DNA from: a virus
Virus record (IMG/VR): IMGVR_UViG_3300047362_001115
Span: 1-36,521 of that record
Strand: one strand, 5' to 3'
DNA length: 36,521 bases
How positions within the stretch are numbered: position 1 is the stretch's first letter; every line of letters starts with the position of its first letter. A program made the translations under genes and the position numbers. A model generated the notes under the pieces. That model was given only the letters and a program-made list of their open reading frames with translations. It ran no database searches and was not told the origin of the DNA. Below, piece by piece: positions 1 to 36,521 of this stretch.

Positions 1-2
1 CC

Positions 3-194
3 TGGCCTTTAGAAGAATATAATAAACGTTCTATATGGAAAGAAGATAATCCAGAGCATGAAAACTGGTTAAAACATTTAGCGTTGCCCTATTTTGATAA
101 GTTCAAAATAGAATGGGGCAATATTAGTTATTGGAGAAAGAAAGCGTTTAGTAGTTATGGTACCGATGGTGCGATTAGAAAGACTAAAGTCTGA
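3..194 (+). CDS. C-terminal end of an unknown protein (start outside window)
   Basis: An open frame enters from the left edge and stops at TGA 192-194, giving about 63 residues that are rich in Trp, Lys and aromatic residues (begins WPLEEYNKRS, ends GAIRKTKV). The other two + frames close within the first 20 bases, so this is the only frame that can be an incoming gene. It overlaps the start of the acetyltransferase gene by about 30-38 bases, in keeping with the tight packing of the window. I recognise no domain; function unknown. Confidence 0.55.
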   Translation, partial: WPLEEYNKRSIWKEDNPEHENWLKHLALPYFDKFKIEWGNISYWRKKAFSSYGTDGAIRKTKV

Positions 195-564
195 TGATGC
201 CCAAGCGTTGTTAAGAGTAATTGATGATGAAACAGCATTAAGGGTCAGGCTCCCATGCCCTTTTACTATGGATCATGCGTTAAACTTTATTTTAAGTTAC
301 CATACCTACGGCATTAAATACAATAACAATAAAGAACTAATAGGTGCCTTAGAAATAAAGTCATCGGGAGAAACAGCATATGTTGTAGCAAAAGGTTTTA
401 GAAACAAGGGTGTTTGTACAGAAGCTCTTAAACTTGCAAAATATGCGGCAAAAAGAGATCATGGTATTACTAAACTTTGGTGTATGATACATCCTGCTAA
501 TGAAGCAAGTTTGCGTGTTGCACAAAAAACAGGTTTGGAGATAACTTATGAGAAAAAATATTAA
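157..564 (+). CDS. GNAT-family N-acetyltransferase (RimJ/RimL-like)
   Basis: The 135-residue protein has the layout of a RimJ/RimL-type GNAT: an N-terminal RLERL strand, a central beta strand (YVVAKGFRNKG, about 75-85) leading into the acetyl-CoA loop RNKGVC (82-87), and the C-terminal motif HPANEASLRVAQKTGLE (112-128), matching the usual N-x-x-S-x-x-x-x-x-K-x-G. Family members transfer acetyl from acetyl-CoA to protein N-termini or small amines; the substrate here is unknown. ATG 157 and ATG 166 are both possible starts, neither with a good Shine-Dalgarno site, and both overlap the upstream gene. At 135 residues it is slightly short for the family, with most shortening at the N-terminus. Downstream it overlaps the next gene by 17 bases. 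Confidence 0.8.
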   Translation: MVPMVRLERLKSDDAQALLRVIDDETALRVRLPCPFTMDHALNFILSYHTYGIKYNNNKELIGALEIKSSGETAYVVAKGFRNKGVCTEALKLAKYAAKRDHGITKLWCMIHPANEASLRVAQKTGLEITYEKKY

Positions 565-787
565 CAAGAGTGACTTCGAAGAAACACATGGACCAATGAA
601 TAGCGTATCAAAAGAGGATGCGTTAGTATGGGCAGGCGCCCCAGAAGTAAAACATTTAAGTCAATTAGATTCTGACTTAGAAAAGAATGTAAGGGCAAAG
701 AAACAAAAAGCAAAGACGTCAAGTAAGAAACAAGATAGACGAATTGCTAGAGATATTATTAAACATATTGGAGAAATAAATGGATGA
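548..787 (+). CDS. Small charged protein of unknown function
   Basis: 79 residues, start ATG 548 with GGAG at 538-541 lying inside the end of the acetyltransferase gene. The first half is acidic (KSDFEETHGPMNSVSKEDAL), the second half strongly basic (KKQKAKTSSKKQDRRIARD). No cysteines, membrane segment or recognised domain. It overlaps both neighbours (17 and 8 bases), so it is probably translated by coupling. The polarised charge suggests nucleic-acid or protein binding, but this is inference only. Confidence 0.7.
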   Translation: MRKNINKSDFEETHGPMNSVSKEDALVWAGAPEVKHLSQLDSDLEKNVRAKKQKAKTSSKKQDRRIARDIIKHIGEING

Positions 788-1541
788 AAATTTAGTAGAT
801 AAGGATGGAAACCCATTAAAACTTATACCAAAATCAAACCAGAATGTGCAAGGCAACTATTATCAAAAATGGTTAGACTCAAATAAAGAAAAGTTTGAAC
901 CTACCGCAGAAGATATTAAATGCGAATTGCAGTTACAAGCAATGGATGTTTGGGAACCGCTAAAGTATGAGTTTGATTTGGGTTGGTTTAAAAAGGAAAT
1001 ATCAGAGTATGATGATAAATGGGTACCATACTTAAGACGTGAAGGTGTAACTAACGATAGAGAAGGTTTATGTTTGGTAGGTATGCCTGGAGATGATTAT
1101 AATGATGGACTTAGTATGCCAGAAGCAAGGCGTAGACATGGTAGAAAGTTATCAGAAATTGATTTTAATACTCCGACGTCTTTATATCACGACCTAAAAA
1201 GTTTACATGAGTTATTAGACTTCTTTAGTCCATTGGGACGTACTATGCTAGTTAAAACAAATGCAGGAGGTTGGTTTCCTCCCCATAAAGATCAACCGCA
1301 ATTAACAAGAGATACGTTCCGTATTGTTGCATTCTTAAGTAGAGCAACACAACATGATGCATATGAATGGGAAATGAGTGGACGTAAATGGCCTATTACA
1401 CCTGGAAAAGCATACTATGTAGATACTCGTAAAACACATCGTACACATAGTTGGTTTAATAATAGTATTCATTTAGTTATGAATATCCCTAAGACTTGGG
1501 AAAACGTTATGAAACTTATGTCGGTAACTCAAAACTATTAA
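780..1541 (+). CDS. 2OG-Fe(II) oxygenase-like protein (aspartyl/asparaginyl hydroxylase type)
   Basis: 253 residues. The C-terminal half carries an HxD iron-binding pair in PPHKDQ (H169, D171) and a distal histidine in RKTHRTHSWFNNS (H220 or H223), in the order and spacing of double-stranded beta-helix 2OG-Fe(II) oxygenases such as the aspartyl/asparaginyl beta-hydroxylase family. The arginine expected about 10 residues after the distal His to bind 2-oxoglutarate is not obvious; the position is near SIHLVMN, so the cosubstrate contact may differ. The N-terminal 140 residues are not recognised. GGAG lies 6-7 bases before ATG 780. This is the first of three such oxygenases in the window; the others are at 13746 and 29231. 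Substrate unknown. Confidence 0.7.
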   Translation: MDENLVDKDGNPLKLIPKSNQNVQGNYYQKWLDSNKEKFEPTAEDIKCELQLQAMDVWEPLKYEFDLGWFKKEISEYDDKWVPYLRREGVTNDREGLCLVGMPGDDYNDGLSMPEARRRHGRKLSEIDFNTPTSLYHDLKSLHELLDFFSPLGRTMLVKTNAGGWFPPHKDQPQLTRDTFRIVAFLSRATQHDAYEWEMSGRKWPITPGKAYYVDTRKTHRTHSWFNNSIHLVMNIPKTWENVMKLMSVTQNY

Positions 1542-1551
1542 CAAAATTTGC

Positions 1552-1557
1552 TAAATA
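1552..1557 (+). promoter_or_regulatory. TAAATA box, possible late promoter
   Basis: TAAATA occurs in the short gap between the oxygenase gene and the next gene, 28 bases before ATG 1580. T4 late promoters are a lone -10-like TATAAATA box read by gp55. Similar boxes lie before genes at 7230, 16920 and 18798. No -35 element is visible. Confidence 0.35.
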
Positions 1558-1579
1558 CAGTATAAAGCGGAGTATAGTT

Positions 1580-2161
1580 ATGAAAATCTCAGATTTTAGT
1601 GAGAATATATCAGCAGGTAGTTTTGCTACTAGTATGGGATCTGGAAACGGATTTAAATCTGGTGGCATTGGTACTGAACCGTTACGTCGAAATAAGAAAA
1701 GAAAACCAGAAGCCACCGAAGCAGGCTTACCTCCCCACCTAGCAAAAATGTTTAATAAAGACGGAAGCAAAAAGAAGGGCAAATGGGTAAAAGGTAAAGA
1801 TGGTAAAAGTAACTGGGTAGCAGATAAAAAACAACATTCATTTACAGTAACTGATGTAACTCCAAAAGGATATGGTCCTGACGAAAGTGTTCATGCTATG
1901 AACAAAGAAGATCCTAATAACCCAGAAGTATTGATACAGGGTTATGGTCGTATGTCAATGAAAGGACTAAAAGCAAATATAGCACAATCATTAGCAGAAT
2001 TAGCCAAGAAGGCTGAAGATGATGATTGGGATTTTATAGAGTATGCAATGAATAATGGTGTATTCACTGCAAAACTCACAGCGTTAATGAACGCTATAGA
2101 AGATTTAGAAGGTATACGCAAAAAAGGCGGGCCTAAATCACGTGGTATTAATAAAAGGTAA
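1580..2161 (+). CDS. Probable head-associated protein with capsid-targeting-like N-terminus
   Basis: 193 residues from ATG 1580 (GCGGAG 8-9 bases upstream); the open frame extends further upstream but only into the preceding gene. It begins MKISDFSENI, resembling the short capsid-targeting peptides of T4 internal proteins, though the protease signature (L/I-x-E) is imperfect (F-S-E). Residues 30-95 are Gly/Lys-rich and likely disordered (RRNKKRKPEA, KKKGKWVKGKDGK); the C-terminal third looks helical (KGLKANIAQSLAELAKKAE). No enzyme motif. It lies directly before a run of genes with the same kind of N-terminus, so a structural or packaged role is inferred. Confidence 0.75.
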   Translation: MKISDFSENISAGSFATSMGSGNGFKSGGIGTEPLRRNKKRKPEATEAGLPPHLAKMFNKDGSKKKGKWVKGKDGKSNWVADKKQHSFTVTDVTPKGYGPDESVHAMNKEDPNNPEVLIQGYGRMSMKGLKANIAQSLAELAKKAEDDDWDFIEYAMNNGVFTAKLTALMNAIEDLEGIRKKGGPKSRGINKR

Positions 2162-2166
2162 CGACA

Positions 2167-3594
2167 ATGAGCCAGAAAAAAATTGATAATACATTTGACA
2201 AAATGATTGCAGAGATGGAACGTTTTGCTAAAGTAGTAAAAAAAGACGGTAGTCTTGAAAAAACAGTAATGGAGTCAGCAGGTAACGTAAGTAAAGTTGC
2301 TGACGTTAGAGCGGCTATAGAAGGTGCTCTTATAGCAATACATAATGCAAAAGGTAAAAATTTAACAGAAGGCGTGTTAGATGATAATGATGACGATGGC
2401 TTTATGGCTCGTTCACAATTATATTTCCTTGCTAGAGATGCAATACAGTTACACTCAATGATTGGTGATACAGATAATTTGGAACCTTGGGTACAAAGTA
2501 AAATTTCACAATCCGCTGAAGCAATTGATGCAGTACGTCGTTACACTGAATATCATAATGTAGAAGCAGAGTACGGTGATGAAGAAATGGGTCCTGAAAT
2601 GGAACCTGATATGGAAGAAGGTCACACCATCATGCCTCCAATCGATAGAGAAAAATACCAAGAGCGTGAAGATTTAGAAGGTCCAATTATTACTAAAAGC
2701 GGTAAAGTAGTATATTATGATCCAAAGGAAGGTCAATATTATGATCCGGATACTGATATGTACTTATCATATGATGATTGGAAAGCATTAGATGAGAGCA
2801 TTTTTTCTGATATGGCAGAAAATGTAGACTTTGGTCAAATGCTACGTTATACACAATTAGAAGCAGAAGGACGTTTAGAAGAAGCAAAAGCAATTGAAGA
2901 AGCGTTTCCGTTAATCCCACTTGCTATTGCTGGTGCTAGAGCTGCGGCTCCCTGGATTATTAGGTCATTAGCAGGTAAAGGTGCTACTAATGTTGCAAAA
3001 AAATTAGTAAAACGTGGTGCAAAGAAAACAGGCCAAGTTATGAAACGTGCATTACGCAGTAGAAAGAATAAAGCAAAAGCAGGCACGGCGGCGGCAACAG
3101 GTGCTGCACCGTTTGCACTTCCTGATTTTAAAGCAGGAGATGCTGGAGACACTGGAACAAGAGGCGGCGTTGATATTGCAAAGATGGCAATGTCTAGAAA
3201 GAAATCACAAATGAATGATTCTGTTATTGAAGGTGATAAAACTTATAGCAATCATGAAATTAAGGATGAACATAAACCATTTATTGCAATGGGACATGAT
3301 ATTCAGGATTCTTTAGATAGAAACAACCCTAAGTTTATTGAATGGCCAATGGATATGTGGAATAAAGCGGCATCGCTTAGTGCAGAGTTTATTGAATTGG
3401 GTGCTAGTTTTGCATCTCGTTCTCCTGTTGAAGCAGTTAAAAAAGCAGGACTTACAATGGACGAAGCGAAACTTGTTATTAATTCAATGAAAAAAGGCAA
3501 GTATGTAGGAGAAACTGTTGATAGTAAATTAAGTATGGAAGCAACAGAATTTTTTAAGGCTGTTAAACAAAAAGCAGTTAAAAAGGCAAAGTAA
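2167..3594 (+). CDS. Large putative internal head or structural protein with prohead-protease-like sites
   Basis: 475 residues. The first part is helical, with a segment around DGFMARSQLYFLARDAI-QLHSMIGD (79-103) of a kind I associate with T4-like marine phage virion proteins. An acidic stretch (EEMGPEMEPDMEEG) follows. Positions fitting the T4 gp21 rule (L/I-x-E then a small residue) are LTE|G (66-68), LDE|S (208-210), LEE|A (237-239) and IEE|A (243-245). The last directly precedes a hydrophobic, possibly membrane-active segment (AFPLIPLAIAGARAAAPWII) and then a very basic region. The C-terminus is helical and basic. It overlaps the next start as TAATG. I infer a precursor protein cleaved during head maturation and possibly delivered with the DNA; no enzymatic domain seen. 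Confidence 0.75.
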   Translation: MSQKKIDNTFDKMIAEMERFAKVVKKDGSLEKTVMESAGNVSKVADVRAAIEGALIAIHNAKGKNLTEGVLDDNDDDGFMARSQLYFLARDAIQLHSMIGDTDNLEPWVQSKISQSAEAIDAVRRYTEYHNVEAEYGDEEMGPEMEPDMEEGHTIMPPIDREKYQEREDLEGPIITKSGKVVYYDPKEGQYYDPDTDMYLSYDDWKALDESIFSDMAENVDFGQMLRYTQLEAEGRLEEAKAIEEAFPLIPLAIAGARAAAPWIIRSLAGKGATNVAKKLVKRGAKKTGQVMKRALRSRKNKAKAGTAAATGAAPFALPDFKAGDAGDTGTRGGVDIAKMAMSRKKSQMNDSVIEGDKTYSNHEIKDEHKPFIAMGHDIQDSLDRNNPKFIEWPMDMWNKAASLSAEFIELGASFASRSPVEAVKKAGLTMDEAKLVINSMKKGKYVGETVDSKLSMEATEFFKAVKQKAVKKAK

Positions 3595-3779
3595 TGCGTA
3601 TCTCTGAGGTCACTGAGCGTAAAATGACAGGCTCTGAAAAGTCCAAAGAGGATAGGCTTAAAGACAAATATGACGATAGTGATATGAAAAAGAATATGAA
3701 AAAGCAATATGGTTCAGATTGGAAATCTGTATACTATGCTACAATAAGAAAAAAAGCAATGACTAAAGGTGCAAAATGA
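3594..3779 (+). CDS. Small basic protein with capsid-targeting-like N-terminus
   Basis: 61 residues beginning MRISEVTERK, followed by a highly charged helical body (KSKEDRLKDKYDDSDMKKNMKKQYG) and a C-terminal SVYYATIRKKAMTKGAK. The end resembles the small phage modules that finish in A-T-I-x-x-A-M-K. The start overlaps the previous stop in TAATG, so expression is probably coupled to the large upstream protein. The VTE|R site only partly fits the T4 prohead-protease rule. Likely a packaged DNA-binding peptide; inference from the N-terminus and neighbours. Confidence 0.7.
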   Translation: MRISEVTERKMTGSEKSKEDRLKDKYDDSDMKKNMKKQYGSDWKSVYYATIRKKAMTKGAK

Positions 3780-4558
3780 GATATCAAGATTTAATAGATG
3801 CTATAGAAGAAGCAATAATCAGAGGTAGAGGTATTAGTCATTTACGCAATAGATCCTATTTTGATGGAAGAGATAAACTTACACAAAGATCTGCGGCAAT
3901 GGCAAAAGCGAATTCTGAAGAAGAATTAAAAAAAGAACTAGAGCGTAAAAAGAAGGAACGCGAAGCAGCCAAAGAAGGTCACAGTCCACACAAAAAAGGC
4001 ACAAAGAAGTATAAAGCACACATGGCGGCTATGCACGCCGAAGCTGCTGATGGTGAAAAACCATATGTTTGTGTACATGCTAAAAAGGGCAAGTATGAAT
4101 GTCATGCATCTACAACATACGGCGCCGCTAAAAAGGCAGCAGAACATTGGGGACTAAAGAGTACAGCAGGTATTGATGCACATCTAGCAATTGAAGAAGG
4201 TCGCTATGACGGTCCTAATAGTGAATGTTGTGATGCACCGTTACTTAATTATAATGACGGACTAGGTATTTGTAGTGATTGTAAAGACCATGCTGGACCT
4301 ATTGATGATGATGAATTAGAAGAAGGCCGTATCGACGGAGCACAAATTATAGGAGCTCTAGAACGTATAGTTGACCAAAAACAAGCACAAGAAGTTAAAT
4401 TTGTAGATGGAAAAGCAAAAGTTGATTTATATACAGCAAGTGCATTTATGAAAGTTTACAATAAAGTTAATGATGATAATAAAGCAAAAATGGCACAAAG
4501 AGCAGAACAGCGTGGGTCATTTATGTCATTAATGAAAAAAGTGTTCGAACTCATATAG
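3776..4558 (+). CDS. Putative packaged multi-module protein with protease-like sites and zinc-ribbon-like segment
   Basis: 260 residues; ATGA overlap with the upstream gene. The N-terminus MRYQDLIDAIEE|A gives a good T4-like targeting peptide plus cleavage site (IEE, 10-12). A Lys/Glu coiled region (47-70) is followed by a module YVCVHAKKGKYECHAS...YGAAKKAAEHWGLKS (97-129). A module bounded by IEE|GR (139-141) and LEE|GR (181-183) contains C151, C152, C166 and C169 (ECCDAP, CSDC), which resembles a small zinc ribbon. A C-terminal helical module (184-260) completes it. The two identical E-E-G-R boundaries suggest that prohead protease could release the modules. No known enzyme domain. Confidence 0.75.
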   Translation: MRYQDLIDAIEEAIIRGRGISHLRNRSYFDGRDKLTQRSAAMAKANSEEELKKELERKKKEREAAKEGHSPHKKGTKKYKAHMAAMHAEAADGEKPYVCVHAKKGKYECHASTTYGAAKKAAEHWGLKSTAGIDAHLAIEEGRYDGPNSECCDAPLLNYNDGLGICSDCKDHAGPIDDDELEEGRIDGAQIIGALERIVDQKQAQEVKFVDGKAKVDLYTASAFMKVYNKVNDDNKAKMAQRAEQRGSFMSLMKKVFELI

Positions 4559-4567
4559 GATTTTATT

Positions 4568-4750
4568 ATGAAATACGATAAACTTAAAATTACAGAAGCA
4601 GAGTTTGATGAAGCGGCAGGCGAAAAAGATGCTTGTTATCATAAGGTGAAAAGCAGATACAAAGTTTGGCCAAGTGCATATGCAAGTGGCGCTTTATCCA
4701 AGTGCCGTAAAGTTGGTGCTAAGAACTGGGGCAACAAGAGTAAAAAGTAA
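4568..4750 (+). CDS. Small conserved phage protein (CYHKVKSRYKVWPSAYASGAL type)
   Basis: 60 residues. The N-terminus MKYDKLKITE|AEFDEA looks like a capsid-targeting peptide with an ITE|A protease-like site. The rest (DACYHKVKSRYKVWPSAYA, then SGALSKCRKVGAKNWG) is a compact module I recognise as recurrent in tailed phages, with two Cys and many aromatics. Its function is unknown. ATG 4568 follows a 9-base gap after the previous stop with a poor ribosome site. The downstream gene starts in the TAATG overlap. Confidence 0.8.
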   Translation: MKYDKLKITEAEFDEAAGEKDACYHKVKSRYKVWPSAYASGALSKCRKVGAKNWGNKSKK

Positions 4751-5322
4751 TGCGTATTAATGAAGTTGTCAATATTATTAGTGAAGACGTTGATAAATTG
4801 TATAACATCATTGACGACTTAAATGCTGATGATGTAGGTGAAGAACGTAGTGGTCAATATGTACTAAAGTACGAAGGGTTTTCAGATTGGTGTCAACAAG
4901 ATGCCGCAGAACGCTGTGAACTACCAGATGGTGACCGTCGCAAATTAAATGCCTACGAAGACGTATATGATGAAGTAATCGACGGCTGGAACAAGGAAAT
5001 GGGTAGTGAACCTATTGATACTGGTTTTAGCGGAGACGAAGACTATCCTGTACAGTGGGCAATTTACGATACAGGTGTAAGTGAAGATTTACGCAAATGG
5101 TTTAAACAAAAATGGGTTCGCTTTGGCCCGGATGGTAAAATTGATGGTCCTTGTGCTAGAGGTTCTAGTAAAGAGGGTAAACCAAAATGTTTACCACAAA
5201 AGAAAGCACATGCTCTTGGAAAAAAGGGAAGAGCTAGTTCAGCTCGCAGAAAGCGTAGAGAAGATCCAAACGCAAACAGGCGCGGTAAGGCAAAGAACGT
5301 ATCAACTAAAGGCAAAAAATAA
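4750..5322 (+). CDS. Putative packaged protein with very basic C-terminal module
   Basis: 190 residues. It begins MRINEVVNIISE|D, a targeting-like peptide with an ISE|D site. Residues about 13-110 are acidic. The C-terminal 75 residues, starting KWVRFGPDGKIDGPCARG and continuing through KPKCLPQKKAHALGKKGRAS and REDPNANRRGKAKNV, form a basic module with two Cys that I have seen as a free or fused module in marine phage proteins. The charge split (acidic front, basic tail) fits a head-packaged DNA-binding protein. TAATG couples it to the gene before, and its stop overlaps the next start. Confidence 0.78.
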   Translation: MRINEVVNIISEDVDKLYNIIDDLNADDVGEERSGQYVLKYEGFSDWCQQDAAERCELPDGDRRKLNAYEDVYDEVIDGWNKEMGSEPIDTGFSGDEDYPVQWAIYDTGVSEDLRKWFKQKWVRFGPDGKIDGPCARGSSKEGKPKCLPQKKAHALGKKGRASSARRKRREDPNANRRGKAKNVSTKGKK

Positions 5323-5486
5323 TGGCAGGGCAACTAGATTATAAACCAACTAGTTGTAAAAATTGTGGACATTATAGCCATTGTGGTACTCCTCTTTGGA
5401 GAGAGGAGAAAGACTACGGCACAGATGACGAACCTTATCAAATAAAAGTTTGTGAACATTGTCGTTGTGAAAATTGTGTAAAGTAA
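5322..5486 (+). CDS. Cys-rich microprotein, probable zinc binder
   Basis: 54 residues starting at ATG 5322, which overlaps the previous TAA by one base. Seven Cys and three His are arranged as SCKNCGHYSHCG (C12, C15, C21) and VCEHCRCENC (C44, C47, C49, C52), a pattern suited to one or two zinc sites. The linker is acidic. No family recognised. It lies between the virion-type genes and the ATP-grasp-like gene, in register with the tight spacing of real genes here. Confidence 0.65.
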   Translation: MAGQLDYKPTSCKNCGHYSHCGTPLWREEKDYGTDDEPYQIKVCEHCRCENCVK

Positions 5487-5492
5487 TATTTT

Positions 5493-6146
5493 ATGGCGAT
5501 ATTTAAAAATGATGAAGATGCCTATAAGGGCCTTCCGGGTGCCCATTGGGTTTATAATAAATTACAATTATCAGAGAAACTAGGCTATGTATGCGGCCCA
5601 AGTGTGGTTCCTGTACCACATGATGGAAATTATATTATAAGACCTATTATGAATTTAAGTGGTATGGGCATTGGAGCTCGTATTGAAACACTTAAAAAGG
5701 GTGATAAGATTACAGATCCCTCGTATTTTTGGTGTGAGTGCTTTGAAGGTGATCACATTAGCGTTGACTACACGTTTAAAAAAGGAGAGATATTTCCAAT
5801 CTTTGCTTGTCAAGGATGGAACGATAAGAAAGAATTATGGCGTTTTAATAAATGGGTTAAAGTAGATCCTATACCAGAAGAATTATCCTTACCAAATTGG
5901 TTAGAAGGTGATATAAACAGTGCTCAGCATATTAATGTTGAATGGATTGATGGTAAGATTATTGAAGTGCATTTGAGACATGGGCATGATTTTCCTAAGG
6001 GAGCAGTAGAAATTATCCCGGTGTGGGAAGACATAGCACAAGAACAGCATTACAGTTGGGGGTCATCTGGTTATAATTGGAAAGCAGATGAAGATGATGC
6101 TGATACTAACCTAGAAGTAAAAAGGCTAGGTTTTTATTGGAGGTAA
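5493..6146 (+). CDS. Divergent ATP-grasp-like protein
   Basis: 217 residues. Several short stretches follow the ATP-grasp order: NKLQLSEKLG (start of the nucleotide domain), YIIRPIMNLSGMGIGAR (about 47-63, like the K/R-P-x-x-x-x-G-x-G phosphate strand and loop), FEGDHISVDYTFKKGE (the G-x-x-x-S-V-D strand) and INVEWIDGKIIEVHLR (similar to the E-x-N-x-R metal and ATP strand, with H in place of N). The protein is short for a full ATP-grasp ligase (usually above 280 residues), so a partner or minimal fold is implied. It sits one base before the ANL ligase gene, sharing a GGAGGT ribosome site at its end, so the two are very likely co-translated. Substrate unknown; fold assignment is inference from motifs. 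Confidence 0.55.
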   Translation: MAIFKNDEDAYKGLPGAHWVYNKLQLSEKLGYVCGPSVVPVPHDGNYIIRPIMNLSGMGIGARIETLKKGDKITDPSYFWCECFEGDHISVDYTFKKGEIFPIFACQGWNDKKELWRFNKWVKVDPIPEELSLPNWLEGDINSAQHINVEWIDGKIIEVHLRHGHDFPKGAVEIIPVWEDIAQEQHYSWGSSGYNWKADEDDADTNLEVKRLGFYWR

Positions 6147-6147
6147 A

Positions 6148-7203
6148 ATGAAAATCTATATAGATGGAGAAGAACTTTCTCCAACTGTTATTGCAGATGC
6201 AATACAAACCCCACGCTACATATCAACAAATACATTAGACTGGAGAGAAAATGTGCTAGGAGCGTTACATGCTTGGCACAATAACACTGGTTTTGGATAT
6301 GGCGAACCCGGAAACGGTTTTTATAATGTAAGTACTAGTGGTACTACAGGATTTCCACAACGTATATCTCATAGCAGAGAAACTATTGAAGAAGCAGTGG
6401 AAGGAAATATAGAACTTTACAATTTAAATAAACATAGTAAAATTTATAGTTTGTATAGTCCAAAAGGAATTGCATGGAGTACGCTGGCTGTACATCTTGC
6501 AGTTAAACTTGATTGTGAGTTATATATTGAAACATACAAAGGATTAGATTATATAAATCGTATTCATACAATACGTCCTACCCATACATTAATACTACCA
6601 AATTTATGGAAACAAATGCATAAGCATCCTAAATGGGAAACATTAGACTATAGTAGTGTTGATACACTCATCATTGGTAGTGATTTTACGCCTAAAGGCA
6701 GTATGGAAGAATTGCGTACACACGGTGCGAATAAAGTTTACAACGTATATGGAAGTAGTGAAGTTCCTCCGGCTTGGTTAATTAGTGAATATGAAAATGA
6801 ATATAGTAGTTCATTATTGCCAAAAGGAATAAGTTTAAAAATAGAAGATGATTGTATTGTTGCTAAGTGGAGTACACAGAATGAATACTGGCATAGTAAT
6901 GACTTAGTTGAAGGTACCTTAGATAGATTTAAACTTAAAGGGCGTAAACATAATATGTTCAAACAAAATACTGAACGAGTTTATCCAGAACAAATAGAAA
7001 AATCAGCAGTAGAATATGGTGCTGATTTATCGTTATGCCAACAAGTAGGAGTTAATTGTATACTACACTATACAGGAAACATGTACGAAGATAAAGTAAA
7101 ACAAACATGGAGTCATATTCCACGTTTTAGGTTAAAGAAAGTCGATGAGATTAAGGTAGACGATAACCTAAAGAAAATAATAAGAACACAAAGTTTTAAA
7201 TAA
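6148..7203 (+). CDS. AMP-forming acyl/aryl ligase of the ANL superfamily (compact)
   Basis: 351 residues with the ANL core motifs in order: the phosphate loop STSGTTGFPQR (62-72), the adenine/Mg motif VYGSSEVPP (200-208, family Y-G-x-T-E), the ribose-binding aspartate in WHSNDLVEG (D252), the hinge GRKHNMFK (265-272), the P-E-Q-I-E strand, and a C-terminal lysine in NLKKIIR (K343) equivalent to the adenylation lysine of G-K-I-x-R. Such enzymes activate a carboxylate as acyl-AMP and pass it to CoA, a carrier or an amine. It is short (MenE-type enzymes are roughly 450) and lacks much of the N-terminal subdomain. The usual hinge Asp is His/Asn here. GGAGGT stands before ATG 6148. Neighbours are an ATP-grasp-like gene and virion-type genes; acyl substrate unknown. 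Confidence 0.85.
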   Translation: MKIYIDGEELSPTVIADAIQTPRYISTNTLDWRENVLGALHAWHNNTGFGYGEPGNGFYNVSTSGTTGFPQRISHSRETIEEAVEGNIELYNLNKHSKIYSLYSPKGIAWSTLAVHLAVKLDCELYIETYKGLDYINRIHTIRPTHTLILPNLWKQMHKHPKWETLDYSSVDTLIIGSDFTPKGSMEELRTHGANKVYNVYGSSEVPPAWLISEYENEYSSSLLPKGISLKIEDDCIVAKWSTQNEYWHSNDLVEGTLDRFKLKGRKHNMFKQNTERVYPEQIEKSAVEYGADLSLCQQVGVNCILHYTGNMYEDKVKQTWSHIPRFRLKKVDEIKVDDNLKKIIRTQSFK

Positions 7204-7206
7204 ATA
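7197..7206 (+). promoter_or_regulatory. TAAATAAATA box, possible late promoter
   Basis: The sequence TAAATAAATA spans the stop codon of the ANL ligase gene and ends 24 bases before ATG 7230. It resembles the T4 late TATAAATA box, with no -35 element. It fits a set of similar boxes before 1580, 16920 and 18798. Confidence 0.35.
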
Positions 7207-7229
7207 CATTATAAGCAAAGGAGAAAACC

Positions 7230-7430
7230 ATGGCAAAAGAAGACGACACAGGTAAACTCGAAATAGCAGTCCGAATTTTGGGCAATGAATTAGTAGCACT
7301 GAAGATGACCGTTGATGATTTTAAAATGAAATGGTTAGTTTATGGAGTATTAACGGTAGTTGTACTAGCATGGGCTGGCGGGACATATGGTCCTGCACTA
7401 TTTGATATGGTAGGAGATAGCAATGGGTAA
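7230..7430 (+). CDS. Small single-pass membrane protein
   Basis: 66 residues, start ATG 7230 behind AAAGGAG. The N-terminal half is an amphipathic or coiled segment (TGKLEIAVRILGNELVALKM), followed by one membrane helix (WLVYGVLTVVVLAWAGG, about 35-51) and a short tail. Size and topology would suit a holin or a small accessory membrane protein, but nothing here is diagnostic. It overlaps the next gene by 8 bases. Confidence 0.7.
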   Translation: MAKEDDTGKLEIAVRILGNELVALKMTVDDFKMKWLVYGVLTVVVLAWAGGTYGPALFDMVGDSNG

Positions 7431-7683
7431 AAAAAGATCAAGAGCTACACAAACTAGCAAAGGAACTACACATCAAAATCCTAATAGATTAGGACGTAGA
7501 ATTTCTAAAGAATTAAGACGAGAATACATGGCAGGTCCATTAAGAGATCATAATCAATTACTAGCATATATGCGTGGTAAAAAGGTAATGGTTACTATTC
7601 CTAATCCAAATACGAATGAAACAAATAAGAGAATGATTCGTGTACCTGCACAAGAAGTATGGAAAACAGTAAGAAGAAGATAA
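7423..7683 (+). CDS. Basic protein of unknown function
   Basis: 86 residues with an Arg/Lys-rich character throughout (MGKKRSRATQ, LGRRISKELRREY, KTVRRR at the end). A middle part VMVTIPNPNTNETNKRMIRVP could form a beta hairpin. GTAGGAG lies 6-7 bases upstream of ATG 7423. It ends directly before the next ATG (TAA then ATG). The basic nature and position in the virion block suggest nucleic-acid contact; no family recognised. Confidence 0.7.
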   Translation: MGKKRSRATQTSKGTTHQNPNRLGRRISKELRREYMAGPLRDHNQLLAYMRGKKVMVTIPNPNTNETNKRMIRVPAQEVWKTVRRR

Positions 7684-9042
7684 ATGAGAGCAGAACAGTT
7701 TTTATATGAAAGTAGAGGTGTTACAGCCAGAGCACCAGGTGAACAATACGTTAGTGATGTTGACCCAGATGATATTTTGACTATTCAAAATATAGACGTA
7801 TTACCTGATGGGGCAAGCGGCTATGAAAGTTTTGAAGAACTTGAAGCGGCTATTAAAAATTCTATTAAAGATGAAAACGCTCGCATTAATGACAACGATC
7901 CACAGAGTAGCTCAAGAGCGGCAATTATTGCTACTTTGATTGATAAAAATAATAAGCCGCAATATTGGGTACGCTTCCTGAAAGGGATTCCAGATAAAGG
8001 AGTACACGGACTTTGGAAAACACTTAAAGGTTACCAATACACTAAAGGAAAAGCACAAGAAACAATACCTATTAAGCCAAGTGATTTAATTACAGACGAC
8101 AGTTATAGAACAACCGATGCAGCCGCATCAACAGTTATGGCAGGCCTTGCCAACCAAGTTAAAGGCACACCGTATGAATCTTTAATTGGAGTAATGGATC
8201 AAGCAATTAAATTAGCTCGTAGCGGACGAGTTGCACCAATTGAAGGCGCAGGACAATATTATAATGTTTTGCAGAAGTATGGGGGCGAGTACTTAGGACC
8301 AATGGCGCTCATAGACGGTAACTTCCAAGGAGGTGACACACCTAAAATGCTTCAAGCATTTGGATTACAAAGCCTTAAAGGAAGTAGAGTAGCGTTTCCT
8401 CAGGATACTGCAATGGAATTAATAGATAGCATTATTAAAACACCTGATGGACAACGTATTGAGGTTAGCAGTAAAATTAGCACGGCAGGCGGCGCCGCTA
8501 GTAGTTTAAGTGGTGTGGCTAAACAAATTACAGATGAAATGCGTAGCGATTTCCCACGTGGAACTAATATAATTGAAATGCTAGGTACATTATCCTCTGT
8601 TAACGGCCCGCTTCGTGTAGCAAAAGAGTTTGGCATAATTGATGATAACGACATCATAGCAATGGACAATCTAACAAAAACTAGTAAGGACATAAACGAT
8701 TTAGGCACAGAAAAACTAATATCAATGACAAAGGCACAAGGCGTACAAAAAGGTACATTTGAACGCAGTGATTATCGTGTATTCTGGCATGCATTAACAG
8801 CGATTATGAATGCAGTAATACCTTTAGTAAACAATGATGAAGAATTTAAACAAGCGATGATTGCAGCACTTAATAATAACAATTATGTAGTAATAGCAAC
8901 CAAAGGAGTCCAGTCAGGAGATTCTGTAACACTTGACTATTCAACTAAGTTTCCAGCAGTGTTTAGCGGTGCTCCCCAACTAAAAAATAAAACATACTTT
9001 GCGACAGGACAAAAAGGTCGCATTGGGTTTAAGATGGAATAG
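7684..9042 (+). CDS. Large putative virion protein with capsid-targeting-like N-terminus; possible nuclease fold
   Basis: 452 residues. It opens MRAEQFLYE|S, a T4-like capsid-targeting peptide with an LYE|S site. The central part has LIDSIIKTPDGQRIEVSSK (D248, E260, K264) followed by a Gly/Ala/Ser-rich loop (TAGGAASSLSG). This weakly resembles the D...ExK core of PD-(D/E)xK nucleases, but the spacing E-V-S-S-K is one residue too long, so the nuclease idea is only a suggestion. The C-terminal third includes a Tyr/Trp segment (YRVFWHALTAIMNAV) and beta strands. It starts immediately after the upstream stop. A packaged and injected protein is inferred from the N-terminus and context. Confidence 0.7.
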   Translation: MRAEQFLYESRGVTARAPGEQYVSDVDPDDILTIQNIDVLPDGASGYESFEELEAAIKNSIKDENARINDNDPQSSSRAAIIATLIDKNNKPQYWVRFLKGIPDKGVHGLWKTLKGYQYTKGKAQETIPIKPSDLITDDSYRTTDAAASTVMAGLANQVKGTPYESLIGVMDQAIKLARSGRVAPIEGAGQYYNVLQKYGGEYLGPMALIDGNFQGGDTPKMLQAFGLQSLKGSRVAFPQDTAMELIDSIIKTPDGQRIEVSSKISTAGGAASSLSGVAKQITDEMRSDFPRGTNIIEMLGTLSSVNGPLRVAKEFGIIDDNDIIAMDNLTKTSKDINDLGTEKLISMTKAQGVQKGTFERSDYRVFWHALTAIMNAVIPLVNNDEEFKQAMIAALNNNNYVVIATKGVQSGDSVTLDYSTKFPAVFSGAPQLKNKTYFATGQKGRIGFKME

Positions 9043-9050
9043 GAAAAACA

Positions 9051-9326
9051 ATGTGGGAAATGATTGAAAGAATGGCCACTGATAGGCTTTGGATTTACAC
9101 AGCAATAGCAGGGTCATTGTTTGGTGCCGCTTTCTTGTTTTGGTTTAAAGACACAAGAATGGCAACATGGGCAGTAGCAAGGTTTGACGAAATCTGTGAA
9201 TACCTGGCAATACGTTGGGGTTGGACTTGGTTACAGGATGATCCAAATGCATGGCGTGTGAAGTATCCAAAAATTACTGCTAAAATTGACGAACTAGAAG
9301 AACGACTCAAAAAATTAGAAAAATGA
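9051..9326 (+). CDS. Membrane-anchored coiled-coil protein, conserved-phage type
   Basis: 91 residues: an N-terminal membrane helix (LWIYTAIAGSLFGAAFLFW, about 13-31), a Trp-rich middle (YLAIRWGWTWLQDDPNAW) and a C-terminal coiled coil (KITAKIDELEERLKKLEK). I recall similar small proteins in T4-like marine phages. The topology could suit a spanin-like or membrane-tethering role, but no lipobox or known spanin motif is present. It overlaps the next gene in ATGA. Confidence 0.75.
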   Translation: MWEMIERMATDRLWIYTAIAGSLFGAAFLFWFKDTRMATWAVARFDEICEYLAIRWGWTWLQDDPNAWRVKYPKITAKIDELEERLKKLEK

Positions 9327-10132
9327 ATCATATAACATTAGTTTGCACTCGTAGTGCTATAAACGCGAGCGCCTTAACTTATCTAATAAATCAAGAACCA
9401 GATTATTATAACTATTGCCATAACAATTTATGGTTAAATGAAATTAGTGATAAATTTGGTACTGCACATACTATTAATGATTGGTGGAATGTTCCTGATG
9501 GTGTAAAGTATAATAAAAATATTAGAAACGCCACACAACTTACATATGATGATCTTATGCCGCTATGTGATAGTGTACAAGCGGCAAACCTTGGAAAAAA
9601 TATTGCTTTTTTCACACATGCTCCTAATTTTTTAGAAATATCAAGTATAGTTGAGCACCATAAACTTCCTGTTAACATAATAACAACATGCATAGGTGAT
9701 AACAGTCACCATTTTGTTACCAGTTGGCTTCGTAGGGAATACAACAAGATTATGAATACATGGGAAGACCAACAACAAGCATGGACACACCTATATAAAC
9801 AACGTATTATACAAGACTCGTTATGGCGTAGCAGTAATACCAAAGAAATGTATGAATGGTTATATGATCCAAGTAATCATTGGCTAAATGAATACAACAA
9901 AGCAAATGGTATATTGTTTGACTTTAACGCTGATGAATACTGGGATAAACTAGGAACAATAACAAAACTCTCTGTATTTTTGTGGTTGTTAAATAAATTT
10001 ATTGCCAAACATAACAATAATGATTTAGCATTACGTTACGCTGAACTATTATTAGAGGAGCAACAAAAATATAGAACTGCTCCTTGGCAAGATATTGAAG
10101 AAAAAACACAAAAACGATTAGGTTTATATTGA
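9323..10132 (+). CDS. Unknown protein, weakly sulfotransferase-like N-terminus
   Basis: 269 residues. The start MNHITLVCTRSAINASALTYLINQ has the strand-loop-helix shape of the phosphosulfate-binding loop of sulfotransferases, but without the usual G-x-x-R-S-G. The remainder is rich in Trp, Asn and Tyr and contains a helical WLRREYNKIMNTWEDQQQAW region. No catalytic residue can be named. The gene starts in ATGA overlap with the upstream gene, and its 3' end carries the promoter of the DsbA-like gene. Similar proteins may be those at 10423 and 20723. Confidence 0.65.
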   Translation: MNHITLVCTRSAINASALTYLINQEPDYYNYCHNNLWLNEISDKFGTAHTINDWWNVPDGVKYNKNIRNATQLTYDDLMPLCDSVQAANLGKNIAFFTHAPNFLEISSIVEHHKLPVNIITTCIGDNSHHFVTSWLRREYNKIMNTWEDQQQAWTHLYKQRIIQDSLWRSSNTKEMYEWLYDPSNHWLNEYNKANGILFDFNADEYWDKLGTITKLSVFLWLLNKFIAKHNNNDLALRYAELLLEEQQKYRTAPWQDIEEKTQKRLGLY

Positions 10133-10157
10133 CAACCCATATAAGTTGTTGTAATAT
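10129..10157 (+). promoter_or_regulatory. Consensus sigma70 promoter for the DsbA-like/DNA polymerase operon
   Basis: TTGACA at 10129-10134 and TAATAT at 10152-10157 are separated by exactly 17 bases. The -35 overlaps the stop of the preceding gene. The start codon of the DsbA-like gene is 31 bases downstream with AAGGAG in between. This promoter likely drives the DNA-binding protein, the 10423 gene and the DNA polymerase. Confidence 0.75.
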
Positions 10158-10187
10158 AAGTAAACTAAAAGCAGTAAGGAGAAACTT

Positions 10188-10442
10188 ATGCCATCATATT
10201 CATCACAAGATGTAGATAAACTAAAGCGTATTGTACAAGAAGGAATTCATGTAACGCAAGAAGTCGACACACTAAAAGAAGGTCTCAGAGACACTGTTAA
10301 GGCTGTTGCTGAAGAGCTTGGAATTAAACCAAGTGTTCTTAACAAAGCAATTCGAATTGCTTATAAAGCAGAAGCAGGTAAAAACAGAGAAGAATTTGAA
10401 GAACTGGAGGCAATTTTAGAAAGTGTCGGAAGAAACGAATAA
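10188..10442 (+). CDS. dsbA: DsbA-like double-stranded DNA-binding protein (late transcription regulator type)
   Basis: 84 residues, close to the size of T4 DsbA (89). The N-terminal half is a coiled helix (DVDKLKRIVQEGIHVTQEVD). A helix-turn-helix-like stretch AVAEELGIKPSVLNKAIRIAY (about 40-60) contains the G-I-K-P turn typical of the T4 protein. T4 DsbA binds DNA near late promoters. It is first in a run with its own consensus promoter and an AAGGAG site before ATG 10188, which suggests early or middle expression ahead of DNA polymerase. Assignment rests on size, HTH and context. Confidence 0.65.
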   Translation: MPSYSSQDVDKLKRIVQEGIHVTQEVDTLKEGLRDTVKAVAEELGIKPSVLNKAIRIAYKAEAGKNREEFEELEAILESVGRNE

Positions 10443-11094
10443 AATAATTGTCAATTATCGTCAAGGCTGTTGTGGTGAATTTATTTTATCGTTACTACAA
10501 GCCTTGGATGGTGATGCAAACTTATCAATAGAAGAGGCTGGCTCCTGTCATAATAACAGAAAATGGGAGAAAAACCAAACTAAAGATTTTGAAATATTCA
10601 ATGAAAATCTAAAAGACATTGATCTTAATAGTACTTCTTTAAGGTTTATTAAGGCCCATTGTTCTAAAGATTATCTTCTCTTGAAAAAAGTCGGTAATCA
10701 TACTATAATTAAAATTGTACATGATAATGAAGAATGGGGCAGAATGAGACAAGCACGGAACATTGTGTTCAAAGTATTCATTGGTGAATGGGACCGTTAT
10801 GGACAATCTGATTATAATTTTGTGAAACCATATCTAACTAGATATGGATTTAGTAGCGAGAAGATACCAAAAGAAATGGACGAGGAAGAACTGCATTCAC
10901 TAATAGTGGCGCTGTCAAAAGAAGTGAAGGCTCCCTATCATGAAAGAAAATATGACACTATTAAATATCTAAGTTTGCAGGATATATATCAAAATAAGGA
11001 AAAAGTATTAAACATGCTAGAAACACTTTCAGGTCTGAAACGTAATAAACATGCGTCAGATTTTTATGATGAATATTTGAGGCTTCAACCATGA
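10423..11094 (+). CDS. Unknown protein, possibly sulfotransferase-like
   Basis: 223 residues from GTG 10423 (no better in-frame ATG nearby); a GGAGG about 12 bases upstream lies in the DsbA-like gene, which it overlaps by 20 bases. The N-terminus IIVNYRQGCCGEFILSLLQ has a strand-loop-helix with a G-x-x-G-E that could be a nucleotide or phosphosulfate loop, and the C-terminal KYLSLQDIYQNKEKVLNML resembles the late part of small sulfotransferase-fold proteins. No catalytic His is certain. It lies between the DNA-binding protein and the DNA polymerase, overlapping the latter in ATGA. Confidence 0.6.
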   Translation: MSEETNKIIVNYRQGCCGEFILSLLQALDGDANLSIEEAGSCHNNRKWEKNQTKDFEIFNENLKDIDLNSTSLRFIKAHCSKDYLLLKKVGNHTIIKIVHDNEEWGRMRQARNIVFKVFIGEWDRYGQSDYNFVKPYLTRYGFSSEKIPKEMDEEELHSLIVALSKEVKAPYHERKYDTIKYLSLQDIYQNKEKVLNMLETLSGLKRNKHASDFYDEYLRLQP

Positions 11095-13733
11095 GCTATA
11101 TTGATGCATTCTTAGATAGAGAACGTGATATTATTAATGTGGTAGAACGTCTAAATGGTAAACGTGTGTATAAAGAATATCCTCCACGTTATACAATGTA
11201 CTATAAAGATCCTCGAGGTAAGTTTACAAGTATCTTTGGTGACAAATTAGAACGTGTCATAGTAAACACAAGCAAAAAATTTAACACAGAAAAGAAAATA
11301 CATGGCCATAAGAAATTATTTGAAAGTGATATAGATCCTGTTTTCCGCTGTCTAGCAGACAATTATCTAGAAAAGGATGCTCCAGAACTAAATTTATGTT
11401 TCTTTGATATTGAGGTTGACTTTAACAAAGAATTAGGATTTGCTGATCCAAGTGATCCCTTTAATGCAATTACAGCCGTTGCATTACATCTTAGTTGGCT
11501 AAAGAAAACTATTTGTTTGGCTGTTGCTCCTAAAACTCTTACACAAGAACAGGCACAGGAAATTTGTGATAAGTTTCCTGATACAATGCTTATGAAAGAC
11601 GAAGCAGAGTTGCTTAATATGTTCTTAGAATTAATCGATGATGCTGATATCTTAAGTGGTTGGAATAGTGAAACGTTTGATATTCCGTATATGGTTAATC
11701 GTGTAGAACGTATATTGAGCAAAAGTCACACTCGTAAGTTTTGTTTGTGGCAAAAATTTCCACGTGAACGTACACTAACTAAGTTTGGTAAGGAAAACCA
11801 AGCATATGAATTACAAGGGCGTATTCATTTAGACTATTTGGAACTTTATCGTAAGTATACATATCATGAAATGCATAGTTATAGTCTAGATGCTATTGGT
11901 GAATATGAACTACAAGAACGTAAGATTGCATATGAGGGTACATTAGATCAACTTTACAATAACGACTTTGAAACATTTATTTCATATAATAGGCAAGATG
12001 TTGATCTACTAGTTAGACTTGATAAAAAACTACAATTTATTGACTTAGCAAACGTACTGGCACACAGTAACACAGTTACTCTTCCACGTACAATGGGTGC
12101 GGTTGCAGTTACGGATATGGCTATTGTAAATGAAGCACATAGACGAGGACTTATTGTTCCTGACAAGCGACATGGCGAAAAGCCACTATCAGCCGCAGGT
12201 GCCTATGTTGCAAAACCTAAAAAAGGTATGCATAAGTGGATTGGTTCAGTTGACTTGAACAGTCTGTATCCTAGTATTCTACGTGCATGTAATATGAGTA
12301 CAGAAACAATTGTTGGACAGGTCAGACATACCTTAACTCGTCCAATGATTGAGAGTTTTAATAATGATGTTCCAAGAGCATGGGATGGTAAGTTTGCTTG
12401 TTTGGAATATGATTTGGTTATGGCTAGAGACGTTGATGAATTACTTACACTTGATTTTGAAAATGGCGAAAGCATAAAAGCCACTGGTGCTGAGATATAT
12501 GATTTAGTGTTTAATAGTGGACAATCATGGATTATTACTGCTAACGGTACATTGTTTACATATGAGAAACAGGGCATTGTTCCAGGACTGTTAGAACGTT
12601 GGTATGACGAGCGTAAAGAATTACAAGCAAATGCTCGCGCCGCACGAGACGAAGGTGGTGATAAATTTGCTTATTGGGATAAGCGACAGTTAGTTAAAAA
12701 GATTAACTTGAACAGTTTGTATGGTGCTTTGTTAAACCCTGGTAGTAGGTTCTTTGATGAACGCTTGGGGCAGAGTACGACCCTTACAGGCCGTTGTATT
12801 GCTAAACATATGGCTGCAGAACTTAATAAAGTTATTGCAGGCGAGTATGACCATATGGGGAAAGCAATTGTGTATGGTGATACAGATTCAACTTACTTTA
12901 GTGCATATCCTGTTTTAAAAGAACAGATTAAAAAACGTGAGATTAATTGGGATAAAGATACAATCATACAATATTATGATGCGGTAGGCGAGGAAGTTAA
13001 CCAAACATTTCCTAATTATATGCATACTGCATTCCATACAACACATGAACTGGGCAAAATTATTGCAACAGGTAGAGAAGTTGTAGGTGAAGCAGGTATC
13101 TTTATTACAAAGAAACGTTATGCTATTCTAGTATTTGATCTAGAAGGCAAACGTGAAGATGTTGATGGTAAGCCAGGCAAAATTAAAGCAATGGGCTTAG
13201 ATTTGAAACGTAGTGATACTCCTGATTATATGCAGGACTTCCTTAGTGAAGTATTGATGATGGTATTGACTGGCAGTGAGGAAAAAGAAGTAATAGATAG
13301 GATTATTGAATTCCGTAAGGAATTTAGGGACAAACCTAGTTGGCATAAAGGAACGCCTAAACGTGTTAATAATCTAACTAACCTAACTAAACAGTTTGAG
13401 AAAACTGGTAAGTGTGGTGTTGGACATGCTATGGCAGCCATTAATTGGAATCGTTTAAAGAAAATGAATAGTGATGCATATAGTATTGATATCACTGATG
13501 GCATGAAAACAATTGTATGCAAACTTAAAAACAACCCAATGAATATTACTAGCATTGGTTATCCTACAGATGAATTGCGTATTCCTGAATGGTTTAAGGA
13601 ACTTCCGTTTGACGATGAGGCAATGGAAGGTGCAATTATTACTAAAAAGATAGATAACCTACTTGGTGAACTTAATTGGGATTTAGATTCAGCTCAAGCA
13701 AAAACAACATTTAATGACTTGTTTGAATTTTAA
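11091..13733 (+). CDS. 43: Family B replicative DNA polymerase (T4 gp43-like)
   Basis: 880 residues, close to T4 gp43 (898). All exonuclease and polymerase motifs are visible: Exo I FFDIEVD (D106, E108), Exo II LSGWNSETFDIPY, Exo III YNRQDVDLL; polymerase motif A SVDLNSLYPS (about 386-395), motif B KKINLNSLYGALLNP (about 535), and motif C YGDTDST with the catalytic pair near 597 and 599. It should copy the phage genome with 3'-5' proofreading, working with the clamp and the gp44-type loader encoded at 29735. It begins in ATGA overlap with the previous gene and is transcribed from the promoter at 10129. It appears complete, without intein or split. Confidence 0.97.
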   Translation: MSYIDAFLDRERDIINVVERLNGKRVYKEYPPRYTMYYKDPRGKFTSIFGDKLERVIVNTSKKFNTEKKIHGHKKLFESDIDPVFRCLADNYLEKDAPELNLCFFDIEVDFNKELGFADPSDPFNAITAVALHLSWLKKTICLAVAPKTLTQEQAQEICDKFPDTMLMKDEAELLNMFLELIDDADILSGWNSETFDIPYMVNRVERILSKSHTRKFCLWQKFPRERTLTKFGKENQAYELQGRIHLDYLELYRKYTYHEMHSYSLDAIGEYELQERKIAYEGTLDQLYNNDFETFISYNRQDVDLLVRLDKKLQFIDLANVLAHSNTVTLPRTMGAVAVTDMAIVNEAHRRGLIVPDKRHGEKPLSAAGAYVAKPKKGMHKWIGSVDLNSLYPSILRACNMSTETIVGQVRHTLTRPMIESFNNDVPRAWDGKFACLEYDLVMARDVDELLTLDFENGESIKATGAEIYDLVFNSGQSWIITANGTLFTYEKQGIVPGLLERWYDERKELQANARAARDEGGDKFAYWDKRQLVKKINLNSLYGALLNPGSRFFDERLGQSTTLTGRCIAKHMAAELNKVIAGEYDHMGKAIVYGDTDSTYFSAYPVLKEQIKKREINWDKDTIIQYYDAVGEEVNQTFPNYMHTAFHTTHELGKIIATGREVVGEAGIFITKKRYAILVFDLEGKREDVDGKPGKIKAMGLDLKRSDTPDYMQDFLSEVLMMVLTGSEEKEVIDRIIEFRKEFRDKPSWHKGTPKRVNNLTNLTKQFEKTGKCGVGHAMAAINWNRLKKMNSDAYSIDITDGMKTIVCKLKNNPMNITSIGYPTDELRIPEWFKELPFDDEAMEGAIITKKIDNLLGELNWDLDSAQAKTTFNDLFEF

Positions 13734-13745
13734 ATAAATATTATT

Positions 13746-14429
13746 ATGGAAAAAAGCAATTGGACAAAATGTAAGGAGGAATCAAACTATCACTTTGATC
13801 CTTTTTCATATACATCACAAGCAGATAGAATGCGTTATGTTGGTAGGTTTGAGGGCGACTGGTCTGAAGAACTTTCTAAAGCAGTAGAGAACGCAAAAGC
13901 AATTACATGGCGCACTAGAGATCCTAAAGACAATCCACGCGGTGGTGTAGGTATTGATAGAACAGAGGCTGATATTGTAAACGCAGGTGGTAAAGCAGAT
14001 ACTGAGATCACAAGTTTAGAAGATGATGTTCATCTATATCCAAGTTTTCAAGCAATGACAGATGCTTTACATTTAGTAGATGGTAATAATCGACCATTAC
14101 AAACTCGTGTACATGTACAAGTACCAGGACAAACATGGACAGCCCATGTTGATAGACTGCAAAAATGGAGTGTAGATGAACCATTAAGTAATATATTCCG
14201 CTTTATGATATTCCTACACGATTACGAGTTTGGACACTTTGTACAATATGGTAATGAAATACTTACAAAGTATAGAGCAGGCGAAATTTATACATGGGAT
14301 CATGTAAATGTACCACATTGTACAGCCAATGCAGGCGTCACGCCACGTAGTACGATGGTAATTACAGGTATTGGTACACCTAAAACACATGAAATGTTTA
14401 GTCAATCTAATTTAGTAATAAAAATTTAG
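13746..14429 (+). CDS. 2OG-Fe(II) oxygenase (AspH/JmjC-like cupin)
   Basis: 227 residues. The facial triad and cosubstrate residue are well placed: TAHVDR (H134, D136), VNVPHCTAN (H191) and TPRSTMVI (R201, ten residues after the distal His, the usual 2OG salt bridge). The strands FRFMIFLHDYEFGHF and KYRAGEIYTWD between them match the double-stranded beta-helix. Such enzymes hydroxylate proteins, nucleic acids or small molecules; the substrate here is unknown. ATG 13746 lacks a strong ribosome site. The gene follows the polymerase by 12 bases and is closed by the terminator at 14451, so it is the last gene of the replication run. Confidence 0.85.
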   Translation: MEKSNWTKCKEESNYHFDPFSYTSQADRMRYVGRFEGDWSEELSKAVENAKAITWRTRDPKDNPRGGVGIDRTEADIVNAGGKADTEITSLEDDVHLYPSFQAMTDALHLVDGNNRPLQTRVHVQVPGQTWTAHVDRLQKWSVDEPLSNIFRFMIFLHDYEFGHFVQYGNEILTKYRAGEIYTWDHVNVPHCTANAGVTPRSTMVITGIGTPKTHEMFSQSNLVIKI

Positions 14430-14450
14430 TAAAAAAATAATAACCTATTG

Positions 14451-14480
14451 AAAATGCATAGTTTTTTTATGCATTTTTTT
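14451..14480 (+). terminator. Intrinsic terminator after the polymerase operon
   Basis: The 10-bp stem AAAATGCATA/TATGCATTTT (14451-14460 with 14468-14477) has a 7-base loop and runs into seven T (14474-14480). It is preceded by TAACCTATTG, a lead-in repeated before the terminator at 33347. A promoter begins 2 bases after it. Confidence 0.8.
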
Positions 14481-14481
14481 C

Positions 14482-14510
14482 TTGACTTTTGCGATAAGAT
14501 GCCTTACAAT
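14482..14510 (+). promoter_or_regulatory. Sigma70 promoter with palindromic element in the spacer
   Basis: TTGACT 14482-14487 and TACAAT 14505-14510 are 17 bases apart. The spacer and -10 contain ATAAGATGCCTTAC, which matches 13 of 14 bases of the reverse complement of the palindrome seen at 33385 and 34538. It drives the 14543-15479 genes. A TATAAT at 14515 is too far from the -35 for standard use. Confidence 0.7.
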
Positions 14511-14542
14511 AAAGTATAATAGAAATTTAAAGGAGTATATAT

Positions 14543-14782
14543 ATGTCAGTAAAATTTAAGTTAAATGATTTAGAAGTTGTTAATGTTGAGATTGATGGTA
14601 TTGATATGAAGGATTATCCAGATTTTTGTGATGCTTATATCGATAGTGCTGAGTTCAAGTATAATGGTAAAAAACTAGATGATGGTCAATTAGCAGAACT
14701 AATGGAACAAAATCCTATGGCTTTAGGTGAAGCATGTTTCGAGGAATGTTTAGGTATTGCTGATTTATATTATTCAAACTAA
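14543..14782 (+). CDS. Small acidic protein of unknown function
   Basis: 79 residues, strongly acidic (EIDGIDMKDYPDFCDAY), with two closely placed Cys in ACFEECLG. AAAGGAG precedes ATG 14543 with good spacing. First gene behind a strong promoter, so it is probably expressed early and abundantly. Short acidic early proteins often act as inhibitors or DNA mimics, but nothing here proves that. Confidence 0.75.
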   Translation: MSVKFKLNDLEVVNVEIDGIDMKDYPDFCDAYIDSAEFKYNGKKLDDGQLAELMEQNPMALGEACFEECLGIADLYYSN

Positions 14783-14792
14783 GGAGTATTAA

Positions 14793-14999
14793 ATGGGAAT
14801 GTCAAGTTACATTATGGATATTGAAGAAAACTTCTGGAACATTGTTACAGAGTTTATTAAAGAAGCAGAGCATTGGACTGAAGCAAGTGAAAAGGCTGTA
14901 ATACTTGCTAGGAACATGGCTCCCTTTCTAGACGTCACAGATGTTGAGGAAGGTGTTAGTGAAATGTGGAACGAATATTGGAGCGAGTATAGTGTCTAA
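14793..14999 (+). CDS. Small acidic protein of unknown function
   Basis: 68 residues, acidic and Trp-rich (EENFWNIVTEFIKEAEHWTEA, EMWNEYWSEYSV), predicted all-helical by eye. AAGGAG precedes ATG 14793. It follows the 14543 gene by 10 bases and overlaps the next start, GTG 14992. No domain recognised. Confidence 0.75.
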   Translation: MGMSSYIMDIEENFWNIVTEFIKEAEHWTEASEKAVILARNMAPFLDVTDVEEGVSEMWNEYWSEYSV

Positions 15000-15216
15000 A
15001 AAGTTTGGACCACGTTATTTGTCAGTAGATTTTATGAACCTAAAGGATCATTGGGCTTTAGGTTTACAGTATCCAATATCAGGTAGTAATGGTAATGAGT
15101 ATACTGTAGAGGTGACTCCAAAAGGTTTCACTTGTGATTGTATGGGAATGACAATGCACGGTAAATGTAAGCACAGCCGTAGTGTTGCAGAAAAATGGAA
15201 GGAAATGTGCAGATGA
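14992..15216 (+). CDS. SWIM-type zinc finger protein
   Basis: 74 residues from GTG 14992, with GGAG at 14980-14983; a longer frame from 14941 would run far into the previous gene. The C-terminal part TCDCMGMTMHGKCKHSRSVAEKW shows the SWIM pattern C-x-C...C-x-H, preceded by the typical strand EYTVEVTPKG. SWIM fingers bind DNA or proteins and often sit in larger recombination or transposase proteins; here the finger is almost the entire product. It overlaps both neighbours (8 and 4 bases). Confidence 0.75.
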   Translation: MSKKFGPRYLSVDFMNLKDHWALGLQYPISGSNGNEYTVEVTPKGFTCDCMGMTMHGKCKHSRSVAEKWKEMCR

Positions 15217-15479
15217 AAACTCTTGGTATTGATATTGAATCGGTTGTAGATACAAAAACACCTATTATGCCTACACATCATGGTAGTCCGTATGACCGTG
15301 GTGGCGCTGATAGTTATTATGGGCGTGGTGTTAATCCTCACTATTATGGAGGCCCACAAGGCGGCCCTTTTGGTGGAACTGTAAAAATTTATATGATGGA
15401 TATGTCCCAAGAGGAAATTGACCAATATATGAAGGGTTATCAGGATAACGAAGATGCTGGTGACTTTAAAGAGTGGTAA
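15213..15479 (+). CDS. Gly/Tyr-rich small protein of unknown function
   Basis: 88 residues from ATG 15213, in ATGA overlap with the SWIM gene and with GGAAGGA upstream; an earlier in-frame ATG at 15195 is less likely. The middle is low-complexity, rich in Gly, Pro, Tyr and His (YDRGGADSYYGRG, HYYGGPQGGPFGG), followed by a strand TVKIYMMDMS and an acidic helix. No family recognised. Confidence 0.7.
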   Translation: MKTLGIDIESVVDTKTPIMPTHHGSPYDRGGADSYYGRGVNPHYYGGPQGGPFGGTVKIYMMDMSQEEIDQYMKGYQDNEDAGDFKEW

Positions 15480-15508
15480 AAAGATTTACCTTATTGCAAG
15501 AAAAAAGG

Positions 15509-15537
15509 TTGACAGTAAGGCATATCGGTAGTACTAT
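15509..15537 (+). promoter_or_regulatory. Sigma70 promoter for the 15572 gene
   Basis: TTGACA 15509-15514 and TACTAT 15532-15537 are 17 bases apart. The spacer begins GTAAGGCAT, a half copy of the palindromic element found whole at 33385 and 34538. The -10 lies in TACTATAATAGTAT, a near-palindrome repeated exactly at 19419. Confidence 0.7.
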
Positions 15538-15571
15538 AATAGTATAGTTAGAAACATAGAAGGAATCAAAT

Positions 15572-15898
15572 ATGATGGATATTCAGACAGCACACAATGT
15601 AGCATTTGGAGAAGCAACCGCAGAAGCGAAGATGCTTGAAGATATTCATGGTGATGGTTTTCCATGTGGCTTTGCATGGGTTAGTGCAATTGGTGTTAAA
15701 GGAAATACCAAACTTGGAAAACAGTTGAAAGAAGTTGGCTTTAAAAAGTCATACACTAATGGTGGATTGCAAATGTGGAATCCTAGTAATACGTTTGTGC
15801 AGAATGTGAATATTAAAGAACAAGCCGCACAGAAGTATGCAGATATTTTTGAAAAACTAACTGGCATTAAGTTAGTTGTGTCGTCCAGGTTGGACTAA
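15572..15898 (+). CDS. Conserved-looking protein of unknown function
   Basis: 108 residues, start ATG 15572 with GAAGGAA upstream. It has a mixed alpha/beta look, with FPCGFAWVSAIGVKGNTKLG and LQMWNPSNTFVQNVN as the most distinctive stretches. The type feels familiar from marine phages but I can give no function. It is a single-gene unit between two promoters, so it may be separately controlled. Confidence 0.75.
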   Translation: MMDIQTAHNVAFGEATAEAKMLEDIHGDGFPCGFAWVSAIGVKGNTKLGKQLKEVGFKKSYTNGGLQMWNPSNTFVQNVNIKEQAAQKYADIFEKLTGIKLVVSSRLD

Positions 15899-15902
15899 TA
15901 GG

Positions 15903-15931
15903 TTGACACCAAGAGCTATTGGTGTTAGTAT
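15903..15931 (+). promoter_or_regulatory. Sigma70 promoter with a perfect inverted repeat in the spacer
   Basis: TTGACA 15903-15908 and TAGTAT 15926-15931 are 17 bases apart. ACACCAA (15906-15912) and TTGGTGT (15919-15925) form a perfect 7-bp inverted repeat with a 6-base centre, lying between -35 and -10. A repressor binding here would block the polymerase. The repeat has no T-run, so it is not a terminator. Confidence 0.7.
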
Positions 15932-15962
15932 AATGGTATAGTTAGATAAACAGGAGTTTTTT

Positions 15963-16283
15963 ATGGTACCCAATTTTAATATTCGTCAGAGCCCAGAGCT
16001 GGTAGCAGTTCTTGAGGCACTTGCTAAAATTAACAATCAAGCAGATTTGAATGTAATCGCTGATCGTTGGAACAAGCAAATGACTTTTATTGGCAATAAA
16101 GCCAAACAGGGCCTTAAAAAAGGTGATACTATCCAATGGGAATATGGTGGACTTGTTAAAACAGGCACCATTTTAAAGATGAACCGCAAAACGATGGAAG
16201 TCGTAGATGCTGGTGCAACCCCATTTGGTAAGACGCGAACCAAGATCCAAAATTCAATGGTTATTGGTAAGGTGGCCGCTTAA
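15963..16283 (+). CDS. Conserved-looking protein of unknown function
   Basis: 106 residues; CAGGAG precedes ATG 15963. The N-terminal half is helical. The C-terminal half looks like a small SH3-like barrel: FIGNKAKQGLKKGDTIQWEYGGLVKTG, then ILKMNRKTMEVVDAGATPFG and KIQNSMVIGKV. The K-x-G-D-x-x-x-W and N-R-K-T pattern is familiar from phage hypothetical proteins. First gene of the run to 16900 behind a promoter with an operator-like repeat. Confidence 0.75.
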   Translation: MVPNFNIRQSPELVAVLEALAKINNQADLNVIADRWNKQMTFIGNKAKQGLKKGDTIQWEYGGLVKTGTILKMNRKTMEVVDAGATPFGKTRTKIQNSMVIGKVAA

Positions 16284-16284
16284 T

Positions 16285-16455
16285 ATGGGTGGTGAATACG
16301 ATATAGCCTGGACGGCGCTCCAGGCTTTAATTATGCTTGGTGTTACTATTGGTGTCGTAATAGGCATTATTTTTGGTTTCATCAAGTTAGGTTTACAATA
16401 TGCTCCCATTATAGTCTTTTGTGCTATAATGGTTTGGTATTTCAGTGGAGGTTAA
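16285..16455 (+). CDS. Small membrane protein with two membrane segments
   Basis: 56 residues from ATG 16285, one base after the previous stop; an open frame reaches further upstream but lies within the preceding gene. Hydrophobic segments IMLGVTIGVVIGIIFGFI and APIIVFCAIMVWYF span most of the protein. Could be a holin-like or inhibitory membrane peptide; no distinguishing motif. Confidence 0.65.
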   Translation: MGGEYDIAWTALQALIMLGVTIGVVIGIIFGFIKLGLQYAPIIVFCAIMVWYFSGG

Positions 16456-16623
16456 ATGGCAAAGAAGCATGACATAAACATGGTTGCTGCATGGGCAAGA
16501 GAAAATGGAGTCAAAGGCTTTGAACATCTTGATCCAGTCAATCGTGAAAAACAAAGATCGTTTGCACAAAGACGTGCAAATGAAAAAAATAGAGAGAGCA
16601 GGTATGAAGGTAAAAGATCTTAG
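16456..16623 (+). CDS. Short basic protein
   Basis: 55 residues starting directly after the previous TAA, with GGAGG at 16447-16451. It is rich in Arg, Lys and Asn (HDINMVAAWARENGVKG, KQRSFAQRRANEKNRESRY), and the first half looks like a helix-turn-helix fragment. Too short for firm assignment. It overlaps the next gene by 20 bases. Confidence 0.6.
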   Translation: MAKKHDINMVAAWARENGVKGFEHLDPVNREKQRSFAQRRANEKNRESRYEGKRS

Positions 16624-16900
16624 GAACACCTACTCAGGCTTTATGGGGCCTGAAGGGTTTCAAGCAGTACTAACATTTGATAAAAAATACGATCTTAGTA
16701 TTGTGAAGCATAAAGGATCCTATGGTGGTGATAGGGGATTGTACGAAATTGCAGTTTTCAAAGGCAATTCTCAAGTTGAACTACCAGGCATCACAGAAGA
16801 AGGAGATACTGTAAAAGGTTTCCTAAAAGAAAGTGATGTTGATTGTATTATTAAAAAGATGCACCTTGTAACGGGCAGTACCCCGAAGCAAAAAGTGTAA
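16604..16900 (+). CDS. Conserved-looking protein of unknown function
   Basis: 98 residues from ATG 16604, with GAGAG at 16592-16598; ATG 16580 in the same frame is an alternative. The core LTFDKKYDLSIVKHKGSYGGDRGLYEIAVFKG is a beta-rich domain, followed by LPGITEEGDTVKGFLKESDVDCIIKKM. The G-L-Y-E-I-A-V-F segment recalls small hypothetical proteins of marine phages. Function unknown. The next gene, the lysin, is 20 bases downstream behind its own possible late box. Confidence 0.7.
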   Translation: MKVKDLRNTYSGFMGPEGFQAVLTFDKKYDLSIVKHKGSYGGDRGLYEIAVFKGNSQVELPGITEEGDTVKGFLKESDVDCIIKKMHLVTGSTPKQKV

Positions 16901-16903
16901 ATA
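16898..16903 (+). promoter_or_regulatory. TAAATA box before the lysin gene, possible late promoter
   Basis: GTAAATAC covers the stop of the upstream gene, 22 bases before ATG 16920. Lysin genes are late in T4-like phages, so a late-type promoter is expected here. No -35 element is seen. Confidence 0.4.
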
Positions 16904-16919
16904 CGAGAGGGGTTTTAAT

Positions 16920-17591
16920 ATGTTTAAGAACTTCGTAAATGGCATCAGTGCTATACTTAACGGCAGTATTGCAATTATAGTACTGGTAGTTGGATTTCAA
17001 ATTTATCCAGCACCCATTGTTCAAGCCGATACAACAGGTATACTACCAGATTATAAGGAAATTAAGCCAGGCGACTATTTGTTTAGTGCTACACTTCCTT
17101 ATGATGCTACAGGTGATGATATTAAATGTCTAGTAGAAAATATGTATCATGAAGCTCGTAGTGATGGTTATGCAGGTATGTATGCAGTAGCAATGGTTAC
17201 ACTGAATCGTGTTGCTGATCCTCGCTATCCAGACACAGTATGTGAAGTTGTTTATCAAGGACCTGTAAGAGAGTCTTGGAAAACTAGACAACATGCAGAT
17301 TTATCTGATAGTGAAAGGATTTATTATCCACGTAAACATAGATGCCAATTTAGTTGGTATTGTGATGGACTAAGTGATAAAATGCATGATACAGATGCTT
17401 TCTTTCAAGCGACAGATATAGCATCACTTGTACTAGCAGGTGCTAATGGAGAATATCCACTAGCGGATATTACTGAAGGAAGTACACACTATCATACAGT
17501 AGATGTATATCCTAATTGGAGACATGATAGAGGTATGATGAAGATAAGCCGTATTGGAGAGCATTTATTTTACAGATGGCAGATTCTCTAA
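16920..17591 (+). CDS. Cell wall hydrolase (SleB/CwlJ family), probable endolysin with N-terminal signal anchor
   Basis: 223 residues. A hydrophobic helix (about 17-28, IAIIVLVVGFQIYPAPIVQA) with a possible cleavage after A36 suggests export as a signal-arrest-release or signal-peptide lysin. The SleB/Hydrolase_2 domain follows: CLVENMYHEARSDGYAGMYAVA (70-91) with the candidate catalytic E78, TLNRV, then CQFSWYCDG and the C-terminal GSTHYHT...NWRHDRGMM...IGEHLFYR. These enzymes cleave peptidoglycan glycan strands. GAGAGGGG precedes ATG 16920. The adjacent SGNH hydrolase overlaps its 3' end by 16 bases, and a holin is not certain; 16285 and 7230 are candidates. Confidence 0.88.
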   Translation: MFKNFVNGISAILNGSIAIIVLVVGFQIYPAPIVQADTTGILPDYKEIKPGDYLFSATLPYDATGDDIKCLVENMYHEARSDGYAGMYAVAMVTLNRVADPRYPDTVCEVVYQGPVRESWKTRQHADLSDSERIYYPRKHRCQFSWYCDGLSDKMHDTDAFFQATDIASLVLAGANGEYPLADITEGSTHYHTVDVYPNWRHDRGMMKISRIGEHLFYRWQIL

Positions 17592-18118
17592 TACTAAAAC
17601 AAACCTTAAATATAACTACAACCGGTGCGGCCGCATTTGGTTGTAGTTTCACCAGTGGAACTGGAGTTGATATACCCTGGCCCAAGTTACTTGGCATACA
17701 TAACTATGGACAACCAGGTGCAAGTAACGATTACATATGTAGAGTTGCCATAGAATATATTTCAAAAACAAACACCGATAAAATATTTGTTATGTGGACG
17801 TTTCCTAATAGAAGGGAATGGATTGACGAAGATGGTAATGTACTACGTTTTAAGGCAGATGATGTAAAGTTTAAATGGGAAGAAGCACACCTAGAATTAC
17901 AAAATTCTGAATGGGATAAGTACAATATAAGCAAAAATAAATTGTTGTTGGAAAACTATTGTACTAACAATAATGTAAAATTATTTCAAATGAATGTAGA
18001 TGATATTGACCATAGACTTATGAATAGTTATGGTTCTGACAATAGTCATCCAGGAGTAAGTTGGCACGTTAATGTATCAGAAATCTTTACTAAGCAGATG
18101 GTGGAAAACACATCATGA
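17576..18118 (+). CDS. SGNH/GDSL-type hydrolase (first of three)
   Basis: 180 residues with SGNH blocks: block I AAFGCSFTSGTG (nucleophile S24), block III QPGASNDY (N51), and block V SDNSHPGVSWH (D155, H158). The G-x-x-x-x-D glycine block is less clear. SGNH enzymes remove acyl groups from polysaccharides or lipids. The product has no signal peptide, so it acts in the cytoplasm or in the virion. It overlaps the lysin gene by 16 bases. Paralogue-like proteins lie at 19544 and 23863. Confidence 0.75.
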   Translation: MADSLILKQTLNITTTGAAAFGCSFTSGTGVDIPWPKLLGIHNYGQPGASNDYICRVAIEYISKTNTDKIFVMWTFPNRREWIDEDGNVLRFKADDVKFKWEEAHLELQNSEWDKYNISKNKLLLENYCTNNNVKLFQMNVDDIDHRLMNSYGSDNSHPGVSWHVNVSEIFTKQMVENTS

Positions 18119-18773
18119 ATTCCAAGGCCAAGTTTTTATCACACAACTTTCCTTTGAAGACATAACACACCCAGAAGAATACGTTAATAATTTATTCGCA
18201 AAATACAAAAAAATTCCGTTCGAAGAAGTACTTGCTTTTGCCGAAAGCGAAGTAACAGATAATAGTATGCCTAATAGAGAGATTCTAGAGGATGGCAGTA
18301 AAATACATATGTTACGGAATGAAATAAGAAATGACAATCTTCATTTTAGAACACAGGTGTTACACGAACCCTGGTATGATAGATATAGAATACACCCAGG
18401 CAGTGGCAGGGCGGCTGCCATGTGGCTTGAAGGACAAGAATATATAGAATCCATTTATATGCATTTTAGTAATCATAGAAAAGGTTATGGATTTAAAATT
18501 CCTGATAATGCGTATCAAATTGGAGACCCAATGTCTTTTGAACGTTTTATAAAATTAAAAGATGTGGATCCATATTATGAATCATATCCTGTATTTCCTA
18601 AAACTGCAAAAGAATGTTTAAAGACACAGGAAATGGATAGAGAATGGCATTGGCATTATGTTACATGCTATGCTCCTTTTAAGTTCTTGCGTTGGAGTGA
18701 AGGTAAAAATTTTTTAGATTATAAGATATTGTGGAGATCACATGCCATTGACTTATGGAATGAGTTAAATTAG
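18072..18773 (+). CDS. Unknown protein with HPGSGR motif
   Basis: 233 residues from ATG 18072, overlapping the SGNH gene by 47 bases; a later start cannot be excluded because no good ribosome site is visible. The N-terminal third is acidic and helical (PEEYVNNLFAKYKKIPFEE). A distinctive centre, EPWYDRYRIHPGSGRAAAMWLEG, is followed by YMHFSNHRKGYGFKIPDNA. The end is Trp-rich. The R-x-H-P-G-S-G-R stretch looks like a ligand-binding loop but I cannot name a family. Its close linkage to the SGNH hydrolase suggests a shared surface or carbohydrate task. Confidence 0.65.
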   Translation: MYQKSLLSRWWKTHHEFQGQVFITQLSFEDITHPEEYVNNLFAKYKKIPFEEVLAFAESEVTDNSMPNREILEDGSKIHMLRNEIRNDNLHFRTQVLHEPWYDRYRIHPGSGRAAAMWLEGQEYIESIYMHFSNHRKGYGFKIPDNAYQIGDPMSFERFIKLKDVDPYYESYPVFPKTAKECLKTQEMDREWHWHYVTCYAPFKFLRWSEGKNFLDYKILWRSHAIDLWNELN

Positions 18774-18774
18774 G

Positions 18775-18780
18775 TAAATA
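18775..18780 (+). promoter_or_regulatory. TAAATA box, possible late promoter
   Basis: GGTAAATAG sits between the stop at 18773 and ATG 18798, 23 bases before the start. It matches the boxes before 1580, 7230 and 16920. Confidence 0.35.
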
Positions 18781-18797
18781 GTATTGAGGATTTAAAT

Positions 18798-19070
18798 ATG
18801 TATGTATCTCATAAGAGTGTTGTCACACCAAAGCAGGGAGTCGGAACGTGGAGAAATATCTCACAATGGCTTGAAACTTGGGGACCAATTGGAACTAATG
18901 CTAAAATACTAGTTGATGCGGAGTTACAATTAAACAACGATGGATACAGTGTTACAAGGACTCTAGTTTATGCTAATGAAGATGATATGAATCGACATTT
19001 AGCAAATAGACCAGAAGATATGTATACAAAAGTATTTGATGAATCAGACATAGAAGTCAAAACGTTTTGA
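18798..19070 (+). CDS. Tandem paralogue A, unknown 90-residue protein
   Basis: 90 residues; TTGAGGA precedes ATG 18798. It shares a clear pattern with the next protein of equal length: GTWRNISQWLETWGPIGT, then LQLNNDGYSVTRTLVYAN. The common core is T-W-x-N...W....G-P-x-G-T...D-G-x-S-V-x-R-T. No known family recognised. The pair is followed by a terminator, so it forms its own short transcription unit, possibly late. Confidence 0.8.
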   Translation: MYVSHKSVVTPKQGVGTWRNISQWLETWGPIGTNAKILVDAELQLNNDGYSVTRTLVYANEDDMNRHLANRPEDMYTKVFDESDIEVKTF

Positions 19071-19083
19071 AGGAGTTCAGATT

Positions 19084-19356
19084 ATGGCATACAGAGTAGT
19101 AACAAAAGTAACACCTGTTGCAGTTCCAGAGGGAACTACATGGTCAAATGTAGACGATTGGAAGATTTCACATGGTCCTGTTGGCACAGGTCATAGTGTT
19201 GTTCCTGCAAGTCTAGAAATGGATAGCGATGGTATCAGTGTTATTCGTACAATTGATTATGATGATGTTGCACAACACAACCAACATGTTAGCACAAAAG
19301 ATGCTGACTTTGGTGACATCTTTACAGAAGCACAGATTTCTGCAGGTGAAGTTTAA
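19084..19356 (+). CDS. Tandem paralogue B, unknown 90-residue protein
   Basis: 90 residues; AAGGAG precedes ATG 19084 by about 8 bases. It aligns along its length with the preceding protein: TTWSNVDDWKISHGPVGT, then LEMDSDGISVIRTIDYDD, and an acidic C-terminal FTEAQIS corresponding to FDESDIE. The protein-level similarity is plain while the DNA has diverged, so the duplication is old or the two were recruited separately. Function unknown; a paired minor virion component is possible given the likely late expression. Confidence 0.8.
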   Translation: MAYRVVTKVTPVAVPEGTTWSNVDDWKISHGPVGTGHSVVPASLEMDSDGISVIRTIDYDDVAQHNQHVSTKDADFGDIFTEAQISAGEV

Positions 19357-19364
19357 GAAACACT

Positions 19365-19393
19365 AAATTGGGTGGTATTGCCACCCAATTTTT
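19365..19393 (+). terminator. Intrinsic terminator after the tandem paralogue pair
   Basis: A perfect 11-bp stem, AAATTGGGTGG (19365-19375) with CCACCCAATTT (19381-19391), loop TATTG, followed by T residues to 19393. A consensus promoter begins 3 bases later. Confidence 0.88.
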
Positions 19394-19395
19394 CC

Positions 19396-19424
19396 TTGAC
19401 ATTTAAATAGATGTGTATTACTAT
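19396..19424 (+). promoter_or_regulatory. Sigma70 promoter directly after a terminator
   Basis: TTGACA 19396-19401 and TACTAT 19419-19424 are 17 bases apart; the -10 is part of TACTATAATAGTAT, identical to that at 15532. The expected transcription start is close to ATG 19431, so the first product may be made from a leaderless message. It should serve the 19431-24669 genes. Confidence 0.7.
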
Positions 19425-19430
19425 AATAGT

Positions 19431-19568
19431 ATGGCTTTTGTTCTATTCTTATTAGTAATGCTTTTATTTTTTCCTACAGTAGTAGGTAAAACTTTAGTTT
19501 TTAGTCTAAGACTATTGTCCCTAACATTTTTTATTATTTTACTATGTACTTTGATAGCAACTCCATAG
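19431..19568 (+). CDS. Hydrophobic microprotein (membrane peptide)
   Basis: 45 residues from ATG 19431 to TAG 19568. It is almost wholly hydrophobic: AFVLFLLVMLLFFPTVVG, a short KTLVFSLRLL link, then SLTFFIILLCTLIATP, suggesting one or two membrane helices. No ribosome site exists because the start lies 7 bases after the -10 box, so it would be read from a leaderless transcript. Its 3' end overlaps the next gene by 25 bases. It may be a real membrane peptide or only a translational leader for the SGNH gene. Confidence 0.5.
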   Translation: MAFVLFLLVMLLFFPTVVGKTLVFSLRLLSLTFFIILLCTLIATP

Positions 19569-20446
19569 ATATTCCCAATCAGCCCTATATATTATTCTTA
19601 GGATCAAGCCATACATATGGCTCTTGTCAAATTGGCGACAACAAGATAATAAACTATGAAAATACTTATCCAAGTATTGTTGGTGAAACACTTGGATATC
19701 CTATAGTTAATTTAGGAATACCTGGAACAGATAATTATCAAATACTACATGTATTACAAGACTGGATCACATACGGTTACATGGATAAATGTGTATTTGT
19801 ATCAGCAGAAATACGCAATCAATTAGAGGGTAGGCTATCAATGGATATGTTAGAACCTTCAATAGATAATAAAAAAGTATTTTCTCCTATATTTAGGGGG
19901 AAAGATTATGAAAAGAATAAACCAAATTCAAATATAAGAATTGAAACTTGGCTAGAAATGGTACATAGACAATACAGTTCTAAGAAGATGCTAAGTGAAA
20001 ATGGTAAAAAGTATTTGAGAGATATGATTGATACGTCAACACACAGTTTTGGAAGTGATCCAATAAGTAATTTAGAATTAGATAACATATACGAATACAT
20101 AAAAAACAAAATAATTATGGAACGCCAAAGTTCTAAAACAACATATGATTTATTATTGTTGGCTAGAGCGATGGTAATGTCTACTAATGTTCCTCTTAGA
20201 TGGTGGACTATGCGAGGTAAATGGCATAAGCAAACATGGTTGTATATTTGTAAGACAATTCCTGATGTTGTAGAGAATAACTTATTCTATGATACAAAAT
20301 TTCCAGAGTACCAATGGGAAATGGAAAAAGAAGCAAAACTAGGATCAGAATATCACTGTGAATGCGAACACTTTAACGCCGAGGGCCATGCATTAATGGC
20401 AAATACAATAATTGATAGAATAGGAAAAATCTTAGATGCAAGATAG
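19544..20446 (+). CDS. SGNH/GDSL-type hydrolase (second of three)
   Basis: 300 residues. Block I is ILFLGSSHTYGSC (nucleophile S22 in the G-x-S position), the next block NLGIPGTDNYQ, and the C-terminal catalytic block CECEHFNAEGHALMA (acidic residue and His). The middle is a long insertion of helical, Lys-rich sequence (about 100-220) not seen in the smaller SGNH protein at 17576. No signal peptide. No ribosome site before ATG 19544; translation may be coupled to the preceding microprotein. Substrate unknown; acyl groups on phage or host glycans are plausible. Confidence 0.75.
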   Translation: MYFDSNSIDIPNQPYILFLGSSHTYGSCQIGDNKIINYENTYPSIVGETLGYPIVNLGIPGTDNYQILHVLQDWITYGYMDKCVFVSAEIRNQLEGRLSMDMLEPSIDNKKVFSPIFRGKDYEKNKPNSNIRIETWLEMVHRQYSSKKMLSENGKKYLRDMIDTSTHSFGSDPISNLELDNIYEYIKNKIIMERQSSKTTYDLLLLARAMVMSTNVPLRWWTMRGKWHKQTWLYICKTIPDVVENNLFYDTKFPEYQWEMEKEAKLGSEYHCECEHFNAEGHALMANTIIDRIGKILDAR

Positions 20447-20732
20447 TATTGTTGAAAATTTAAGACAAGTTTTTGATCCAGAAATAAGTATTAACGTATA
20501 TGATCTAGGATTAATATACGAAATAAATTTAAAAGAAACACATTGTGATATTGTAATGACTTTAACAAGTGCCTTTTGTCCAGCGGCAGATGAGATAATC
20601 GCTGATGTACACGGTGCAGTTTGTGCGGTTGATGGAATAGAAACATGCGATGTAGACATTACGTTTGATCCTCCTTTCGGCCCAGACAAAATGTCAGAAG
20701 ATGTAAAAATGATGCTAGGTGTATGGGAGTAG
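20436..20732 (+). CDS. MIP18/DUF59 Fe-S assembly protein (SufT/PaaD-like)
   Basis: 98 residues covering the full DUF59 fold: QVFDPEISINVYDLGLIYEI (D14-P15-E16 onward), VMTLTSAFCPAADEI with the conserved Cys C48, VDITFDPPFGPDKMSEDVK at the C-terminus. In bacteria this small protein (SufT) helps mature Fe-S proteins. It overlaps the SGNH gene by 11 bases and is the first of several Fe-S genes here (ferredoxin at 21362, CHCC finger at 21718, A-type carrier at 23493). Phage use is unknown; presumably it keeps or redirects cluster insertion during infection. Confidence 0.9.
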   Translation: MQDSIVENLRQVFDPEISINVYDLGLIYEINLKETHCDIVMTLTSAFCPAADEIIADVHGAVCAVDGIETCDVDITFDPPFGPDKMSEDVKMMLGVWE

Positions 20733-21361
20733 ATACTTTAGTATTTTTTGATTTAGGTTTAGGTGGCAATTTCTTTTGTGGTTTGCTAAACAAAGTCTTT
20801 TACGGTGGCGACGATGCCTGGGTAGATGATAGATACGAATATCATCATCATGATAAACAACATGTTATGCCTTATCATTATTATAACATCTTTGAAACAG
20901 AAGATGATTCAGGAGTAAACATAATGTTTAAAGTTGATGCAGTCACTAAGGAAAAAGCAGAACAAGTAATATTAAATAAGTACAAGAATACAAAAGTAAT
21001 TATTATTACCAATACTATTGATACTGGATTTACTTATATGCTTGCACTATATAAGCATAATAGGCAAGTTGTTAACTTAGAAAAATACAAATTCCAAAGA
21101 TTCAAAAGTGAATATAGAAAAGCAGTGGCACAGACTTATCTAACAATATATAGAAAGTTTGAACAACAAGGTAGTAATGTTATACAATGTAGGTATCAAG
21201 ATTTGTTTATAGATGTTTTAGATTCTGAAATAGATAAAATTTTTAACATGTATAATAACAAAGATCAAGATTTAAAAAAGTTATTTAAAAGTCGATTGTT
21301 AGACTATAAACAGCAACAAGAAGAGTTAATGAAAAGATTTAATATAAAATGGAGAATGTAA
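20723..21361 (+). CDS. Sulfotransferase-like protein of unknown substrate
   Basis: 212 residues. The start LVFFDLGLGGNFFCGLLNKV has a strand, Gly-rich loop and helix like the phosphosulfate loop of the sulfotransferase fold; KVIIITNTIDTGFTY is a second core strand, and RYQDLFIDVLDSEIDKIFNMY matches the late Y-x-D-L element. No clear catalytic base is seen and a Lys/Gln-rich C-terminus follows. If active it would decorate a glycan or other acceptor, in keeping with the SGNH and glycosyltransferase-like genes nearby. Confidence in the fold is modest. Confidence 0.55.
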   Translation: MGVDTLVFFDLGLGGNFFCGLLNKVFYGGDDAWVDDRYEYHHHDKQHVMPYHYYNIFETEDDSGVNIMFKVDAVTKEKAEQVILNKYKNTKVIIITNTIDTGFTYMLALYKHNRQVVNLEKYKFQRFKSEYRKAVAQTYLTIYRKFEQQGSNVIQCRYQDLFIDVLDSEIDKIFNMYNNKDQDLKKLFKSRLLDYKQQQEELMKRFNIKWRM

Positions 21362-21718
21362 ATGACATTTATTGTCAATGATGCCTGTATCAAATGCAAA
21401 TATACTGATTGTGTTAGTGTATGTCCTGTAGATTGTTTTTATGAGGGCGAAAACTTTTTGGTAATTAATCCAGATGAATGTATTGATTGTGGTGTTTGTG
21501 AGCCAGAATGTCCGGCAGGCGCAATTCTACCAGATTTAAAACTCGGTGGGGAAGATACGGATTGGGTAGAACTCAATAGAAAATATAGTGAGATTTGGCC
21601 TAATATAACACAACAACGTGAACCGTTACCCGATGCAGATAAATTTAATCCTAAAGAAGGATACGATGGCCCTAGTAAATTACCAGAACTTAGTGAAAAC
21701 CCTGGAAAGGGAGATTAA
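21362..21718 (+). CDS. fdxA: Seven-iron ferredoxin (FdxA, [3Fe-4S][4Fe-4S] type)
   Basis: 118 residues. The cysteines match the Azotobacter FdI pattern shifted by one: C9, C17 and C50 for the 3Fe-4S cluster, C21, C40, C43 and C46 for the 4Fe-4S cluster, with C12 and C25 extra. The C-terminal extension [21 protein letters not shown] is the usual tail of proteobacterial FdxA, strongest in alphaproteobacteria. It is a low-potential electron carrier. A bacterial-type seven-iron ferredoxin in a phage is unusual; cyanophages are known for plant-type [2Fe-2S] ferredoxins. It is flanked by Fe-S assembly genes, so it may be loaded by them. TAATG overlap with the next gene. Confidence 0.92.
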
Positions 21719-21930
21719 TGAAGTTATTCAAAACACCAGAAGAAAAAGAAGAGAATAGAAAAGAGCTCTGGGGTAAAAAAGAAAAAAATTATGTAGACAA
21801 AGTTGGAAGTTTTCCTTGTCCTGACGATACTCACCCATTGTTCACTATCAAAGTAACAAAAGAAAAAATTGGTGTATGTTATTATTGTAGCAAGGTATTC
21901 ATATATAAAGAGGCAAACGATGGCGATTAA
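21718..21930 (+). CDS. CHCC-type zinc finger protein
   Basis: 70 residues, TAATG overlap with the ferredoxin, GGAG upstream. After a Lys/Glu-rich first half it has PCPDDTHPLFTIKVTKEKIGVCYYCSKVF (about 32-62). The pattern C...H-P...C-x-x-C is that of zf-CHCC proteins, the family of the mitochondrial NDUFS6 complex I subunit. Small bacterial members bind zinc, with unclear roles. Its position directly after the ferredoxin suggests a redox link; that is inference. Confidence 0.7.
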   Translation: MKLFKTPEEKEENRKELWGKKEKNYVDKVGSFPCPDDTHPLFTIKVTKEKIGVCYYCSKVFIYKEANDGD

Positions 21931-22201
21931 GGTATTTTTTATTGCTAAAATTAAAGAATTCAATGACGAATATAAAGAGTATGTTACCAAAGTAAGAAAA
22001 CTTGGTGAAGAACATCCTGGTTTCATTAGTTTGGAAAGTGAAGAAATTGGTGATATAGAGATCACTATTACTACATGGCGTAGTAAAGAAGATGTTGAAG
22101 ATTGGGCAAAGGATCCTACACACGTCAGTGCTAAACGCAAGTGGCGTGAATGGTATCATTGGGTCAAAGGAATTCATGTGGAGACAAAAGATGAAGTATA
22201 A
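21920..22201 (+). CDS. ABM-domain (antibiotic biosynthesis monooxygenase-like) protein
   Basis: 93 residues from ATG 21920 (AGAGG just upstream); a longer frame from 21869 runs into the CHCC gene. The strand-helix order VFFIAKIKEFNDEYKEYV, GFISLESEEIGDIEITITTW, RSKEDVEDWAKDPTHVSAK and WYHWVKGIHVE is typical of the dimeric ferredoxin-like ABM fold, with the W-R-S-x-E-D...W...H signature. Members are small oxygenases or haem-handling proteins. A specific reaction cannot be given. It overlaps both neighbours by 11 bases. Confidence 0.78.
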   Translation: MAIKVFFIAKIKEFNDEYKEYVTKVRKLGEEHPGFISLESEEIGDIEITITTWRSKEDVEDWAKDPTHVSAKRKWREWYHWVKGIHVETKDEV

Positions 22202-22724
22202 AGTTACAGATTATATTAGAACTGTTCCAGATTATCCTAAAGAAGGAATAGAATTTTATGACTTAAACAGTTTATTTGCTAGTGAAGTATGGGGTGCGAT
22301 TGTTTCAGACTGGTGCAGTGCATTAGAATATGGCGACGTTTTTGAAAAACATGTTACACATATTGTTGGTATTGAAAGTCGTGGTTTTGTAGTAGGGCAG
22401 GCATTAGCAAGTGAACTTTTAAAGCCGTTTGTTATGGTGCGTAAAAAAGGCGCAAAGTATCCAGGTAAACTATTAGAAGAATCATACGAATTAGAATACG
22501 GAACTGATACATTAACACTTCAAGAAGGTATACTAGGTCATACAAGTCATGTGCTAATTGCAGATGATTTAATTGCTACTGGTGGCAGTGCTTTAGCAAC
22601 TAAGAGACTTGTTGAACAAACAGGAGCCACTGTAGAAGGGTTTGCGTCAATAATTAATTTACGATATCTAAACCAACCAGAAATTGAGTATCTCAAAATC
22701 TTTTCATGTGATGAATTAGAATAA
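22191..22724 (+). CDS. apt: Adenine phosphoribosyltransferase
   Basis: 177 residues from ATG 22191, full length for Apt. Visible signatures are IRTVPDYPKEGIEFYDLNSL (9-28), VGIESRGFVVGQALA (59-73) and the PRPP loop HVLIADDLIATGGSALA (120-136). The enzyme joins adenine and PRPP to AMP plus pyrophosphate. PRPP synthetase is encoded at 24721, so the phage supplies both enzyme and cosubstrate for adenine salvage from degraded host RNA. It overlaps the ABM gene by 11 bases, and its TAA overlaps the next ATG. Confidence 0.93.
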   Translation: MKYKVTDYIRTVPDYPKEGIEFYDLNSLFASEVWGAIVSDWCSALEYGDVFEKHVTHIVGIESRGFVVGQALASELLKPFVMVRKKGAKYPGKLLEESYELEYGTDTLTLQEGILGHTSHVLIADDLIATGGSALATKRLVEQTGATVEGFASIINLRYLNQPEIEYLKIFSCDELE

Positions 22725-23482
22725 TGAGAGTAGCAGTTTGTATATCAGGTGAACTCAGAACATACCAACCAGACTATCTAGAATCCTTAAGATTGTGGTT
22801 CGGACCAAATGCTGAGATAGACTTTTATGGACATACCTGGAATCACTGTGGTACTCCTAAAAATGCACATACATTTAAAGAATGTAAAATACAAGATCAA
22901 AACGTAATAGATAAATGGATCGAAGAAGATATTTTTCGTTTTCCAAAAATACAATCAAACGAGTATAATACAAAAGCAAATTTTTTTAAAGATACATTTG
23001 ATACAGACTATGTTAAAAATTTTGCTAGAGCAGTTTACGGACAAACGTGGAGTGCAATGGAAAGTTTTAAACTTGTTGAAGAATCATATGATGTTTATAT
23101 AAGGTGGCGATGGGATAATTTATGTAGTAATCCTAGTAGTGCTAGAAAAGTATGGACTTATCATAGGGATAGATTCAATCAAAAATGTGGTGTGCAATTT
23201 TCTCATAATGCATTTGTTGAAAATGGAAATCTAGTTTGGCCTGACCATTTTTGGTTAATGAATAAAGAAGCATTTACACAATGGCGCTCTGTATCAGATA
23301 AATACCCAGCGATACTAGATACTATTACTTCAAGGTATACACCTAGTAGTCATGATTTATGGGCATACTTAGCAACAAAATTAAAAAACACAAATCATTA
23401 TTTTATTTTTCCAGAACATGATATATTAATCCAGTGGAAAGATAATATTAAACACGAGTTTAGTCAAATAAATAATATATGA
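22724..23482 (+). CDS. Glycosyltransferase-like protein
   Basis: 252 residues. The N-terminal strand and loop VAVCISGELRTYQP (3-16), the FYGHTWNHC segment and YIRWRWDNL (about 126-134, a likely R-x-D metal/donor motif) match the layout of phage and bacterial GT-A-like proteins of the CISG-x-R type. The late DHFWLMNKEAF segment also fits. Neither donor nor acceptor can be inferred. TAATG overlap with apt. Nearby SGNH and sulfotransferase-like genes support a glycan-modifying group. Confidence 0.6.
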   Translation: MRVAVCISGELRTYQPDYLESLRLWFGPNAEIDFYGHTWNHCGTPKNAHTFKECKIQDQNVIDKWIEEDIFRFPKIQSNEYNTKANFFKDTFDTDYVKNFARAVYGQTWSAMESFKLVEESYDVYIRWRWDNLCSNPSSARKVWTYHRDRFNQKCGVQFSHNAFVENGNLVWPDHFWLMNKEAFTQWRSVSDKYPAILDTITSRYTPSSHDLWAYLATKLKNTNHYFIFPEHDILIQWKDNIKHEFSQINNI

Positions 23483-23492
23483 GGGGAATGTA

Positions 23493-23861
23493 ATGATAAA
23501 CGTTACTGAAGAAGCAGGCAAGCATCTGCTATCTATTATGGAAACACAAAACAAATACATCATGCTGGGCGTTAAAGGCGGTGGCTGTGCTGGCTTTAGT
23601 TATGATTGGCAATTATTGGATGAAGCACCTACTGATGCAGAAGTAATTAAAATATCTGAAGAACAAAACTTTTATGTTGACAATATGAGTCTTATGTATC
23701 TATTTGGATCGACGGTTGACCTTAAAAAAGATGTATTTGGTACTGTCCTTGAAGTTCAAACTCCTGCCGCTTCTAGTAGTTGTGGTTGTGGTGAAAGTAT
23801 TAATTTTGATATGGATTATATTGATGCTAATATGCCACCTGATTTAGGAAATTGGGACTAA
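23493..23861 (+). CDS. A-type Fe-S cluster carrier (ErpA/IscA/SufA, HesB family)
   Basis: 122 residues; GAGGGGA precedes ATG 23493. The three invariant cysteines are present: GGGCAGFSY (C32) and SSSCGCGESINF (C97, C99). INVTEEAGKHLLSIM and LFGSTVDLK are also family features. These proteins receive Fe-S clusters and pass them to targets. A short acidic tail (DANMPPDLGNWD) extends beyond the usual C-terminus. Together with the SufT-like protein and ferredoxin it forms a phage Fe-S set; A-type carriers are known in some marine phages. Confidence 0.92.
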   Translation: MINVTEEAGKHLLSIMETQNKYIMLGVKGGGCAGFSYDWQLLDEAPTDAEVIKISEEQNFYVDNMSLMYLFGSTVDLKKDVFGTVLEVQTPAASSSCGCGESINFDMDYIDANMPPDLGNWD

Positions 23862-23862
23862 T

Positions 23863-24669
23863 ATGAAAAAGGTTGCAATCTTTGGATGCAGTCATAGTGA
23901 TTGGCGCGGCCAATATTACAAGCCTATAGTAACTGATAACTCTCACACTTCAAATTTTGTAGAAAACAAACAAGGCATTTGGGTCAAATTGATGGCCAAA
24001 AGGTTCCCAGATATAAAGTTTTATAATTTTTCTAAAGGTGGTATGGGACAATTATGGAACCAAATGATGTACATATATGCAGATAAAATGATGGATATAG
24101 ATTTTGATCTATACATTTTTCAATTTTCAGGTTGGAACAGGTGGTATCTACCCATTGAAAATACATTTACATTATTTGATCCATTTAGAGAACATGAGAT
24201 GCTAGAAAATTTGATTCGTATGGAAATAAAATCTGATTTTGCAATTTTACATATGGATTCAGTAACAAGAAAAAATTTAGGAAATAGCAATATAACACAC
24301 AGTTTTCAAAAAGCAAAGTTTCCTGAAAATGGAAATGGAAATGGAAGTAATGCTATACTGCAAGCCGCTACAGTACTCTCATATATACATGAAGAATCAC
24401 AACGAAAACCAATATATTACTTTAATTACAATAATGTTACTAAGAAAACAATTAACCAATGGATGTCTAAGTACAATATACCTTTCAATAATATTGGTTT
24501 AGATAACGGTGTTAGGGAATGGTTTATTGATACTAGAGGCATGGATGGTTATGCAAAATTAACAGATGATACAATGCATTTAACTCAAGAAGGCAATGAG
24601 ATACTATTTAATGAATATATAATGAATAGCAATTTAGGCAAAAAACTACTTGACTTATCGAACCAATAA
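23863..24669 (+). CDS. SGNH/GDSL-type hydrolase (third of three)
   Basis: 268 residues. Block I AIFGCSHSDWRG (S10), then FSKGGMGQLWNQM (G and N block), LYIFQFSGWNRW (N block) and the C-terminal DDTMHLTQEGNEILF (Asp and His). A short Asn/Gly tract coded by three AAATGG hexamers lies at about 156-161. No signal peptide. It starts one base after the A-type carrier gene. Its end carries the promoter of the PRPP synthetase gene. It differs strongly from the other two SGNH proteins, so separate substrates are likely. Confidence 0.75.
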   Translation: MKKVAIFGCSHSDWRGQYYKPIVTDNSHTSNFVENKQGIWVKLMAKRFPDIKFYNFSKGGMGQLWNQMMYIYADKMMDIDFDLYIFQFSGWNRWYLPIENTFTLFDPFREHEMLENLIRMEIKSDFAILHMDSVTRKNLGNSNITHSFQKAKFPENGNGNGSNAILQAATVLSYIHEESQRKPIYYFNYNNVTKKTINQWMSKYNIPFNNIGLDNGVREWFIDTRGMDGYAKLTDDTMHLTQEGNEILFNEYIMNSNLGKKLLDLSNQ

Positions 24670-24677
24670 TGTATAAT
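24650..24677 (+). promoter_or_regulatory. Sigma70 promoter for the PRPP synthetase run
   Basis: TTGACT 24650-24655 and TATAAT 24672-24677 are 16 bases apart, at the very end of the SGNH gene. Predicted start is about 30-40 bases before the PRPP synthetase start codon. No palindrome in the spacer. Confidence 0.7.
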
Positions 24678-24720
24678 AAAAACAATAACATAACTAACCA
24701 GAAGTGGAGACACCTTGAAG

Positions 24721-25674
24721 ATGAAGATCATTGCCGGTAATAGCAATCGTCCTTTAGCAGACGCAATTGCTGGATACTGTTTTGCTGAGATTGTGCCAGC
24801 AAATATTAGTAAATTCGCAGATGGCGAATGTAGTGTAGAATTTTTAGAAAACATTCGCGGCGAAGATGTTTTTATTATTCAAAGTACTAGCACACCAGTC
24901 AATGATAATCTAATGGAACAGTTGATTATGATTGATGCGGCCAAACGTAGCAGTGCAAGACGTATTACGGCAGTTATTCCATATTTTGGATATGCACGAC
25001 AGGACAGGAAGAGTGCTTCACGTACTCCAATTACTGCCAAACTTGTTGCTAATCTACTAACAGCCGCTGGTTGTGATAGAGTGTTGACAATGGATCTACA
25101 CGCAGGGCAGATACAGGGTTTCTTTGATATTCCTGTAGATGATCTAACTAGTAGATTAGTATTTGCAAAAGACATTAAAACATCAATCGGATACATAGAT
25201 GATCCAGAAATAGAACAAGCAAGTACAGTATTTGTATCACCTGATGCGGGTGGTGCAGTAAGAGCTCGTAAGTTTGCAGATATGTTTCACGGAGATATTG
25301 CTATTGTTGATAAACGCAGGCCACGTGCTGGTGAAAGCGAAGTAATGGCACTTATTGGTGATGTTTCAGGTAAACATGCAGTACTGGTAGATGATATGGT
25401 TGATAGTGGAGGTACATTGTGTAAAGCCGCTCAAGCGATTATGGATCAAGGTGCTTTGAGTGTTCGTGCATATATTACACACGGAATTTTAAGCAATGAT
25501 GCATGCCAAAAGGTAGAAAAGTCAGTGCTAGACGAACTTGTTATTACGGATACAATCAGTGATCATTGTCCAAAGGGTTGTAAAAAAACTAGACAAGTAA
25601 GTATTGCTCCATTAGTTGGAGAAGCAATTCGTAGAATTACCAATGAAGAGTCGGTAAGTAGTTTATTTGTATAA
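24721..25674 (+). CDS. prs: Ribose-phosphate pyrophosphokinase (PRPP synthetase)
   Basis: 317 residues from ATG 24721; TTG 24715 is in frame and closer to the GGAG at 24706-24709, so it could be the real start. Family signatures: [30 protein letters not shown] (flexible loop), [19 protein letters not shown] (Mg/ATP region), and the PRPP loop [13 protein letters not shown]. It converts ribose 5-phosphate and ATP to PRPP, the precursor for purines, pyrimidines, NAD and for Apt at 22191. Full length. First gene of a run with its own promoter, followed by mazG. Confidence 0.95.
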
Positions 25675-25686
25675 TTAAGAGGAAAC

Positions 25687-26169
25687 ATGGGAACAGGTAA
25701 CACGAGGCGAAATAAAAAATACCGTGCGGTGTTTAAAGAAGCCTTACAGGAGAAAAAATTGAGTAAGCAAGTAGATTTAAATTCATATATGAATTTTGTA
25801 GAAGAAGTAACTAGCGATCAGTCAAATGATATTACAAAAGCAACCGAAGCAATGTATAACTTAGAAAGCTCAGGAGTAAACATTAGTCTGTTACTAACTG
25901 GTGCAGTTGGTATTAGTGCTGAAGGCGGCGAATTTATGGAAATTGTAAAGAAGTGTATCTTTCAAGGCAAACCACTTGACGAAGAAACACAGTTTCATGC
26001 CAAACGAGAACTTGGCGATATTATGTGGTACTGGATTAATGCTTGTAGAGCATTAAACCTAAACCCTAATGAAGTAATAGCAGAAAATGTAAACAAACTT
26101 AAATCTAGATATCCTGGTGGAGAGTTTGACGTACACTATTCTGAAAATAGAAAAGAAGGAGATTTATAA
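25687..26169 (+). CDS. mazG: MazG-like nucleoside triphosphate pyrophosphohydrolase
   Basis: 160 residues; AAGAGG before ATG 25687. The all-alpha NTP-PPase signature is EGGEFMEIVKK (E82, E85) and RELGDIMWYW (E108, D111), fitting E-x-x-E...E-x-x-D, followed by NPNEVIAENVNKLKSRYPGGEFD. MazG removes pyrophosphate from nucleotides and has been linked in cyanophages to lowering ppGpp or adjusting nucleotide pools. The N-terminal 60 residues are a helical extension. Its stop overlaps the next start (TAATG). A ppGpp-hydrolase-like HD protein is encoded at 34956. Confidence 0.88.
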   Translation: MGTGNTRRNKKYRAVFKEALQEKKLSKQVDLNSYMNFVEEVTSDQSNDITKATEAMYNLESSGVNISLLLTGAVGISAEGGEFMEIVKKCIFQGKPLDEETQFHAKRELGDIMWYWINACRALNLNPNEVIAENVNKLKSRYPGGEFDVHYSENRKEGDL

Positions 26170-26861
26170 TGGCAATGGATTGGACAAACGCCGCATTAGC
26201 AGGTAAAATGTATGATGAAGGCCTGCGAAAATTTATGTTAAACATGTATAATCATACTGCATCAGGACTAGCATTAAGTGGTCTTGTTGCATTCTTTGTA
26301 TATAGTACAGGTTTGGTTTATAGCATGGGAGCAATGTTATATCTATTCATGTTTGCACCCCTTGGTATGATTTTATGGTATAGTTTTGCAGGACGTGATT
26401 GGGATTTGAGAACCATCACACTATTTTATTATGCATTTGTATGTGTAATGGGTGTGAGTATGAGTACTATTTTTATTGCATACACGGCAATGAGTATTAC
26501 TAAAGTATTCTTTATTACAAGTGCCACATTTGCGGCCGCTAGTATATATGGTTATAGTACAAAAGCAGACTTGACAAAAATGGGATCCTTTCTTATAATA
26601 GGAATAATAGGTATTATTATTGCAATGATTGTTAATATCTTTATGCAATCACCTGCAATGCATTTTGCTATTAGTATTATTGGCGTACTTATTTTTGTTG
26701 GTATGACAGCATGGGATACTCAGACTGCAAAGAATATGTTCTTGTCTGCTCCTGATATGCAGACTGCTGATAAGTATGGTGTTAGAATGGCGCTTAGTTT
26801 ATACTTAGACTTTGTTAATCTATTCCAATTCCTACTAGCACTATTAGGAAACAGAGAGTAA
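26169..26861 (+). CDS. Bax inhibitor-1/YccA family membrane protein
   Basis: 230 residues, full BI-1 length with about seven membrane segments. Family stretches include DEGLRKFMLNMYNHTASGL (18-36), FAAASIYGYSTKADLTKMGS, and AWDTQTAKNMF, ending YLDFVNLFQFLLALLGNRE. The K-A-D-L-T-x-M-G-S-F-L and D-T-Q motifs are those of alphaproteobacterial homologues. BI-1 proteins are pH- and calcium-linked leak channels, and in bacteria interact with membrane proteases. Rarely noted in phages; a role in timing of host damage or lysis is speculation. AAGGAG upstream; TAATG at both ends. Confidence 0.92.
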   Translation: MAMDWTNAALAGKMYDEGLRKFMLNMYNHTASGLALSGLVAFFVYSTGLVYSMGAMLYLFMFAPLGMILWYSFAGRDWDLRTITLFYYAFVCVMGVSMSTIFIAYTAMSITKVFFITSATFAAASIYGYSTKADLTKMGSFLIIGIIGIIIAMIVNIFMQSPAMHFAISIIGVLIFVGMTAWDTQTAKNMFLSAPDMQTADKYGVRMALSLYLDFVNLFQFLLALLGNRE

Positions 26862-27130
26862 TGGATCCACAATACAAGGGAAAGTCATTAGAACAAATGA
26901 ACATTGAAGAAGTGTTTGAATTTGAGAAAGAGTTGCTAAAGAAAACTATTGCGGCAAGATCTATGAGTGAATCTATTCAAACACAAATTAATAACTATAT
27001 CAATCTGCTCAGGATGCGTAAACAAGAACTATTGGAAAGAGAGAAAATGGGACTTGATGATCCAGACTGGGAAGAAGGAGAGGGGTTAATAATTGGTGAA
27101 CCTAAACCAGAACAACCAAATGATACTTGA
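26861..27130 (+). CDS. Coiled-coil protein of unknown function
   Basis: 89 residues, starting in TAATG overlap with the BI-1 gene. Mostly one long helix with heptad-like spacing (EEVFEFEKELLKKTIAARSM, then INNYINLLRMRKQELLERE) followed by an acidic, Pro-rich tail (DDPDWEEGEGL). No family recognised. Overlaps the next gene. Confidence 0.7.
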   Translation: MDPQYKGKSLEQMNIEEVFEFEKELLKKTIAARSMSESIQTQINNYINLLRMRKQELLEREKMGLDDPDWEEGEGLIIGEPKPEQPNDT

Positions 27131-27602
27131 TGATCAGGATGTAATTGACTCTTGGTTAAAGGATACTGTTATTAGTAGCGGTGTGTTTAATAACCCAGAG
27201 CCGATAAATATATATAATAATTGGTGTTCGAAGTATGATATCGATGAAACAATCGAAGCATTATATGAGAACAACAATGAAAACTATGTCGAGGAATGTA
27301 TCAATAATTGGCATATGCCACAAGAGTATAATGATATAGATATCATTGAGCATTTGTTAGGTATGTGCAAAACTGAGGAACAGAAACATAGAGTACTGAC
27401 AGAACTTACAATGTTTAAAGAACGCGGTATGTTAATTGTATTAAAGTTTCTAAGATACTTAGTGGATGTATGTAACGATAATGATATTGTACTAGGTGTA
27501 GGCAGAGGTAGTAGTGTTGCAAGTTACTGCCTGTATCTATTAGGCGTACATCGTATTGATAGTATTAAATATGAACTTGATATTAAGGAGTTTCTAAAAT
27601 GA
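27120..27602 (+). CDS. Small protein with Pol III alpha-like GRGS motif
   Basis: 160 residues from ATG 27120; TTG 27093 or GTG 27096, closer to AGGAGAGGGG, are alternative starts. The last 40 residues, DIVLGVGRGSSVASYCLYLL then GVHRIDSIKYELDIKEFL, closely follow the bacterial DnaE palm segment G-x-G-R-G-S-x-x-x-S...Y-L-x-x-x-x-x-x-D...Y-x-L-x-x-x-x-F-L. The catalytic aspartates of DnaE are absent, so it cannot be a polymerase alone. The N-terminal 120 residues are helical and unrecognised. This type of fragment is, I believe, present in some T4-like marine phages. It might bind nucleotides or interfere with host Pol III. ATGA overlap downstream. Confidence 0.7.
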   Translation: MILDDQDVIDSWLKDTVISSGVFNNPEPINIYNNWCSKYDIDETIEALYENNNENYVEECINNWHMPQEYNDIDIIEHLLGMCKTEEQKHRVLTELTMFKERGMLIVLKFLRYLVDVCNDNDIVLGVGRGSSVASYCLYLLGVHRIDSIKYELDIKEFLK

Positions 27603-28051
27603 AAACAGTAAAAACTGCAAGGGGCAAAACTTTGAACATGAGTGCCCTAGTACAAAAGCACGAAAACGAACGTGCGGTTAGTAATGTTCCTGTAAACGCA
27701 AAAGGTGATATTATTGACAGCAGAGGAAATGTCAAGGTAGCTCGAGAGGAAATTAGTAAAGAATACTATAAAGATACTGTAGTAGGTTCTACAGAAACTG
27801 TTAGTATTAAAACTGATATTGAAGATGAAAAAATCGCAACTGCAGAACCTGTAGTAGAAGAACCAGTAGAGAAACCTAAACCAAAGCCAGCCGCTAAACC
27901 AAAGCCTGCTCCAGAGCCTGTAAAAACAGAGCCAGAAGTGGTTATTGAACTTAGCCGTAGGCAACGAACAAGAGAAGACGGATCAAAATATATTGAGGTA
28001 GAATTCTCTGATGGAAGTATGGAAATTGAGGAAGTAACAGATGAAGATTAA
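27599..28051 (+). CDS. Unknown protein with Pro/Lys-rich linker
   Basis: 150 residues; AAGGAG before ATG 27599. The N-terminal part MKTVKTARGKTLNMSALVQK and the NVPVNAKGDIIDSRGNVKV stretch look conserved, of a type I associate with T4-like marine phages. Residues about 85-120 are a low-complexity Pro/Lys/Glu linker (EKPKPKPAAKPKPAPEPV). The C-terminus is a small acidic beta element (YIEVEFSDGSMEIEEV). Function unknown. It overlaps the GroES-like gene by 11 bases. Confidence 0.75.
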   Translation: MKTVKTARGKTLNMSALVQKHENERAVSNVPVNAKGDIIDSRGNVKVAREEISKEYYKDTVVGSTETVSIKTDIEDEKIATAEPVVEEPVEKPKPKPAAKPKPAPEPVKTEPEVVIELSRRQRTREDGSKYIEVEFSDGSMEIEEVTDED

Positions 28052-28361
28052 AGCATTACCAGGTAAAATTTTAGCCATTATGGTTGACAAACCAGACGGC
28101 TTTCGTAAAACCTCAGGTGGTATTATTATGCAAGATAAAGATGCAACATCGGGAGCAATCAGACCACGTTGGTTTAAAATTTATACGTTAGGTGCAGACA
28201 TTGATATAGTCAAAGAAGGAGATTATGTACTTGTTGCACACGGACGTTGGAGCAACGGTGTAAAGATTGATGATTTAGAGGACAAATTATTTCAATTAGA
28301 TAATGAAGAATTACTAATGGTTAGTGATGAATGTCCGCCCGAGCTTATGGATAATGCCTAA
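28041..28361 (+). CDS. GroES-like co-chaperonin (gp31-type functional analogue)
   Basis: 106 residues. KIKALPGKILAIMVDKPDGF forms the first strands, followed by a mobile-loop-like KTSGGIIMQDKDATSGAIR (23-41), then GDYVLVAHGRWSNGVKI and the C-terminal LDNEELLMVSDE, matching the GroES barrel order. T4 uses gp31 in place of GroES to fold its capsid protein; a similar role with host GroEL is likely. The mobile loop G-G-I-I-M replaces the G-G-I-V-L of GroES. ATGA-like overlap with both neighbours. Confidence 0.72.
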   Translation: MKIKALPGKILAIMVDKPDGFRKTSGGIIMQDKDATSGAIRPRWFKIYTLGADIDIVKEGDYVLVAHGRWSNGVKIDDLEDKLFQLDNEELLMVSDECPPELMDNA

Positions 28362-29229
28362 ATTATATGCTTTCTATGATGATGGATCAATTAAAGACCC
28401 ATTAGTTAAACAATTAGCACTAAACAAATTAGAATATGAATATATCATATATTCCTCAAATGGCGAGTACTGTTGTTCAGTCAATAACGAAGAAGAAGCC
28501 TATAGTGTTGGTGAAGCATTAGGTAAAGAAGTACAATTAGTTCCTGCAAGCGCCAATAAAGCAGAAGTGTTCAGTAAATTAGATGATACCAAAGTTTTTG
28601 TTGCTAATACTGAAAACTATCGTAAAGAAAAGTTTCTAGTAAAAGGCCGCAATTTTGAACAGGTAATTACACCAGCCGCGGGCCAACTTTTCTTTTTACT
28701 AGGTTATTATTTTAACGCCCGTCCTATTATTTTTGATAATAATCTTGTAGCATTAGATTGGGCTCGAACATTTATTAATGAGTGGGATGGAAAAAATTAT
28801 AAAAAGTTTGTTGAAGATAACTTTTTACATTTAGAAGAAGATAGATTCTATTGGACACACTATATAGCAAGAAATGATCTCGATACAATAAGTGAGTATA
28901 TAGATTCTTTAGGTAAACCATTTTTAGAATGGTGGAATAATGAAAAAAATAATATGAATGTTATACCACTTGACTTATTTGATGAAAAGAGTTGGGATCC
29001 ACTTAAGGTAGTAGACAATGTTAGTACGTTTATAAATTTAAGTAATATATTTCATTATGAGAAAAGTGCAATACTCTGGAGTTTACAAGAAAGAATAAAG
29101 GCAATACTAACGTTTCATAAAAAGATGTCAAGTATAGTTGATGATACTTATTGGTATGGTGTAAATCCTACAAATACTAATATAAAGACATTTGAAAATT
29201 TAACTTATCCAAAATTCGCATGGAATTAA
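28354..29229 (+). CDS. Large protein of unknown function
   Basis: 291 residues from ATG 28354, inside the end of the GroES-like gene; an earlier in-frame ATG at 28324 overlaps more. It has alternating alpha/beta character at the N-terminus (MPKLYAFYDDGSIKDPLVKQ), an LFFLLGYYFNARPIIFDN middle and a long helical, Trp- and Asn-rich C-terminal half. No motif names a family. It is followed one base later by the 2OG oxygenase, so the two may cooperate. Confidence 0.7.
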   Translation: MPKLYAFYDDGSIKDPLVKQLALNKLEYEYIIYSSNGEYCCSVNNEEEAYSVGEALGKEVQLVPASANKAEVFSKLDDTKVFVANTENYRKEKFLVKGRNFEQVITPAAGQLFFLLGYYFNARPIIFDNNLVALDWARTFINEWDGKNYKKFVEDNFLHLEEDRFYWTHYIARNDLDTISEYIDSLGKPFLEWWNNEKNNMNVIPLDLFDEKSWDPLKVVDNVSTFINLSNIFHYEKSAILWSLQERIKAILTFHKKMSSIVDDTYWYGVNPTNTNIKTFENLTYPKFAWN

Positions 29230-29230
29230 A

Positions 29231-29731
29231 ATGGAAAAATACATAATAGAACTTCCTAACTTTGTATATCCTAAAAAGGCATTGTTCATTGAACAAGATG
29301 GACATCCAAATTATATAGCCAATTTATTGTATAACAAATTACATGATTTTGATACTGCATCAGAGGCGTTAATGTGGGATATGATGGAATTTGATATACC
29401 ATTGGCAAAAGAAGTAGAAGCACGATTTAATTGTAGGACAGATAGTAAATTTACTAAAGTATTAGCAGGAGGTTATATGCCAACGCATATTGACCCTGGT
29501 AGAACCGCAGTTTGTATGTTTTCACTAACTGATGAACCAAGTCCTGTTGTATTCTTTGAAGGTGAAAAAGAAATCTTTACACATGAATATACCTGTGCTA
29601 CTATAATAAATGCTAAGATTCATCATGGAGTACCTGTGAATACTTCTGATAGAATAGCATTTCAGGTAAATTTATATTTGCCTTGGGAAGAAGTAATTGA
29701 AAAGCATAATAATGGCACACTATGGAGATAA
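29231..29731 (+). CDS. 2OG-Fe(II) oxygenase-like protein (prolyl-hydroxylase-like)
   Basis: 166 residues with the triad GGYMPTHIDPG (H86, D88) and NAKIHHGV (H131), plus R141 in TSDRIAFQVN, ten residues after the distal His as expected for 2-oxoglutarate binding. Strands KVLAGGYMP, AVCMFSL and AFQVNLYLPW fit the double-stranded beta-helix. Compact compared with the oxygenases at 780 and 13746. Substrate unknown. It starts one base after the preceding gene and ends 3 bases before the clamp loader gene. Confidence 0.82.
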   Translation: MEKYIIELPNFVYPKKALFIEQDGHPNYIANLLYNKLHDFDTASEALMWDMMEFDIPLAKEVEARFNCRTDSKFTKVLAGGYMPTHIDPGRTAVCMFSLTDEPSPVVFFEGEKEIFTHEYTCATIINAKIHHGVPVNTSDRIAFQVNLYLPWEEVIEKHNNGTLWR

Positions 29732-29734
29732 TAA

Positions 29735-30658
29735 ATGGCTAAAGAACTTTGGGTAGAAAAATATCGTCCTGAACGCATAACTGACTATGTGTTTAAAGAC
29801 GTAGCACAACGAAAGCAAGTGCAAAACTGGATTACGGATGGTGGTATCCCACATCTGTTGTTTAGTGGTAGTCCTGGCACAGGTAAAACTACACTAGCAA
29901 AGGTTCTAATCAACGAATTAAATGTTGAAAAAGCAGATGTACTTTATATCAACGCAAGTCGAGACAATGGCGTTGAGATGATTCGTAAAAAGATTAGTGC
30001 TTTTAGTGAAACAATGCCATGGGGTGATTTCAAAATTATTCTGCTGGATGAGGCAGATCATATTAGTCCAGAAGGGCAAGCGGCCTTACGTGGTGTTATG
30101 GAACAGTATCATGCAAGTGTGAGGTTTATCCTAACTTGTAATTATCCTAATATGATTATTCCTGCACTACATAGTAGATGTCAAGGCTTTCATATTGAAC
30201 AACTAGATCAGACAGACTTTACAGTTAGAGTAGGTGAAATTCTAGCGGACAATGAAGTAAAGTTTGATATTGAAACACTTGATGCTATGGTTAGAGCAAA
30301 CTATCCCGATTTGCGTAAAACTATCAATAGTGTACAAATGTGTATTGTAGACGGTACTCTTGCAAAGCCTGATGATGAAGGTGCAAGTGCTGAGTGGCGT
30401 ATGCAAATGGTTGAACTATTTAAGAATAAAAAAATTGCAGAAGCAAGAAAACTAATTGTTGCAAAGGCGAGAACTGATGAGTACAACGACATCTATACAT
30501 GGCTTTACCGTAATCTTGATTTGTATACTGATACTGATGCTCATTATGATGAATGTGTATTGGCTATTCGTAATGGGTTGGTAAAACATACACAGGTAGC
30601 AGACGTAGAAATTAATTTGTCTGCAACTATGATTGAAATAGCACGGGCTCTGAATTGA
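29735..30658 (+). CDS. 44: Clamp loader ATPase subunit (T4 gp44-like, RFC small-subunit family)
   Basis: 307 residues. The RFC box WVEKYRPERITDYVF (6-20), Walker A SGSPGTGKTT (44-53), Walker B ILLDEADH (102-109), sensor 1 TCN (134-136), and the arginine-finger SRC motif (147-149) are all present. It opens and loads the sliding clamp for the gp43-like polymerase. The small subunit gp62 is not recognised next to it; the 30655 product occupies that place but is much longer than gp62 and not similar by eye. Its stop overlaps the next start. Confidence 0.96.
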   Translation: MAKELWVEKYRPERITDYVFKDVAQRKQVQNWITDGGIPHLLFSGSPGTGKTTLAKVLINELNVEKADVLYINASRDNGVEMIRKKISAFSETMPWGDFKIILLDEADHISPEGQAALRGVMEQYHASVRFILTCNYPNMIIPALHSRCQGFHIEQLDQTDFTVRVGEILADNEVKFDIETLDAMVRANYPDLRKTINSVQMCIVDGTLAKPDDEGASAEWRMQMVELFKNKKIAEARKLIVAKARTDEYNDIYTWLYRNLDLYTDTDAHYDECVLAIRNGLVKHTQVADVEINLSATMIEIARALN

Positions 30659-31758
30659 TATATGATAGAAAATACCTAGTAGGAAACACGATTGGAAATA
30701 ATGAGTTAGCGGATAAAATTATATCGCTAAGTCCTAATGTTGAATTGGTGCCCTATAGTTTTTTTCCGTTCGCAGAAACTATCGGTTTATCATTTCATAC
30801 AAAAAAACGTTTACAAGATGAAGATATATGGAAACAAGGTATTGACCATATTAAAACGGAACTGAACTTATTAGAAGCATCAGATAAAAAATTACTGTTG
30901 CAAGATAAGATGAATTATATGATGAGTTGGGATATTTCTGCAACCAACTATATTGCTACCTTTGTAAACAGAACATATTTAGATTTGGTTGGTTTAATAT
31001 CAGAAGAATATGATTTAGAACCATTTAATGAAAATTTTAGTTTAAAAAAGTTTGATGAGGAAGTAAACAATCAACTTGCTGATTACGAAATTATCTATTT
31101 TAATGACACAGATAATATTGTGCTAAAGGTTATTGAAGTACTCAGAGAAAAATACGATGAATTTGCAAAAGTTCCGCAGGATGAAATGTGGGATAGAGTT
31201 TATAATGAGCCTTGGTTTATTATTAAAACATTATTACAAGATACAGTTATTGATCCCTGGAAATTATTAGGAAAAAATTATCCTGTAATTTTCACAAAAC
31301 TATTATCTGAGATTGATATTTTTATGCATAAAGCAGAGCAAAAAATAGCAAAAAGTCAAACGTCAGATGGTATGATTATATTTGATCTAGCAATGCTACA
31401 CTTGCAGTCAAATGGGGAAGCGTGTGATATATACACCCACACATGTAGCCAGTTGGGTATAACTCCTAATTTAGGTAAATTTATTGATTATCATAATGAA
31501 TCAAAATTAGATATTATACACGGAATAGGGACCGAACCACTACCATTAAAATATAAGGATATTATTGAAAGTATAGCAAAGTACTTGCTTAAGGTAGATG
31601 GTGTATTCTTAGATACAACTCTTACTTCTTTACGTTGGAATATATTGTGCCAAGTTGCATTTATAGCCGCTATTAAAAAGTATAATGAAAGTATATCATT
31701 AGAATTTTCTGATTGTGAAACGATTCATGATTTACTATCTAAGATAAATATTAGTTAG
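30655..31758 (+). CDS. Unknown 367-residue protein following the clamp loader
   Basis: Starts most likely at TTG 30655, overlapping the gp44 stop by 4 bases, since the first in-frame ATG would remove about 85 residues. Helical throughout, rich in Asp, Asn and Ile/Leu; distinctive stretches are YSFFPFAETIGLSFHTKKRL, LLGKNYPVIFTKLLSE and SSLRWN-type TLTSLRWNILCQVA. Not similar to gp62 by eye. The unusual start codon may keep its level low. It links the clamp loader to the ExbB/ExbD-like genes on one transcript. Confidence 0.7.
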   Translation: MIYDRKYLVGNTIGNNELADKIISLSPNVELVPYSFFPFAETIGLSFHTKKRLQDEDIWKQGIDHIKTELNLLEASDKKLLLQDKMNYMMSWDISATNYIATFVNRTYLDLVGLISEEYDLEPFNENFSLKKFDEEVNNQLADYEIIYFNDTDNIVLKVIEVLREKYDEFAKVPQDEMWDRVYNEPWFIIKTLLQDTVIDPWKLLGKNYPVIFTKLLSEIDIFMHKAEQKIAKSQTSDGMIIFDLAMLHLQSNGEACDIYTHTCSQLGITPNLGKFIDYHNESKLDIIHGIGTEPLPLKYKDIIESIAKYLLKVDGVFLDTTLTSLRWNILCQVAFIAAIKKYNESISLEFSDCETIHDLLSKINIS

Positions 31759-31770
31759 AGGAATCCAAAA

Positions 31771-32220
31771 ATGTCTACTAAATTTTTAAAATGGTGGTTT
31801 GCCTTTGTAGTTCAAACTATCGCACTAGGTATTGTTTTCTACTTTGAGGGTGGACAATATCTATATGAAAACGATAAAACTTATATTAGTTTTTTCATCG
31901 TTGGCGTATGGCTTATAACAAGTCTAAGCATTGCTTGGACTGTTTGGAAAAAGCAAGAAACAAAAGAAATGCAGTGGTTTACAGCCGATAGTTGTATGAC
32001 ACTGGGTATGATTGGAACTGTAACAGGATTTATTATCATGTTGGGTGGTAGTCTAGGTGAAATTGATCCTAGTGATACACAACAAATGAAGGCTGTTATC
32101 GGTGATATGGCAACAGGAATGAGTACGGCGTTGTTAACAACATTGGCTGGATTGATTGCTAGTTTGTTCCTTCGTATGCAACTAGTATTGGCTGATAAAG
32201 ATGAAACGCAGATACAGTAG
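31771..32220 (+). CDS. ExbB/TolQ/MotA-like proton channel subunit
   Basis: 149 residues; AGAGGA before ATG 31771. Four membrane segments at about 7-25, 38-58, 74-94 and 114-136. The third and fourth carry the ExbB/TolQ signatures CMTLGMIGTVTGFIIMLGG (with T83) and MATGMSTALLTTLAGLIA (with T124), the Thr positions that face the proton path in ExbB. The family forms pentamers around two ExbD/TolR helices to turn proton flow into mechanical work. It is smaller than bacterial ExbB (about 240) because the cytoplasmic loops are short. The next gene encodes an ExbD-like partner and overlaps by 20 bases. Very unusual for a phage. Confidence 0.85.
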   Translation: MSTKFLKWWFAFVVQTIALGIVFYFEGGQYLYENDKTYISFFIVGVWLITSLSIAWTVWKKQETKEMQWFTADSCMTLGMIGTVTGFIIMLGGSLGEIDPSDTQQMKAVIGDMATGMSTALLTTLAGLIASLFLRMQLVLADKDETQIQ

Positions 32221-32842
32221 TAACCTTGCTTATATTGATATGCTTTTTAATGTTTTGATTGGCTTTGTTATGCTATTCATAATAGCATTTCTTATGATTA
32301 ATCCAATTACTAAAAAAGAAGATATTCCAACAAAAGCAGAAATAATGATTATACTTGAATGGGACGATGAGTCTGCTGATGATATAGACTTATGGGTATT
32401 ACCAGAAAATGTTGATGGTATTCCTATTAGTTTCAAATCAAGAGATGTTGGTTTTTGGCATTTAGATAGAGATGATTTAGGACATGCAAATGACCAAGTC
32501 AGATTAGATGGCATGCTTGTTATTCTAAAAAACAATAGAGAAGTGGCTTCAATGCGAGGCATACTTCCAGGAGATGTTTTAGTTAACGTGCATGTGTATA
32601 ATAAATCTAAAAATGAACCTACTCCTATAAAAGTAACCTATATAGATGTAAATCCGTATAAAGAACATTTTATATGGACTGGTGTGGCCACAACCCAGGG
32701 CCAAACATTCGCATTACCAGGATTTACTGTTGATAAAGAAGGTAATGTTAGTAATGTATTCAAACATAATGAAAAGTTTGCTGCCAAACGGCCGCCTGGT
32801 GAAGGCAGAACAGACTTAGAACATCAGAGGTCAATACCATGA
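32201..32842 (+). CDS. ExbD/TolR-like membrane protein with large extracytoplasmic domain
   Basis: 213 residues. One N-terminal membrane helix, LAYIDMLFNVLIGFVMLFIIAFLMI (9-33), begins with the Asp (D13) and M-x-x-x-L pattern of ExbD/TolR, where that Asp carries the proton. The rest is extracytoplasmic, beta-rich, with DESADDIDLWVLPENVDGI (about 56-74) and WHLDRDDLGHAND, which recalls beta-sandwich domains of the DUF2135 type (D-I-D-L-x-V-x-x-P) and not the usual small ExbD periplasmic domain. The pairing with the ExbB-like gene is the best support. Overlap of 20 bases upstream, 4 bases (ATGA) downstream. Confidence 0.8.
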   Translation: MKRRYSSNLAYIDMLFNVLIGFVMLFIIAFLMINPITKKEDIPTKAEIMIILEWDDESADDIDLWVLPENVDGIPISFKSRDVGFWHLDRDDLGHANDQVRLDGMLVILKNNREVASMRGILPGDVLVNVHVYNKSKNEPTPIKVTYIDVNPYKEHFIWTGVATTQGQTFALPGFTVDKEGNVSNVFKHNEKFAAKRPPGEGRTDLEHQRSIP

Positions 32843-33324
32843 TAACAAGTTATATAGTAGGTTTGTTTATACTAGCGGCGATTAGTGTTTATTCATTAAT
32901 TGTTAGTAGAACAAATAGGTTATTAGTATTTTTACTTGTGCCGAGTATGTTAGTAATGAGTTTATTTACATGGAAGGTAATATTAGAACTTCAAGGTACA
33001 CCAATAAAAGGATATCCAATTGATGAGAGGATAGAAATAATCTATATCTATAAACAGAAGCCTGAAATAATGTTTTTAGCAAAAAAAGAAGGCGAGAATA
33101 TTCCAACGTATTACATTATCCCATGGACAGAAGAAAACGCACAAAAAATGGCAGTACTCGAACGTATAAAAGAAATGGGAGTGGATGTTGAAGGGAAGTT
33201 TAAAGAAACAAAGAACGGACACAATAGTCAAAGTAGTAGTATCTATTGGGAACAGACAAGCGACTTTATTAAGGCAAATCCAAAAAACAAACCAAAAGTA
33301 AGACAAGAAGAACCTAGAAATTAA
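32839..33324 (+). CDS. Membrane protein, third member of the ExbB/ExbD-like set
   Basis: 161 residues in ATGA overlap with the ExbD-like gene. Two membrane helices, ITSYIVGLFILAAISVYSLI (2-21) and LLVFLLVPSMLVMSLFTW (28-45), then a soluble beta/alpha domain (EIIYIYKQKPEIMFLAKKEG) and a basic, Asn-rich tail. No family recognised. Located last before the terminator at 33347, so it is probably a dedicated partner of the channel-like pair. Confidence 0.75.
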   Translation: MITSYIVGLFILAAISVYSLIVSRTNRLLVFLLVPSMLVMSLFTWKVILELQGTPIKGYPIDERIEIIYIYKQKPEIMFLAKKEGENIPTYYIIPWTEENAQKMAVLERIKEMGVDVEGKFKETKNGHNSQSSSIYWEQTSDFIKANPKNKPKVRQEEPRN

Positions 33325-33346
33325 TCAAAAGATTTATAACCTATTG

Positions 33347-33376
33347 AAAGTGCAGGAAACTTTTCTGCACTTTTTT
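33347..33376 (+). terminator. Intrinsic terminator after the ExbB/ExbD-like run
   Basis: Stem AAAGTGCAG (33347-33355) with CTGCACTTT (33365-33373), 9 bp, loop of 9 bases, followed by T to 33376. The lead-in TAACCTATTG is shared with the terminator at 14451. A promoter starts 2 bases after it. Confidence 0.85.
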
Positions 33377-33377
33377 G

Positions 33378-33406
33378 TTGACAAGTAAGGCATCTTACTG
33401 TAATAT
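33378..33406 (+). promoter_or_regulatory. Sigma70 promoter with palindromic spacer element (copy 1)
   Basis: TTGACA 33378-33383, TAATAT 33401-33406, spacing 17. The spacer holds the palindrome AGTAAG-GCAT-CTTACT (33384-33399), a likely operator. It drives the small exported protein and the secreted hydrolase. Confidence 0.82.
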
Positions 33407-33425
33407 ATAAGAGTAAGTTAAAAAA
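33378..33425 (+). repeat. 48-base promoter repeat, copy 1 (copy 2 at 34531-34578)
   Basis: The 48 bases from the -35 to the A-run before the ribosome site match 34531-34578 at 47 of 48 positions; the only difference is in the -10 box (TAATAT against TAGTAT). Such identity outside coding sequence suggests recent duplication or strong selection on a shared control element. Confidence 0.88.
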
Positions 33426-33437
33426 GGAGTCAAGTTT

Positions 33438-33644
33438 ATGAAGATTTTTTCAATTACTCTTACTGTTGTAATGATGACCAGTGTAGTAGGTGGTTTGGTT
33501 ATGGCCATTGATAATGCAGCGGCCCTTCCTGATGTACACTTTAGTTATTCAACTCAAGATTGTGTAAAAGTTGTTAATTACAAAGATGACAACTTTAGTT
33601 GTGAAAAATTGCCTGGCAAATATTATCACGTTTGGGTGGAGTAA
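33438..33644 (+). CDS. Small exported or membrane-anchored protein
   Basis: 68 residues; AAAAGGAG before ATG 33438. An N-terminal hydrophobic segment (SITLTVVMMTSVVGGLVMA, 5-23) is followed by a short mature part with two Cys (DCVKVVNYKDDNFSCEKLPG) that could form a disulfide in the periplasm. The C-V-K-V-V-N-Y pattern seems to recur in marine phages. Function unknown. Confidence 0.75.
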   Translation: MKIFSITLTVVMMTSVVGGLVMAIDNAAALPDVHFSYSTQDCVKVVNYKDDNFSCEKLPGKYYHVWVE

Positions 33645-33649
33645 TCTAA

Positions 33650-34522
33650 ATGTTACGTTATATTCTAGTAGCAATCGCTACCTTTGCCTATTCTGCACAA
33701 GCAGAAACTATACAAGACAATGTTCGCGGAATGAAGTTTGCTTATGAAGTTTATTCGCCAAATATAAGCGATCCTGTTCCAGTAATTATTAGTTTACACG
33801 GCAGTAGTCGAGATGGACAATATCTATCTAATGGTGTTGCTCGTACTGACGAATACACAACTCGCATTATTAAGGAAGGCAACAAACGTGGCTTTGCAGT
33901 TGTTGCCATTGATGCATTTTATCAATCTAATTTACAACCGCATAATAAAACAATGTTTCCTGCCGCTTGGCGCATGGCAGTTAAAATTAAAAGCATATTA
34001 GAACAAAATCCTAACTATACAGATTTTTATCTTACAGGATTTAGTTATGGTGCTGGTCAAACAATGTCTGTAAATGATGCACGTTTAACATATAAGAAAC
34101 AACCATGGAAAGCAGTAGCAGGCGCCGCTCCTGGGTGTAACCGATTTAGTGAGCCAGTAAAGTTTGATTACCCTATTGCTATATTCAAAGGTGAGAAAGA
34201 CCATTATTCACCTAGAGCTTGTAAATTTTATGCAAATATGTTAATTAAGGCAAATAATAACGTTACATTTGAAATTATACCTAAGGTTAATCACTTCTTT
34301 AGTACTGATGAGGGTATTGTAGATGGCAAAGCACAGAACGGTTGTACAGATAATCCTATTATACGTTATCCAGATGGTAGTATGAAGTTTTTAGACGGAA
34401 CTGGTATAAGTAAACGACAATCTCGCAGTGCTTGTTTAACAAATCAATCTGGTAAAGGGAAAGATCGCCTAAAGTTAGATATAGTAGTGAAAAAAGTTGT
34501 AACTTTTTTCGAAAAAATGTAA
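33650..34522 (+). CDS. Secreted alpha/beta hydrolase (dienelactone-hydrolase/esterase-like)
   Basis: 290 residues; GGAG before ATG 33650. A signal peptide (LRYILVAIATFAYSAQA, cleavage after A18) points to the periplasm. The catalytic set is visible: oxyanion/strand VIISLHGSSRDG (45-56), nucleophile elbow LTGFSYGAG (S132), acid in KGEKDHYS (D184), and histidine in KVNHFF (H215). The domain resembles polyhydroxybutyrate depolymerase or feruloyl-esterase-like serine hydrolases. After about 225 the sequence is Cys- and Lys-rich. Secreted serine hydrolases are unusual in T4-like phages; target may be envelope esters, but the substrate is unknown. Confidence 0.85.
   Translation: MLRYILVAIATFAYSAQAETIQDNVRGMKFAYEVYSPNISDPVPVIISLHGSSRDGQYLSNGVARTDEYTTRIIKEGNKRGFAVVAIDAFYQSNLQPHNKTMFPAAWRMAVKIKSILEQNPNYTDFYLTGFSYGAGQTMSVNDARLTYKKQPWKAVAGAAPGCNRFSEPVKFDYPIAIFKGEKDHYSPRACKFYANMLIKANNNVTFEIIPKVNHFFSTDEGIVDGKAQNGCTDNPIIRYPDGSMKFLDGTGISKRQSRSACLTNQSGKGKDRLKLDIVVKKVVTFFEKM
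34490..34509 (+). terminator. Possible A/T-rich hairpin terminator inside gene end
   Basis: AAAAAAGT (34490-34497) pairs with ACTTTTTT (34502-34509), loop TGTA, located within the last codons of the secreted hydrolase gene, followed shortly by another promoter. AT-only stem is weak, so confidence is low. Confidence 0.3.
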
Positions 34523-34530
34523 AAAAAGTG

Positions 34531-34559
34531 TTGACAAGTAAGGCATCTTACTGTAGTAT
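34531..34559 (+). promoter_or_regulatory. Sigma70 promoter with palindromic spacer element (copy 2)
   Basis: TTGACA 34531-34536, TAGTAT 34554-34559, spacing 17, with palindrome AGTAAG-GCAT-CTTACT at 34537-34552. Near-identical to the promoter at 33378. It serves the 34594 and later genes. Confidence 0.82.
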
Positions 34560-34578
34560 ATAAGAGTAAGTTAAAAAA
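34531..34578 (+). repeat. 48-base promoter repeat, copy 2
   Basis: Matches 33378-33425 at 47 of 48 bases, covering -35, operator-like palindrome, -10 and the transcribed leader GAGTAAGTTAAAAAA. Confidence 0.88.
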
Positions 34579-34593
34579 ACGTTGGAGTTGAAC

Positions 34594-34947
34594 ATGCAAA
34601 AACAAATTGAAACACTTATTAATGATATCGTTAACGATTATGCTAACTGGCAAGAACGTTGTTCGGTTGCCGCTGGCGAAACTGAAAAGAGTCAAGTTAA
34701 GAAAGACATGTTTGCTAAGTTTAAAAACGGTGTTACTTATAAAGAAGGTAGCAAATACGTTAAAATCTTTAACGAGGGTGGATCTGTATGGGGTTTTGTT
34801 GTTAATACAGATAACGACAAAAAATTTAAAAAAGGTGATATCCTGAAAGCGGCAGGTTGGAATGCTCCAGCCCGTAATGCGGCAAGGGGTAACATTATTG
34901 ATGGCGGTTACATGATCCAATGGACTGGTCCGCTTTACTTGAAATAA
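34594..34947 (+). CDS. Conserved small phage protein of unknown function
   Basis: 117 residues from ATG 34594 (TTGGAG upstream); a TTG at 34582 is in frame but is part of the ribosome site. Two distinctive stretches are DYANWQERCSVAAGETEKS and SVWGFVVNTDNDKKFKKGDILKAAGWNAPARNAARGNI, ending WTGPLYLK. This type is recurrent in marine phages. It has a beta-barrel look at the C-terminus and no catalytic motif I can name. Behind a strong promoter with operator-like palindrome, so probably early. Confidence 0.8.
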   Translation: MQKQIETLINDIVNDYANWQERCSVAAGETEKSQVKKDMFAKFKNGVTYKEGSKYVKIFNEGGSVWGFVVNTDNDKKFKKGDILKAAGWNAPARNAARGNIIDGGYMIQWTGPLYLK

Positions 34948-34955
34948 GGGTTTGT

Positions 34956-35456
34956 ATGTTGGATCAAGTATTACAATTCGCAACAGAGGCACATGGAGGT
35001 CAAGTCAGAAAATACACTGGCTTGCCCTATGTAACTCATGTCCAAGAAGTTGCTAGTATTGTTGCAGAGCATGGTGGTACTGATGAAATGATTGCGGCCG
35101 CTTTATTGCATGATACTGTAGAAGATACACCAACAACGTTTGAGGACATACGTTCTAGATTTGGAGACGATGTAACTCACTTTGTGTGGTTTCTTACAGA
35201 TATAAGTCGTCCTGAAGATGGTAATCGTGCAGTACGAAAAGCAATGGACAGAGCACATGTTGCCAGAGGTCCAAAGGAAGTTCAAGTTATTAAGTTGGCT
35301 GACATGATTAGCAACGGAAAAGATATCTTGACAAACGATCCTAGTTTTGCTAAAGTATATATACCTGAACTAAGAGCATTGCTCGATAGTTTAACACTTG
35401 TAAAGGATCATCCTTTATATAGTAAGGCAATGGAGATTGTAGATGTGGCAGTTTGA
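34956..35456 (+). CDS. HD-domain (p)ppGpp hydrolase-like protein (SpoT/MESH1 type)
   Basis: 166 residues from ATG 34956 (AAGGG upstream); a longer frame reaches into the previous gene. The HD hydrolase signature is complete: AHGGQVRKYTGLPYVTHVQE (12-31, ligand H28), LLHDTVEDTPTTFEDI (H52, D53; the E-D-T helix), and IKLADMISN (D116). Its size equals the stand-alone small alarmone hydrolases (MESH1), with no synthetase domain. It would remove the 3' pyrophosphate from ppGpp and relax the stringent response. With MazG at 25687 it makes a second possible anti-stringent factor. Overlaps the next gene by 14 bases. Confidence 0.9.
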   Translation: MLDQVLQFATEAHGGQVRKYTGLPYVTHVQEVASIVAEHGGTDEMIAAALLHDTVEDTPTTFEDIRSRFGDDVTHFVWFLTDISRPEDGNRAVRKAMDRAHVARGPKEVQVIKLADMISNGKDILTNDPSFAKVYIPELRALLDSLTLVKDHPLYSKAMEIVDVAV

Positions 35457-36003
35457 AGATCAAGATGATGACATCATTGTTCTCGATGAGAGTACTGGTG
35501 AAAAAATTGTCAATGGAAAACTCCGTCTCTGCAAAGTAGAAACATGTTATAGTGATAGCAGTGCTAGAGGTATGTGCGGTTATCACTATGACCAAAAATA
35601 TAATAAAGGTTACAGAAATCAAAATACAGATAAGAAAGTATGTAACAATTCAGATGGTAAGTATGGTTTTGAATGTTGTAATGGGAATAAATTTCAACAA
35701 CAGATTTTAGAAAGTAATCATATACGTCCTCAAGAGATTGGTGGTGGGGACGAAAATGAGAATAGTGAATGGTTATGTTTGCAAGGACACCACTTCATTA
35801 GTTTAATTCAACAACACACCAAAAATGTTATAGAGAAAGAAAGTCTCAAAGGAGTAAAAGATGTCGAAAAAATCAGGATCATCACGTTTCGTGTGGAAGA
35901 AACTTTTTCCAGGGCAAACGTTGGTTTCAGCGGCGCAGGCCGCCCAGCACTCAGTGAACTCATTCATAGGTTCTATGGATGGTACTCTGAAGCGAACAGT
36001 TGA
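35443..36003 (+). CDS. HNH-like endonuclease or zinc-binding protein
   Basis: 186 residues if read to TGA 36001-36003. An acidic start (FEDQDDDIIVLDE) leads to a zinc knuckle LCKVETCYSDSSARGMCGYHY (29-49), and then ILESNHIRPQEIGGGDENENSEWLCLQGHHF, which fits the HNH order N-H-I...N...L-C-x-x-x-H. The last 48 residues overlap the next gene, which has a far better ribosome site, so the true C-terminus may be short of what is drawn, or the overlap is genuine. HNH proteins in phages serve as homing or packaging nucleases. Confidence 0.6.
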   Translation: MWQFEDQDDDIIVLDESTGEKIVNGKLRLCKVETCYSDSSARGMCGYHYDQKYNKGYRNQNTDKKVCNNSDGKYGFECCNGNKFQQQILESNHIRPQEIGGGDENENSEWLCLQGHHFISLIQQHTKNVIEKESLKGVKDVEKIRIITFRVEETFSRANVGFSGAGRPALSELIHRFYGWYSEANS

Positions 36004-36521
36004 CCAAGACGATTACGACAAACTAATTGAAAATTGGGATAACTACTTCCAAGGATTAGGAATTACTTCCTTTGAAGATGTAAAACAATTTGTTTCTGAT
36101 AATCCCCCAAGTTTCTCAAAGCGAACTGACGTTGTTACAGTAGACGGCACTGTTTACAAAATTAAAAAAGTAACAGGAATGGCATATGCTAAGGCACTTG
36201 CTATTGCACTTAATGTTCAACGTCCTACTAGTCAAGATAAGGTGTTTAAAATTGCAATTAATTATACACCTGATAAAGAAAATGCTTTGGGTGTGACACT
36301 TATTAGTGGTGATGAAGTTATCACTGTTGACGATGGCTGGCACACAACTAATGGTAAGATGCTTGGACAGATTGTTTACATGATTCACAAAGGCTGGATT
36401 GAGCGAGACAATGTTGAAGCGGCATTGCCCTATATTTTGTTTAGTGTAGAGGGTATTGAAGTTGATGATGCAACTCCTGAGCGTGTCGTACATACAATTC
36501 GTGCCGCAAAGTTCATTAGTC
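35861..36521 (+). CDS. Unknown protein, 5' part (runs off window)
   Basis: Open from ATG 35861 to the window edge, about 220 residues so far, with no stop. AAAGGAG at 35848-35854 gives excellent spacing. The first 35 residues are basic, then FQGLGITSFEDVKQFVSDN, a beta-rich VVTVDGTVYKIKKVTG, FKIAINYTPDKENALGVTL and VDDGWHTTNGKMLGQIVYMI follow. No family recognised. It is preferred over the 36003 end of the overlapping HNH-like frame because of the ribosome site and the length. Confidence 0.8.
   Translation, partial: MSKKSGSSRFVWKKLFPGQTLVSAAQAAQHSVNSFIGSMDGTLKRTVDQDDYDKLIENWDNYFQGLGITSFEDVKQFVSDNPPSFSKRTDVVTVDGTVYKIKKVTGMAYAKALAIALNVQRPTSQDKVFKIAINYTPDKENALGVTLISGDEVITVDDGWHTTNGKMLGQIVYMIHKGWIERDNVEAALPYILFSVEGIEVDDATPERVVHTIRAAKFIS

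Follow-up and report, generated by a model that had tools for sequence, protein, structure and literature searches.

A common T4-like N-terminal tag on unrelated proteins of an uncultured marine phage as a putative head-targeting signal

Why do six proteins with different bodies, encoded close together on one piece of phage DNA, begin in nearly the same way? The question is raised by a stretch of 36,521 nucleotides (the window) that originates from a large uncultured marine T4-type (jumbo) phage. Very probably each of the six begins with a T4-like capsid-targeting propeptide, which is cut off by a gp21-type protease so that the cargo is left in the head. The proposed tag reads Met, Lys or Arg, a hydrophobic residue, any residue, an acidic or polar residue, a hydrophobic residue, one or more residues and Glu. 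It would dock each protein on the prohead core during head assembly, after which a gp21-type protease would cut behind hydrophobic-x-Glu. The unrelated mature proteins would remain inside the head, and some of them may exit with the DNA into the host.

The six N-termini were found at the positions given in the original prediction; all features described here lie on the plus strand, and a slash marks the predicted cut. Tag 1, MKISDFSE/N (1580..1603), opens a 193-aa ORF (1580-2161) with GCGGAG preceding the ATG at 1580, and a longer reading of the same frame (TTG, 1496) has no comparable site. Cargo 1 (1604..2158, net charge +11) consists of a Gly/Ser-rich linker and a 92-aa C-terminal domain, which is a stand-alone gene in relatives (e.g. 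L024_378). Homologs of tag 1, MRFTDLDE/N in L005 and MKVHDIIKE/T in L067, keep the hydrophobic-x-E. Tag 2, MRISEVTE/R (3594..3617), is the N-terminus of a 61-aa ORF (3594-3779) with a basic cargo of 53 aa (3618..3776, net +9), and the L051 homolog starts with MIIRDIVE/R. Tag 3, MRYQDLIDAIEE/A (3776..3811), belongs to a 260-aa ORF (3776-4558) and is followed by a multidomain cargo (3812..4555), of which residues ~61-142 also occur within other tagged proteins (L005, L035, L041 and L067). Tag 4, MKYDKLKITE/A (4568..4597), ends in KITE, KLTE or IFTE across homologs and starts a 60-aa ORF (4568-4750); its cargo (4598..4747) is a small cationic domain A of the phrog_727 type, found also within cyanophage polyproteins. 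Tag 5, MRINEVVNIISE/D (4750..4785), with the L006 homolog MRINEVVHTISE/N, is the N-terminus of a 190-aa protein (ORF 4750-5322) whose cargo (4786..5319) ends in a cationic domain B. The motif GVSE/DLRKWF in cargo 5, ending near base 5085, is a possible internal cleavage site. Tag 6, MRAEQFLYE/S (7684..7710), starts a 452-aa ORF (7684-9042) and would leave a mature protein of 443 aa (7711..9039).

As predicted, four of the six tags end in L/I-x-E followed by a small or acidic residue (IEE/A, ITE/A, ISE/D and LYE/S). The other two have no L or I at -3 but F (FSE/N) or V (VTE/R). The claim that the bodies are unrelated also held, as BLASTP of each protein against all gene calls found only the protein itself within the window (E<1e-3). 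Those tagged proteins that were scanned with Pfam gave no domain above the cut-off, and matches in PHROGs were to families of unknown function only. The tagged genes are confined to 12 consecutive genes of the 59 on the plus strand (P=0.0006). Among the other nine window genes starting with MK or MR, a hydrophobic-x-E near the start was present only in the one at 548-787.

It had been proposed to align the N-termini of homologous loci, and this was done for the 452-aa family (18 sequences). An indel shifts the Glu between residues 8 and 9, yet the hydrophobic-x-E persists and directly precedes a fixed mature start. In the predicted structure of the 452-aa protein residues 1-15 have a pLDDT under 50, and the tag region is disordered in this model. 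E202, D248 and S262-S-K264 are invariant in the family. Set against the active-site signature D...(D/E)xK, cargo 6 has D248 and S262-S263-K264, with S replacing D/E. With VIA and the domain model of cargo 6 the first nine rows were all PD-(D/E)XK enzymes, but Z was at most 4.7, and Foldseek gave no significant match for either the full 452-aa model or the domain model. A PD-(D/E)XK-like nuclease domain in cargo 6 is a lead only. The 452-aa protein had no match in a protein search of the phage collection, cellular genomes yielded no member of its family, and a DNA search of the phage collection with the initial 20 kb of the window was likewise negative.

Relatives were found with the untagged gp43-type DNA polymerase of the window (11091..13733) as query. 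The window, a fragment, lacks genes for a gp21-type protease and for capsid protein. In those contigs of close relatives that were searched, no gp21 or gp23 was detected with PF03420, PF07068 or the gp21 and gp23 proteins of Vibrio phage 2.275.O, although the result for PF03420 says little because this profile matched no control either. In three contigs whose gp43 is 57-59% identical to that of the window (G024, G040 and G046), gp20, gp21, gp22 and gp23 are present and the tagged genes lie upstream of gp43. The gp23 of this wider group has L-x-E at the site equivalent to the T4 processing site in all 56 of 56 distinct sequences. These data bear on the possibility that the tag brings proteins to the particle under assembly, be it to core, shell or tail, and stays uncut, the Glu being part of a docking helix. 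Targeting and processing can indeed be separated, as T4 IPIII with Asp at position 10 is no longer processed and is still targeted (PMC9026906). However, a spacing indel that preserves hydrophobic-x-E just before the mature start, the L-x-E at the corresponding gp23 site and the gp21 homologs of the wider group argue against an uncut tag, which we consider improbable.

The tagged bodies have been exchanged among relatives, with domains fused and split. One gene slot, marked by a conserved untagged neighbour (MWEMIERMATDRLWIY.., 9051..9326), holds three tagged families, each with PD-(D/E)XK-like signatures, of which the third is apparently different from the others. A candidate for the second family, in L039, does not have the motif of that family and probably does not belong to it. 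Such swapping behind a constant start would also be expected if the shared N-terminus were left over from gene shuffling, as a short homologous 5' end by which cassettes recombine more easily and which has no role in targeting. This is very unlikely, since what is fixed is the amino-acid pattern and the position of the Glu, whereas the residues between vary: the same body follows MKYDKLKITE or MDTVKNIFTE. Moreover, tags of this kind sit on proteins of other phages that have been detected in virions.

The pattern of the six tags extends beyond the single window to its relatives. Among 592 non-redundant proteins from the window and relatives, 149 start with MK or MR and 443 do not. Hydrophobic-x-E ended at residue 8 in 34 of the 149 starters (22.8%) and at residue 9 in 16 (10.7%), or 33% for both residues together, as compared to 0-4% further along the chain and about 2% among the 443 proteins with other starts. 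A strict motif, M[KR]xx[DENQ][ILVFM]x(1-2)E, was observed 40 times, with 1.5 expected from shuffled N-termini and no more than 7 in any of 2000 shuffles; of 254 internal MK/MR sites, 3 carried it. This motif was composed after the N-termini had been inspected, a choice by which the position peaks are less affected. Several window tags, with Glu at residues 10-12, have a longer spacing and fall outside it. Coincidence, in which MK/MR starts, common as they are, are favoured for translation and short hydrophobic and acidic runs arise by chance, is hardly credible in the light of the shuffles and of the near 2% background. In the related loci 81 of 83 strict-tagged genes lie upstream of gp43, in comparison to 747 upstream and 590 downstream for all genes, counts that are not independent because the loci are related. 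Applied to cyanophage S-SCSM1, a looser tag rule returned 13 starts, the majority without a virion label, and the rule alone was rejected as a predictor for being unspecific.

The enrichment, the indel, the gp21, gp22 and gp23 of relatives, the slot exchange and a tagged cyanophage enzyme described below all agree with the original prediction of a common tag on different cargo. Should the tags function as proposed, a simple search for proteins that start with MK or MR, have hydrophobic-x-Glu at residues 8-12 and lie in the right T4-type gene neighbourhood would help to list the head cargo of uncultured phages from sequence. Many 'hypothetical' genes would then become candidates for injected proteins.

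When small tagged proteins from relatives are aligned to gp23, the register is kept at the Glu. The relatives L008_2969, G040_14207 and G001_122435 match the processing region and N-arm of gp23. Small tagged proteins from relatives, T4 gp61.1 and a cyanophage 'virion protein' each copy this part, processing region plus mature N-arm, from the major capsid protein of their own phage. A 59-aa tagged protein of G046 was no more similar to its own capsid protein than shuffles were, so that not every small tagged protein has the arm copy. T4 gp61.1 is annotated as hypothetical only. Like the small proteins of relatives, it has a CTS-like start (MKTFKEFIKE) and then a stretch resembling the gp23 N-arm. 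The ORF at 1580-2161 differs in this respect and was rejected as an arm copy, with E=83 for the first gp23 profile and no place among the matches of the second. The arm copies offer a testable idea for gp61.1. More tentatively, at somewhat less than even likelihood, one mode of head loading may run from T4 through cyanophages to marine jumbo phages. In it, tiny arm copies with basic tails would perhaps bind to the inside of the shell, and the slot would load diverse nuclease-like enzymes for delivery to the host.

In T4 itself the first 10 residues suffice for packaging of IPIII, and gp21 cleaves after L/I-x-E (PMC9026906). IPI, IPII, IPIII and the Alt propeptide resemble the tags described here in that a short peptide starting with MK and ending in L/I-x-E precedes unrelated proteins, and the mature T4 internal proteins are, similarly, often basic. 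T4 gp24 starts with MAKINELLRE, close to the MKINEIxxE of this group. The kind of peptide claimed by the original prediction was supported; the T4 consensus itself was matched only loosely: the Glu is mostly residue 8-9 (in some 10-12) and not 10, the consensus is MKIxDIIxE or MRAxEFLxE, and the putative tag is found on many more cargo families. In a search of article texts that covered few subscription journals, no account of such tags was found for marine or jumbo T4-type phages. Phages of the phiKZ/SPN3US type, which belong to another group, also have several inner head proteins, and their ejection proteins carry propeptides that a gp21-related protease removes by cleavage behind x-x-Glu, but most of these propeptides exceed 100 residues (PMC5694885). 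Two reports describe an NMNAT/cytidylyltransferase detected by MS in purified virions of cyanophages S-SCSM1 and S-SZBM1 (PMC9602691, PMC9146016), and the N-termini of the two enzymes read MKSFLQFLKE/A and MRFRQFIIE/A. Working tags would suggest a reason why this metabolic enzyme recurs in cyanophage virions. In another phage group and with another cargo, it is an enzyme behind a T4-like tag that is reported from the virion.

The short N-termini of six open reading frames (ORFs) in the window, which run from MK or MR to a hydrophobic-x-Glu motif, are very probably head-loading tags of the T4 type. The original prediction gave these N-termini correctly (ORFs 1580-2161, 3594-3779, 3776-4558, 4568-4750, 4750-5322 and 7684-9042). 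It also held the bodies to be unrelated, and BLASTP of each protein against all gene calls agreed, returning only the query itself within the window. Gene calls were made with a simple purpose-written script and no standard gene caller. The ATG of ORF 1580 is preceded by GCGGAG, and the TTG at 1496, which would give a longer frame, has no such site. All six ORFs lie within 12 consecutive genes of the 59 on the plus strand (P=0.0006 by sampling). Inside the cluster, a 475-aa protein without a tag (2167-3594) has a weak OCRE-like stretch below the Pfam cut-off, and portions of it recur in tagged proteins of relatives. The product of 6148-7203 contains STSGTTGFP, which by sequence resembles the ATP-binding motif of adenylate-forming enzymes.

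Chance was assessed on 592 proteins encoded in the window or in related loci; no two of them share more than 50% identity in their first 30 residues. Hydrophobic-x-E ended at residue 8 in 34 of the 149 MK/MR starters and at residue 9 in 16, with 0-4% beyond these residues and about 2% in the 443 other proteins. These peaks are independent of the motif M[KR]xx[DENQ][ILVFM]x(1-2)E, which was found in 40 proteins; shuffling gave 1.5 on average and never more than 7 in 2000 rounds. This comparison is somewhat flattering because the motif was defined after the N-termini had been inspected. At internal MK/MR sites it occurred in 3 of 254 cases.

The predicted cut site (marked here by a slash) is kept across homologues. 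The 452-aa family of ORF 7684-9042 (18 sequences) starts with MRAFELLE/S, MRAFELLSE/S, MRAEQFLYE/S, MRADEILYE/S or MRAEQIIFE/S. Aligning homologous N-termini, the check proposed with the original prediction, upheld the site in this family: a one-residue indel shifts the Glu between positions 8 and 9, and hydrophobic-x-E and SRGV are kept. The 60-aa protein (4568-4750) starts with MKYDKLKITE, MKFDKLKLTE or MDTVKNIFTE, with the same body after each. Larger proteins that end in this body, cationic domain A, still have MMTE or ALTE ahead of it. A second cationic domain, which ends the 190-aa protein (4750-5322), follows IPE, LYE, VVE, INE, IEE or VSE, with one exception, TTE. Judged from sequence, the Glu motifs ahead of the cationic domains suggest that the protease may also split domains apart. 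Domain A (window 4598-4747) recurs at 57-99% identity within larger polyproteins in 366 phage records, almost all from marine cyanophages.

The window, a 36.5-kb IMG/VR record, had no tRNA genes that we could find, and a DNA-level search of its first 20 kb against a phage collection gave no match. Its DNA polymerase, gp43 (11091-13733), shares about 44-50% identity with the polymerases of jumbo T4-type myoviruses, with best matches in Sinorhizobium phage Phosso, Agrobacterium phage Atu_ph07 and Vibrio phage 2.275.O; IMG/VR holds contigs with polymerases 67-85% identical. By eye, further products resemble adenine phosphoribosyltransferase (22092-22724), an A-type Fe-S carrier (23493-23861) and ribose-phosphate pyrophosphokinase (24715-25674).

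Among the close relatives, neither gp21 nor gp23 was detected in the contigs searched. Three contigs of the wider group (G024, G040 and G046), with gp43 57-59% identical to that of the window, have homologs of gp20, gp21, gp22 and gp23. In these contigs, as in the window, tagged genes precede gp43 by a few kb; some others lie elsewhere. All 56 distinct gp23 sequences of the wider group have L-x-E (LSE 21, LAE 16, LME 10, others 9) immediately ahead of a conserved ..G.T..GN[IV]ATLN stretch; by analogy with T4 gp23, this would be the cut site.

In T4, gp21 cleaves after L/I-x-E and the first ten residues of IPIII are enough for packaging (PMC9026906). MS of virions of Synechococcus phage S-SCSM1 gave 45 proteins, NMNAT included (PMC9602691), and cytidylyltransferase is the only enzyme listed by MS for virions of cyanophage S-SZBM1 (PMC9146016). 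Both enzymes have T4-like tags, MKSFLQFLKE/AAESG in S-SCSM1 (88819-90048) and MRFRQFIIE/A in S-SZBM1 (514-1602), as do homologs in several other cyanophages (MKSFSQFLTE, MKKFSAFLTE and similar). The S-SCSM1 record also includes a 517-aa 'virion protein' that contains domain A and goes unnamed in the main text of PMC9602691. A 69-aa 'virion protein' there (91626-91835) ends in KKKRTFKEFLEYIE, which is tag-like but C-terminal. A looser tag rule gave 13 starts in S-SCSM1 (script gene calls), most without a virion label, so the rule alone is unspecific.

Some small tagged proteins resemble the capsid protein. Among 2913 proteins, the only matches to a gp23-region profile were capsid proteins and, from relatives, small tagged proteins of mostly 59-81 aa, with the Glu in register, and an earlier two-sequence profile gave the same picture. 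E-values were 2e-7 for L008_2969, 7e-7 for G040_14207 (MKIREIFE/TATAGATSSANIATV) and 2.5e-5 for G001_122435 (each named by contig), and weaker for others. Against its own capsid protein, the G040 protein scored 58 versus 56 for the best of 2000 shuffles, a small margin, and the G046 one did not exceed its 2000 shuffles. T4 gp61.1 (54 aa, annotated as hypothetical; NC_000866 18966-19130) has a CTS-like start, a stretch like the gp23 processing site and N-arm, and a Lys-rich tail; it scored 82 with gp23 across the FLTE/A site (shuffle maximum 60). It has matches in 1386 phage records, some possibly via gp23 itself. The longer RB43 version scored 88 with its own gp23, just after I-M-N-E (shuffle maximum 49). 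In S-SCSM1, a 61-aa 'virion protein' (93121-93306) scored 83 with its own capsid protein (shuffle maximum 52), whose mature N-arm it matches. Its annotated start may be internal, since initiation further upstream, at the in-frame ATG at 93082, would extend it by MDKTDRVIQLIRE, a propeptide ending L-I-R-E. ORF 1580 gave no score with the gp23-region profile and was thus ruled out as a capsid-arm copy, being a positional counterpart only; in the related contig L024 its two halves correspond to adjoining genes.

Directly upstream of the conserved untagged MWEMIERM gene (9051-9326), different contigs have differing tagged proteins: the 452-aa family in the window and L012, a 467-475-aa family in L005, L006, L069 and L075, and a 356-374-aa family in L016 and L032. 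In some contigs the gene in this slot is untagged. Profile comparison of the first two families (the third lay outside it) found no match. PD-(D/E)XK-like signatures are seen in all three: LIDS..DG..I.VSSK, ADLFLDIDGTTVNLLSLK and GDLIIDGKNVEVK, respectively. For a model of the C-terminal domain of the 452-aa protein, the VIA listing was headed by nine rows of restriction endonucleases and Hjc resolvase, none with Z above 4.7, which the tool deems unreliable, so a nuclease-like fold of this cargo is a lead and not a result. A 2352-aa protein (L002:4277-11335), which starts with MKFKDVKTLESILLEYG, shows relationship to the 452-aa protein in its C-terminal part, at about 25% identity. In total, 112 tagged proteins (redundancy included) fell into 26 body clusters by single-linkage clustering.

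We infer that the tag is removed and the cargo delivered. The usual tags of the group are MKIxDIIxE, MRAxEFLxE and MRLxQLxE. Compared with T4's own (MKTYQEFIAE, MKTFKEFIKE), the group's tags are mostly shorter and the cargoes far more numerous; further features here are the exchange slot, with its putatively nuclease-like proteins, and the capsid-arm copies in relatives.

Follow-up and report, generated by a model that had tools for sequence, protein, structure and literature searches.

Ion-driven motors of the MotA/ExbB type are at work in flagella and gliding, in uptake and upkeep of the envelope, and in defence. To our knowledge, no motor of this type has been known as a phage's own machine. 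The closest described systems are the MotA–MotB stator, ExbB–ExbD with TonB, TolQ–TolR with TolA, and the ZorA–ZorB pair of the anti-phage system Zorya. A filamentous phage exploits the TolQR of its host, which is a different matter from the genes described here (PMC10424213). The only phage-borne ExbB found in our literature search is that of Lentisphaerae phages (PMC11361711). Like the locus described here, it is a phage-borne gene of ExbB annotation; unlike it, the Lentisphaerae gene is read as one for polysaccharide uptake, and the part of that account available to us describes neither B and C partners nor a link to lysis (PMC11361711).

We analyzed a stretch of viral DNA of 36,521 nucleotides (the window), which spans the 36.5-kb virus record IMGVR_UViG_3300047362_001115. 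Three of its genes, here named A, B, and C, encode a motor-like trio. We assign a probability of roughly 55% to the reading that the trio is a proton-motive-force-dependent motor of the A5B2 type, with C as its effector, acting on the cell wall during lysis. Our literature search, which could miss an account in a subscription journal or a preprint, returned no described counterpart of the trio.

Table 1. Features of the trio locus, and the separate cell wall hydrolase, in window coordinates.
Feature	Coordinates	Strand	Description
SleB-type cell wall hydrolase	16920..17591	+	N-terminal hydrophobic segment; apart from the trio
Clamp-loader ATPase	29735..30658	+	Pfam AAA and Gp44 lid; upstream of the trio in the same apparent operon
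367-aa protein	30655..31758	+	family unassigned; between clamp loader and gene A, with a 12-base gap to A
Gene A	31771..32220	+	149 aa; short MotA/TolQ/ExbB-family protein; four predicted transmembrane helices; no long cytoplasmic tail
Gene B	32201..32842	+	213 aa; one transmembrane helix with invariant Asp13, then a periplasmic beta-sandwich
Gene C	32839..33324	+	161 aa; transmembrane hairpin and small alpha/beta domain, predicted periplasmic
Stem-loop, then U-run	33346..33374	+	directly 3′ of C; folding: -14.9 kcal/mol, z -3.8

The three open reading frames lie on one strand (Table 1) and overlap as the sequence-only reading had reported, A with B by 20 bases and B with C by an ATGA, and the third frame does encode a two-helix membrane protein. 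A purine-rich, ribosome-binding-like sequence (gagga) lies 5′ of the ATG of gene A, and the stem-loop and U-run behind C probably form an intrinsic terminator that closes the operon; a consensus terminator scan missed this hairpin, which was detected by folding instead. The trio stands 3′ of a clamp loader and the 367-aa gene and is ended by the hairpin, so that it resembles the tail end of an operon of replication genes; the clamp loader is also its neighbour in 2 close relatives of the window (L313 and L318). The SleB-type hydrolase is likely the endolysin of the window's own phage. For the DNA polymerase of the window, the nearest counterparts (about 47–50%) are in Phosso and Atu_ph07, large phages of Sinorhizobium and Agrobacterium.

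Downstream of the trio lie a promoter-like site (TTGACA-17-TAATAT, 33378–33406), a gene for a probable secreted alpha/beta hydrolase with a signal-like N-terminus and a weak BD-FAE match below cut-off (33650–34522), and an HD-domain protein (34920–35456; HD_4, E 9e-18) that resembles (p)ppGpp hydrolases of the MESH1/SpoT kind. Elsewhere, the window encodes a Bax1-I/YccA-type membrane protein (26169–26861; Pfam E 1e-49; NCBIfam YccA, FtsH modulator, 3e-11) and a short AMP-binding, acyl-CoA ligase-like enzyme (6148–7203; Pfam E 8e-12). Three iron-sulphur genes lie within 3.5 kb of one another (20436–20732, 21362–21718, and 23493–23861) and comprise FeS_assembly_P (MIP18-like), a 4Fe-4S ferredoxin, and an IscA-like Fe-S_biosyn protein.

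A-B-C is an obligate module. Across 176 non-redundant loci from IMG/VR and phage genomes, A precedes B in 174 of 174 and C is present in 168 of 169; the sole locus with no recognised C (L027) has a C-like two-helix frame in its place. A reciprocal search from A found B following in every case (54/54) and C present likewise (49/49). Co-occurrence of the three genes across phage genomes, set beforehand as a test that could refute the proposal, was found everywhere it was tested. When the neighbours were clustered, no fourth conserved partner was found.

IMG/VR scans identified a relative of B in at least 417 stretches. A tblastn search of B against 50,697 phage records returned 27 matches, all in Rhizobium or Sinorhizobium phages, and these span lineages as unlike as the T4-like Pootjesviridae and the temperate phage 16-3, where the trio corresponds to p038, p040, and p042, all unnamed there. 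The order A-B-C is kept in the rhizobiophages examined, sometimes interrupted by homing endonucleases or other genes; those between trio genes in L008, L009, and L010 are HNH or Seg-like. In GTDB, only three bacterial genomes matched, from a single strict pattern, and they resemble prophages. In L318 (4074–5156), a close relative of the window, a Rieske/ring-hydroxylase-like gene (weak Pfam match) separates B from C, and a B–C spacing of about 1.3 kb is also seen in L269, L270, and L286.

The neighbours of the trio vary: a clamp loader in the window and its 2 relatives, a DNA polymerase in L015 and others, a topoisomerase and a sigma factor in Pootjesviridae. The trio moves between contexts as a block, and in most lytic phages it adjoins replication genes (clamp loader, DNA polymerase, RNase H). 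In the temperate rhizobial clade, a secreted trypsin-like protease (PF13365, E 2e-20) often lies directly 5′ of A, as at L002:6271–7170 and relatives; RHph_N3_19 has it a few genes downstream instead. An HMM search of the flanks in the window and in marine loci L011–L016 did not find this protease, so it is not a core part of the module. Measured against annotation databases, where none of A, B, or C matches a PHROG, the initial surprise at a motor in a T4-like phage was justified, although the number of stretches that encode B makes the module common.

The likeness of A to known channel proteins is not due to chance: A is a genuine MotA/TolQ/ExbB-family protein. It matches Pfam MotA_ExbB (PF01618) at E 1.9e-8, with 34.6 bits against a curated cut-off of 22.9 that is also reached by the A copies of L027, L117, and L128. 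Both signatures behind the original ExbB/TolQ-like claim are present, LGMIGTVTGF and GMSTALLTTLAGL; the signature residues are G79-x-x-G82-T83 and T124-x-x-G127. Among 133 non-redundant relatives, conservation is 100% at G82 and G127, 98.5% at T124, and 85.7% at T83 (Asn in 18), and D35, which follows the first transmembrane helix and precedes the second, is kept in 132 of 132. A single-protein scan of IMG/VR using A gave no matches; alignments were required. The best library match of A is ZorA (PADLOC models, E 8.7e-8), and its family profile matched the PDB in the order ZorA (3e-5), MotA (1e-4), TolQ (0.014), and then ExbB. Like MotA, A combines four predicted transmembrane helices with the MotA_ExbB signature; unlike MotA, it has no large cytoplasmic part.

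In the AlphaFold2 model of B (pLDDT 82.5), a long helix (residues 7–33) is followed by a beta-sandwich (residues 48–177). The helix does begin with Asp, as had been noticed: D13 starts the sole transmembrane helix of B and is invariant in 137 of 137 non-redundant relatives. W54, D61, D63, L88, D91, G94, and E114 are likewise 100% conserved (133–137 relatives), and W54, D61, D63, D91, G94, and E114 may form a metal or ligand site. In profile–profile comparisons, with six helix segments taken from A and C as controls, the helix aligned gapless and Asp on Asp both with the ZorB/MotB helix (E 2.7e-4; controls 0.03–0.36) and with the ExbD helix (E 2.6e-3; controls 0.02–0.66); on these alignments, it is nearer to ZorB/MotB than to ExbD.

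The periplasmic domain of B was compared with the same families. Pfam ExbD (PF02472) matched neither the window's B nor members of the B family, and an ExbD HMM run at full sensitivity against the family reached at best E 0.008 (L027). The closest fold in the PDB was DUF4425 (E 0.02, not significant), with no ExbD or TolR among the matches listed. DUF2135 (YfaP; E 0.081) and ZorB1 (E 0.026) gave hints only, each in one member, and all viral-library matches of B were to unnamed or uncharacterised proteins. On HMM and fold, we reject the identification of B as ExbD. Neither Pfam, HMM, nor fold comparison links the periplasmic part, a predicted beta-sandwich, to ExbD/TolR, so the "ExbD" label is only half right: the Asp13-bearing transmembrane helix of the ExbD/TolR-like claim stands, its periplasmic domain does not, and the helix itself leans to ZorB/MotB. 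B is a B-subunit by its helix only.

Taken as a pair, A and B resemble ZorAB, with A best matching ZorA among both solved structures and defence models and the Asp helix of B aligning gapless with that of ZorB/MotB. Unlike ZorAB, A has 149 residues and none of ZorA's long tail, B carries a beta-sandwich in place of the OmpA-like peptidoglycan-binding domain, and the trio is phage-encoded, has C, and has no ZorC, ZorD, or ZorE recognised nearby. The comparison with MotA–MotB is similar; B has a MotB-like Asp helix, but neither an OmpA-like domain nor a flagellar context. A stripped-down ZorAB-like motor could sense or perturb the envelope at the moment of injection by another phage, or act as a decoy for host Zorya, and such a role in superinfection exclusion or counter-defence would draw on the ZorA and ZorB/MotB matches, on the middle-gene location, and on the presence of the trio in temperate prophages too. 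We consider this unlikely, given the missing tail, OmpA-like domain, and Zorya partners, and because an active lysozyme on C (described below) makes little sense in a protective device. No direct evidence was found for the idea that the motor blocks other phages.

C, with its two helices, belongs to a family not described before. Its predicted model (pLDDT 80.5) places transmembrane helices at residues 2–22 and 27–52, ahead of a small alpha/beta domain; beyond PHROG, Pfam also gave no sequence match, and the PDB gave no significant fold match. The turn that joins the two helices is positively charged, from which we infer a periplasmic C-terminus for unfused C, and the lysozyme fusion supports this orientation.

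The complete trio recalls ExbB–ExbD–TonB and TolQ–TolR–TolA: A shares their Pfam family, the single transmembrane helix of B bears an Asp, and the third member is again a transmembrane protein with a periplasmic domain, the position that TonB or TolA fills there. It differs in that B has no ExbD/TolR domain by HMM or fold, and C, a transmembrane hairpin, matches neither TonB nor TolA. Used in place of TolQR or ExbBD, the trio might sustain the outer membrane or uptake in infected cells as a form of auxiliary metabolism. This would suit the family of A, the uptake reading given to ExbB in Lentisphaerae phages (PMC11361711), and a full SbmA/BacA peptide-transporter gene (E 2.7e-139) directly 3′ of the trio in a close marine relative (L311:3185–4156). 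We regard such an envelope or nutrient role as very unlikely, for B does not carry a TolR/ExbD domain, the trio includes no TonB, TolA, or Pal partner, and C is found fused to a lysozyme.

In 13 marine contigs, representing 9 non-redundant tips that form one clade of the B tree with weak node support, C runs on into a complete phage lysozyme. The four fused copies tested (L123, L128, L131, and L136) match Phage_lysozyme (PF00959) at E 5e-47 to 6e-50, and the E-8-D-5-T catalytic triad is intact in every fused copy, so that the enzyme looks active. Fused C retains the full C domain and its position in the trio, and has diverged widely. Lysozyme acts only outside the inner membrane; the C-terminus of fused C must therefore be periplasmic.

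The sister phage L155 points to the origin of the fusion. There, a stand-alone lysozyme gene follows a gene of the 112-aa type; its product has a hydrophobic N-terminus and is 67% identical to the lysozyme on C of L128. The same synteny slot holds this lysozyme in L155, a SleB hydrolase in L132, and no endolysin in the fused L128, and a whole-record search of a 25-kb fused contig found only the fused lysozyme and no SleB. On this synteny and the lone lysozyme, the fusion most probably arose by transfer of the phage's own endolysin to C. Phage endolysins with membrane-held N-termini (SAR or signal-anchor lysozymes) are a close known parallel, given the hydrophobic N-terminus of the related L155 lysozyme; the fused enzyme differs in riding on the third protein of the motor-like trio.

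Because the fusion puts a peptidoglycan hydrolase on C, we favour the reading of the trio as a proton-motive-force-dependent machine that would act on the wall during lysis. Being of one monophyletic origin, the fusion may instead show only that C was a handy membrane anchor, picked up by chance by a lysozyme that already had a hydrophobic N-terminus, while the trio has an unrelated job. We judge this improbable: fused C has diverged widely and yet remains complete, in its usual position in the trio and with the triad intact, the stand-alone endolysin is gone from its slot in L128, and unrelated endolysins accompany the trio in temperate phages as well. Fifteen loci of the temperate rhizobial type have an endolysin 1.6–5.5 kb upstream of the trio on the same strand; these enzymes are GH24 lysozymes or GH19-like, non-homologous to each other. 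Some of the endolysins linked to the trio bear N-terminal hydrophobic segments of the membrane-held kind.

Collapse of the membrane potential is a known trigger of membrane-held endolysins. Homologues of ion channels such as A and B could therefore act as a gated, pinholin-like proton leak rather than a mechanical motor, collapsing the potential and releasing or activating the linked endolysins that have hydrophobic N-termini. This account is decidedly unlikely in our view, as it accounts neither for the periplasmic residues that are invariant in B nor for the obligatory presence of C, and the Asp helix of B is conserved as in working motors, unlike simple pores.

In the motor reading that we favour, A, B, and C would assemble into one inner-membrane complex, arranged as in MotAB, TolQR, ExbBD, and ZorAB: A would form the ion-channel ring, and the Asp helix of B would carry the protons; an A5B2 stoichiometry would be expected by homology. 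Proton flow through A and B would move the periplasmic beta-sandwich of B, and C, with its hairpin and periplasmic domain, would serve as effector or adaptor, passing the action to the cell wall as TonB and TolA do. The motor would position, energise, or time peptidoglycan cutting within the lysis programme. Phage lysis clocks already read the membrane potential, which might be the power or the timing signal of this machine. In one clade the endolysin is part of C itself; in others, including the window's phage, a separate endolysin would work beside the motor.

The motor-like core of A and B is well supported by sequence; the stoichiometry, proton conduction, and lysis role we infer, the last, first raised as a motor to power lysis, with independent support from the fusion. 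Several observations speak against a lysis role. The lysozyme of L155 comes with a hydrophobic N-terminal segment even when unfused, and the usual setting of the trio in lytic phages is one of middle genes, not a lysis cassette. The T4 late-promoter motif TATAAATA occurs 0 times on both strands of the window, against 6.9 expected from dinucleotide shuffles (sd 2.6), and the B and C domains have no significant fold match in the PDB. Overall, the interpretation offered by the sequence-only reading is partly supported: in the family of A, the Asp helix of B, the co-occurrence, and the link to lysis, but not in the ExbD/TolR domain or the blocking of phages.

The ion-driven A and B parts are of a known kind; in the databases and literature searched, there was no precedent for the domain of B, the family of C, the phage setting, or the endolysin link. 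A motor-like trio that is inseparable in many marine and rhizobial phages, and whose C is fused to lysozyme in some of them, suggests a membrane motor that opens the host wall. We tentatively extend this, at somewhat under even odds, to an undescribed lysis machine in a large part of marine T4-like and alphaproteobacterial temperate phages: a rotary or gated proton motor of the inner membrane, with a peptidoglycan cutter carried or driven by its third subunit. Since the invariant residues can be mutated and the trio is present in the long-studied Rhizobium phage 16-3 (p038-p040-p042), its role is directly testable. Ocean phage contigs often carry the trio. Should it drive lysis, this would constitute a new way to time or power host killing at sea, and three gene families that have no PHROG would be explained.
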